Assembly: GCA_024398105.1 (NCBI GenBank)
Contig: JAKSJP010000021.1
Location: 1-42,466, forward strand
Direction of reading: 5' to 3'
Source of the DNA: Bacteroidales bacterium
GTDB taxonomy: Bacteria; Bacteroidota; Bacteroidia; Bacteroidales; UBA932
DNA length: 42,466 bases
Made by a program: the position numbers and the translations under genes. The notes below the pieces were generated by a model. That model saw nothing but the letters and a program-made list of their open reading frames with translations, was not told the origin of the DNA and did no database searches. This document shows, piece by piece, positions 1-42,466 of the stretch (position 1 is its first letter; each line of letters opens with the position of its first letter).

Positions 1-134
1 TTGCTCACCGCATACTCCATGCAGTCATGCAGAGTCATCGCTGACGGAGCCTGCTGCGCCATCGCGGCGAAGCAGCAGAGTCCGGCAGTCAGCATGACTG
101 CAACCAATGGTTTACAGCTGAAATAGTAGTTCAT
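1..134 (-). CDS. TolC-family outer membrane efflux protein, N-terminal fragment
   Basis: The first 44 codons of a gene that runs off the left edge. The start ATG is at 134-132. The product begins with a signal peptide (MNYYFSCKPLVAVMLTAG, ending near AMAQQ) followed by MTLHDCMEYAVS, which matches the usual mature start of TolC/OEP family proteins (LTLxxCxxxAL). Such proteins form the outer-membrane channel of RND or ABC efflux pumps. The partner pump genes would lie outside the window. Two strong palindromes 107-145 bases upstream of the start suggest repressor control. The family assignment rests on a short piece, so the exact subfamily cannot be set. Confidence 0.7.
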   Translation of the reverse strand, partial: MNYYFSCKPLVAVMLTAGLCCFAAMAQQAPSAMTLHDCMEYAVS

Positions 135-170
135 GTGTAAATTATGTTTAACTAATCTGCATGAACTGCA

Positions 171-265
171 ACATCCGCTGTGCCAAAGGAGTTAATTATT
201 TGATTTACTGATTGTTGTTAATTTAGCGGCCCCGTAAATGTGTAAAGATATTTTACAGCGGATGT
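171..265. repeat. 11-bp inverted repeat pair flanking a 73-bp spacer
   Basis: ACATCCGCTGT (171-181) is the exact reverse complement of ACAGCGGATGT (255-265). The right arm overlaps the end of the first operator-like palindrome and the start of the second. It may be part of a larger regulatory structure upstream of the TolC-like gene. No function is known. Confidence 0.5.
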
Positions 266-279
266 AAAGGATCTTTACA
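241..279. promoter_or_regulatory. Tandem operator-like palindromes upstream of the TolC-like gene
   Basis: Two 17-bp palindromes stand side by side: TGTAAA-N5-TTTACA at 241-257 and TGTAAAG-N3-CTTTACA at 263-279. Their centres are 22 bp apart, about two helical turns, so two dimers could bind the same DNA face. A weaker match (TGTAAA-N5-TTTAAC) lies at 136-152 just before the TolC start codon. Size and spacing fit TetR-like or similar dimeric repressors of efflux genes, which is inference. The rest of the gap between 135 and 388 holds an 8-bp inverted repeat at 338-345/356-363 and no gene that I can see. Confidence 0.5.
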
Positions 280-388
280 ATTCGCCTAAATGCAGCGCTA
301 CCACATCCTGCCTTTAATCTTTTCCCAGTGCTTAGGTGGAAAATCCTATGCATAAGATTTTCCAAATAAGGCAAGCTCATAGATAATG

Positions 389-2479
389 CTACAGTTCTAT
401 CCTGTAGCTGAAGCTTGGCATGATCGGGAACAGTGACACCTTCCTCCATGTCCTTGTCTTGTCATCATAGATGAAGGACAACGGATTATGCCTGTTCAGC
501 ACATTGTACACCCCGATGTTAAGACTCTGCTCATACCTGGTCCTGAAAGTGAAATTGCAGCCTATATCGAGACGGACATAAGTTGGCATCTCATAGTTGT
601 TGACACCTGAAAAGTAGTCAAAGGTGGATTCCTCTCCCGTTATCGAGAATACCGGATATTCTCCGGCAGCAACCGTTTCCCAGTGCCCGGACTGCAGCGC
701 ATACAGGCCGGTCAGAGATATCCGTCTTCGGTCATCGTCCGAGAGCACGTATGACGCAGATACGTTCAATATGTGCCTTCTGTCGAATTTGGCCGGGAAC
801 GGCAGGTTGTTGTTGACCATGTCGAACTGCCTGTCAGTTTTCGACAGGGTATATGCTGCATGCAGGTCCAGACGTTCCCCATCCTTCTCATAAAGGAACT
901 CGACACCTCTTGATGTTCCCCTGCCGACCTTGACGTTATTGCTCCATCCAGATATCGTCGGACTGAACAGTTGGCCGGCATCCAGGAAGTACACAAGGTT
1001 GTGCATCGTCTTGTCGTAAGCGCCTGCTGTCACTCTGTGCTGCCCGAACGAGGTGAAGATTCCGGCGTAGTACTGTCGTGCCTGTTCAGGAGGGCAGCTG
1101 ATGCTTGTCGGAACTATCAGGTCGGCAGACCAACCCAATGGGATTCCTTCAAGCGTATGGTGGTACTGCACCGTCCAATCGGCCGTGGCCTCAAATTTCA
1201 GCCATGAGGTCAGGCTTAGGCCGGCTTCCAGGCTGAGTTCAGGATTGATCCGGAAATTCAGGTGGCTGGTTTCCTGCTGGTCAGCAACGAATGCGTTGAT
1301 TCGCGAAGAACTCATAAGATGGAACCTTTCTCCAGATCGGATGTCCATCTGTACATGGACCGTTGTGATGCTGCTGTGGGTGATATGGTCAGTGCGTGGA
1401 GAGTCAAGCCCCAGGAGGGAACCGCTGCCACTGAATGTCGAGGACGTCCCTGGATTGAACCATGTGAATCTCTCTCGGAATCCGGTACGAAAGCCGACCC
1501 TGCCTGTACCCGCATGGGAATACACCGCATCAGCAGTAATCTCATCCAGCGAACTGACGATGGCGATGTCGTTTACAGTCCCGCTCATGTCCCTTACAAT
1601 GCCCTGGCTGTTTGAGAAACGGTTATAGGCTATACCGTCCTCCACGGCCCATCCTTTGCGGAGATTCCCTTCGTGGTGAAGGTTGATGATCATGTTCCCC
1701 CAGCCCAAACGTTCGTTGGAATCTCCACCATAGCAGTAGCTGTATGCGTCCCGGCTGGTGAATATCGATGCCGAATAGGTGTTGTCCTCGTCACGAAGCC
1801 ATTTTACCTTGGCGAACAGGTCATACACGGCTGCCCTCACCCTGCTAAGGCTGTCCAGCGCGCCGCCGGCCATCGCTTGGACAGCGCGGAACTCAGGTCC
1901 TATGGGGGAAACTCTTGCCGAAGCGAGCAGGGACAGCCTGTCCTTGACAATCGGAGTAGATACAGTTCCTCCCAGAATGAAACTGCTGGCAGAAAATCCC
2001 ACTTCCCTTTGGGAGAAGCTTCCGTCCGCAGTCCTGATCCCGATGTGCGATGCCGTCATGTTACCCTCGTCGCCACGGAATCCTCCAATCCGTATGTTCA
2101 TCGACGACACGACATCCGCAGGATAGCTGCTTGTCAATCCGAGCAGGTGGCTGCCACCATAGATGGGGACTCCGTCCAAGGTGGTCTGGTTGCTGCCGAC
2201 GTTGCCACCACGCACATAAATGGCGGAGGAGCCTTCAACACCAGTCGAGACTCCCGGCAGGGTCTGCACGAACTTGATCGGGTCAGCCTCACCTGTAGCT
2301 GAAACCATCGTTCGCAAAGCAGGAAGTTCTATGATCCTTGACCCGGCATCCCTCTCGGCCGGCTTGTCTGAGACCACTAGTGAAGAACGCAGCGTGTCAC
2401 GCAGCTCCTTCACATCCTGAGCCTGCACGCAGAACGGAAGAAGAATGAGTGATATAAAAAGAATCAGTCGCTTTGTCAT
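389..2479 (-). CDS. TonB-dependent receptor, short form
   Basis: A 696-residue outer-membrane receptor with a signal peptide (MTKRLILFISLILLPFCVQAQ). The plug domain covers about residues 45-170, with FVQTLPGVSTGVEGSSAIYV followed by RGG, and DGVPIYGGSHLLG. A beta-barrel follows and ends in SFSYRIEL with aromatic and hydrophobic C-terminal residues. It lacks the carboxypeptidase-like regulatory domain that normally precedes the plug in Bacteroidota receptors. It starts 6 bases after the stop of the DUF4249 lipoprotein gene, so the two form an operon. Such pairs are common in Bacteroidota and are thought to import a specific nutrient across the outer membrane. The ligand cannot be read from the sequence. 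A small inverted repeat (388-394/402-408) overlaps the stop. Confidence 0.88.
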   Translation of the reverse strand: MTKRLILFISLILLPFCVQAQDVKELRDTLRSSLVVSDKPAERDAGSRIIELPALRTMVSATGEADPIKFVQTLPGVSTGVEGSSAIYVRGGNVGSNQTTLDGVPIYGGSHLLGLTSSYPADVVSSMNIRIGGFRGDEGNMTASHIGIRTADGSFSQREVGFSASSFILGGTVSTPIVKDRLSLLASARVSPIGPEFRAVQAMAGGALDSLSRVRAAVYDLFAKVKWLRDEDNTYSASIFTSRDAYSYCYGGDSNERLGWGNMIINLHHEGNLRKGWAVEDGIAYNRFSNSQGIVRDMSGTVNDIAIVSSLDEITADAVYSHAGTGRVGFRTGFRERFTWFNPGTSSTFSGSGSLLGLDSPRTDHITHSSITTVHVQMDIRSGERFHLMSSSRINAFVADQQETSHLNFRINPELSLEAGLSLTSWLKFEATADWTVQYHHTLEGIPLGWSADLIVPTSISCPPEQARQYYAGIFTSFGQHRVTAGAYDKTMHNLVYFLDAGQLFSPTISGWSNNVKVGRGTSRGVEFLYEKDGERLDLHAAYTLSKTDRQFDMVNNNLPFPAKFDRRHILNVSASYVLSDDDRRRISLTGLYALQSGHWETVAAGEYPVFSITGEESTFDYFSGVNNYEMPTYVRLDIGCNFTFRTRYEQSLNIGVYNVLNRHNPLSFIYDDKTRTWRKVSLFPIMPSFSYRIEL

Positions 2480-2485
2480 GCCATT

Positions 2486-3499
2486 TCAATTCAGGAGAAA
2501 TCCCACCTTATAACTAACTTCACTTCCAAAAATGCCCACTCCTCCATCAATGTTCGAATATGCATTCGCTGTCGAGAAGATGCTCGTCAGGTCATGGTCC
2601 AGCTTCTGGTTCCTGGTATAGACGTTCCTTAAATATTCGTCATACTCTTTTGATACAAAAGTGAAGTTCAGATAATCCTGATGTGGCTTACCCATTTGGG
2701 GGTACTCGAGAGGACCGGCTAGCAGATGAAAGCGGCTGGTGTCCATATGCTCAAGGCGGATGAACTCATCATGCATGGGAAGATCCGGCATCATACGCCT
2801 CATATTTTCATATGCCGGCCAGAACACCTGCATGACCTGTCCATCGTTGTCGCCAATCAGCTCCAGCTCGGAGAATTTGCGGCCATTGACATTGAAGTCA
2901 TCAACGCAAGGGTGGTCCGTTACCATATATGGATATATCTCGTCACACTCATCCTTCTTCTTCAGCTTTCCTTTTGCGAATATCCATACCGTAGATGTCC
3001 GAATCTGCTTGTTTTCGTTCGGGTAGGCGGGCTTGATCTGACAGTAAACCGAATGCTCGGTCCAAGATCCTACCTCATATAGGTCCGTATAAAGAGCAGG
3101 AGCATAAGCAGTCGGGCATGTAGTCTCTGCATGGATTGTCTCGCGTCCTGGAATTATCACGGAGAGATGATACTCACCTCCTTCTTTTATCTTCTTCGCC
3201 GGGTCCTTCTGAGATTCCCACAGGTTCCCATGCACATTATGGAAATGGAGAGTGTCAACGGGCAGATATGAGACAAAATACTTTGATGTAACATACACCT
3301 CTGCATCTTCTATCGGAACATACTCCGCTGCTGATTTTCCTTTCACATACTGCAGATACAATTTTTGCACGTCATGATCAGGATCAAGCAGGCATGTCAC
3401 CATCACGGGCAGATTCTTCTCTCCAGGATCAAAGACGATGGTTTCAACACAACTTGTCAAAGACAATGACAAGAGGAATATACAAGCGATATTACGCAT
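2486..3499 (-). CDS. DUF4249 family lipoprotein
   Basis: A predicted outer-membrane lipoprotein of 337 residues. I start it at 3499 because MRNIACIFLLSLSLTSC is a lipoprotein signal with the lipid cysteine at residue 17, and a TAnnTTTG promoter core lies just upstream at 3531-3538. An in-frame ATG at 3577 would place this promoter inside the gene. The mature part opens with VETIVFDPGEKNLPVMVTCLL and contains a predicted Ig-like beta region, typical of DUF4249. Members sit next to TonB-dependent receptors, as here, and probably form a surface lid or accessory subunit, similar in idea to SusD. Function is unproven. Confidence 0.82.
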   Translation of the reverse strand: MRNIACIFLLSLSLTSCVETIVFDPGEKNLPVMVTCLLDPDHDVQKLYLQYVKGKSAAEYVPIEDAEVYVTSKYFVSYLPVDTLHFHNVHGNLWESQKDPAKKIKEGGEYHLSVIIPGRETIHAETTCPTAYAPALYTDLYEVGSWTEHSVYCQIKPAYPNENKQIRTSTVWIFAKGKLKKKDECDEIYPYMVTDHPCVDDFNVNGRKFSELELIGDNDGQVMQVFWPAYENMRRMMPDLPMHDEFIRLEHMDTSRFHLLAGPLEYPQMGKPHQDYLNFTFVSKEYDEYLRNVYTRNQKLDHDLTSIFSTANAYSNIDGGVGIFGSEVSYKVGFLLN

Positions 3500-3803
3500 G
3501 ATATAGAATAGATAGATTGTTTCAACATTGCAAACATAGGCAATTAAAACGTTATATGCAATGTGGGGTCCAAACATGATGAGATTTCAGGGTTTGTCTC
3601 AGGACCAGACGATACGGTTGTAAACGCCGGTGTTTGAAAGACAATTATTTGGGCAGCGACTTCCTAACGGAGAAATTGCCATATTTGTTTTCGGAGATCT
3701 GGTGCTGGTGCTCCTCAAATTAGAATTCAGCATTCAGATCACTAGTATCCGGTAAAAATCGTAAAAGTTCTTTGAAAATATTGATAGTTAGGTAATTACA
3801 GGG
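3500..3803. other. Intergenic region between DUF3853 and DUF4249 genes
   Basis: About 300 bases without a gene. It holds the candidate promoter core of the DUF4249-TonB operon near its left end. I see no RNA gene, insertion sequence or convincing coding remnant in the rest. Confidence 0.5.
3531..3538 (-). promoter_or_regulatory. Candidate -7 element of the DUF4249-TonB receptor operon
   Basis: The minus strand reads TATGTTTG, matching the Bacteroides -7 consensus TAnnTTTG, about 32 bases before the ATG at 3499. No clear TTTG -33 box is seen at the expected distance. Confidence 0.5.
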
Positions 3804-4100
3804 CTATTGAGTCCTCTGATATTCGTCGGCAAGAATTCGTGCTTTCTCTACGTCAAACACGATGCGCCTGCCTATCTGAGATACTATTGCATCTTCAAGA
3901 ATGCCCTGCTTCTTGAGGGTGTAAATGGTGCTTTGGCAGCAGCCAATCTTTTCGGCAAGTTCGCTCACGCCATGAGCATAGGAATGTGAGACAGGCATGG
4001 GAGTCTGGTGGTCGGTTTTACTAAGCTCGTTGAGCTGGAGAAACTCCTCTCCCGTCATCTGACAGAGGAATTTTGTAAGGAGATCATTTGATTGAGACAT
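3804..4100 (-). CDS. DUF3853-like helix-turn-helix protein
   Basis: A 98-residue protein. The second half, GVSELAEKIGCCQSTIYTLK followed by KQGIL and IGRRIVFDVEKARILADEY, is an excisionase/MerR-type winged helix-turn-helix with the recognition region around residues 45-75. The N-terminal segment LLTKFLCQMTGEEFLQL resembles DUF3853 proteins, which are common in mobile islands of Bacteroidales. No integrase or transfer gene lies nearby. It sits just downstream of the DUF1016 nuclease gene, separated by a strong terminator-like hairpin, and in the same A+T-richer islet. It probably binds DNA; the target is unknown. Confidence 0.7.
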   Translation of the reverse strand: MSQSNDLLTKFLCQMTGEEFLQLNELSKTDHQTPMPVSHSYAHGVSELAEKIGCCQSTIYTLKKQGILEDAIVSQIGRRIVFDVEKARILADEYQRTQ

Positions 4101-4128
4101 AACTTATTACATATATAGTTGTGTGCAA

Positions 4129-4167
4129 AAAAAGAACCGGCAGAATGTCCATTTACATTCAGCCGGT
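4129..4167 (-). terminator. Intrinsic terminator after the DUF1016 gene
   Basis: On the minus strand, ACCGGC-x-GAATGT pairs with ACATTC-x-GCCGGT (4162-4167/4136-4141 and 4155-4160/4143-4148) across a 6-base loop. It is followed by TTCTTTTTTTG. This is a typical rho-independent terminator for the nuclease gene ending at 4247. It also lies between a promoter-like box (4170-4177) and the DUF3853 start, so it could act as an attenuator. Confidence 0.75.
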
Positions 4168-4169
4168 CA

Positions 4170-4177
4170 CAAATATA
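4170..4177 (-). promoter_or_regulatory. Candidate -7 element upstream of the DUF3853 gene
   Basis: The minus strand reads TATATTTG, an exact match to TAnnTTTG. Transcription from it would start at the foot of the terminator hairpin and give a leader of about 65 bases. Confidence 0.4.
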
Positions 4178-4246
4178 TGTAAGGAAATTTCGGTTACGAA
4201 CCTTCAGCGGATTTTAATTCGCTGAAAAATCAATTAAATGGTTACT

Positions 4247-5359
4247 TTATTTCAGGAGCTTCTTCATCTCGTCTTCGTCAGGAAGAAGTTCCTTGAGTTT
4301 TTCCTGATTGGACTTATAGGTAGCGACGCCCATAGGTCTGGTGTAGTCCTGCAGAACATACTCAACGTATGCGCGGTCGGCATCCTTACAGAGAACTATT
4401 CCAAGCGAAGGATTCTCACCCTCGATTCGTTCCTCATCATCCAAAACGCGCAGATATGCGGCAAGCTGCCCGAGATATGCCGGTTTGAATGAACCTTTCT
4501 TCAGTTCTATCACAACCAACGATTTCAGCACACGATTGAAGAACAGGAGATCGACCCAGTGGTCATGTCCGAGTTTGTCATAGTGGACTTGATTGCCAAG
4601 ATATGTGAATCCGCGTCCAAATGTCATGATGAAATTCTTTACATTGTGGACTATCTCGTTCTCAACGACCCTCTCATCAATATCTTCATCCCTTTCGCCC
4701 AACTGTTCCACATTGATGTATTCCAGAAGATACTCATTCTTGAACATCTGAATGGCCTGGAATGCACGTTTGTAATCCGGAATAGTCATTCCGAAATTAT
4801 TAGGCATCTTTCCCTGATTATGAAAAGCATCTTCTGAAATTTTGCGCTTGAGAGCATCGTCAGACAGAGAAAGATCAGCACAAAGTTGTATGTAGAACTT
4901 ACGTTCCTCTTCGTTCTTTACCTTTGTAAGAATCGTACAATGATGCGTAAAACCTATGCTCAAAAATGCCGCCCACGGAAAATCAGAGAAATTCGCCAGT
5001 TGTAACTGGCGAATTTCAACTTCCTCAGAATCAGCATTTTGTAAATCGCCAGCCATAACTGGCGATTTAGATTCTAGCGATTCCCATTCTTCATAAAAGG
5101 ATCGCATTGACTTTAGATTTGACGGAGAAAAACCCCGCAAACCAGGTATCTCTCGGCTCAATTGTTCGCTGATTGCTGAGATTGCACCCTTACCCCAGAA
5201 ACCCTCACGACTATTTTGGGAAATAAACCTACCAATCCCATAATACAACGCCAGCTGCTCTTGATTCACGCCTTTCAAGGCCTTCGCTTGACTTTGGAGA
5301 ATCGCGGTTTTAATCTGCAGTACCGCATCATTATATTCCGTAGTAAGTTTCTCTTTCAT
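4247..5359 (-). CDS. DUF1016 (YhcG-type) PD-(D/E)XK nuclease family protein
   Basis: About 370 residues, a normal length for this family. The N-terminal DUF1016_N winged-helix part holds LALYYGIGRFIS, WGKGAISAISEQLSREIPG and GFSPSNLKSMRSFYEEW. The C-terminal PD-(D/E)XK nuclease part holds the core WVDLLFFNRVLKSLVVIELK, with D277, E292 and K294 when counted from an upstream TTG at 5380. I prefer the ATG at 5359, since a TATATTTG promoter core covers 5378-5385. The linker between domains is encoded by two perfect DNA hairpins. DUF1016 nucleases occur with restriction and mobile-element loci and are suspected in genome defence; the cellular role is not settled. A truncated second copy lies directly upstream. 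Confidence 0.85.
   Translation of the reverse strand: MKEKLTTEYNDAVLQIKTAILQSQAKALKGVNQEQLALYYGIGRFISQNSREGFWGKGAISAISEQLSREIPGLRGFSPSNLKSMRSFYEEWESLESKSPVMAGDLQNADSEEVEIRQLQLANFSDFPWAAFLSIGFTHHCTILTKVKNEEERKFYIQLCADLSLSDDALKRKISEDAFHNQGKMPNNFGMTIPDYKRAFQAIQMFKNEYLLEYINVEQLGERDEDIDERVVENEIVHNVKNFIMTFGRGFTYLGNQVHYDKLGHDHWVDLLFFNRVLKSLVVIELKKGSFKPAYLGQLAAYLRVLDDEERIEGENPSLGIVLCKDADRAYVEYVLQDYTRPMGVATYKSNQEKLKELLPDEDEMKKLLK
4988..5017. repeat. Perfect palindrome A in the DUF1016 linker
   Basis: Arms of 14 bases (4988-5001 and 5004-5017) with a 2-base loop, lying inside the coding region. The core is CGCCAGTT-N2-AACTGGCG. On the minus strand it encodes EIRQLQLANF. Its core matches palindrome B but is translated in another frame. 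Confidence 0.85.
5042..5069. repeat. Palindrome B in the DUF1016 linker
   Basis: Arms of 11 bases (5042-5052 and 5059-5069) with a 6-base loop. It shares the TCGCCAGTTA...CTGGCGA core with palindrome A, 53 bp away centre to centre. It encodes KSPVMAGDL, a different reading frame of the same core. Confidence 0.85.
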
Positions 5360-5377
5360 ACATATGATTGTCTTGCT

Positions 5378-5385
5378 CAAATATA
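5378..5385 (-). promoter_or_regulatory. Candidate -7 element of the intact DUF1016 gene
   Basis: The minus strand reads TATATTTG, an exact TAnnTTTG match, 18 bases before the ATG at 5359. It decides the start codon choice. It lies inside the tail of the decayed copy. Confidence 0.5.
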
Positions 5386-5764
5386 GCGATTTTCCGGCAT
5401 ATCGTCTTTCCCAGCTCCAAGATAAACTGCTTCATATGCTCAAGGAGAGAAGCATGCAATTGATGTTCGTTGTGCTTATCCTTCAAACCGAGAAAATCAA
5501 GAACAGCCCTGTCCTTTAGCAAAGATTCCGCATTAGGATATGTGCTTAAGAGGGAAGGAGACAGCATCTTGTCCTTATTCATGACAGACTCAAAGGTCTG
5601 TGTCACTATACATCGTCTCAACTCTTCCTGCTTAAGATGTTGCTGGCCGGAATAGAGTATGTAGAATACTCTCTCTTCATTGCGAGAGCATCGATTCAGG
5701 ATCTCCACATGATTGGTGAAGGATGTCAATGCAAGAATCCGAGGTATCTGTGGTATGGACATTT

Positions 5765-5783
5765 GTGCAGTTGGCAACTGCAC
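5765..5783. repeat. Palindrome in the decayed DUF1016 linker, copy 1
   Basis: GTGCAGTT (5765-5772) and AACTGCAC (5776-5783) form a perfect 8-bp stem with a 3-base loop. It encodes VQLPTAQ on the minus strand and is nearly identical to copy 2. Confidence 0.8.
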
Positions 5784-5800
5784 TTTTGGCTGTGCTGCTA

Positions 5801-5825
5801 TTTGTGCAGTTTGCGACTGCACAAA
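5801..5825. repeat. Palindrome in the decayed DUF1016 linker, copy 2
   Basis: TTTGTGCAGT (5801-5810) and ACTGCACAAA (5816-5825) form a perfect 10-bp stem with a 5-base loop. It encodes VQSQTAQ. A weaker third hairpin with one mismatch lies at 5828-5834/5844-5850. Confidence 0.8.
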
Positions 5826-5951
5826 TTCACTCAGTCGCAATTGCTGAATGAGACCACTAAAGCCGGAATCGCCATATACTTCATAGAACTTGACCATATT
5901 ATAGAGATTCCTCTTGCTATAACCTCTACGCTTGGGATTATGTCTCTCCGC

Positions 5952-5990
5952 AGAAAAGTGGCTTACAGATATCTGTAAGCCACTTTTTCT
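5952..5990. terminator. Intrinsic terminator, probably bidirectional
   Basis: A perfect 34-bp palindrome (5954-5987): AAAAGTGGCTTACAGAT and its exact complement, flanked by A and T runs on both sides. It stands 20 bases after the stop of the lysozyme-like gene (6007) and closes the four-gene minus-strand operon. Confidence 0.8.
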
Positions 5991-6006
5991 TTCTAGTGCC
6001 CCAATT

Positions 6007-6738
6007 TTACTGACGTCCCTTTCCTGAAAGGCGGTAATGCTTCATCGCGATGTCGGCATAGACATAAAGCCGGGTCTTTGAGGTCGGGACGACGGCAGTG
6101 TGGAAGTGCTTCTCGCCGGATCTGGCCCTTATCTCTTCAAGAGACCCGTAGCCGGGGTTGGACCAGCGGCAGCCTCGGTTGTAGGCAGTGGCGGCCAGTC
6201 GGACCTGCTCGTGGGCCGGCAAGGTCTCTATTCCGTTCTGCATATGCCGGCCCTGCTTGTCTACCGAACCATAATCCAGATACAGCATCTTCAGGAAGAT
6301 TGCCAGATAGATGCACTGCCATTCTTCTTTCTCCAGTCGGCTTATACGGACTTTCCTTGCGGTTTCATTGTCCTTGGTATCAAAGTAGAGATTGTACTCT
6401 CTCGCCAGTCCGCTGCGCATCCACCGTTTCTCAAGGTCTTCCGCGAAGGATGGCTTCATCTGGAATCGTCCAATGCTGAAGTCGCAACCTTCCCTGCCTT
6501 TGGCAATGTAGAGAGTCTTGACAGCGCCTGACTCCATCTTGTCCTGGAACAGGTTGTATCGTATGAGCTCGGGAAATATGACAGCCTCCGCTATGTCGCA
6601 GGGAACGCCGTATAGTTCCCAGACCTCCTGCCATTCGGAGCGATGCTGCTCGCAATATGCAGTTGCTGCGCCGTCTTTGAGTGATGGCGCAGCAAGCATT
6701 GTCGATAGTAGGAGTGTCGTTAGAGCTTGTAAGTGCAT
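6007..6738 (-). CDS. Exported lysozyme-like (SLT-type) domain protein
   Basis: A 243-residue protein with an N-terminal hydrophobic signal segment (residues 4-18). The order of motifs resembles lytic transglycosylases: a possible catalytic glutamate in AVIFPELIRYN (E57), a glycine-glutamine motif DFSIGRFQMKPSF (about 86-98) in the place of GLMQI.P, and AATAYNRG near residue 185 in the place of the AYN motif. It may cut or bind peptidoglycan in the periplasm. The match is to motifs only, so a non-catalytic role is possible. Its first 19 bases overlap the end of the 620-residue gene upstream, which shows translational coupling as the last gene of the operon. Confidence 0.6.
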   Translation of the reverse strand: MHLQALTTLLLSTMLAAPSLKDGAATAYCEQHRSEWQEVWELYGVPCDIAEAVIFPELIRYNLFQDKMESGAVKTLYIAKGREGCDFSIGRFQMKPSFAEDLEKRWMRSGLAREYNLYFDTKDNETARKVRISRLEKEEWQCIYLAIFLKMLYLDYGSVDKQGRHMQNGIETLPAHEQVRLAATAYNRGCRWSNPGYGSLEEIRARSGEKHFHTAVVPTSKTRLYVYADIAMKHYRLSGKGRQ

Positions 6739-8582
6739 TTTACAATCCTGTAGGTGGTCGCTGCGCCGTTCTTGTCATACACTGTTTCGTTGACAGCCCA
6801 TATGAGCTCGTCGCCTCTCTTGTCCCATACTGCCGGGTAGACGATGTCACCCTCCGGGAGCTGGAGAAATCCACCTTCTGTGTTGAAAAGTACCTCGCGT
6901 TTTCCGTCGCTGCTCTTGAAGCTTGCGCCTGCAGGTCTCTTGGTACTCTTGACCATATTCTTTCCGTAGTCTTCAGGAACCTGGCTCCACTGACCCTGGT
7001 TGAACTGGTATACCTTTCCGTCCTTCTCCTTGAATATGTTCTTTCCTGCAAGGACTTCGTCAAGACTTTCTGCGACATAGAACTCAGGCCACCATGCCAC
7101 TTCTCCCTCCTGAAGCTTTACCTCGCGTACGACTTCCTCTGAATACATGACCGGATAGTTGCAAGGGAAACTGTTGTATGCCTCTGCTAGGATGTCTCCG
7201 GCAATGATGACGAGGTTGAGAGGAGTCCTCCAGAGAGCACACTCAGGGATTACGCCGTCCTCGACTGCCTGACGCTGGATCTTGATCACGTCGCCCATAC
7301 TGTTCTTGACGCCATCATAGCGCTTCTGGACATCCGCAGCCCATACCTTTGCGGCTCTTTCGCGGTAGGTCCTGATAAGCTCGAGCGCCTGGAGGTAGAG
7401 AGGGTTGTACTTGTCAGCCTCTGCGGTGGCATAGATCTGTGCCTTGATTGCCTCGATCTTCTTGCGGTCGGAATCCGAGAACCTGGCATCTGCGTCGCTC
7501 CATGTCTGCTTTGGCCATGCGGCGATGATGTCATCATTGTACTTTCTCATCTTCTGCATCTTCTCAATCATTGGGGAGAATGACTTCTCGAGGCTGGCCA
7601 TGTTCTGCGCAACCTGAAGTGCTGATCCTGCACCAGGGACAGCGTTCATGCTAGCCTGCATGAGCTCCTTCTGGAGAGTGCTCTGGAAGGCCTTCGCGTC
7701 CTTCTGGGTGGCTGTGTCGAGTGTTTTTATATGAGCTTCTGCCTTCTTCTCGAGAGCTCTGGTGGCCGCCTCGTTGTTGCTCTTCATGCTTTCCCTTGTA
7801 GCAGCGATATATTCATCGGCACTTATGCCGTGGTACTTCCTGAGTTCGGCATCATGCTTCCTGAACACTGCTGCAGAAGCGGATGCTGCCATCTCCATGA
7901 AATCGTTCTCGTTCATGCCTTCGGCCTTCTTGGCCTGTGATTCGAGCTGGGCAAGGTCGACACCTCCAAGTATCTTTGCGCGCATGCGGTCCTCGAGAGC
8001 CTCCTGCTGTGCAGGGGTGAGGGTACCGTCGTTCATAGCCTTCATCTCGTCTGCGGTGATTCCGAAAGCGTCCATGAGTTCCTTCTCGGCCTCTGCACGC
8101 CACTTTTCAGTGAATTCGTCCTCGCAGGTGGTGTCGGCGTTGAGTTCCTCTGCCCTGAGTGTGACAGCCTTGATGGCCTTATAGTAAGCGATCTCGTCTT
8201 CTTCCACAGGGTTTGCGAGCTTTGACGCAGAAGGAACTGCAGGGAACTCGCCCATGAGAGGGATAGGGAACTGCGCACTGCTTGGAGTCACGACTCCGTC
8301 CCATCCGAATGAGCTGCTTCTCTTAGGCTGGAGGACCTCCCTGCTGTCTGATATAGGGAACTCACTTGAACTGTCTTCCTCCATCGACTTCATGTCTATT
8401 CCGGTCTTCTCCGCAATCTTTCCGCTGGCCTTGTCATTAATTTTCTCGGAGACTTTTTCGGATACGGCATTGTTGATTGCATTTGTGGCCTTCTCCTTAA
8501 GTTTGTTCAAAAGAGCCTGCGCGTTTGCTGCAGGAGCTGCTGCGAGCATCAGGGATGCAGCGATGACAAAAAACTTCTTCAT
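6720..8582 (-). CDS. Exported 620-residue protein of unknown function
   Basis: I do not recognise a named domain. The protein has a clear signal peptide (MKKFFVIAASLMLAAAPAAN, cleaved near AQA). An amphipathic helical stretch follows (LLNKLKEKATNAINNAVSEK and on to about residue 60) that closely resembles the start of the mature OmpA-like protein encoded just upstream. Residues 130-430 are rich in Glu, Lys and Ala and are predicted helical. The last 150 residues are richer in Trp, Tyr and beta-prone sequence, with a GKVYQFNQGQWSQVPEDYGK stretch. It lies 13 bases after the OmpA-like gene and overlaps the lysozyme-like gene, so the three products probably act together in the cell envelope. Confidence 0.7.
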   Translation of the reverse strand: MKKFFVIAASLMLAAAPAANAQALLNKLKEKATNAINNAVSEKVSEKINDKASGKIAEKTGIDMKSMEEDSSSEFPISDSREVLQPKRSSSFGWDGVVTPSSAQFPIPLMGEFPAVPSASKLANPVEEDEIAYYKAIKAVTLRAEELNADTTCEDEFTEKWRAEAEKELMDAFGITADEMKAMNDGTLTPAQQEALEDRMRAKILGGVDLAQLESQAKKAEGMNENDFMEMAASASAAVFRKHDAELRKYHGISADEYIAATRESMKSNNEAATRALEKKAEAHIKTLDTATQKDAKAFQSTLQKELMQASMNAVPGAGSALQVAQNMASLEKSFSPMIEKMQKMRKYNDDIIAAWPKQTWSDADARFSDSDRKKIEAIKAQIYATAEADKYNPLYLQALELIRTYRERAAKVWAADVQKRYDGVKNSMGDVIKIQRQAVEDGVIPECALWRTPLNLVIIAGDILAEAYNSFPCNYPVMYSEEVVREVKLQEGEVAWWPEFYVAESLDEVLAGKNIFKEKDGKVYQFNQGQWSQVPEDYGKNMVKSTKRPAGASFKSSDGKREVLFNTEGGFLQLPEGDIVYPAVWDKRGDELIWAVNETVYDKNGAATTYRIVKCTYKL

Positions 8583-8595
8583 AATAAATCTATGG

Positions 8596-9990
8596 CTATT
8601 TCTTTATGAATTCGACTCTGCGGTTCTTTGCCTGACCTTCCTTCGTGCCGTTGTCGGCGATAGGTTCATGGCTGCCCTTTCCTACGGCGCGGAGGTTCCA
8701 CTCGTCAACACCGAGCTTCACGAGAGCAGCGACGACTGCCTCGGCACGCTGCTGAGAGAGCGGGTCGTTCACCTTGTCTGAACCCTGGTTGTCGCAGTGG
8801 CCCTGTACCTCGAAGCGTACGCTCTTGTTCTTGAGCATATAGTCAGCCACCTTCTGGATTTCCTCCATTGACTCTGGAAGGAGAGTGGCCTTGCCGGTCT
8901 CGAAGTTGATGTTGTTGGTCACGAACTTACCGGTTTCTTCCATTGCCTTTGCAACTGCATCGGTAGTGTTCTGGTCATAGAGCGCTACAGCACCCTGAGC
9001 AATGCGGAAGTTCTTGAACTGGGTACCCTTCTTGTTCTGTATACCATTGCCCAGATAGCGCGAAATAGACCAAAGGGTCATACAGTTAGCAGGTTTAGCG
9101 TTAGGAATGTTTGCAATGCGATAATCATTAACATAAACCTTCAGTGCACGCTTATTGAAAGAGAGAGCAAAATGATTCCATGCGTTTTTCTTCAGATTGA
9201 ATGAAGCATCAACTTCACCATTATTATCAGTCATAGCATTCTTGAAGAAAATGCGTGAAGTGCCTTGGAACTTAGGATCGTCTTTGCAAGAAAGACTAAC
9301 ACAGAATGCTTCTTCGCCCCCCTTATCTCCAGTACGACCATAAACCTTGATATCATTGGAGTCATCCTGCTTTGCATATACATACCAGTCGAATTCGATG
9401 GTATATTCTTCTGGCAGATAGTTGTAGATGTTCTTCATCAATGGTTGTATCTGACTATCCACATACTCGTCCTGGGTGGTAGCTGGTGGCAGGCTGATAA
9501 CGGTCTCGCCACCGAGCTTGCTCACTTCGCAGTTACCCTCTATCAGATTCCACTTGCTCGGGAATTCGCCGACCTGCTCGCCGGTAACGTTGTCTTCGAA
9601 CAGTGTCACAGCACCAGGTACGAAATCGCTCTTTGCCTGCTCGCCGGCAGCCTCTGCAGGGTTGCTTGCCACAGCCGGAGCGTCTGTGCCAGGCTTCTTG
9701 GCTCCACAGTCTTCGCAGAAAGCACCTGTATTTCCGGTCTTGCCGCACTCAGGGCATATCCATGCCTGTGCTGCAGGAGCGGTCTCGGTTGCAGTAACTT
9801 CTCCGCTTTCCTTCTTCCTGCCGGCCTTGTCGACCTTATTGTTGATAGCGTTCTCGATCTTGTTGCCTACGGCATTCTCAGCCGCGTTCTTTGCCCTCTC
9901 GGCAAGGCGTCCGAGTACATTCTGGGCATCCGCATTGCCGCATGCGAGTACCGCAAGGACAACCACTGAAAAGATTCTTCTGTTTTTCAT
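8596..9990 (-). CDS. OmpA-family protein with N-terminal zinc ribbon and middle ConA-like domain
   Basis: A 464-residue exported protein. Signal peptide at 1-23. Residues 24-57 form an amphipathic helix (NVLGRLAERAKNAAENAVGN and on) shared with the next protein. A zinc ribbon at 78-100 has C79, C82, C92 and C95. Residues about 130-340 form a beta-rich region resembling a laminin-G/ConA-like fold (EYTIEFDWYVYA, WNHFALSFNKRALKVYVNDY). An OmpA/MotB peptidoglycan-binding domain covers about 355-464, with NINFETGKATLLPESMEEI, GHCDNQGS and SQQRAEAVVAAL. The middle section (about 9000-9470) is much more A+T-rich than the two ends. A cytoplasm-like zinc ribbon in an exported protein is odd. It is the second gene of a four-gene operon behind a small HTH protein. 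Confidence 0.8.
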   Translation of the reverse strand: MKNRRIFSVVVLAVLACGNADAQNVLGRLAERAKNAAENAVGNKIENAINNKVDKAGRKKESGEVTATETAPAAQAWICPECGKTGNTGAFCEDCGAKKPGTDAPAVASNPAEAAGEQAKSDFVPGAVTLFEDNVTGEQVGEFPSKWNLIEGNCEVSKLGGETVISLPPATTQDEYVDSQIQPLMKNIYNYLPEEYTIEFDWYVYAKQDDSNDIKVYGRTGDKGGEEAFCVSLSCKDDPKFQGTSRIFFKNAMTDNNGEVDASFNLKKNAWNHFALSFNKRALKVYVNDYRIANIPNAKPANCMTLWSISRYLGNGIQNKKGTQFKNFRIAQGAVALYDQNTTDAVAKAMEETGKFVTNNINFETGKATLLPESMEEIQKVADYMLKNKSVRFEVQGHCDNQGSDKVNDPLSQQRAEAVVAALVKLGVDEWNLRAVGKGSHEPIADNGTKEGQAKNRRVEFIKK

Positions 9991-10001
9991 ATTACTATTC
10001 T

Positions 10002-10196
10002 TTATATAATTCCATCATCCTTGAGCCTGGCGATGAGCTCTGCAAAGTTTCTTGCATCCGCCTTCCTGAGCATCCTCTTGCGATACCATTTGATTGTCTC
10101 GGGACTCAGGAACATGGCCTCGGCTATCTCCTGCGCCGTCATGCCTTCAGCAGCATGACGTGCAATGATTATTTCTTTTTCACTAAGCTCCTGCAT
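10002..10196 (-). CDS. Solitary LuxR-type HTH protein (64 residues)
   Basis: The whole protein is one GerE/LuxR helix-turn-helix: LSEKEIIIARHAAEGMTAQE, then IAEAMFLSPETIKWYRKRML. It has no receiver or sensor domain. It is the first gene of the minus-strand operon (gap of 11 bases to the OmpA-like gene). Its recognition helix (LSPETIKWYRKRM) is nearly the same as that of the divergent TPR-LuxR protein (LSPETIKWYKKKL). It may regulate its own operon or compete with the larger protein for the same site; this is inference. Upstream lies a 6-bp inverted repeat at 10243-10258. Confidence 0.8.
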   Translation of the reverse strand: MQELSEKEIIIARHAAEGMTAQEIAEAMFLSPETIKWYRKRMLRKADARNFAELIARLKDDGII

Positions 10197-10242
10197 CGCC
10201 TGATTTTTTTTACAAAAGTCTTTATTTTACTCATCTTATACA

Positions 10243-10258
10243 CCACCCGTTTGGGTGG
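10243..10258. promoter_or_regulatory. Inverted repeat in the divergent LuxR intergenic region
   Basis: CCACCC-GTTT-GGGTGG is a perfect 6-bp stem with a 4-base spacer. It lies in the 122-base gap between the small HTH gene and the TPR-LuxR gene. It could be a shared operator for the two HTH proteins or a hairpin in the leader of the minus-strand operon. Confidence 0.4.
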
Positions 10259-10306
10259 AAATGGCAGCTAAATGTGCTTTTTACATACCTTAAATAACAA
10301 TATTCT

Positions 10307-10314
10307 TATATTTG
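10307..10314 (+). promoter_or_regulatory. Candidate -7 element of the TPR-LuxR gene
   Basis: TATATTTG matches TAnnTTTG exactly and ends only 4 bases before the ATG at 10319. Transcription would begin at or next to the start codon, giving a leaderless or nearly leaderless message. No clear -33 box is seen. Confidence 0.5.
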
Positions 10315-10318
10315 CCAC

Positions 10319-11563
10319 ATGAAAAAGATGTTACTGATACTGTTGTCCGTCTTGTGTTTCTTCTGCAAAGCAGAAGCTGAATACATGGACCATCGCGGAC
10401 ATAATGTCGATTCCCTCGAGACCGTGATGGCGGGGGTGACCGCCCGTGAGGTGGAAGAAGCGGATGACGAACGTCTCAGGCACATAGTCTCAGACCTCCA
10501 GGGACTGATGTACGGATTCAACCAGACCAACGGCGTGAAGAGCGAGTACTATGCGCGCATGATGCTGCGCATCGCGAGGCGCAAGGGGTGGCAGTCATCG
10601 ATTCAGGATGCAGCCAAGAACATCGGCCAGCATTTCTGGGCAAAGGAACAGTACGACAGCGCAGCCCATTATTACAGGGTGGCAATGGAGGCCGTCGCGA
10701 AGATGCCTCTTGTGGAGAATCCGGACAGTACCGGGAAGCAGTATTCCCAGGAAGATATCGATAACTCCCTTTCCCAGATGTACGGAACACTGGGCAACCT
10801 CTACAGCATGATGGACTCCATCTCCACGGCAATGAACTATTATGAGAAGGCCGGGGAACTCTTCAAGAAATACGACTGGTACAACAGCTGTTCCGTGCTG
10901 TACTACAACATGGGCGAGACCATGCGCGTGGACGGCCAGCTCCGCCCGGCAGAGAAATACTATCTCGAGAGCCTTGACTATTCACTCTTTGCAAAGGATT
11001 CCCTTGCGATAGCGACAGCTTACAAGGGGCTTGGAAGCCTGTACCTTGATATGCACAAGACTTCGAAGGCCATGCGTTACCTAAATGACGCCAATCTCTA
11101 TTTCGCGGACCACGAGGATGAGGAACTCCAGTACAGAATGGAAAGCCTGGACTACACGAGCCAGGTCCTTGCCCTCCAGAAGAAGAGGATGGGTATGATC
11201 ATGGTACTTCTTGCGCTGTCCCTTGCCCTGATGGCAGTTTCATTCCTGGTGGTCCGCAGTCTCAGGAAGACACGTCAGACCCTGGCCATGACCGCCCGGG
11301 AGAAAGAGGAGATCACGGAAGTCCTGGAGGATACGGTCCAGGCCATATCACCGTCGACCCGGTCGGACAATGTCACCCTCAAGCCTCGCGAGCGTGAGGT
11401 CCTCGACCTTGTCGCAAAAGGCTATACCAATGCCCAGATCGCCGATGCCATGTGCCTCAGCCCGGAGACTATCAAGTGGTACAAGAAAAAGCTGTTCGCC
11501 ATGTTCGAGGTGGCAAACTCAGCCGAGCTGGTAAAGATGGCGACGGACAGGAAACTGCTGTGA
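10319..11563 (+). CDS. TPR-transmembrane-LuxR HTH regulator
   Basis: A 414-residue one-component regulator. Signal or first hydrophobic segment at 1-20. Tetratricopeptide-like repeats cover about 90-285 (for example QYDSAAHYYRVAMEA, ISTAMNYYEKAGELFKKY, GQLRPAEKYYLESLDYS, YKGLGSLYLDMHKTSKAMRY). A single membrane helix lies at about 291-313, then a short coiled coil. A C-terminal LuxR HTH occupies about 350-414 (LKPREREVLDLVAKGYTNAQ, then IADAMCLSPETIKWYKKKLF). The repeats would be outside the inner membrane and the HTH inside, so it may sense a periplasmic signal and bind DNA from the membrane. This architecture is known in Bacteroidota. It is divergent from the operon led by the small HTH protein, a likely target. 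Confidence 0.85.
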   Translation: MKKMLLILLSVLCFFCKAEAEYMDHRGHNVDSLETVMAGVTAREVEEADDERLRHIVSDLQGLMYGFNQTNGVKSEYYARMMLRIARRKGWQSSIQDAAKNIGQHFWAKEQYDSAAHYYRVAMEAVAKMPLVENPDSTGKQYSQEDIDNSLSQMYGTLGNLYSMMDSISTAMNYYEKAGELFKKYDWYNSCSVLYYNMGETMRVDGQLRPAEKYYLESLDYSLFAKDSLAIATAYKGLGSLYLDMHKTSKAMRYLNDANLYFADHEDEELQYRMESLDYTSQVLALQKKRMGMIMVLLALSLALMAVSFLVVRSLRKTRQTLAMTAREKEEITEVLEDTVQAISPSTRSDNVTLKPREREVLDLVAKGYTNAQIADAMCLSPETIKWYKKKLFAMFEVANSAELVKMATDRKLL

Positions 11564-11591
11564 TTGGACCGGCCGGCCTATCGTACGGGGA

Positions 11592-12287
11592 TTATCGGTT
11601 CAGGAATTCAACGACCTGTCTTGCGAATTCCTTCATTCCGGCGATTGACGGGTGGCTGCCCTGCTTGTCGATGTCGTGGAGGTCGAGGCATTCGATATGG
11701 TATTTCCTGCAGATGGTATGGACGGACTCGTTGATGTCGTCTCTGAGCTCAGAATTCAGGATGAAGACTATTCGTGCCTGAGGGTATAGAGTCTTGAGCT
11801 CGCTGCACATCTTTGCCATGCCTGGACGGAAGGTATAGAGGTCCTCATTCGTCCATTTCTTCCACTTGTATTCGCCGACAGGTGCGCCGCTCCACGAATC
11901 GTTGGTGCCACCGCAGACAAGGATGACGTCAGGATGTCCAAGGTCGCCGGCTCTTCCGATGAAGGACCTGTCTGAATAGTCAGAGGACTCGCCCGGCCTC
12001 TTATATCCGCTGTAGCAGATGGTGGCGCCTGAGAAAGAATTGTTCTTCTCCAGCTTGTATCCCATCTGTTCGGTGACCTGGTACCACCAGGTCTGGCTTA
12101 CGAGTGTGACGTCGTTGTTAGGCTTGCTGACGGTGCTGTTCTCAGGAAAATACCAGATCTTGTTCCATGATGGCTCCATCATGCCCTCGAATGTGCTGTA
12201 TGAGTCACCGAGGATAGAGACCTTGAGCTGTGCCTGTGCGCTCAATGTGAGGACGGCGAAAATGGTGATGGCAAGTATCTTTTTCAT
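11592..12287 (-). CDS. Secreted SGNH/GDSL-family hydrolase
   Basis: A 231-residue exported enzyme from the start at 12287 (MKKILAITIFAVLTLSAQAQ signal peptide). An ATG 33 bases upstream is in frame but would spoil the signal peptide. Block I is SILGDSYSTFEG with the nucleophile serine at residue 29. Block III is CGGTNDSW, giving the oxyanion Asn. Block V is DIDKQGSHPS with the catalytic Asp and His. SGNH enzymes act on esters, often acetyl groups on polysaccharides. The GH10 xylanase gene upstream suggests xylan acetyl esterase activity, which is inference. A terminator lies between the two genes, so the pair may not be one operon. Confidence 0.82.
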   Translation of the reverse strand: MKKILAITIFAVLTLSAQAQLKVSILGDSYSTFEGMMEPSWNKIWYFPENSTVSKPNNDVTLVSQTWWYQVTEQMGYKLEKNNSFSGATICYSGYKRPGESSDYSDRSFIGRAGDLGHPDVILVCGGTNDSWSGAPVGEYKWKKWTNEDLYTFRPGMAKMCSELKTLYPQARIVFILNSELRDDINESVHTICRKYHIECLDLHDIDKQGSHPSIAGMKEFARQVVEFLNR

Positions 12288-12308
12288 TGATTGGAATTTG
12301 GGTTTCTG

Positions 12309-12316
12309 CGAAGATA
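12309..12316 (-). promoter_or_regulatory. Candidate -7 element of the SGNH hydrolase gene
   Basis: The minus strand reads TATCTTCG, one base off TAnnTTTG, about 22 bases before the ATG at 12287. It follows the xylanase terminator and so gives the SGNH gene its own promoter. Confidence 0.35.
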
Positions 12317-12329
12317 GCAAAAATCCCTA

Positions 12330-12366
12330 AACAAAAAGGAGGATGCCCCGGTCGGACATCCTCCTT
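12330..12366 (-). terminator. Intrinsic terminator of the GH10 xylanase gene
   Basis: On the minus strand AAGGAGGATG pairs with CATCCTCCTT (10-bp perfect stem, 11-base loop) followed by TTTGTTT. It stands 20 bases after the xylanase stop. Confidence 0.8.
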
Positions 12367-12385
12367 CGTATCATAAAAGTATCGA

Positions 12386-13639
12386 CTACTTCTTGTTGAA
12401 ATCACGTACTGTGTAGTAAACAGCCTTGCGCTGGTTGTCCTTGTCGAAAAGGAGAGGGAAGTTGTTAGCGCCGAGCCATGAAACTGAGTCGTTGACGTTC
12501 CAGAAAGTAACGCAAGAGATGTTGTTCTTGTACTTGCGGAGGATCTCGAAGAGGTCAGCGTACTTCTGCTGCTGCTTAGCCTGGATCTCCTCTGTGTAGA
12601 CCTGGCCTTCGCCACGGCTGAACTGGAGCTGTCCGCCTGCTTCCTCGTTGATACGGATGTCGAACTCAGTGATCTGGAGGTCGTCTACGAGCTCAAGATA
12701 CATCTTGATAGCTGTCTCGAAGTCCTCGAGGGTAGGGTTGTCGTAGATGTTGTAGTGGCCCTGCATACCGATACCGGTGATAGGAGCGCCCTCAGACTGG
12801 AGCTTCTTGACCATGTTGTAGATGTAGGTTCTCTTTGAAGGAGTCCATGCGCTGTAGTCGTTGTAGAAGAGACCTGCGTTAGGATCTGCCTCGTGAGCCC
12901 AGATGAATGCGTTCTTGATGAACTCGTCGCCGCAGAGCTGGTAAGCCTGTGACTTGCGGAATGAATCCTCGTAAGATGCCTCAGGGTTGTTAGCGTCGCT
13001 CATAGCCTCGTTTACTACATCCCAGCAGTAGATGACGTCCTTGTAGCGGTTTACTACAGTGTGGATGTGAGATCTGAGTGAATCGTAGAACTCCTGCTTT
13101 GAAGCAGCAACATACTTAGGAACCATGACGGTCTCCATAGCTGGCATAGCTGGTCTCTGACCAGGCTGCATCTGAGGAGCCTGTCCTGGCTGTCCCTGTG
13201 GACGTGGACGACGGCCGAATACTCTCTGCTCTACGAATACGGTGTCACCCTTCTCGTCAAGCTCGACGATAGGATTGCCGTTTGCGTCATGAGCCTGGAA
13301 CATCCATGTTGCGAACTGGCTGTGCCATACGAGGTTGTGACCACGCATCTTGATGCCGTTAGCACGGCAGAAATCAGCGATCTTGTCAGCCTCCTCGAAG
13401 TTCCATACGCCTGGAGCTGGGTGAAGCTCACCTGGCTTCATGCAGTTCTCAGCGGTGACGCTGTTGAACTCCTTGACGATCATTGCAGCGATGGTTGAAT
13501 CACTGACGTTGCGACCAGTGACAGCAACACCCATCTTGAAATAGTTCTTGTAAGCGTCCTTGAGACCTGGGTCCTTAGGGCCGCATGCGCTCATCAGCAC
13601 TGCAGATGCGATGAGAACGATAGTACTAAGCTTTTTCAT
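12386..13639 (-). CDS. GH10 endo-1,4-beta-xylanase lipoprotein
   Basis: A 417-residue lipoprotein starting at 13639: MKKLSTIVLIASAVLMSAC, lipid cysteine 19. An ATG 63 bases upstream lies before the promoter box and is rejected. The GH10 barrel shows FNSVTAENCMKPGELHP, RGHNLVWHSQ, the acid/base glutamate in WDVVNEAM (E211) and the nucleophile in LQITEFDIRI (E325). It would cut the xylan backbone at the cell surface. Residues about 118-175 are an insertion between barrel strands, rich in Pro, Gln and Met (GQPGQAPQMQPGQRPAM), not seen in minimal GH10 enzymes. A strong promoter (13672-13703) and a terminator make it a single-gene unit. Confidence 0.93.
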   Translation of the reverse strand: MKKLSTIVLIASAVLMSACGPKDPGLKDAYKNYFKMGVAVTGRNVSDSTIAAMIVKEFNSVTAENCMKPGELHPAPGVWNFEEADKIADFCRANGIKMRGHNLVWHSQFATWMFQAHDANGNPIVELDEKGDTVFVEQRVFGRRPRPQGQPGQAPQMQPGQRPAMPAMETVMVPKYVAASKQEFYDSLRSHIHTVVNRYKDVIYCWDVVNEAMSDANNPEASYEDSFRKSQAYQLCGDEFIKNAFIWAHEADPNAGLFYNDYSAWTPSKRTYIYNMVKKLQSEGAPITGIGMQGHYNIYDNPTLEDFETAIKMYLELVDDLQITEFDIRINEEAGGQLQFSRGEGQVYTEEIQAKQQQKYADLFEILRKYKNNISCVTFWNVNDSVSWLGANNFPLLFDKDNQRKAVYYTVRDFNKK

Positions 13640-13671
13640 GAAAAAGTGAATTTGTTTTGTGATTAAGGTAG

Positions 13672-13703
13672 CAAATTTAAACATTAAATACACAAAAATC
13701 AAA
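13672..13703 (-). promoter_or_regulatory. Promoter of the GH10 xylanase gene
   Basis: The minus strand has TTTG (13703-13700), then 20 bases, then TAAATTTG (13679-13672). This is the full -33/-7 Bacteroides arrangement. The expected start of transcription lies about 29 bases before the ATG. Confidence 0.7.
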
Positions 13704-13749
13704 GCAGTAGAGCCCTAGATTGAAATATTTGCTATATTTATATATGCTT

Positions 13750-13851
13750 ATGAAGATTGACGGACCGGACGCAATGGTAGAAGTCGTCAGAAGGGTGGGG
13801 TTGATCCCGTTCTTCAGGAATCCTGTGCCCGGCTGGTCCATAAGGTTCTGA
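13750..13851 (+). pseudogene. 33-residue open frame, possible N-terminal gene remnant
   Basis: An ATG frame reading MKIDGPDAMVEVVRRVGLIP, then FFRNPVPGWSIRF and a stop. It resembles the first 30 residues of a Bacteroidales family annotated as AlkZ-related or winged-helix proteins, where a similar start is followed by a charged EEH segment. Here it ends at once with TGA and the rest is missing. I recall the family from memory only, so this is tentative. It could also be a small real protein. An alternative in-frame ATG is at 13744. Confidence 0.35.
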
Positions 13852-13862
13852 AGAAAATGATT

Positions 13863-13870
13863 TAAGTTTG
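13863..13870 (+). promoter_or_regulatory. Candidate -7 element of the aldo/keto reductase operon
   Basis: TAAGTTTG matches TAnnTTTG and lies 30 bases before the ATG at 13901. No clear TTTG -33 box is present. Confidence 0.45.
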
Positions 13871-13900
13871 TATCTGTGAAAACAACTGATTGTCATTGAG

Positions 13901-14884
13901 ATGGAAAACTACCGGCTTACAGCAGCTCGATATGAATCGATGAATTACCGCTATTGCGGGAAGTCAGGACTTATGCTCAGCGAGATCGCGCTGGGCTTCT
14001 GGCATAACTTCGGCTACAGCTACACCCCCGACGGGAAACTGATGGAAGAACGCCTTCCTTCGGATTATTCGAGATGCAGGGACATCGTCCACTTTGCATT
14101 CGACAACGGAATCACATACTACGACCTTGCCGACAACTACGGCCCTCCATACGGAAGCGCAGAGGAATGCTTCGGCAGGATCATGGCAGACAGCATGCAC
14201 ACCCATCGCGACGAGATGGTGATAGCCACTAAGGCTGGACACGACATGTGGCCCGGCCCATACGGCGAATGGGGCTCTCGCAAACATATCATGGCAGGCA
14301 TAGACCAGAGCCTAAAGCGCATGGGACTTGACTATGTAGACATATTCTACAGCCATCGTCCAGACCCCCGTACTCCTCTCCAGGAGACCCTTCAGGCCTT
14401 GGTGGACATAGTCCGCTCAGGTAAGGCTCTCTATGTAGGAATCTCGAAATATCCCGCAGAGATGGCCGCTCAGGCTTATGAGTACCTCGCTGCCCATGAT
14501 ACTCCATGTATCGTATACCAGGGCAAATACAATATGATGGTCCGCGGGAACGAGCAGGATATCCTGCCTCAGTGCGCGGACAATGGAGTGGGCTATGTGG
14601 CCTTCTCTCCTCTGAACCAGGGACTTCTTACTGACAGGTACCTGGACGGCATCCCGTCTGATTCAAGGATGGTTCGCTCGACCTTCCTCGACAAGGAACG
14701 TGACCTGACACCAGAGTATCTTGAATTCATCCGCTCCGTGGCTGCCAAGGCAAAGGAAGATGGCGTCACTACAGCACAGTACGCTCTCCGCTGGATACTC
14801 CAGCGTCAGGAAGTCTCTTCAGTCATCGTCGGTGCCAGCAGCGTCGACCAGCTCAGGCAGAATCTCTCAGCAATCAGGAAATAA
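13901..14884 (+). CDS. Aldo/keto reductase, YghZ/AKR14-like
   Basis: A 327-residue NADPH-dependent carbonyl reductase. The tetrad residues are visible: Asp in YYDLADNYG, Tyr in the same motif, Lys in VIATKAGHD and His in IFYSHRPD. The motif FWHNFGYS and the N-terminal ARYESMNYRYCGKSG match the E. coli YghZ (L-glyceraldehyde 3-phosphate reductase) branch, and so support the start at 13901 rather than the ATG at 13940. The NADP-binding end is SSVIVGASSVDQLRQNL. The stop lies 4 bases before the next gene, so it is the first gene of a three-gene operon. The true substrate in this operon is not known and may be a sugar or sugar acid. Confidence 0.88.
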   Translation: MENYRLTAARYESMNYRYCGKSGLMLSEIALGFWHNFGYSYTPDGKLMEERLPSDYSRCRDIVHFAFDNGITYYDLADNYGPPYGSAEECFGRIMADSMHTHRDEMVIATKAGHDMWPGPYGEWGSRKHIMAGIDQSLKRMGLDYVDIFYSHRPDPRTPLQETLQALVDIVRSGKALYVGISKYPAEMAAQAYEYLAAHDTPCIVYQGKYNMMVRGNEQDILPQCADNGVGYVAFSPLNQGLLTDRYLDGIPSDSRMVRSTFLDKERDLTPEYLEFIRSVAAKAKEDGVTTAQYALRWILQRQEVSSVIVGASSVDQLRQNLSAIRK

Positions 14885-14888
14885 CGAT

Positions 14889-15704
14889 ATGCTTCTCGGA
14901 ACATCATCTCCCCTCAGCCACAGCACTCCGCAGGAGTGGGCCGAAAGACATGTATCTCTCGGACTTGGCTCAGTCGTATTCCCGCTTGACTGCAATGCCG
15001 ATCCGGCTCTTATCGACGAATATGCCAAGGCTGCGGACGACGCCGGTCTGGTGATCGCGGAGGTCGGGATATGGAAGAACATGCTTGCCGCTGATCCTCA
15101 GGAGCGTCAGTCCATGACCGAATACGCCATCGGACAGCTCCGCATGGCCGACCGCATAGGTGCGAAATGCTGCGTGAACGTCATCGGCACCCCTTACGGA
15201 CCGCGCTGGGACGGTGGCTACAGGGACAACTTCAGCGAAGAGGCATGGCAGCTCGCAGTAGCGAAGGTACGTGAGATCATCGACGCTGTCCACCCGGTCA
15301 GGACCAAGTTCTCGATCGAATCGATGCCTTGGATGATCCCAAGCAGCCCGGACGAATATCTCCGTCTTATCGAGGAGGTCGACCGTCCCGAGTTCGGAGT
15401 CCATCTTGACGTCGTGAACATGGTGACCTCGCCCGAACGCTACTTCTTCAACGACCGCTTCCTCCACGAATGCTTCGACAAGCTTGGAGGCAAGATAGTC
15501 AGCTGTCATCTCAAGGACGTCAGACTTCTGCCTGACTATACCTTCCAGCTCCAGGAATGCGCCTGCGGGGAGGGCCGTCTCGACATCGGCCTGTTCATCA
15601 GCCTTGCCGACAAGGAATCGGAAAGGATGCCGATGATCATCGAGCACCTCGCCGACGATGAGGCCTATCTTGCAAGCATCAGATATATAAAAGAAAGATT
15701 TTGA
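14889..15704 (+). CDS. Sugar phosphate isomerase/epimerase-like TIM barrel protein
   Basis: A 271-residue protein starting with MLLGTSSPLSHSTPQEW at 14889, 4 bases after the reductase stop; the frame is open further upstream but only inside the reductase gene. It fits the AP-endonuclease-2/xylose isomerase-like barrel: metal ligands in KFSIESMPW (Glu), FGVHLDVVNM (His, Asp), VSCHLKDVRL (His, Asp) and MPMIIEHL (Glu). Members isomerise or epimerise sugars, keto-sugars or inositol derivatives. It probably acts between the reductase and the FMN enzyme of the same operon. The substrate cannot be named. Confidence 0.82.
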   Translation: MLLGTSSPLSHSTPQEWAERHVSLGLGSVVFPLDCNADPALIDEYAKAADDAGLVIAEVGIWKNMLAADPQERQSMTEYAIGQLRMADRIGAKCCVNVIGTPYGPRWDGGYRDNFSEEAWQLAVAKVREIIDAVHPVRTKFSIESMPWMIPSSPDEYLRLIEEVDRPEFGVHLDVVNMVTSPERYFFNDRFLHECFDKLGGKIVSCHLKDVRLLPDYTFQLQECACGEGRLDIGLFISLADKESERMPMIIEHLADDEAYLASIRYIKERF

Positions 15705-15709
15705 CACAT

Positions 15710-16594
15710 ATGGAATACACTTCAAACGCAGACAGACTTACGAGGCAGTACTTCGATTCACTGCTCATCGAGTCTCGCTACCTGGATTCAGCGGTGCCTT
15801 CTACAAAGCTGGACCTCTATGGTGAGACCTTCAGCACCCCGATCATGACGGCCGCCCTTTCCCATCTCCATAATACTGTGGCAGACGGTATGGCTGTCTA
15901 TGCTGCCGGCGCAGCTCAGGCAAATGCAGTCCATTGGGTAGGAATGGGCTCGGACGAGGAACTCGAGGGCATCGTCGCAACCGGCGCGAGGACCATCAAG
16001 GTGATCAAGCCACATGCGGACAATGCGCTTGTATTCCACAAGATAGAGCATGCCGTCAAGGCAGGATGCTTCGCGGTAGGAATGGACATCGACCATCCGT
16101 TCAGCCCTGAAGGCCAGTTCGACGTGTGTGACGGTTTCCCTCTCAAGGCAAAGTCTACAGAGGAACTCGCAGAGTTCGTCCAGGCGGCAGGCGTGCCGTT
16201 CATCGCGAAGGGAGTGCTCAGCCCACGCGATGCCGAGAAATGCCTCAAGGCCGGCTGCGCAGGAATAGTCGTGTCACATCACCATGGAATGGTTCCATAT
16301 GCAGTTCCGCCGCTTATGGCACTCGAGGATATCATCGAGGTCGTCGGAAACCAGATACCTGTGTTCGTGGACTGTGGAATAGAGAGCGGAGTGGATGCCT
16401 ACAAGGCTCTCGCCCTCGGCGCGACCGCAGTCTCAGTAGGCCGTCACCTTATGGGATGTCTCAAGGATGGTCCGGAGGCTGTCGCTGCACGCATAGGCCA
16501 GATGACAGCCGAACTCGCAGGCGTCATGGCCAAGACAGGCGTGAAGAGCCTCGAGGAGATGGACCCTACCGTCCTCCACAAGAGAACTTTCTGA
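15710..16594 (+). CDS. FMN-dependent alpha-hydroxy acid dehydrogenase-like protein
   Basis: A 294-residue TIM barrel, shorter than usual members (about 350-400). The FMN-binding parts are clear: GVPFIAKGVLSPRDAEKCLK (K167), and VFVDCGIESGVDAYKALALG followed by VSVGRHL. The catalytic segment is SHHHG (189-193) in place of SNHGGR. The base histidine is kept but the arginine that holds the substrate carboxylate is replaced (HHHGMVP). It therefore probably does not use a common alpha-hydroxy acid such as lactate. I place the start at ATG 15710; TTG at 15701 would overlap the isomerase stop. It is the last gene of the operon and converges with the metal-efflux operon. Confidence 0.8.
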   Translation: MEYTSNADRLTRQYFDSLLIESRYLDSAVPSTKLDLYGETFSTPIMTAALSHLHNTVADGMAVYAAGAAQANAVHWVGMGSDEELEGIVATGARTIKVIKPHADNALVFHKIEHAVKAGCFAVGMDIDHPFSPEGQFDVCDGFPLKAKSTEELAEFVQAAGVPFIAKGVLSPRDAEKCLKAGCAGIVVSHHHGMVPYAVPPLMALEDIIEVVGNQIPVFVDCGIESGVDAYKALALGATAVSVGRHLMGCLKDGPEAVAARIGQMTAELAGVMAKTGVKSLEEMDPTVLHKRTF

Positions 16595-16613
16595 CAGATC
16601 AGGCCTTGCCGGA

Positions 16614-17807
16614 CTAAAGGAATACCGCATTGAGTTCAGCGAGGCTCTGCATATAGTCGCGTTCCACGCTGAGGTACTCTTCAAGGATCTGATAGAGTAC
16701 GTCTATCTCTGTCATGTATTCGATCATGGAGATCTCTCCATGGTCCAGCGCCTTGAAGAGTGTGCCGCGGATGTCCGCCTCTCCAAGGGACTGCATGTAC
16801 TCGTCCTTGAGATGGCCGAGGCTCACAGCCTTGTCGTATTCGCTGCGGAGAGTGCTGTAGAACTCCTGCTCGGCCTGGACCTGCTTCTCCTTTGCCAGTT
16901 CCACCCGTGCCTGGCTTTGGCGGACCTTGTTGGTGTTCTTCCACAGAGGAATAGCTACCCCAAGTGTCAGACCTCTGTATTTCTCGTCATGTCCTATCTC
17001 GGACATATATCCAAGGGTCAGTCTTGGCAGGGCTGAGAGCTTGTCTATCCTGACGCTGCTGTTGCTGATCGCTATCTCTTCTGCGACGTAGGCTATCACA
17101 GGGTTTGCATCTGCAGCCTGTGCGAACCATGCCTCGAACTGTGCAGGCAGCGGAGCTTCGCCGTATTCTTCGCTGTCAAGGACGACGTCCTTGCCGCCGT
17201 TGAGTACCCGGAGCGATGCGAGTATCTTCTCTCTTTCAAGGTCGGCACGTGCCACGCGGGCCTTTGCGCTGGTAAGGTTGAGCCTTGCCTTGTTGAGCTC
17301 CATTACACTGGATTCTCCCATCTCCAGCTCGCGGGAGGTCGCATTGTAGAGCCTTGTCGCGTATTCCAGGAGCACATCGTATTCTGCCCTGATCTTGTTG
17401 CAGTAGATCGCCTCGATGCAGAGCGACTGCGCCTCCTTAAGGATGTTCAGCCTTTCTGCCTTGTACTGAAGCGCAGCCTGCGAGTCGAGCGCACCGGAGA
17501 GTTTCGCCTTCATTCCGAAGAGAGTAGGGATGTCGAAGCTCTGGGTTATGCTCAGGTCGTGCCTCTGACCGACCTCGGCATTCTGCCCCCAGAGATAGTT
17601 GAACTCGACCTCAAGGTCCTCCAGGAGGGCCTCTGAGCGGTTCTCCAGCTTCTGGACCTCAAGTTCGGCGGCAGCTGTCCTGAGCGAAGGATTGTTCTCC
17701 TCGATGCTGCGCAGCACCTGGCCGATCGAAGCTTGGGCACGGACGGTGATGGCAGGTACCATGATACCGAAGCCAAGTGCGAGTATTGTCAGTATATGTC
17801 GTTTCAT
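16614..17807 (-). CDS. TolC-family outer membrane channel of the metal RND pump (CusC-like)
   Basis: A 397-residue exported protein with a signal peptide (MKRHILTILALGFGIMVPAI, cleaved near VRAQA). It has the two OEP halves of long helices, with EENNPSLRTAAAELEVQKLE, LEMGESSVMELNKARLNLTS and a second copy LEMGE-like motif at DHGEISMIEYMTEIDVLYQI. It forms the trimeric outer-membrane duct for the pump encoded upstream. Its ATG overlaps the stop of the RND gene by 4 bases (17804-17807), so translation is coupled. It is the last gene of the adaptor-pump-channel operon. Confidence 0.88.
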   Translation of the reverse strand: MKRHILTILALGFGIMVPAITVRAQASIGQVLRSIEENNPSLRTAAAELEVQKLENRSEALLEDLEVEFNYLWGQNAEVGQRHDLSITQSFDIPTLFGMKAKLSGALDSQAALQYKAERLNILKEAQSLCIEAIYCNKIRAEYDVLLEYATRLYNATSRELEMGESSVMELNKARLNLTSAKARVARADLEREKILASLRVLNGGKDVVLDSEEYGEAPLPAQFEAWFAQAADANPVIAYVAEEIAISNSSVRIDKLSALPRLTLGYMSEIGHDEKYRGLTLGVAIPLWKNTNKVRQSQARVELAKEKQVQAEQEFYSTLRSEYDKAVSLGHLKDEYMQSLGEADIRGTLFKALDHGEISMIEYMTEIDVLYQILEEYLSVERDYMQSLAELNAVFL

Positions 17808-20800
17808 TTCTTGTCGCGGTTTGTGAGGATATACATTGTCGGAACGATGAAGGCGTTGAGCAGGGTAGAGGAGAAGAGTCCTCCGATTATCACCTTGGCC
17901 ATAGGGCTCTGGATCTCGTTGCCAGGAAGGTCGCCGCCCAGGGCGAGAGGAAGAAGGGCCAGACCTGAGGTGATCGCTGTCATCAGGATAGGGTTGAGGC
18001 GGTCGAGGGAGCCTTTCCTGACGGCCTCGAGCAGAGGAAGCCCTTCAGCCCTGAGTGCGTTGTAGCGGTCCACCAGGAGCATTCCGTTTCGGGTCGCGAT
18101 GCCGAAGAGCGAGATGAATCCGATGATGGCGGGTATGCTCATGATACCTCCGCTCAGACGTATGGCGATGACTCCGCCGATCAGGGCTAGAGGCAGGTTG
18201 ACCAGTACGGTGAGGGTCTGGGTGACGTCGTGGAATTCGGCGAGAAGGAGGAAGAATATCATCAGCAGCGAGAAGATGCTGACAAGGGCGATGGTCCTTG
18301 AGGCTCTTTCCTCGCTCTCGAACTGGCCGCCGTACTCGATATGGTAGCCTTCAGGAAGAGTGACGTCTTCCTTTATGGCCTCCCTGATGCTCTCTACAGC
18401 CTTGCTGAGCTCGCCTCCGGTCACGTTGCAGGATATGACGAGCTTGCGCTCTACGTTCTCCCTGTTGATGGTGTTCGGGCCGCTGGATGAGACTATGTCC
18501 GCTACGCTGCTCAGCGGAACCATCCTTCCGTCCGCCGTGCTGACCATCAGGTCGCGTACCATGTCGAAATCCCTTGTCCCGCCGTCGTCGGCCTTTACTG
18601 TGAGGTCGAATGCCTTGCTGCCTTCATAGACCTGTCCGACTACCGCGCCTTCGAGAAGGACCTCCACCGTCTCCGCGAACTCGCTCATGGTTATTCCATA
18701 GCGTGCGAGCATCTCGCGTCTTGGGACGATGTTGAGCTGAGGCCTTTCGATCTGCTGCTCGACCATTATGTCCGTGAGGCCTGGAAGGTCCTCGATGCTT
18801 TCCTTGATCCTGTTTCCGATAGAGTACATGCGTCCCAGGTCGCTTCCGAACAGCTTGATGGCGATGTTGGCCTTGGTGCCTGAAAGCATCTCGTCGATTC
18901 TGTGTGCGATTGGGCCTCCGATCTCCACATTGACTCCTGGAAGCGCTGAAAGCTTATGCCTTACTTCCTCGGTGAGCTCTGCCCTTGACCTGTCCTTGAG
19001 TATGTATGGACACTCGAGCTCGGAGGTGTTGACTCCGAAGCTGTGCTCGTCAAGCTCCGCGCGTCCTGTCTTGCGTCCTACGGTCTGTATCTCAGGAATC
19101 TCGAGCATGAGCATCTCAGCCTGATGGCCGAGGGCCTCCGATTCTTCTATGGATATTCCAGGGACCGAGCTTATCGAGATTGTGAACGATCCTTCGTTGA
19201 ATGCAGGGAGGAAGCTTCTTCCGAGGTTGAAGAATATCACAAGCGCCGCGATGAGAATCGCGCCGGTCGTGCTGAGAATTCCTGCCTTATGTCTTAAGGC
19301 CCACCCGAGAGCCTTCTCATAGACATTCTTCAGGCGGAGCACCAACCATGGTTCCTTGTCCTCCTTGCCCTTTCCGTCGAGCAGATATGAGCTGAGCACC
19401 GGGGTCAGGGTCAGGGCGACGAGGGTCGATGCGAAGAGCGAGATCATGAAGGTTATGCCGAGCGGCTTGAGCATCCTGCCTTCCATTCCTGAGAGGAAGA
19501 AGAGCGGGAGGAAGCAGACGACGATGATGAGCGTAGAGTTGAGCATAGGCATGCGTACCTCGCGTGAGGCTTCGTAGACCGTCCCGATCACGCTGCGTCT
19601 CTCTCCTTCAGGCAGGGCTCTGTTTTCCCTCAGCCGTTTGAATACGTTCTCAACGTCCACGATCGAGTCGTCCACCAGCGATCCTATGGCGATCGCGAGG
19701 CCGCCGAGACTCATGGTGTTGATCGTGAATCCCATCGCCTTCATGCTGAGAAGGGCGATGATGACAGAGACCGGGATCGAGATGAGGGAGATGACTGTCG
19801 TCCTCCAGTTCATCAGGAATATGAAGAGTACGAGGATAACGAAGAGGGCTCCCTCCAGGAGGGATTTCTCGACGTTGTCGATGGAGCTCTCGATGAATGA
19901 TGACTGGCGGAAGATGTCGGTGTTGATCCTGATGTCCTCGCTCATGCCTTCCTTCATCTCCTCGAGGGCTTCCTCTATCTGCCTTGTGAGCTTGATCGTG
20001 CTGACGTCAGGCTGCTTCGTGACAGTCAGAAGCACTGCCGGCCTGCCTTCTGCCGATGCGGTTCCGAGCCTAGGGGTCTTAGGTCCGGTCTGGACCTTTG
20101 CGATGTCGCCGAGCAGGACTGGCTTGCCGCTGTCGCTGACCTTCACGACCGAGCTGCGTATCTGCTCTATGTCAGAGGTCGCGATCACTCCTCGTACGAT
20201 GTACTCGTTGCCATGCTGGTAGAGAGTACCTCCCGAGGCGTTGCGGTTCATGTCACGGACGGCGTCCAGGGCCTCGTCCATCGACACTCCGCGGTGCTTC
20301 ATGCGCCTGGTGTCGAGAAGGACCTGGTATTCCTTCACTTCTCCGCCGATGACCGCCACCTGGGCGACTCCACCTGTGGAGAGAAGACGTGGACGGATGG
20401 TCCAGTCTGCGATTGTGCGGAGGTCTGTCGTCGAGGTGTTCTCCGCTGTAAGTCCGATTATAAGAAGTTCTCCAAGTATTGACGACTGTGGTCCAAGTGT
20501 AGGCTGACCTACTCCTGCAGGGAGCTGGTCGCCGAGCATCGCGAGTTTCTCGCTGACGATCTGGCGGGCGCGGTAAATGTCTGTGTTCCAGTCGAATTCG
20601 ACATAGACGATAGAGAATCCGGTGGCCGATGAACTGCGCACACGGCGTACGTTCGTGGCACCATTGACCGAAGTCTCGATAGGGAAGGTGACGAGCCTCT
20701 CGACTTCTTCAGGAGCCATTCCCTCGGCTTCGGTCATGACCGTGACGGTCGGGGCGTTGAGGTCGGGGAAGACGTCGACCTCCATGGTCCTGGTCGTGTA

Positions 20801-20884
20801 GATTCCTGCGAAGATCAGGAGTACGGCCAGCACCAGGATGAACAGTCGCTTCTCAAGGGCGAATCGTATGATGGCGTTGAGCAT
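17804..20884 (-). CDS. Heavy-metal efflux RND pump (CusA/CzcA family)
   Basis: 1026 residues, the usual length. Twelve membrane helices, with helix 1 at about 13-30 and blocks at about 335-550 and 860-1015. The helix-4 proton relay reads AIGSLVDDSIVDVEN with acidic pairs. The porter domain contains LGPQSSILGELLIIGL and MLSGTKANIAIKLFGSD. The KSLLEGALFVILVLFIFLMN helix is typical of this family. The methionine metal-relay positions known from CusA are not obvious, so the substrate is more likely a divalent cation such as Zn, Co or Ni than Cu(I); this is inference. The adaptor gene stop lies 6 bases upstream. It exports metal from the periplasm using proton force. Confidence 0.92.
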   Translation of the reverse strand: MLNAIIRFALEKRLFILVLAVLLIFAGIYTTRTMEVDVFPDLNAPTVTVMTEAEGMAPEEVERLVTFPIETSVNGATNVRRVRSSSATGFSIVYVEFDWNTDIYRARQIVSEKLAMLGDQLPAGVGQPTLGPQSSILGELLIIGLTAENTSTTDLRTIADWTIRPRLLSTGGVAQVAVIGGEVKEYQVLLDTRRMKHRGVSMDEALDAVRDMNRNASGGTLYQHGNEYIVRGVIATSDIEQIRSSVVKVSDSGKPVLLGDIAKVQTGPKTPRLGTASAEGRPAVLLTVTKQPDVSTIKLTRQIEEALEEMKEGMSEDIRINTDIFRQSSFIESSIDNVEKSLLEGALFVILVLFIFLMNWRTTVISLISIPVSVIIALLSMKAMGFTINTMSLGGLAIAIGSLVDDSIVDVENVFKRLRENRALPEGERRSVIGTVYEASREVRMPMLNSTLIIVVCFLPLFFLSGMEGRMLKPLGITFMISLFASTLVALTLTPVLSSYLLDGKGKEDKEPWLVLRLKNVYEKALGWALRHKAGILSTTGAILIAALVIFFNLGRSFLPAFNEGSFTISISSVPGISIEESEALGHQAEMLMLEIPEIQTVGRKTGRAELDEHSFGVNTSELECPYILKDRSRAELTEEVRHKLSALPGVNVEIGGPIAHRIDEMLSGTKANIAIKLFGSDLGRMYSIGNRIKESIEDLPGLTDIMVEQQIERPQLNIVPRREMLARYGITMSEFAETVEVLLEGAVVGQVYEGSKAFDLTVKADDGGTRDFDMVRDLMVSTADGRMVPLSSVADIVSSSGPNTINRENVERKLVISCNVTGGELSKAVESIREAIKEDVTLPEGYHIEYGGQFESEERASRTIALVSIFSLLMIFFLLLAEFHDVTQTLTVLVNLPLALIGGVIAIRLSGGIMSIPAIIGFISLFGIATRNGMLLVDRYNALRAEGLPLLEAVRKGSLDRLNPILMTAITSGLALLPLALGGDLPGNEIQSPMAKVIIGGLFSSTLLNAFIVPTMYILTNRDKK

Positions 20885-20890
20885 GGCGGC

Positions 20891-22018
20891 CTAATGGTTA
20901 TGGTTGTGTCCTGCCGGTGCGCTGGCGACTGATGCGAGCTTGATGTGCATCGCTCCCTCGCTTACGATCTCCTCACCTTCGGCGAGTCCGCTGAGGATCT
21001 CGGTCCTGATCCCGTCGCTGCCTCCGATCCTGACTTCTCTCTTTGCGAAGCAGTCCTCGTCAAGCCTGATGAAGACGCTGTAGATTCCCTGCTCCTCGAT
21101 TATGGCTCCCACAGGGACGCTGATCGCAGATTCCTTCGTGGCGGTCCTGAGGCAGACCTCGGTGTATGTTCCCGGGATGATCCCGCTGCGGTTAGGGAAT
21201 TCGAAGATGACAGGAATGTAGCCGTCCTGTACGTTGCGGCTGTAGCTGACCAGGCGTCCGCCGTTGCCGCTTACGCTGAGCACTTCACCGGTCGCGTTGC
21301 GGAAGGTCGCGTCGTTTATCTCGCGGAGTTCCGCCGCATAGCGCTCGGGGAGGTCGGCCCTGAGCTGGAGGGTCTTGTTCTGGGCTATGGTGGCGATGGC
21401 CGTACCAGCCTCCACATATTCTCCCGATGTCACGTTGAGCTCCTTGATATAGCCTCCGAGCGGGCACTTGACTGTCGCGTTGGCCTTGTCTGCGGATGTG
21501 TCAGAGACAAGAGCCTCGTACTCGGCCTTTGCCTGCTCGTAGGCAAGTTCGCTCTGCTCGAAGTGGTTGCGGGATACGATGTTGTCCGCAAGGAGGTCCC
21601 TGTCTCTCTCGTACTTGGTCTTGGCGATCTCGTAGGCCGTCTTCGCCTTTGCAATCACATCACCTCCGGCGAGGCCTTTGGTCGAGATCTCCGCAAGGGA
21701 TGAGCCCTTTGCGACAGTGCTTCCTTCGGTCATCCTGCCTGAAAAGACTATGGTGCCTGATACCGGCGCAACTGCCACTGCCTCGTCGCCTATAGACGGG
21801 AGCACCTGTCCGCCGACCTTGATCGTCTTTGCCAGAGGGGCGGCTGCCACGACTTCAGTGCCGATACCGAAGAGTTCCTGCTTCTCTTCACTGAACTCTA
21901 TCTCGTCAGAGTGTCCTCCCTCGTGGTGCTCTTCTCCTTCGTGTGAGTGTGTAGATGAATGATGGCAACCTGCAATGCACATGCAGGCTGCCATCAGTAT
22001 GATTATTTCTTTTTTCAT
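20891..22018 (-). CDS. Periplasmic adaptor of the metal RND pump (CusB/CzcB-like), His-rich
   Basis: A 375-residue lipoprotein from the start at 22018: MKKEIIILMAACMCIAGC, lipid cysteine 18. An upstream in-frame ATG at 22141 lies in the GH3 gene and is rejected. The mature end is a histidine cluster (HHSSTHSHEGEEHHEGGHSD) and the C-terminus is AGHNHNH, so both ends may bind metal. The barrel-sandwich part has APVSGTIVFSGRMTEGSTVA and CPLGGYIKELNVTSGEYVEA, with a helical hairpin between (YEIAKTKYERDRDLLADNIV). It joins the RND pump to the TolC-like channel. The operon promoter with an operator-like palindrome lies upstream at 22040-22077. Confidence 0.9.
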   Translation of the reverse strand: MKKEIIILMAACMCIAGCHHSSTHSHEGEEHHEGGHSDEIEFSEEKQELFGIGTEVVAAAPLAKTIKVGGQVLPSIGDEAVAVAPVSGTIVFSGRMTEGSTVAKGSSLAEISTKGLAGGDVIAKAKTAYEIAKTKYERDRDLLADNIVSRNHFEQSELAYEQAKAEYEALVSDTSADKANATVKCPLGGYIKELNVTSGEYVEAGTAIATIAQNKTLQLRADLPERYAAELREINDATFRNATGEVLSVSGNGGRLVSYSRNVQDGYIPVIFEFPNRSGIIPGTYTEVCLRTATKESAISVPVGAIIEEQGIYSVFIRLDEDCFAKREVRIGGSDGIRTEILSGLAEGEEIVSEGAMHIKLASVASAPAGHNHNH

Positions 22019-22039
22019 TTTCCGGTTCTTTACAACATA

Positions 22040-22077
22040 CAAATTTAGTATGTCGTTTGTGCAACCGGGTTGCAAAA
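22040..22077 (-). promoter_or_regulatory. Promoter core and operator-like palindrome of the metal efflux operon
   Basis: The minus strand reads TAAATTTG (22047-22040), a TAnnTTTG match about 22 bases before the adaptor ATG. Immediately upstream is a palindrome GCAACC-x-GGTTGC (22061-22073), extended imperfectly by TTTG and AAAA to 22056-22077. It covers the place where the -33 box should be, so a metal-sensing regulator could block or replace contact there. The regulator family is unknown; no regulator gene is adjacent. Confidence 0.5.
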
Positions 22078-22094
22078 GCCTCTCGCAGGCTGTC

Positions 22095-24338
22095 TTACCT
22101 GATCTCGATGTCGATGATCTCGCGGATGTCGTCAGAAGCACCGCCGAGCATGAGTGAGACAGGACCTCTTTCGAGAGCCCATGTGTTGAGGGCCTCGTCC
22201 CAGTGGCGGAGTTCGCTTACAGGGATCTCAAGTGTCACCTTGCTGGTCGCACCGGCAGCGACTGTCACTCTCTTGAATGCCTTGAGTTCCTTGAAAGGAC
22301 GTTCGATGCGGGACTCAGGCCAACGTACATAGAGCTGGGCCACCTCGTCTGCTTCCATGGAACCGGTGTTCCTGATGTCGAAGCTGACCTTGATGGTCTC
22401 TCCCATCTTGTAGCTGTCCTTGTTTGCCTTTGGCTGTCCGTACTCGAAGAATACGTATGAGAGTCCGTGTCCGAACGCATACATGACAGGGACGTTCTTG
22501 GTCTCGAACCATCTGTAGCCTACGAAGATGCCTTCTGAGTAGTGTGCGTCAGGAGACCTTCTGATGTTGGCTCTGCGCTGTCCGCCGATGTCCTGGCGGT
22601 ACTGGTTTCCGAAGAGGTCGCCCTGGATTTCCTCCTTCTGAGGGAAGTTGCCGAGCGCGAATGCAGGAGAATCCTCAAGCGCTACAGGGAATGTGAAAGG
22701 AAGCTTTCCTGAAGGAGCGATGTTTCCGTAGAGCACGTCTGCAAGGGCATTTCCGCCCTCAAGACCGTTCCACCAGCCCTGCACGAGAGCCTTGGAATAC
22801 TTCTCCACTACCTGGAGGTCGCATGGACCGCCTGAGATGATGACGCTGACGATGTTCTTGTTGACAGCGTAGATCTCCTTGATGATCTCTTCCTGGCTTA
22901 CAGGAAGCTTGATGTCTGTACGGTCAGATCCCTCGGTCTCGATGCTCTTGTTGGTTCCGCAGAAGAAGAATACGGCCTCGGCGCCCTTTGCTGCCTCGAG
23001 TGCTTCCTCGAGAAGCTTAGGATCCACAGCCTCGTCGATGGTCTTCGCAGCGTTCCTGGCATTCCTGCCGTATCTGCCCATGAAGTTCCTGTATGCAGGA
23101 GCGTAGACGATCTCCATGCCTTCAGGTGCCCTGTTCTGGAGTCCCTGGAGAGGTGTCACCTCATAGACTGACTTCACGCCTGCTCCCATGCCGCCTGACT
23201 GGGTGTTGAGGGTAGCGTTGAGACCGATCACAGCGATCTTCTTCGCCTCCTTGCTTACAGGGAGGAAGTCGTTGCTGTTCTTGAGGAGTACGATAGACTT
23301 CGAAGCAACCTCGTATGCTGTCTTTCGGCTCTCAGGCTGGGATGCTGTGGCAAGGTTGCACTCATCCTCAGGGATAGCCTCTACGGTGAAGCGGAGACGG
23401 AGGAGCTCCTTTACCTTTGCATCCACTACGCTCTCAGGGACTGCACCTGTCTTCACTGAATCGATGAGGGCAGGTCCGAGATAGGTGTCGCCGGTCATCT
23501 GGACGTCAAGACCATGGAGAGCTGCTCCCATTGTAGAATGTGTTCCGCCCCAGTCTGACACTGTGATTCCCTTGAAACCCCACTCTCCGCGGAGGATCTC
23601 GTTGAGGAGATGCTCGTTCTCAGAGCAGTAGTAGCCGTTGACCTTGTTGTATGCAGGCATCACAGCCCAGGCGCCACCTTCCTTGACCGCTGCCTCGAAA
23701 GGCTTGAGGTAGATCTCTCTCATGACACGCTCGTCGGCGATGACATTGACGCTGCCTCGGTTGGTCTCCTGGTTGTTGAGCGCGAAGTGCTTGATGCAGG
23801 CTGCTGTTCCTTCTTCCTGCACTCCCTTGACGTAGTTGGCTGCGAGTCTGGCAGCGAGGAAAGGATCCTCGCTGAGGTACTCATAGGTACGTCCGCCTAC
23901 AGGGAGTCTCTGGATGTTGATGGCAGGGCCGAGGATGACATCCTTTCCTCTTACCCTGGCCTCTTTGCCCATTCCCTTTCCATACATGTGGGCCAGTTCC
24001 TCTGACCATGTCGCCGCAAGTGCGGAACCGGTAGGGAAGTATGTGGCTGAGTCGGTCACCCAGCCTGCTGACTGGAAGCCGTTGGGAACACCTTCTTCAC
24101 GGATACCGAAAGGACCATCGGCATACTTGATGTCCTGGATGCCGAGTCTAGGCACTCCTTCAGAAGACATGTTCGTCTTGCTGTGGAGCATCTCTACCTT
24201 CTCTTCAAGAGTCATCTGTGCGATGATCTTGTCGATTTTCCTGTCGTTTACCGTGAGTACGTCCTGAGGAGACTTTGGACCTCCGCAGGAAACCATTGCT
24301 GCCATGGCAAGCAGCGGGGTGATTCTGTCAAGCTTCAT
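22095..24338 (-). CDS. GH3 family beta-glucosidase lipoprotein
   Basis: A 747-residue enzyme with a lipoprotein signal (MKLDRITPLLAMAAMVSC, cysteine 18). The GH3 N-domain has KYADGPFGIR, KHFALNNQETNRG and the nucleophile in GITVSDWGGTHS (D262). The (alpha/beta)6 C-domain has GPCDLQVVEKYSKALVQGWW. A fibronectin-III-like domain closes the protein (FDIRNTGSMEADEVAQLYVR). It would release glucose or xylose from beta-linked oligosaccharides at the cell surface or in the periplasm. Its start lies 25 bases after the pta stop, so read-through from pta is possible. It is followed by the metal-efflux promoter. Confidence 0.92.
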   Translation of the reverse strand: MKLDRITPLLAMAAMVSCGGPKSPQDVLTVNDRKIDKIIAQMTLEEKVEMLHSKTNMSSEGVPRLGIQDIKYADGPFGIREEGVPNGFQSAGWVTDSATYFPTGSALAATWSEELAHMYGKGMGKEARVRGKDVILGPAINIQRLPVGGRTYEYLSEDPFLAARLAANYVKGVQEEGTAACIKHFALNNQETNRGSVNVIADERVMREIYLKPFEAAVKEGGAWAVMPAYNKVNGYYCSENEHLLNEILRGEWGFKGITVSDWGGTHSTMGAALHGLDVQMTGDTYLGPALIDSVKTGAVPESVVDAKVKELLRLRFTVEAIPEDECNLATASQPESRKTAYEVASKSIVLLKNSNDFLPVSKEAKKIAVIGLNATLNTQSGGMGAGVKSVYEVTPLQGLQNRAPEGMEIVYAPAYRNFMGRYGRNARNAAKTIDEAVDPKLLEEALEAAKGAEAVFFFCGTNKSIETEGSDRTDIKLPVSQEEIIKEIYAVNKNIVSVIISGGPCDLQVVEKYSKALVQGWWNGLEGGNALADVLYGNIAPSGKLPFTFPVALEDSPAFALGNFPQKEEIQGDLFGNQYRQDIGGQRRANIRRSPDAHYSEGIFVGYRWFETKNVPVMYAFGHGLSYVFFEYGQPKANKDSYKMGETIKVSFDIRNTGSMEADEVAQLYVRWPESRIERPFKELKAFKRVTVAAGATSKVTLEIPVSELRHWDEALNTWALERGPVSLMLGGASDDIREIIDIEIR

Positions 24339-24363
24339 ATGTGTGGTCGGGGAATGTGTGTTA

Positions 24364-25368
24364 TTACTTAGCGTCCATTGCCTGGCATGCTGTGATAGCG
24401 ACCATCTTGTAGATGTCGTCTACTGAGCAGCCACGGCTGAGGTCGTTGACAGGACGGGCGATACCCTGGAGGATAGGTCCGATAGCGTCAGCGTTGCCGA
24501 GTCTCTGGACGAGCTTGTAAGCGATGTTACCTACCTCGAGGCATGGTACTACGAGTACGTTTGCCTCACCTGCGATCTCTGAACCTGGAGCCTTCTTCTT
24601 TCCTACTGAAGGTACGAGTGCTGCGTCTGCCTGGAGCTCTCCGTCGATCTTGAGGTCAGGTGCGAGTTCCTTTGCGAGTCTTGTAGCCTCGACTACCTTG
24701 TCTACGACCTCGTGCTTTGCTGAGCCCTTGGTAGAGAATGAAAGCATTGCGACCTTAGGGTCGATGCCTGCTACGCTCTTTGCTGTCTGAGCTGTGCAGA
24801 CTGCGATCTGTGCGAGCTGTGAAGCATCTGGCATAGGGGTCACAGCGACGTCACCGAATACGAGTACGCCGTTGTCGCCGTACTGAGGAGTCTGGGTGAT
24901 CATGAGCATCGCGCCGCTGACACAGCTGATGCCAGGAGCACACTTGATGATCTGGAGTGCAGGACGGAGGGTCTCGCCGGTTGTCGAGAGGGCACCGCTG
25001 ATCTGTCCGTCAGCATCTCCGCTCTTGATGATGAGACATCCGAAATAAAGTGGATCGAGTACCTGCTGTGCAGCCTTCTCAGGGGTCATTCCCTTGTTCT
25101 TGCGGAGCTCATAGAGGAGGTTTGCATATTCTGCGGTCTTCTCTGAAGTTGCAGGGTCGATGATAGTAGCTTTGGCGATGTTCTTGAGGCCGAGCTTGTC
25201 AGCATAGGCGAGGATCTCGTCACGGTTACCGATAAGGATGATGTCAGCGAGTCCGTCTGCGATTGCCATGTCGGCTGCTGTGATTGTGCGCTCCTCGAGT
25301 GACTCAGGGAGCACGATGCGCTGCTTGTTTGACTTGGCACGCGCAATGATGCTTTCGATAAGAGACAT
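24364..25368 (-). CDS. pta: Phosphate acetyltransferase
   Basis: A 334-residue single-domain PTA_PTB enzyme that exchanges acetyl-CoA and acetyl phosphate. Motifs: RIVLPESLEERTITAADMAI, LIIKSGDADGQISGALSTTG, DVAVTPMPDASQLAQIA, MLSFSTKGSAKHEVVDKVVE and ILQGIARPVNDLSRGCSVDD. The start at 25368 fits the family start. In many Bacteroidales pta lies beside ackA (acetate kinase), but no ackA lies next to it here; it must be elsewhere or the partner differs. A TATCTTTG promoter core lies upstream at 25406-25413. Confidence 0.95.
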   Translation of the reverse strand: MSLIESIIARAKSNKQRIVLPESLEERTITAADMAIADGLADIILIGNRDEILAYADKLGLKNIAKATIIDPATSEKTAEYANLLYELRKNKGMTPEKAAQQVLDPLYFGCLIIKSGDADGQISGALSTTGETLRPALQIIKCAPGISCVSGAMLMITQTPQYGDNGVLVFGDVAVTPMPDASQLAQIAVCTAQTAKSVAGIDPKVAMLSFSTKGSAKHEVVDKVVEATRLAKELAPDLKIDGELQADAALVPSVGKKKAPGSEIAGEANVLVVPCLEVGNIAYKLVQRLGNADAIGPILQGIARPVNDLSRGCSVDDIYKMVAITACQAMDAK

Positions 25369-25405
25369 TAGATTATTGTGTTATTGGATTTCCGATTGTG
25401 TCTTA

Positions 25406-25413
25406 CAAAGATA
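25406..25413 (-). promoter_or_regulatory. Candidate -7 element of pta
   Basis: The minus strand reads TATCTTTG (TAnnTTTG), 37 bases before the ATG at 25368. The -33 box is not clear. Confidence 0.55.
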
Positions 25414-25424
25414 GCAAAACTGAT

Positions 25425-26069
25425 TTAGAATAGGAGGTCCTCGGACTTGATTTTAGGTACATAATGTATGCCCTCCTCCCTGTAGTATTTCAGGGATGCC
25501 CCGGCCTCGACCTCGACTGTCTGTATGGTCTCGCAGCTCTTTCCGACTGCCAGCACGCAGAGCGGTCTCATGCCCTCCGGCATGCCGAGTTCCCCGGCGA
25601 GCTTCGATGGGTTGAAGTTCTTTACGATGATTCCGTTCAGTCCCATCTCCACAGCCTTGAGAAGCATGCTCTGGAGCGAGATGCCGAGGTCTATGTCAAG
25701 CATAGGGTTCTCTTCCTTCTCTGATGCGACGATGATGAACGCCTCCGGCTCCGTGCCTGGGAAAGGAAGCTTCAGTTCGGGAAGGGCTGCTCCGAGCTTG
25801 ATGTTGGCGTTGACTATGTCCGCCTCGGGGCCTTTCGTCACCAGATGGAAACGGAGTGCCTGCTGGTTCATGGCAGATGGTATCCTGGAGTTCACACTTA
25901 CCATGGTCCTGAGCTGCAGCTCATGGACCACATAGTCCTTCTTATAGCCCCTGACGCTCCTGTTCTTTGCCAGAAGTGTGTCGAGCGACGGGCGCTGCTT
26001 GAGAGAAGGGGCCTTCGGACCTTTGCCGAAGACCGCCTCATATCTTGATTCCAGATAGTTGTCTGCCAT
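25425..26069 (-). CDS. Nitroreductase family protein
   Basis: A 214-residue FMN flavoprotein. The N-terminal FMN phosphate site is KNRSVRGYKKDYVVHELQLR, followed by RIPSAMNQQALRFHLV (substrate and FMN contacts). The middle helix is DIDLGISLQSMLLKAVEMGL, and the end has GMPEGMRPLCVLAVGKSCET. Members reduce nitro compounds, quinones or flavins with NAD(P)H. The gene begins 2 bases after the M3 peptidase stop, so they are cotranscribed. The physiological substrate is not known. Confidence 0.88.
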   Translation of the reverse strand: MADNYLESRYEAVFGKGPKAPSLKQRPSLDTLLAKNRSVRGYKKDYVVHELQLRTMVSVNSRIPSAMNQQALRFHLVTKGPEADIVNANIKLGAALPELKLPFPGTEPEAFIIVASEKEENPMLDIDLGISLQSMLLKAVEMGLNGIIVKNFNPSKLAGELGMPEGMRPLCVLAVGKSCETIQTVEVEAGASLKYYREEGIHYVPKIKSEDLLF

Positions 26070-26071
26070 GT

Positions 26072-28147
26072 CTATTCAAGTCCTCTTGACCTGAGGAGCG
26101 CGTTGAAGTCAGGATCTGCACCGCGGAATCTGCGGAAGAGCTCCATTGCCTCGTCGCTGCCGCCCTTGCTGAGGATGTTCTCCTTGAGTGAGTTGGCAGT
26201 AGCCTTGTCGAAGATGCCTCTCTGGCGGAAGAGCTCGAAGCCGTCCTGGTCGAGTACCTCTGCCCAGAGATAGCTGTAGTAGCCTGCGCTGTAGCCGCTG
26301 TTGAAGATGTGGTTGAAGTAGGTCGTGCGGTAGCGTGGGATGATCTCGTCGATGAGGCCCATCTCCTCGCACACGTGCTTCTCGAACTTCATAGGGTCGA
26401 TCACTCTGAGCTCGGCGTTGCCAGGTGCAGGGGTCTCGGAAGCCCACTCGCAGTCCTTGCTTACGTAGATCGATGTGAGCTCATGCCACTTCATGTCGAG
26501 GATCGAGGCAGCGGCAAGCTCTGTCGTCATGAATCCCTGGTTGAAGGTTCCTGCCTTGTTGATCTTCTCCACAAGCTCTGCAGGGATGACCTCGCCACTC
26601 TGGTAATGGGTCGCGTAAGTAGCAAGTACCTCTGGCTCGAACGCCCAGTTCTCGTTGATCTGTGAAAGCATCTCGACGAAGTCGGTAGGTACTGCGGTTC
26701 CGCTGGTTCCGCTGTAACGGCACTCGCTGAGGAGTCCGTGGAGGGCGTGGCCGAACTCGTGGAACATTGTCTCCACGTTGTCGATGCTCAGGAGGGCAGG
26801 CTTGTCAGCGGTAGGCTTCGCGAAGTTTCCGACATTGACGATGATAGGGCGGACGTCCTCGCCAGCGACAGTGACCCACTGGTTGCGGAAGTTGTTCATC
26901 CATGCGCCGCCTCTCTTGGTGCTGCGTGGGAAGTAGTCTGTGAGGAGGATGCCGACGAGGCTTCCGTCCTTTCTTGTCACCTTGAAACCTTCTACCTCAG
27001 GGTGGTATACAGGGATGTCAGTGAGCTGCTCGAAATTGAGGTCGTAGAGCTTGGCCGCTGTAGCGAAGACGCCTGCTCTTACCTTTTCCATCTGGAAGTA
27101 TGGCTTTGTCATCTCCTCGTCGAGAGCGTACTTGGCTACGCGTACCTTCTCGGTGTAGTATGTCCAGTCCCATGCCTCGATTCTGGATCCCTCAGGAAGG
27201 ATGCCTGCCTTGATGTCAAGGTCCATCATCTCCTGCATGTCCTTGATTTCCTCTTTGGCCTTCTTGATGGCCGGAGTGATGATGGACTGGAGGAAAGGAT
27301 CGATGGTCTCAGGGTTCTTTGCCATCTTGTCCTCGTCGCTGAGGGCGGCAGGGGTGTCGTAGCCAAGAAGCTGTGCCTTCTCGATGCGGAGTCTGATGAT
27401 GTCGAGGATCACCTGCTTGTTGTCGTACTCGTTGTCGTTGTTGCCGCGCATCGAGTATGCACGGAACATTGCCTCACGCAGGCTCCTGTCGGCTGTGGCT
27501 GCCATGGTCTCAGGGTAGTCGGAAACCGAGATGCCGAATTTCTCGGCGAAGGCGTTGCTCTCTGCAAGGAGGTTGTTGCCGAACTTGATCTGGAGCATAG
27601 AGATCTCGCTGTTGATGTCCTTGAGCCTTGCTCTCTGCTCTGCAGGAAGTGCGATTCCGTTCTGGGCGAATCCTCTGTAGGTCTGCTTGAGAAGCATCTT
27701 CTGCTCGCTTGTGAGATTGAGGCCCTCCTGTGCGTCATAGACCGCCTTCACCTTCTTGAAAAGCTCTTCGTTCATGTAGATGCTGTTGTCCCAGTCGGTG
27801 ATGATAGGGGTAGCCTCTTCTACGACTGCGTTGAGCTTGTCGGTGGCGTCTGTCTCGCAGAGGTTGAAGAGCACTCCTTCAACTTTCGCAAGGATGGAAC
27901 CGGAACGGTCGAGAGCTGCGATGGTGTTGTCGAAGCTAGGCTCGTCAGTGTTGTCGATGATGTCCTGGATCTCGCCCTGCTGCTGGGTGATGCCTGCCTT
28001 GATGGCAGGGATGTAGTCAGCTTCGGTGATCTTGTCGAACGGAGGAATTCCGTATGGTGTGTCCCATTCCGTGAGGAAAGGGTTCTCTTTTGTAGTACAT
28101 GCTGTCATCGCCATGATGGTCAATGCTGTGATAAATATACGTTTCAT
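26072..28147 (-). CDS. dcp: M3 family metallopeptidase (peptidyl-dipeptidase Dcp-like) lipoprotein
   Basis: A 691-residue protein with a lipoprotein signal (MKRIFITALTIMAMTAC, cysteine 17). The zinc site is MFHEFGHALH (H463, E464, H467) with the third ligand glutamate in TDFVEMLSQ (E492). The C-terminal HIFNSGYSAGYYSYLWAEVL is the tyrosine-rich substrate loop of Dcp-type enzymes. It removes dipeptides from the C-terminus of short peptides, in the periplasm or outside. The gene lies 31 bases after the msrA fusion gene and 2 bases before the nitroreductase, which suggests a stress- or peptide-turnover operon. Confidence 0.93.
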   Translation of the reverse strand: MKRIFITALTIMAMTACTTKENPFLTEWDTPYGIPPFDKITEADYIPAIKAGITQQQGEIQDIIDNTDEPSFDNTIAALDRSGSILAKVEGVLFNLCETDATDKLNAVVEEATPIITDWDNSIYMNEELFKKVKAVYDAQEGLNLTSEQKMLLKQTYRGFAQNGIALPAEQRARLKDINSEISMLQIKFGNNLLAESNAFAEKFGISVSDYPETMAATADRSLREAMFRAYSMRGNNDNEYDNKQVILDIIRLRIEKAQLLGYDTPAALSDEDKMAKNPETIDPFLQSIITPAIKKAKEEIKDMQEMMDLDIKAGILPEGSRIEAWDWTYYTEKVRVAKYALDEEMTKPYFQMEKVRAGVFATAAKLYDLNFEQLTDIPVYHPEVEGFKVTRKDGSLVGILLTDYFPRSTKRGGAWMNNFRNQWVTVAGEDVRPIIVNVGNFAKPTADKPALLSIDNVETMFHEFGHALHGLLSECRYSGTSGTAVPTDFVEMLSQINENWAFEPEVLATYATHYQSGEVIPAELVEKINKAGTFNQGFMTTELAAASILDMKWHELTSIYVSKDCEWASETPAPGNAELRVIDPMKFEKHVCEEMGLIDEIIPRYRTTYFNHIFNSGYSAGYYSYLWAEVLDQDGFELFRQRGIFDKATANSLKENILSKGGSDEAMELFRRFRGADPDFNALLRSRGLE

Positions 28148-28178
28148 TATTGTCTGTTGTTTTTTCTGAATAGTCTTT

Positions 28179-29117
28179 TTACTGGAGATATATGAGCTTT
28201 ACGATCAGCTCGAGCCATTCCTTGTCTGTCCTGTCGAAGGTCGCGAGGTCCTTGCTGTCGATGTCGAGCTCCGCCACGAAATTGCCGTCCTTGTCATGGA
28301 CCGGGACCACGATCTCGCTCTGCGAGAGGGAACTGCATGCGATATGGCCAGGGAATTCGTGTACGTCCGGCACCACTACGGTCTCGTTCCTTGCCCACGC
28401 CGTTCCGCATACTCCGCGGCCTTTCCTGATACGGAAACATGCCTCCGGTCCCTGGAACGGTCCGAGTACCAGTTCCTCGCCTTCGCCGCTCATGTCCGGC
28501 TTGACGATATAGAATCCGGTCCACCAGAAATGCAGGCGGCCATGGATCATGGCAACTGTATTCGACATCCTCGCGATGACATCCGGCTCGTCTCCCAGCA
28601 GGAGCTCGAGCTCGCTGAGAAGCTTCGCGTAGACGAATGTCTTGAGAGGAAGGTGGCAGTATCCTGTAGGATTTCGGTTGAGATAGTCCTGATGGTAGTC
28701 CTCGGCGCTGTACCAGTTGCGCAGAGGCTCGACCTCCACTGAGAGAGGCTCTCCGGCCTTGGCTTCCTGCTCTGCGTAGACTTTCTGTATGGCAGGAAGC
28801 TCTGCCTCGTCGGTGTAGTAGATGCCTGTGCGGTACCTTGTTCCCTCGTCCTCGCCCTGCTTGTTGAGGCTGGTAGGGTCGATGATCATGAAGAACAGGT
28901 TGAGCAGCTTCTCGAGAGGCATCCTGTCGGCATCGTATTCAATCCTTACGGTCTCTGCGAAACCTGTGGTGTCTGTATAGACTTCCTTGTAAGTGGGATT
29001 CTCGGTGTTTCCGTTGGCGAATCCTGTCCTTGTCCCGAGGATTCCGCCTATCTGCTGGAAGAAGTGTTCTGCTCCCCAGAAGCATCCTCCTGCGAGGTAT
29101 ATGGTCTTTTTGTTCAT
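28179..29117 (-). CDS. msrA: MsrA fused to free-methionine-(R)-sulfoxide reductase
   Basis: A 312-residue fusion starting at 29117 (MNKKTIYLAGGCFWGAE). The frame is open far upstream (to 29984), but that part is antisense to the metallopeptidase gene. Residues 1-155 are MsrA with catalytic C12 in GGCFWG and the C-terminal resolving-type TGYCH (C154). Residues about 160-312 are a GAF-type fRMsr with C227 (GPFQGPEACFRI), C237 (GRGVCGTA) and C261 (FPGHIACSS), the three conserved cysteines. The fusion would repair methionine S-sulfoxide in proteins and free methionine R-sulfoxide in one protein. No signal peptide, so cytoplasmic. It is divergent from the metallopeptidase gene. Confidence 0.93.
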   Translation of the reverse strand: MNKKTIYLAGGCFWGAEHFFQQIGGILGTRTGFANGNTENPTYKEVYTDTTGFAETVRIEYDADRMPLEKLLNLFFMIIDPTSLNKQGEDEGTRYRTGIYYTDEAELPAIQKVYAEQEAKAGEPLSVEVEPLRNWYSAEDYHQDYLNRNPTGYCHLPLKTFVYAKLLSELELLLGDEPDVIARMSNTVAMIHGRLHFWWTGFYIVKPDMSGEGEELVLGPFQGPEACFRIRKGRGVCGTAWARNETVVVPDVHEFPGHIACSSLSQSEIVVPVHDKDGNFVAELDIDSKDLATFDRTDKEWLELIVKLIYLQ

Positions 29118-29186
29118 ATTTGGTTTCTTATCTTGCAAAGATGGCCTATTATTTCTAAATTGCCAATGATTTAAAGCTTGATAATT

Positions 29187-29966
29187 ATGGTTAGAAGTCT
29201 CGGAATCCTGTTGGCCGTTGTCCTTATGACAGTATCGTCTGTGTCGTATGGTCAGGAATGCCTTCTTCGCCGCCCGGCTGCGGAAATGCCTTACACTGTG
29301 GATGAGTATGGCTACGCTACTTATCAGTACTGCGGTTTCACCTTCAAGATGAAGGAGAGCTACATTTCCTCTGAATATGGACAGAAGGGAATCGAGAGGA
29401 TGATGGATGACCTCGAGAGGATCAGTTCCATGATTCCGGACAAGGCCCTGAAGGTGATGAGGTCGAGGGCGATCTGGATGGAGGAGAACAATACCCATAA
29501 CCGCAGTGCGGCCTGGTACCATACCTCGGCAGGCTATCCTGCTTCCATAGGTGACATCGACGCCAAGGGCAAGTGCCTTGAGATCACCAACATCGAGAAG
29601 TATGTCAACACAACGGCGAAGAACCAGCCTATGATGGTCCTGCATGAACTGTGTCACCTCTACCATGACCAGGGACTCGGCGGAAGCAGCAACAAGGACA
29701 TCATGGCGGCATATCTCAATGCAAAGGAGAAGGGTCTTTACAAGACCTACTGGAGAAGGGGAGACGTCGCTGCCACCGCTGCGACGGAGACCACTTACCA
29801 TGAGACCGAAAAGGAGCATTGCTACTGTATGAACAATGATTTCGAGTTCTTCGCCGAGATGTGCGAGGCCTACTGGGGCGAGAACGACTATTTCCCATAC
29901 GACAACGGGGACCTCAGGAACTTCGATCCGGTGGCTTATGAGCTGATGGAGAAGATATGGAAGTAG
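29187..29966 (+). CDS. Exported anthrax-lethal-factor-like zinc metallopeptidase, copy 1
   Basis: A 259-residue protein, start at ATG 29187 (TTG at 29178 is less likely). Signal peptide at 1-22 (MVRSLGILLAVVLMTVSSVS). Zinc site: MVLHELCHLYHDQGLGG (H153, E154, H157), then a helix AAYLNAKEKGLYKTYWR and the third-ligand motif NNDFEFFAEMCEAYWG (E224). This order matches the ATLF-like (MA clan) domain, in which anthrax lethal factor has a similar EFFAE motif. The N-terminal part (about 30-110) has a YTVDEYGYATYQY repeat-like segment and no known domain. A tandem paralogue follows after 40 bases. The substrate is unknown; a toxin-like role is only speculation. Confidence 0.8.
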   Translation: MVRSLGILLAVVLMTVSSVSYGQECLLRRPAAEMPYTVDEYGYATYQYCGFTFKMKESYISSEYGQKGIERMMDDLERISSMIPDKALKVMRSRAIWMEENNTHNRSAAWYHTSAGYPASIGDIDAKGKCLEITNIEKYVNTTAKNQPMMVLHELCHLYHDQGLGGSSNKDIMAAYLNAKEKGLYKTYWRRGDVAATAATETTYHETEKEHCYCMNNDFEFFAEMCEAYWGENDYFPYDNGDLRNFDPVAYELMEKIWK

Positions 29967-30006
29967 AAATAATTGGTTGATCAATAATCAATAATTCAAA
30001 GATATT

Positions 30007-30816
30007 ATGAAAAAGACATTCAGAATGCTGCTGATGGCGTTTGTCGTCACAGCCGCTGTTGCCTGTGGCAAGGATGAACCGTATGATCCAGCCAAAGGTG
30101 ACGGAAACGGACATGGAACAGGCGTGACCGAGTCTGCTTATACAGTGGACAAGGATGGCTATGCTACTTATGAGTACAAGGGCTTCACTTATAAGTTCAA
30201 GAAGGATGTGATCGGAACTGATGCCGCAAAGAAGGCGATGACCAAGGTGCAGAAGGACATTGACCAGATTCTTACGATCATTCCAGATGAAGCTGTGAAG
30301 GTGATGCAGAAGAAGCCGATCTGGTTCGAGGAGAACAATACCAAGAACACCAGCGCGGCTTGGTATCACAGAGGGGCCGGCAGTGGTCTTTCTTTCGGTG
30401 GCCTCGCTGCGAAGGAGAAGTGCGTGGAGATCACTAACTACAAGTACTATGTAGACTGGACAGCACAGAACCAGCCATTCATGGTCCTCCATGAGCTCTG
30501 TCACCTTTACCATGATCAGGGTCTTGGCGGAGATGCCAACAGTGACATCAACATGGCGTATAACAATGCAAAGAACAAGGGCCTCTACAAGACCTATTAC
30601 TACAGGACCTCACTTTCAGACCAGAAGGGAACTGCATATGAGGAGTCTGGCACAAACAAGTGCTACTGTATGAATGACGCCTGGGAGTTCTTCTCAGAGA
30701 TGTCTGAAGCTTACTGGGGAGAGAATGACTACTATCCATTCAATTATGCTCAGCTCAAGCAGCATGACCCTGTCGCTTTTTCTGTAATGGAGAAGATCTG
30801 GGGAAAGAGATTCTAA
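30007..30816 (+). CDS. Anthrax-lethal-factor-like zinc metallopeptidase lipoprotein, copy 2
   Basis: A 269-residue paralogue of the gene before it. This copy is a lipoprotein (MKKTFRMLLMAFVVTAAVAC, cysteine 20), whereas copy 1 has a normal signal peptide. Zinc site: MVLHELCHLYHDQGLGG (H162, E163, H166) and DAWEFFSEMSEAYWG with the third ligand glutamate. Shared segments include YTVDKDGYATYEYKGF, IIPDEAVKVM and NNTKNTSAAWYH. It ends at a bidirectional terminator. The pair probably arose by duplication and then moved to different places in the envelope. Confidence 0.82.
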   Translation: MKKTFRMLLMAFVVTAAVACGKDEPYDPAKGDGNGHGTGVTESAYTVDKDGYATYEYKGFTYKFKKDVIGTDAAKKAMTKVQKDIDQILTIIPDEAVKVMQKKPIWFEENNTKNTSAAWYHRGAGSGLSFGGLAAKEKCVEITNYKYYVDWTAQNQPFMVLHELCHLYHDQGLGGDANSDINMAYNNAKNKGLYKTYYYRTSLSDQKGTAYEESGTNKCYCMNDAWEFFSEMSEAYWGENDYYPFNYAQLKQHDPVAFSVMEKIWGKRF

Positions 30817-30842
30817 GATATTCGTCTCAGACATATCGTTTA

Positions 30843-30883
30843 GACAAAGAGAGGTCGACTCAAAAGGGTCGGCCTCTCTTTGT
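30843..30883. terminator. Bidirectional intrinsic terminator
   Basis: ACAAAGAGAGG (30844-30854) pairs with CCTCTCTTTGT (30873-30883), and the inner TCGAC with GTCGG completes the stem. T-rich and A-rich flanks suit both the metallopeptidase gene (plus) and the lipoprotein gene (minus), which converge here. Confidence 0.8.
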
Positions 30884-30904
30884 TCTATATAAATGGACTT
30901 GAGA

Positions 30905-31672
30905 TTACCACTCAACGGCCCATTCAGCCCAGTTTGCATTTTCAATCCAGCCCCAGCAGCTGATACGTCCACCGTCCTTGCCGCCGCTGAATGCAGTGTT
31001 GGTAGTGTAGAGCCAGGTGTAACCTGCTCCATTGCCACCGTCATAGAAACTGTATGCATTGTTAGGTGTATCGGCCCAGTAGAAGCAAGGAGACTTTGTC
31101 TCATCCCAAACCCAGTTGTTACCAGCCTCGTTTACGTTGAATACCATGTCGTATCCAGCATATCCGTACCAACCAAGAAGTGTATAGACACCTGTAGCGT
31201 ACTCATACTGGATTGTTGCGGTTCTACCTGTATCATTGCCACCGACGAATACTTTTCCTCTTGCCTCCCAGAGGTAAGCGCTTGCATCCTCTGTCTTGAA
31301 TGGAACGATTACCATCTCAGAACCAGCTGTTGTAGAAGCGTCGTCAGCTGAAGGGATAGCCTTGAGGTAGAATGAATAGTCTGTAAGCTGCTTGAGTCCA
31401 CTGAGATAGAAGGAATTTGAAGTGATGAATCCCTTTGAAGAAACGAAATTGCTGGCGTTTCTTATCTCATAGTAGTACTGAGCTGCGCCTGGAACGGCAT
31501 CCCAGGTGATTGTTGCCTGCTTGTAGTCAGCGTTGACGTTGATGTTGGCAGGTGTTGCAAGTGGAGTCTTTCCCTCGCTTGTATAAGGGGCTCTGTCCTT
31601 TTCACAAGAGACAAGCACCATGGCAGCAGCTGCTGCTGCCATGACAAGCTTGAATATTCTGTTTGTTTTCAT
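30905..31672 (-). CDS. FN3-domain, Trp-rich lipoprotein of the SusCD locus
   Basis: A 255-residue lipoprotein (MKTNRIFKLVMAAAAAAMVL then VSC). Residues about 38-128 form a fibronectin type III domain (ATPANINVNADYKQATITWD, and YSFYLKAIPS). The last 120 residues are rich in Trp, Tyr and Gly (LLGWYGYAGYDMVFNVNEAG, CFYWADTPNN, ISCWGWIENANWAEWAVEW), typical of glycan-binding surface proteins. It occupies the SusE position after SusC and SusD (18-base gap to SusD), so it probably binds the same ligand at the cell surface. I recognise no named family for the C-terminal part. Confidence 0.78.
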   Translation of the reverse strand: MKTNRIFKLVMAAAAAAMVLVSCEKDRAPYTSEGKTPLATPANINVNADYKQATITWDAVPGAAQYYYEIRNASNFVSSKGFITSNSFYLSGLKQLTDYSFYLKAIPSADDASTTAGSEMVIVPFKTEDASAYLWEARGKVFVGGNDTGRTATIQYEYATGVYTLLGWYGYAGYDMVFNVNEAGNNWVWDETKSPCFYWADTPNNAYSFYDGGNGAGYTWLYTTNTAFSGGKDGGRISCWGWIENANWAEWAVEW

Positions 31673-31690
31673 GATAGTGTTCTGTTGGGA

Positions 31691-33181
31691 TTATTCGAGA
31701 ACAAGGTCATATGATCCGAATGGGTTCTGATCACCGTCTGGCCAGATATCAGAGTTGATATTTGGATTGTTGAGGATCTCACCAGTAGGAATCTGGTATA
31801 CGAAACGCCATGATCTTGCAGGAATCTGGACGTCACCGCTGAAGTTCGCATGGTTTCCACCACGTACGAGAGGCTTCTGGCAACGGATCATGTCAAGCCA
31901 AGCGAATCCTTCTCCGTAAAGCTCCTTCCTGCGCTCAATGAGAATCTCGTCAAGAAGTGACTGACCTGTTGAGTTGGTGGTCTTTGCACCACGCATGGTA
32001 CGGAGATCGTTGAGGAGCTGAAGACCCTTAGGATCGTTCTTGTGTGCAAGAGCCTCAGCCTCGATGAGAAGCATCTCGTCTGCACGCATGAATACAAAGT
32101 CACCTTCAAGGGTTGGAGTGTCATAGAATTTCTCTGAGCAATGGAGTGCGATGTCGCTCTTCCAATAGATCTGCTTTCCACGGATATCGTCCTCGTCGAA
32201 GAGGTTCGCGAACTTGTCGTTTACGTAGAAGCAGTTGAATGACCAGAGGTCACCACCGTTACGGGTCTTCCAGTTAGCCCACATTGCGAATGGACCGTAG
32301 TCACCGTTTGCCTCAAGAGTATGCTCTGTGTCTGTAAGCATTGCCCACATCCATGAACTTGTTCCAGCATCGTTGAAACCTGCGTTCCACTGGTCGTTTG
32401 TTGTAAGTGGGTAGCCTGCACGTGCCTTTGAAGCATAGCTGGCAGCATTGTCCCAGTCATTCATAACGAGATATACGCGAGCGAGGAGACCTTCTACGAC
32501 TGACTTGTCGAAGTGGTTCTTCTGTGTTCTGCTGTATCCATCAAGAAGACTTTCTGCTTTCTTGAGGTCATCAAGAATCTGGTCGAAAGTTTCATTGATA
32601 GTACCTCTTCCCTTACCCTCTGTCTGGTCGCTTGATGGCTCGGTGTAGATTGGAACACCAGGCATCTGTCTAGGAGCAGAAAGAGCGTAGGTATGCTGGT
32701 AAAGCTGTGCAAGGTTGAAGTATGCCCAGCCTCTCATTGCAAGAGCCTGACCTACGATTGCATCCTTGTCGCTGTCAAGACCACCGTCAATCTTTGGAGT
32801 GTAGTAGATGACGCTGTTGAGGTTGTTGATAAGTGAGTAGTAATATCTCCAGAGACCTGTAGACTTGAAGATGTCTCCTCTCTGGTGTCCCCAATGGTTG
32901 TAGTCGTATCCATACCAACCACCCCATACGATGAGGTCTTCTCCATCAACGTCAAAGGTCATGATCTGAGATGCATATCCTTGGGTGTCTGGACGTCCGC
33001 CGTAGTTACCGAATGAAAGAAGGTTGTAGCATCCGCTGAGGGCAGCTTCAGCACCCTGGGTTGTAAGGAATACAGAAGCGTCAGACACTGAACTTGTAGG
33101 ATTTGTTGTAAGGAAACCCTCGCAAGAAACAGCTGTCATCAATGTAGCACCTGCTACTATTGCTGTAAGAATTTTTTTCAT
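31691..33181 (-). CDS. SusD/RagB family surface lipoprotein
   Basis: A 496-residue lipoprotein (MKKILTAIVAGATLMTAVSC) with the SusD start EGFLTTNPTSSVSDASVF and the usual TPR-like helical core (VGQALAMRGWAYFNLAQLYQ, and FDQILDDLKKAESLL). The C-terminal SusD signature is RRKELYGEGFAWLDMIRC. It forms the hinged lid of the SusC transporter and binds the ligand outside the cell. It starts 18 bases after the SusC stop. The ligand is not evident; there is no glycosidase in the operon. Confidence 0.95.
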   Translation of the reverse strand: MKKILTAIVAGATLMTAVSCEGFLTTNPTSSVSDASVFLTTQGAEAALSGCYNLLSFGNYGGRPDTQGYASQIMTFDVDGEDLIVWGGWYGYDYNHWGHQRGDIFKSTGLWRYYYSLINNLNSVIYYTPKIDGGLDSDKDAIVGQALAMRGWAYFNLAQLYQHTYALSAPRQMPGVPIYTEPSSDQTEGKGRGTINETFDQILDDLKKAESLLDGYSRTQKNHFDKSVVEGLLARVYLVMNDWDNAASYASKARAGYPLTTNDQWNAGFNDAGTSSWMWAMLTDTEHTLEANGDYGPFAMWANWKTRNGGDLWSFNCFYVNDKFANLFDEDDIRGKQIYWKSDIALHCSEKFYDTPTLEGDFVFMRADEMLLIEAEALAHKNDPKGLQLLNDLRTMRGAKTTNSTGQSLLDEILIERRKELYGEGFAWLDMIRCQKPLVRGGNHANFSGDVQIPARSWRFVYQIPTGEILNNPNINSDIWPDGDQNPFGSYDLVLE

Positions 33182-33199
33182 TATCTGTTCTCCTATGAT

Positions 33200-36100
33200 T
33201 TAGAATGTTACCTGTACGCCGAATGTGACGTTCTTGGTTGTAGGGAATCTGTTGCTTGTGGTACCTGAGATACTCTGCTCAGGATCTGTTCCACGCTTAG
33301 CTGCAGAACCGAATGTCATAAGGTTGTCACCCTGTACGAATACTCTGAGCTGGTCGATGTTTGCCTTGCTGAGAAGTGTTCTAGGGAATGAGTAACCGAG
33401 GGTTACGTTACGGAGACGTACGAATGTGTTGTCGTAGAGGTACTTGTCTGAGAATGTGTCAATTGCATTCTTGTTGAGACGAGGAAGCTCTGCGTCAGTG
33501 TTCTCAGGAGTCCATGTCTTGTTGAGTGCATCTGGATGGAGACCGAAGCCCTGACGATAGTTGACCATCTGTGAGTAGTCTGTATCGTAGAGGAGACCGC
33601 CGATGCTGTAGTAGAACATGAATGAGAGGTCTACACCGTAGAACTTGAAGGTGTTGGTGTAACCACCGAAGATTGCAGGAAGTGAGCTTCCGAGATACTG
33701 CTTCTGGTCGTCGCTTGTGACGTCTGAGGTGTTCTCGGTGAGGACTCGGTCAACGATTACGCTCTTGCCTTCTGAGTTGGTAGCATAGATGTTTCTCCAG
33801 TACTGGTCGTTACCGTTGAGAGGGTTTACACCTGCGTACTTTGTACCCCAGAAGTTGTAACGGCTTTCACCTTCTCTCCACTTGAATACGCCTGAGTTCA
33901 TCTCTGCCTGTGGGAGGTGGGTGATGACGTTCTCATAGTGGGTTGCGTTGAGGTTCATGTTCCACTGGAAGTTGTTGTTGTTTACAACAGCATAGTCGAA
34001 GTTGAACTCGACACCGTAGTTCTTGACGTCACCGATGTTACGATCGATTCCGCTGAAACCGGTTGAGTATGCCATTGGCATGGTGAAGAGGAGGTCCTTT
34101 GACTTTCTGTTGAAGAACTCGATACCACCGGTGAGCTTGCGCCAGAGAGCGAAATCAACGCCGACGTTGAACTGGAGGTTGGTCTCCCATCTGAGGCCTT
34201 CGTTAGGGAGGCTTGAGATGATGACACCGGCATTGCTCATATCATCGTAACCTGTTGCGTAGAGACCCTGGTAAGCGTACCATGAGCTGAGGTTATCATT
34301 ACCTACTGCACCATAAGAAGCCTTGAGCTTGAGGTTGTCGATCCATCTTGCGCTGCTGAGGAAGTCCTCGTTGTTGATTCTCCAAGAAGCACCTACTGAC
34401 CAGAAGGTACCCCAACGTGAAGAAGGAGAGAATCTTGATGAACCATCGGAACGGAGGGAAGCAGAGACGTAGTACTTGTCATTGTAGTCGTACTCGAGAC
34501 GGCTGAAGAATGAAAGAAGTCTGTAGTTGTCCTCGTATGAAGATGATGCATCAGCGATAGCTGCAGAGCTGAGCTCATAGAGACCTGCGAATGGGAAGGT
34601 CTTTCTTGATGCAGAAACACCTGCTACAGTACGAGAGTAGCTCTCCTCTCCGAGGAGGATGCCGAGGTTATGAGCACCGAACTGGCGGTTGAAGGTAAGG
34701 AGATTGGTCCATGTGGTAGAGACGTTTCTTGTCCAAGACTTTGAAGCTGCTCCGCCGTAACCTGCGGTGTAACCGAACTCTGCTGAAGAGTAACCGTCAT
34801 ACTTGTTGATATAGTAGTCGAGTGAGATTGTGCTGCGGAAGTTGAGACCTGGCATTAATCTTACGTCGATATAGTCACGTGTGGAGATCTGGTCGTTGTA
34901 GGTCTTGTACTTGTTGTATGCAGCGTCTGCGAGTACGTTCCAACCAGCCCAGCTGATACGGTCGTTACCATATTCATACATATAGTTGCCGTTGGCGTCG
35001 GTAACGTATGTGCCTGTTGCAGGATTGTACTGATAGATGTTGTAGATTGAAGGTACAGTACGGAGGAACCATACGGTAGAATCACCTGCAGGAGAGTCTG
35101 TCAAACTGTGGGCGAATGAGGTGTTGGTACCGAACTCGAGCCAGTCCTTGATCTTTGTGGTCACGTTTGCACGTGCTGAGATACGGTTGAACTGCTGTGT
35201 TGTGAAGATACCCTTGTCATCGAGGTAGCCGGCTGAGAAGAAGTAGGTAGAGTTACCTGTCTTGCCGCTGAGGTCGATGTTGTACTCCTGACGTGCCCTT
35301 GACTTCATGGTCTCGTTTCTCCAGTCACCATACCAGAGAAGATCCTTCTCGCTGAAAAGAGGGTTGCCCTTTGAGTCGAGGATGTTTGCGTTAGGGAAAG
35401 GATGAACCTTGAGCTCGTTGGAAATCGAAGCTGCTGCAAGAGCACCTGCCTCTTCTACTGAATAACCAGCGTCGATGTTCTGGTTGTAGAGACCGTACCA
35501 TGTAGCCTGTGCGAACTCGTTAGGGGTGAGAACGTCAGGAAGTGGAACTGCGAGGGATGCGAAACCTACGTTTGCACGGAAGCTTACCTTGCCCTGCTCG
35601 GTCTGACCCTTCTTTGTTGTGATCACGATGACACCGTTGGCAGCACGTGAACCGTAGAGTGCGGTTGCAGATGCATCCTTGAGGACTGTCATTGACTCGA
35701 TATCTGAAGGTGCGATGGCGTTGATGTTTCCTGAGTAAGCCACACCGTCAACAACATAGAGAGGGCTGCTGGATGCATTCATTGAACCGATACCGCGGAT
35801 GGTGATCGATCCTGATGAACCAGGCTGACCTGAGTTGTTGATGACCTGTACGCCGGCGCTGAGACCCTGGAGGGCCTGGGTTACGTTCGATGTAGAGATC
35901 TTCTGGAGATCTTCCTTCTTTACTACCGATGCTGAACCGGTGAAAGATGTCTTCTTGCCCTGACCGTAAGCGATGACCATGGTCTCGTCGAGCATCATGG
36001 CATCAGGCTCCATCATGACCTGATAGTTGCTTGCGGTTGTAAGAGGTAGATTGTAGTCTCTGAAACCGAGACACATGATGAGAAGTGAGCTTGACTTCTC

Positions 36101-36295
36101 TGAAGCAAAAATCTTGAACTGACCCTTTTCGTCAGAAATGGCGAACTGGCCAGAAGATTTGTCCTGAACGGTAGCTCCTACGATAGGAGTACCATCTGAC
36201 GAGGACACGATGGTTCCCGTCACGGATTTCTGCTGACCGAACGCAACCTGTGCGCACATGATGGTCAGAAGGATTCCAAAGATGATTCGTTTCAT
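33200..36295 (-). CDS. SusC/RagA family TonB-linked outer membrane transporter
   Basis: A 1031-residue receptor. Signal peptide at 1-20 (MKRIIFGILLTIMCAQVAFG). A carboxypeptidase-like regulatory domain covers about 22-105 (GTIVSSSDGTPIVGATVQDK). The plug is about 115-230 (TQALQGLSAGVQVINNSGQP, then SITIRGIGSMNASSSPLYVV, DGVAYSG, SRAANGVIVITTKKG). A long barrel follows and ends in TTKNVTFGVQVTF. It imports a ligand using TonB energy together with the SusD lid. It is the first gene of a three-gene operon with no adjacent enzyme or anti-sigma pair. The start at 36295 fits the signal peptide. Confidence 0.96.
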   Translation of the reverse strand: MKRIIFGILLTIMCAQVAFGQQKSVTGTIVSSSDGTPIVGATVQDKSSGQFAISDEKGQFKIFASEKSSSLLIMCLGFRDYNLPLTTASNYQVMMEPDAMMLDETMVIAYGQGKKTSFTGSASVVKKEDLQKISTSNVTQALQGLSAGVQVINNSGQPGSSGSITIRGIGSMNASSSPLYVVDGVAYSGNINAIAPSDIESMTVLKDASATALYGSRAANGVIVITTKKGQTEQGKVSFRANVGFASLAVPLPDVLTPNEFAQATWYGLYNQNIDAGYSVEEAGALAAASISNELKVHPFPNANILDSKGNPLFSEKDLLWYGDWRNETMKSRARQEYNIDLSGKTGNSTYFFSAGYLDDKGIFTTQQFNRISARANVTTKIKDWLEFGTNTSFAHSLTDSPAGDSTVWFLRTVPSIYNIYQYNPATGTYVTDANGNYMYEYGNDRISWAGWNVLADAAYNKYKTYNDQISTRDYIDVRLMPGLNFRSTISLDYYINKYDGYSSAEFGYTAGYGGAASKSWTRNVSTTWTNLLTFNRQFGAHNLGILLGEESYSRTVAGVSASRKTFPFAGLYELSSAAIADASSSYEDNYRLLSFFSRLEYDYNDKYYVSASLRSDGSSRFSPSSRWGTFWSVGASWRINNEDFLSSARWIDNLKLKASYGAVGNDNLSSWYAYQGLYATGYDDMSNAGVIISSLPNEGLRWETNLQFNVGVDFALWRKLTGGIEFFNRKSKDLLFTMPMAYSTGFSGIDRNIGDVKNYGVEFNFDYAVVNNNNFQWNMNLNATHYENVITHLPQAEMNSGVFKWREGESRYNFWGTKYAGVNPLNGNDQYWRNIYATNSEGKSVIVDRVLTENTSDVTSDDQKQYLGSSLPAIFGGYTNTFKFYGVDLSFMFYYSIGGLLYDTDYSQMVNYRQGFGLHPDALNKTWTPENTDAELPRLNKNAIDTFSDKYLYDNTFVRLRNVTLGYSFPRTLLSKANIDQLRVFVQGDNLMTFGSAAKRGTDPEQSISGTTSNRFPTTKNVTFGVQVTF

Positions 36296-36605
36296 AGAAC
36301 TGCTTTTGGTATTAATTAATAATTTGGGTTGATATTTCTCAACTGTTTGACAAGCACTGCAATGCCCGTCAATGCTGCAAGATAATATTTTATGTTGTCA
36401 TTTCCAATATAAAAATTGAATATATTTGACTAAAATGTTTCACTCAATCGGTTTAATAAGTGATTGACCGAATATGCATTATGAATATTCATAAATTATG
36501 CACATATGGCCTTGTGTCCCAATGATATTCATCTCTTTTGGAAAGAGTACTATGCAAAGCAATAATTACTATATTTGCATCAATAACCTTAAATTGACTA
36601 TACAA
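36296..36605. other. Divergent intergenic region between SusC and the coiled-coil gene
   Basis: A 310-base A+T-rich gap. It holds a perfect 16-bp palindrome TTATGAATATTCATAA at 36479-36494, an inverted TCAATC/GATTGA pair at 36444-36467 and a promoter core for the plus-strand gene. These could be operators for the SusC operon or its neighbour. I found no clear TAnnTTTG box for SusC and no RNA gene. Confidence 0.45.
36570..36577 (+). promoter_or_regulatory. Candidate -7 element of the coiled-coil protein gene
   Basis: TATATTTG, an exact TAnnTTTG match, 29 bases before the ATG at 36606. It also argues against in-frame starts further upstream. Confidence 0.55.
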
Positions 36606-37307
36606 ATGAAAAGATTCATCATTTCAGCAGCCATTCTGGCTGTCTCTCTTGTCCTCGGTGCGAATGCATCTGCTCAGTATTATGATGCAGTCCAGTCGGA
36701 AGTGCAGATCGCACAGGCAGAGGTGGAGAAGCAGGAACTGCATCTTGCGAAGTGCCGTGAGACCTACGATATGTGCAAGAATGCCTCAGACGATGCTACA
36801 AAGCGCCTGAGGAGGATTGAGAGCGACGTCAAGGACGAGGAGCAGAGATGCAAGTCCCAGATCAACGACGCTAAGAATGCTCTCGCGGACGTCAAGGCTG
36901 AAGTCGCACGCGTGAAGAACGAGATCAAGGTCGACAAGGCCGCCCTTAAGGCAAAGCAGGCTGCGTACAAGTCACACAAGAAGGTGATGAAGGTTACGGA
37001 CGATGTGACCGGCGAGTCCAAGAACTATCTTGAGCAGATGTCTTCAGACATCGCAGTCCTTGAAGCTAAGATAAAGGAGGACAACAGCTACGTGGCAAGC
37101 ACGAAGTCATTTGTCAACAAGAACAACGACATCATCAAGGCTGCCACATCAAAGATAAAGGAAGGCAAGGCCGAGGTGGCTCAGGCAAAGGCCGAGCTCA
37201 AGAATGCCGACAAGGCTCTTTCTGCTGCCAAGGCAGACTACAAGAACGCCGAGAAGCTCCTGGATGTTGCCAAGAAGAAGGTCTCTGTGCTCGTAAAGGG
37301 CAAATAA
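36606..37307 (+). CDS. Exported coiled-coil protein of unknown function
   Basis: A 233-residue protein starting at 36606 with a signal peptide (MKRFIISAAILAVSLVLGAN, cleaved near ASAQYY). Nearly all of the rest is Lys-, Ala-, Glu- and Asp-rich heptad sequence in two or three long coiled coils: about 25-125 and 150-230 (KAEVAQAKAELKNADKALSA). No catalytic domain or membrane segment is seen. It may be a periplasmic structural or spacer protein. I know no family for it. It converges with the AraC gene, with only a 3-base gap. Confidence 0.75.
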   Translation: MKRFIISAAILAVSLVLGANASAQYYDAVQSEVQIAQAEVEKQELHLAKCRETYDMCKNASDDATKRLRRIESDVKDEEQRCKSQINDAKNALADVKAEVARVKNEIKVDKAALKAKQAAYKSHKKVMKVTDDVTGESKNYLEQMSSDIAVLEAKIKEDNSYVASTKSFVNKNNDIIKAATSKIKEGKAEVAQAKAELKNADKALSAAKADYKNAEKLLDVAKKKVSVLVKGK

Positions 37308-37310
37308 CGG

Positions 37311-38192
37311 CTAGATCTCGTCGTTCAACATATATTGGCGTGGGGTCATCCCAGTAGCCTCTTTGAAGTACTTCCCGAAGAATGATGAATTCGGGAAGTT
37401 CATTTTTTCACTGACCTGCTGCACAGTGAACTGCTTGCTCTTGAGCATTCCTTTGGCAGTCACGATAGTGTATTTCCTGATCCAGTCAGACGGATGTGTG
37501 CCGCTGAACTTGTATATCAGGCTGGAGAAATACTTCGGTGACAGATGGGCGCGTGAGGCATAGTATGCGACGCTCCTCTCGTAGACGCAGTGTTCCCTGA
37601 TATCCTTGATGAACATCGTGAACAGTTTGTTCTCGTCGCTGGTCTCTTTCTGGAAACCGTCCATGTCATTGAAGTACCATTGTCCTATGCTTGCGAGGAC
37701 GATCCTGAGGAAACCGATCACCGCTTCCTTCTTCAGCTCGTTGTCCGTTATTTTCTTGAGTATCGATTCGCAGAGATACTGCATCGACATGCAGGCTTCT
37801 TTTCGGAATGGGTTGATGTTCAGCACGAAAGGTTCCATGAGCCTGTCCCAGACCTGCGTGAGTGCGTATGAATTGTGCTCGGGGAAGAAATACGGAAGGT
37901 AGTATCCGATGAGCAGGGCCTGGCAGCCTTCGCTCATATGTATGTTATGCACTATCACGCCGTTGTTGCACACGAGCATCTGGTCCTTGTGGACCTCATA
38001 GTGCCTGTCATTGATCGAGATGTCCAGGTCTCCTTCCCTGACATGGACGAGGAAGGTGAATCCGGCCTTGACGCTGCCGTTGACAAGGTGGAAGCTCTCC
38101 TCGCTGGAAGAAAGCTCAGTGACGAGCAGCTCGTTTCCGTACTGGAGGATGCTGTTGGATCCTGCCAGGAAGTTGATGTCAAGAATTCTCAT
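37311..38192 (-). CDS. AraC-family transcriptional regulator
   Basis: A 293-residue protein. The N-terminal half (about 1-170) is a cupin-like sensing part (LVHVREGDLDISINDRHYEV). The C-terminal AraC HTH pair covers about 195-290: AYYASRAHLSPKYFSSLIYK, FSGTHPSDWIRK and VQQVSEKMNFPNSSFFGKYF, ending with the signature EATGMTPRQY. Its first 14 bases overlap the end of the second NhaC gene, so it is translated with the antiporter operon and probably controls it or a related transport function. The inducer is unknown. Confidence 0.88.
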   Translation of the reverse strand: MRILDINFLAGSNSILQYGNELLVTELSSSEESFHLVNGSVKAGFTFLVHVREGDLDISINDRHYEVHKDQMLVCNNGVIVHNIHMSEGCQALLIGYYLPYFFPEHNSYALTQVWDRLMEPFVLNINPFRKEACMSMQYLCESILKKITDNELKKEAVIGFLRIVLASIGQWYFNDMDGFQKETSDENKLFTMFIKDIREHCVYERSVAYYASRAHLSPKYFSSLIYKFSGTHPSDWIRKYTIVTAKGMLKSKQFTVQQVSEKMNFPNSSFFGKYFKEATGMTPRQYMLNDEI

Positions 38193-39636
38193 GGGATGTT
38201 CTGTGTCTGATAATCCTGTATCCCGTTGCTGCTATGAGTATGCTCATCATGGGACTGATGTAGTTGAAAAAGCAGAACGGTGCGTATGCGAAGGTAGCTA
38301 TGCCCAGGATGGTGGACTGGGTCATGCCGCAGGTGTTCCATGGAACAAGCGGAGATGTGATGGTCGAAGAATCCTCGATCGAACGGCTCAGGAGCCTGCC
38401 CTCGAAGCCTTCTTTCTCGTAGATGTCCTTGAAGATGCTGGAGGTCATGATGATAGAGAGATACTGGTCGCTCACGATTCCGTTCATCATTATTCCCGTA
38501 CCTACGGTGGATGCCACCAGTGAGCTGCGCCTCTTGGTGAATGGCAGTATCAGCCTTGCCATCTGGTCCAGCATTCCGCTGGCTTTCATGCAGCTTCCGA
38601 AGCACATTGAGCAGATGATGAGATAGAAGGTGTTGAGCATTCCGCGCATGCCTCTGGTGGCGACGAGCTCATTTACTTCAGGGCTTCCCGTCTCGATCGA
38701 GGTCGAGTTGTAGAAGGTCTCGAGGATTCCGAGGACCTGGACTTTTCTTGTCGAACCGTCGGCTACGCTGCTGCCGATCTGATGAACGATGTCGGGCTGG
38801 AATATCAGCGCGAATACCGCACCCGCCAGGGCGGACAGGGCCAGTACGACGACCGCAGGCATCCTCCGCGCGATCATCACTCCGGTAAGGACCGGCACAA
38901 GCATCAGCCATGGAGTTATGTGGAACGCGTTCTTCATTCCGTCAGAGTAGACCTGGATGAGCGAACTGTCGCCTCCGTCCTTTGAAAGTCCCAGCACGAG
39001 GAATATGACAAGGGTGATCATGAAAGACGGTACGGTGGTGATCATCAGGTACTTGATGTGGCTGAACAATGGCACTTTGTTGAATGACGATGCCAGCACT
39101 GTCGTGTCTGAAAGAGGGGATATCTTATCACCGAAGTAGGCTCCGGAGATGATTGCGCCGGCGATGAGAGGGTCGCTGAATCCTTCCGCCTTGCCGATAC
39201 CCAGCAGGGCGACTCCGATGGTCGCGATTGTCGTCCATGAACTTCCGGTCGCAACCGATACTATCGCGCTGATAATGCATGCGGTGATGAGGAAGAACTT
39301 AGGACTGATTATCTTGACTCCGTAGTAGATGAAGGACGGAACGATGCCGCTGACCGTCCATGCTCCTGAGAGCGCTCCGATCATCAGCAGGATCATCAAT
39401 GACATCGCCAGGTCGCTGATATTCTCCATGAACTGAGTCTCGAATGTCTTCCACGGCGTCTTGAAAAGCCATGTCGAAAGCCATATGCAGAGACCTGCGG
39501 AAATGAGGAGCGCTACCTGGCTTCCTCCGTTGATGGAATCACTTCCGTATTCGGCGATGATGAACGCGATCATGACCATGAGGGCCACGATCGGAATGAA
39601 AGAAATGCCGAACCTGAATGCGTCTTTCCTGTCCAT
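38179..39636 (-). CDS. NhaC-family Na+/H+ antiporter, copy 1
   Basis: A 485-residue membrane protein with about 11 hydrophobic helices. Family motifs: ATGSSWTTIATIGVALLGIG, and FGDKISPLSDTTVLASS (the ion-binding region), IVSDQYLSIIMTSSIF and PLVPWNTCGMTQSTILG. NhaC members exchange Na+ for H+, or couple lactate or malate to this exchange (MleN). It is the tandem copy of the gene upstream (11-base gap), and overlaps the AraC gene downstream. Which substrate each copy uses cannot be read from the sequence. Confidence 0.9.
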   Translation of the reverse strand: MDRKDAFRFGISFIPIVALMVMIAFIIAEYGSDSINGGSQVALLISAGLCIWLSTWLFKTPWKTFETQFMENISDLAMSLMILLMIGALSGAWTVSGIVPSFIYYGVKIISPKFFLITACIISAIVSVATGSSWTTIATIGVALLGIGKAEGFSDPLIAGAIISGAYFGDKISPLSDTTVLASSFNKVPLFSHIKYLMITTVPSFMITLVIFLVLGLSKDGGDSSLIQVYSDGMKNAFHITPWLMLVPVLTGVMIARRMPAVVVLALSALAGAVFALIFQPDIVHQIGSSVADGSTRKVQVLGILETFYNSTSIETGSPEVNELVATRGMRGMLNTFYLIICSMCFGSCMKASGMLDQMARLILPFTKRRSSLVASTVGTGIMMNGIVSDQYLSIIMTSSIFKDIYEKEGFEGRLLSRSIEDSSTITSPLVPWNTCGMTQSTILGIATFAYAPFCFFNYISPMMSILIAATGYRIIRHRTSHENS

Positions 39637-39647
39637 TTGTGTCTGTC

Positions 39648-41102
39648 TTAGTCCGTTTTGTCTTTCTTTGGGGACACTATCCTATATCCTATCGACGCGA
39701 TGAAGATACTCATCATCGGGCTGATGATATTGAAGAAGCAGAAAGGCAGGTAGGTGAGGGTAGGGACGCTCAGGATCGTGGCCTGTGTCATACCGCAGCT
39801 GCTCCATGGATAGAGCGGGGAAGTGATGCTGGCGGAATCTTCCACGGCACGGCTGAGGAGCCTGTTCTCGTAGCCTTCCTTCTCGTATAGGTCCTTGAAT
39901 AGATTCGATGTGAGGATGATCGCAAGATACTGGTCAGAGACGATGCCGTTGAGGGCAGTACCGGTAAAGACGGTCGATGCGACTAGCCCTGTGCGTCTGC
40001 GTGTCAGAGGAATCATCAGCGATGCGAGATGACGTATCATCCCGCTTGCCTTCATCGCACCACCGAAACACATTGCGCAGATGATGAGATAGACGGTGTT
40101 GAGCATGCCGAGCATGCCTCTCGACGCCACAAGATTGTCCACGTCCACATTGCCTGTCTCAATTGAGACGCTGTCATATATCGATCTCATGGTACCTCCG
40201 AACAGGACTTTCCACGTTGGGGCGTCCACGACGGTCCGGCCGATCTCGCTTATGATATGGGGCTGCGCGATCAGGGCGGTGGCCGATGCCAGTACGCTTG
40301 AGATCGCCAGCACTGTGAGGGCCGGCATCTTCTTCGCGATCATCACTCCTGTGACGACCGGGACGATCAGCAGCCACGGAGATATGTTGAACTTACCTCC
40401 GAGGACATCTGTGTACGTCGCTATCTGCGATGCGTCTCCTCCTCCGTGTGACAGTCCTATGATCCCGAAAAGTATAAGCGTGATCGTGATGGACGGTACT
40501 GTGGTGACCAGCATGTACTTGATATGGTCGAACAGCGGTACTCCGTTGAGGGACGATGCCATGACCGTAGTGTCTGAAAGGGGAGACATCTTGTCGCCGA
40601 AATAGGCTCCTGAGATGATGGCACCGGCGATCATTCCGTCGCTGAAGCCTTCGGCCCGGCCTATGCCGAGAAGAGCGACTCCGATGGTAGCGATAGTGGT
40701 CCAGCTGCTGCCGATCATTATCGAGATCAGCGAGCAGATGAGACAGGCCGTGAGGAGAAAGAACCTTGGGCTGATGAGCTTGACGCCGTAGTAGATGAAG
40801 GTCGGGATGACACCGCTCGCGGTCCATGTGCCGGAAATGGCTCCGATTAGGAACAGGATGAGTATCGCTGTCGTCACATCTGAGACATTCTCCTTTATGG
40901 CGTTCTCGAAACTCTTCCATGGAGTCCTGAACACCCACATCGAGAGGGCGATGCAGACTCCGGCGGCAAAAAGCAGCGCTACCTGGCTGGCACCAAGTAT
41001 CGAATCACTCCCGAAAATGCTGATATTGACAGCCAGAACGGCTACCAGAACTGCGATAGGTACGACTGAAATCGCCGTCCTTATGGTGTTTTTGTCCTTC
41101 AT
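39648..41102 (-). CDS. NhaC-family Na+/H+ antiporter, copy 2
   Basis: A 484-residue paralogue of copy 1, start at 41102 (MKDKNTIRTAISVVPIAVLV). A longer in-frame start at 41153 is rejected because it lies before a TATATTTG promoter core (41119-41126). It shares IGSSWTTIATIGVALLGIGR, FGDKMSPLSDTTVMASS, MLNTVYLIICAMCFGGAMKA and PLYPWSSCGMTQATIL. The paralogues are close in sequence over the whole length, which indicates an old tandem duplication that both kept. It is the first gene of the operon with copy 1 and the AraC regulator. Confidence 0.9.
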   Translation of the reverse strand: MKDKNTIRTAISVVPIAVLVAVLAVNISIFGSDSILGASQVALLFAAGVCIALSMWVFRTPWKSFENAIKENVSDVTTAILILFLIGAISGTWTASGVIPTFIYYGVKLISPRFFLLTACLICSLISIMIGSSWTTIATIGVALLGIGRAEGFSDGMIAGAIISGAYFGDKMSPLSDTTVMASSLNGVPLFDHIKYMLVTTVPSITITLILFGIIGLSHGGGDASQIATYTDVLGGKFNISPWLLIVPVVTGVMIAKKMPALTVLAISSVLASATALIAQPHIISEIGRTVVDAPTWKVLFGGTMRSIYDSVSIETGNVDVDNLVASRGMLGMLNTVYLIICAMCFGGAMKASGMIRHLASLMIPLTRRRTGLVASTVFTGTALNGIVSDQYLAIILTSNLFKDLYEKEGYENRLLSRAVEDSASITSPLYPWSSCGMTQATILSVPTLTYLPFCFFNIISPMMSIFIASIGYRIVSPKKDKTD

Positions 41103-41118
41103 TTCTGTCCTATTGGTA

Positions 41119-41126
41119 CAAATATA
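41119..41126 (-). promoter_or_regulatory. Candidate -7 element of the nhaC-nhaC-araC operon
   Basis: The minus strand reads TATATTTG (TAnnTTTG), 17 bases before the ATG at 41102, just after the pnp terminator. The -33 box is not clear. Confidence 0.55.
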
Positions 41127-41153
41127 AGAAAATGCTGAAAGAATTGTATGCAT

Positions 41154-41188
41154 AAAAACCCCGAAAGTCCTTCGACTTCCGGGGTTTT
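41154..41188 (-). terminator. Intrinsic terminator of pnp
   Basis: On the minus strand ACCCCGGAAGTC pairs with GACTTTCGGGGT (one mismatch, 4-base loop) followed by TTTTTATG. It lies 42 bases after the pnp stop and before the nhaC promoter. The A-run on the other side may let it act both ways. Confidence 0.85.
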
Positions 41189-41229
41189 CTATAGCTTTGA
41201 GCCTCTATGGCCTGTTCAAGTCAGTCTGA

Positions 41230-42466
41230 CTAGAAGATCTCTGGCTCGTTGTTGTTCTCCTGTGCTGGAGCCTCGTCCTGGTTCTTGTGACCGAATGGCC
41301 TTCTTGGACCTCTGTGGTCATCGAACCTGCGCTCGCCGCCTCTGCGGTCGTCACGACGCTCACCTCTACGGTCGTCACGGCGGTCGCCTCTGCGGTCATC
41401 GCGACGGTCACCACGCTCTGGACGTGGACGACGCTCTGGCTCTACATATCCTTCAGGCTTCTCCTGGAGAGCTCTCATAGAGAGTCTCATCTTACCTGTC
41501 TTGGCGTCGATCTCGAGGAGCTTGACATCAACCTCGTCACCTACCTTGAGGACATCCTCGACCTTCTCGGTCTTGGTCCATGCGATCTCAGATACGTGGA
41601 GGAGGCCTTCCTTGCCAGGGAGGATCTCTACGAATGCACCGAACTCGAGGATAGAGACAACCTTTCCGTGGTATGTCTTGTCTGCCTCAGGAACTGCGCA
41701 GATGCCCTGGATCCACTCGTATGCCTTCTGCATAGCCTCTGCATCGTTGGTAGCGATGTCTACGATGCCCTTTCCATCAACCTCGTCGATAGAGACAGAA
41801 GCACCTGTCTCAGCCTGGATCTTCTGGATGGTCTCGCCGCCCTTTCCGATTACAGCTCCGATGAACTCCTTAGGAATCTCGAACTGCTTGATTCTTGGAA
41901 CGAATGGCTTGTAGTCCTCACGTGGCTCGCTGATAGTCTTCATCATCTCGCCCATGATGTGGAGACGGCCCTGACGTGCCTGCTCGAGAGCCTTCTCGAG
42001 AACGTCATATGAAAGACCGTCGACCTTGATGTCCATCTGGGTAGCGGTGATACCGTCCTTTGTACCGGTTACCTTGAAGTCCATGTCACCGAGGTGGTCC
42101 TCGTCACCGAGGATATCGGTAAGGATTGCGTAACGGTCGTTAGGACGCTCAGCGTCTGTGATGAGACCCATTGCAACACCAGCTACAGGCTTCTTGATCT
42201 GTACGCCGGCATCCATGAGTGCGAGACAGCCGCCGCAGACTGAAGCCATTGATGATGAGCCGTTTGACTCGAGGATATCTGAAACTACGCGTACTGCGTA
42301 TGGATTCTCAGGCATCATTGGGATGACTGGCTTGAGAGCTCTCATTGCAAGGTTGCCATGACCGATCTCACGACGGCCGACGCCACGCTGTGACTTAGCC
42401 TCGCCAGTTGCGAATGGAGGGAAGTTGTAGTGGAGCACGAACTGCTGGTCGTCCTGGATGAGGACC
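41230..42466 (-). CDS. pnp: Polynucleotide phosphorylase, C-terminal part
   Basis: The gene runs off the right edge; 411 residues are visible. They hold the second RNase PH domain ([33 protein letters not shown], and catalytic Asp residues in [13 protein letters not shown] and MDIKVDG), a KH domain ([20 protein letters not shown]), an S1 domain ([20 protein letters not shown]) and a C-terminal Arg/Asp-rich tail with GDRRDDRR repeats. The enzyme degrades mRNA from the 3' end with phosphate, mostly as a trimer. The tail of about 70 residues with repeated RRDDRRG units is typical of Bacteroidota and may bind RNA. It ends at the terminator at 41154-41188. Confidence 0.95.

Follow-up and report, generated by a model that had tools for sequence, protein, structure and literature searches.

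Closest Described Systems

Among the systems closest to the locus described here are ParB and Noc with their sites parS and NBS, which are symmetric palindromes whose specificity is conserved within each family (PMC7383237). According to the same report, the specificity of Caulobacter ParB comes from four residues, R173, T179, A184 and G201, distributed between the recognition helix and a later helix (PMC7383237). The N-terminal domain of DUF1016 proteins resembles the DNA-binding domains of ParB and Noc in fold and in sequence, a likeness that is suggestive only. As with parS and NBS, the candidate site is a symmetric palindrome, and its stem co-varies with residues at matching places, in a putative recognition helix and in a putative contact helix located later. 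In our own reading of the alignment, G201 of ParB stands directly before a conserved His, and so does one of the co-varying residues of the SWSH/FTHH motif of DUF1016. In contrast to ParB and Noc, the DUF1016 protein carries a PD-(D/E)XK nuclease and its site is gene-specific, changes often and usually lies in its own gene, whereas parS and NBS are conserved (PMC7383237). Furthermore, no N-terminal CTPase domain of ParB was found, a Pfam scan of P0001, the product of the intact gene studied here, giving only DUF1016_N and YhcG_C; it is thus preferable to speak of a "ParB-like DNA-binding domain" and not of "a ParB". A sequence search of solved structures gave nothing convincing: the best E is 0.45 for A2, and A5 matches uL24m at best (E 0.004), with Spo0J at 0.61. 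The protein is best read as a PD-(D/E)XK nuclease to which a ParB-like DNA-binding domain is fused, and whose own gene contains the cognate site.

YhcG/DUF1016 has been presented as a predicted nuclease whose N-terminal domain had no confident fold match in the account given by PMC1189080. Among the titles and abstract openings listed for open-licence PMC papers, none names an intragenic site of this kind in DUF1016. A protein binding sites in its own gene is already known, as the N-terminal half of lambda O binds four 19-bp iterons located inside the O gene (PMC4488673). Here, this principle would extend to a large nuclease family, with a gene-specific address that changes. The candidate DUF1016 sites likewise lie in their own gene, their cognate status resting on co-variation, whereas O is a phage replication initiator and not a nuclease, and no homology is claimed. 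Palindromy and type specificity are features of the lambda iterons. A parS located inside spo0J would be another precedent; the literature checked gave no confirmation of it and it is not used as support. For homing endonucleases, the usual arrangement is the opposite of a site inside the gene itself.

Palindromes located in coding sequences and leaving the reading frame open are also described in Rickettsia, where these palindromic elements are selfish, about 100-150 nt long and found in many places (PMC4316617). Those of DUF1016 differ from them by their size (26-27 bp), their restriction to one gene family, their fixed place and their tie to the helix encoded by their own gene.

The Two DUF1016 Genes of the Window

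The window (the whole stretch of DNA analysed, 42,466 nucleotides) carries an intact DUF1016 gene and, upstream of it, a truncated second copy, both on the minus strand. The intact gene (4247..5359, minus strand; Pfam and ORF list) encodes P0001, made of DUF1016_N and of YhcG_C, a predicted PD-(D/E)XK nuclease. Both domains exceed the curated Pfam cut-offs (DUF1016_N: E 2.2e-28, 99.5 bits for a cut-off of 32.8; YhcG_C: E 3.2e-41, 141.2 bits for a cut-off of 32.5), which places P0001 in the DUF1016/YhcG family (PDC-S02), and the PADLOC profile PDC-S02 is matched with an E of 4.3e-112. NCBIfam gives no match. The ATG is at 5359, the mechanical ORF starting at an in-frame TTG at 5380.

The codons of WGKGAISAISEQL (5159..5197, minus strand) correspond to the helix preceding the turn in the proposed helix-turn-helix, which AlphaFold2 models as helix 59-70. 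Those of GFSPSNLKSMRSFY (5093..5134, minus strand) correspond to the proposed recognition helix, according to co-variation and to the same model; the residues S80 (h4), K83 (h7) and S84 (h8), numbered from the ATG, are its stem-co-varying positions. The codons of FTHHCTILTK (4922..4951, minus strand) would form a second DNA-contact helix, the columns of T149 and T152 of P0001 co-varying with stem position 4. The catalytic motif region (4493..4558, minus strand) includes the D of WVDLLFF (4538-4558) and the E and K of IELKKG (4493-4510).

The preliminary description had reported a pair of palindromes in each of the two genes, and both pairs are present where it had placed them. In the intact gene, the proximal palindrome (5042..5069, half-site AAAT-CGCCAG-TTA) has perfect 11-nt arms and a 6-nt loop, its centre lying 37 nt past the helix codons. 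The distal one (4988..5017, half-site AATT-CGCCAG-TTA) has perfect 14-nt arms separated by 2 nt, its centre lying 90 nt past these codons. They share the stem CGCCAG and, as also pointed out initially, this common core is read in two different frames, within KSPVMAGDL (proximal) and EIRQLQLANF (distal). The linker that was first called inter-domain does host the palindromes; it is actually located within DUF1016_N (residues 22-187 of P0001) and not between Pfam domains. In the AlphaFold2 model of P0001 (mean pLDDT 75.5), the palindrome-bearing stretch follows helix 79-95 and precedes the helices found from 129 onwards, residues 98-114 having a pLDDT below 50, and the palindrome DNA encodes a stretch that this model represents as largely disordered.

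The truncated copy (5331..5990, minus strand; ORF list and Pfam) lacks the N-terminal start and most of the nuclease domain, only positions 2-43 of the 157 of the YhcG_C profile being matched. The codons of its helix, GYSKRNLYNMVKFY (5883..5924, minus strand), give R at h4, and its proximal palindrome (5800..5825, stem GTGCAG, centre at +70 from the helix codons), read by hand, has G at position 7, as expected for this residue. Its distal palindrome (5765..5783) has the same stem, and both are read in one frame (FVQSQTAQI and KVQLPTAQM).

Palindromes Are the Rule in the Sampled Family

Eighty-one full-length genes, including that of the window, were drawn from 113 distinct ORFs (more than 330 aa, at least 45% identical) and searched for inverted repeats with a stem of at least 8 and a loop of at most 8. 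At least one such repeat occurs in the linker of 72 of the 81 genes and at least two in 45. The linkers hold 121 repeats (7.6/kb), the remainder of these genes 13 (0.16/kb), and the observed mean of 1.49 linker repeats per gene falls to 0.06 after synonymous-codon shuffling. A wider set (257 of 271 DUF1016 ORFs of at least 240 aa, mostly of the window's own class) was examined with a stricter detector using 13-nt half-sites. The region between GFSxxNLxxMRxFY and the FTHH/SWSH motif contains 261 palindromes versus 35 elsewhere (8.6 and 13.4, respectively, in shuffles), and 180 of the 257 genes have a strict palindrome versus 8.2 in shuffles. Among 73 genes with an aligned helix and no strict palindrome, 57 still show pairing at 7-8 of 9 positions around the usual place, for 15.4 expected. 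Sequences were retrieved from genomes for 100 of the places listed, and 57 of 65 matches were used in the scan that includes L132 (see below). In the sampled family, mostly of the window's class, the intragenic palindrome is thus the rule. Many linkers with hairpins of fixed position and gene-specific stem were what the preliminary description had anticipated for homologues, and this is what is found.

The layout of these sites is regular. Each half-site consists of AATT (116 of 179 first sites), six variable bases and the centre, and a linker holds one to four copies. Measured from the helix codons, even-class proximal centres are at +36/37 nt and most odd-class ones between +24 and +41. As a half-site spans 13 nt and no centre is closer than +24, the palindromes stay clear of the helix codons. 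The site is kept in the coding sequence while its stem changes, a situation that codon-level analyses and repeat finders would normally miss.

It could be argued that the palindromic codons are imposed by a conserved peptide motif, and peptides such as NSxVxTxEL and QxxVxQL do recur. However, the palindromes vanish on synonymous shuffling, the same DNA is read in several frames and the stretch is largely disordered in the AlphaFold2 model. The probability of such an ordinary peptide constraint is therefore practically nil, and the single conserved peptide in one frame that would have contradicted the initial proposal was not observed.

Ten genes of E. coli, plasmid and phage origin were also considered. 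Stems of 11-15 bp are present in this region in five of them (15 bp in E. coli K-12 yhcG and in Vescimonas, 13 in a Salmonella plasmid, 11 in Polaromonas and in Pseudomonas avellanae). In three others the stems reach 7-8 bp, a length also obtained in shuffles (0.25-1.3 per gene), and the linker region of the Rhodococcus and phage WO genes contains no stem. The Salmonella plasmid gene also has an extra 14-bp repeat elsewhere in the gene.

The Stem Changes with the Predicted DNA-Reading Residues

Co-variation was analysed in 179 genes having an ungapped helix and a zone palindrome, the rankings being done on 53 and 92 after collapsing equal helix-stem pairs. For each stem position, 310-330 aligned protein columns were ranked, separately for the even and odd palindrome classes. 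Whatever the class, stem position 7 is best predicted by helix index 4 (residue 5 of GFSxxNLxxMRxFY; z 20.4 and 20.9) and position 8 by index 7 (11.9 and 14.0). Index 8 ranks first for even-class position 5 and odd-class position 6. Position 4 is best predicted by residues of the FTHH/SWSH helix, with an unrelated column almost level in the even class (8.7, for 8.8). For position 9 in both classes, and for position 6 in the even one, the top column is not a helix column; odd-class position 5 also has another leading column.

The clearest correspondence concerns index 4. Arg at this index occurs with G at position 7 in 72 of 75 genes (27/29 in the even class, 45/46 in the odd one), versus 22 of 104 for other residues (16/50 and 6/54). 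In the even class, Thr goes with T (17/18) and Ser with C (13/14), whereas both are mixed in the odd class. Sequence alone gives in this way a partial residue-to-base code for one contact, in which Arg-G is common to the two classes and Thr-T and Ser-C hold for the even one. Whole helix-stem groups are also recognizable, such as ENIKL-CGGTAG, SSLKN-CGCCAA, RNLRN-TGGCAG, TNLKN-CGTCAG, RNIKN-CGGCAG and TSMRN-CATCAG. As most sampled genes provide a matched helix and site, the family constitutes a natural record of the evolution of protein-DNA recognition.

Shared descent fails to account for this association. On a tree of 176 of the 179 genes, restricted to alignment columns lying more than 40 residues beyond the beginning of FTHH, Arg/not-Arg changed at least 34 times and G/not-G at least 33 times. 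The Arg-G association (phi 0.735) is reached by none of 2000 simulations with independent stems, whose maximum is 0.366. In the same way, when the six stem bases are predicted from relatives of less than 70% identity, a match of the helix gives 52 exact predictions out of 179 and a match of the rest of the protein 20; with relatives below 60%, these numbers are 39 and 8, and below 50% the gain is nearly gone (7 versus 5). This hold-out by identity replaced a single-linkage cluster hold-out that merged most sequences; the simple rule gave 92/117.

The Arg-G rule holds for 72 of 75 first sites after the helix versus 15 of 23 later sites, and this weaker agreement suggests that the later sites may be older or have another role. 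The later sites repeat the first stem in 47 of 81 cases (2.9% for random pairs). Within genomes, 0 of 38 pairs of paralogues share a stem hexamer versus 9 of 1447 pairs between genomes, a comparison that is uninformative about orthogonality since only about 0.2 shared within-genome pairs are expected.

As the stem letters change in step with the predicted DNA-reading part of the protein, each gene appears to encode a protein recognising that gene. The palindrome is very probably the cognate DNA site of the protein that its own gene encodes. A common uncharacterised family (yhcG in E. coli K-12; PDC-S02) would thereby gain a testable function, its target being readable from its own gene. Thus, of the initial suggestion of a self-recognition target of the nuclease, the recognition part is strongly supported by the co-variation of the stem with the putative recognition helix at several positions.

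The hairpin could also be supposed to work in the transcript, either for self-binding or for stability, since the mRNA contains perfect hairpins whose stems vary by paired changes. If duplex DNA is read, G.T and A.C mismatches should be equally frequent, whereas folding of the coding-strand RNA should favour G.T. The counts of G.T versus A.C are 13 and 23 at positions 4-9, 59 and 81 at positions 1-3, and 9 and 8 at positions 10-13. With no G-U excess, an mRNA hairpin is probably not involved; moreover, full pairing often leaves just 0-2 nt for the loop and the stem letters follow the helix residues, which makes this reading very improbable.

Distribution of the Stems in Genomes and Viral Contigs

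The preliminary description had also considered a small mobile palindrome, similar to REP sequences. Such an element, or one comparable to the Rickettsia elements, with a preference for this linker, would fit the one to four copies per linker and the copy number differences between E. coli alleles. However, many dispersed genome copies are not observed for the window's own site and two general patterns. In the genome of the window, the search for the stem that had been proposed finds, at 0 mismatches, only the two sites of the intact gene, and the two further places at 3 mismatches equal the control. In 295 Bacteroidales genomes (including that of the window), the even-class pattern occurs at four sites, and it also occurs in one viral contig, always in DUF1016 genes. 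Of the four new ones, L295 and L299 (RNLKN, CGGCAG) fit known helix-stem groups, L296 has Glu at index 4 with G at position 7, as in ENIKL, and L297 (ANSLKN, CGACAA) associates Asn at index 4 with A at position 7, a pairing new to the set. The odd-class pattern occurs at five sites in 149 genomes: four are located within DUF1016 genes, and the fifth lies some 21 nt beyond the end of one. For the E. coli 33-mer, the best place is in yhcG or in a gene annotated DUF1016/PDDEXK in 40 of 40 among the matches listed (of 3526 records). As far as these scans extend (own site and two patterns), the address is private to DUF1016 genes.

Viral sequences bear both on this mobile element and on the idea that the real targets are phage or plasmid DNA carrying the same palindrome, the gene copy being a side effect or a feedback tag. 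The latter would suit the place of the family in PADLOC as phage-defence candidate PDC-S02 (a term explained in PMC13356809) and the presence of some copies within type I restriction operons. However, three patterns searched in 2.9 million viral contigs give 1, 2 and 0 contigs, those found being DUF1016 genes, including the single contig matched by the even-class pattern. The core GTGCARCAG is found in 22 viral contigs without a DUF1016 ORF at the site (own profile), which could speak for mobility, but composition-matched permuted palindromes occur in 11 and 3 contigs, close to this number, and nine of the 22 apparently share one gene context. Most of these GTGCARCAG sites lack AATT at both ends. 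For the patterns tested, the mobile palindrome is thus largely refuted and its probability is slighter still than that of the mRNA hairpin, and foreign DNA as the real target is improbable as well. Searched with peptide patterns of P0001, viral contigs yield no confirmed relative, and 14 phage-collection records hold one.

A promoter operator with the same stem was looked for around 105 palindrome genes and rejected: in the flanks fetched, 4 of 446 palindromes outside the stop-to-stop ORF share 7 letters, for a control mean of 1.1. Full palindromes of the gene's own stem are located 41 nt (L049) and 21 nt (L126) past the ORF end and, in L132, right where the stop-to-stop ORF begins, perhaps ahead of the start codon. 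L082 has two 7-letter matches 1.3 kb upstream whose stem is not of this type, and L134 one exact half-arm 32 nt upstream.

Alleles, Gene Neighbours and Possible Role

The strain comparison that had been proposed for gain or loss of hairpins reveals E. coli yhcG alleles with one, two or three palindromes (O157 strain, strain 074-17 and K-12). Alleles of K-12 and 074-17 differ by a divergent block of 174 columns (242-415; 98/159 positions identical) that contains the helix and the palindromes, whereas the flanks are nearly identical (236/241 and 691/713). From K-12 to 074-17, K is replaced by R at helix index 4 and C by G at stem position 7, in agreement with the odd class, where K goes with C 10 times and R with G in 45 of 46 cases. 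Given this block and the differences in palindrome number, the recombination or diversification site mentioned in the preliminary description is a possible one.

Position, symmetry, gene-specific stem, co-variation with the helix and intact catalytic residues are established by sequence statistics; from these, we infer that the protein binds the palindrome, and what this binding would do. The N-terminal domain of DUF1016, by a helix-turn-helix similar to that of ParB/Noc, would bind the palindrome of about 26-27 bp as a symmetric pair, each half comprising AATT, six variable nucleotides and the centre. Reading of the outer variable bases (5-8, counted from the centre) would fall to the recognition helix GFSxxNLxxMRxFY, and that of position 4 to the helix that follows the FTHH/SWSH motif. 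The site would fall in the DNA of the disordered loop between these two reading helices, so that specificity and target could move as one cassette by recombination or transfer.

Among the possible outputs, intragenic autoregulation is judged the likeliest, although somewhat short of an even chance: by occupying its own gene, the protein would limit its own expression and keep the nuclease in check. This reading explains the linkage of reader and target, and the gene itself needs no protection. The protein is unlikely to be only a repressor, since the D..(E/D/Q)xK catalytic motif, the active-site motif of the PD-(D/E)XK superfamily, is kept in all 176 palindrome genes whose region is aligned.

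The main rival to autoregulation is cleavage by the predicted nuclease of its own palindrome, the break serving recombination between alleles or paralogues, gene spread, or destruction of copies with the same address. The conserved catalytic motif, the frequent changes of specificity on the tree, the differences in cassette and palindrome number between E. coli alleles and the varied gene neighbours are all in its favour. However, a gene that cuts itself should be costly and a methylase is usually not adjacent (see below), and this cleavage is rather unlikely. A little less probable again is a self-addressing nuclease, each allele having a private palindromic address that is read by its own ParB-like domain, the nuclease acting on the DNA that bears it. 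If so, such a protein would keep under control both its own copies and incoming genes that share its specificity, and joint divergence of helix and address would create new, mutually blind types.

The neighbour scans covered 97 mechanical ORFs upstream (of 146) and 96 downstream (of 135). The nearest ORFs are varied (116 and 121 Pfam families), N6_Mtase being found in 8 of the 97 upstream neighbours and hsdS in 7 of the 96 downstream ones. The neighbour is on the same strand and within 50 nt in 43 of 146 cases upstream and in 45 of 135 downstream.

Linker Palindromes with Mixed Stems

Several DUF1016 genes carry palindromes of more than one kind in the same linker. In the loci L078, L048, L018 and L147, two or three distinct stem types (the variable bases of the palindrome half-site) are found among the palindromes of a single gene. 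In all four, the first palindrome fits the proposed recognition helix of the gene that carries it, while the later ones resemble the stems that go with other helices. These later, non-matching palindromes are perhaps fossils of earlier specificities.

Palindromes Outside the Linker

In some genes, a palindrome with the gene's own stem also lies outside the linker. A full one lies 41 nt beyond the end of the DUF1016 ORF in L049 and another 21 nt beyond it in L126. In L132, the full palindrome CAATTGTGCAACAG.C.CTGTTGCACAATTG, whose stem is identical to that of the linker palindrome of the same gene, occupies codons 5-14 of the stop-to-stop ORF, close to the gene start or ahead of it, and is possibly an upstream operator.

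Palindromes with the short core GTGCARCAG occur in viral contigs. In L338 (around position 6953) and L340 (around position 5299), such a palindrome with partial AATT ends is located about 50 nt beyond a RhuM-like ORF, and by profile a DUF1016 ORF is absent at the palindrome site in both. In L349 and L351, a short viral ORF contains the GTGCARCAG palindrome close to its end and reads it in frame as VQQPVAQVQQPV.

Genomic Context of DUF1016 Genes

Some DUF1016 genes are part of type I restriction operons. The gene order is hsdS, DUF1016, hsdR in L150 and also in L148, with two intervening genes in the latter, and in L151 the DUF1016 gene is flanked by a methylase gene and hsdS. Owing to this location, a DUF1016 protein bound within its own gene could limit hsdR in such operons.

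In the window, the perfect 34-bp palindrome AAAAGTGGCTTACAGAT (5954-5987; 17-nt arms, no loop) separates the truncated DUF1016 copy from the next gene. It is of a different type from the DUF1016 palindromes and looks like a bidirectional terminator. Downstream of the intact DUF1016 gene, Pfam identifies a DUF3853 gene (3804-4100); likewise, a Parabacteroides plasmid (L154) has a DUF3853 gene near its DUF1016 gene.

In E. coli, a short "DUF1016 N-terminal" ORF replaces the full yhcG, the DUF1016 gene of this species, in 10 of the 60 records listed. IS elements adjoin the truncated yhcG of strains L160, L161, L163 and L164.
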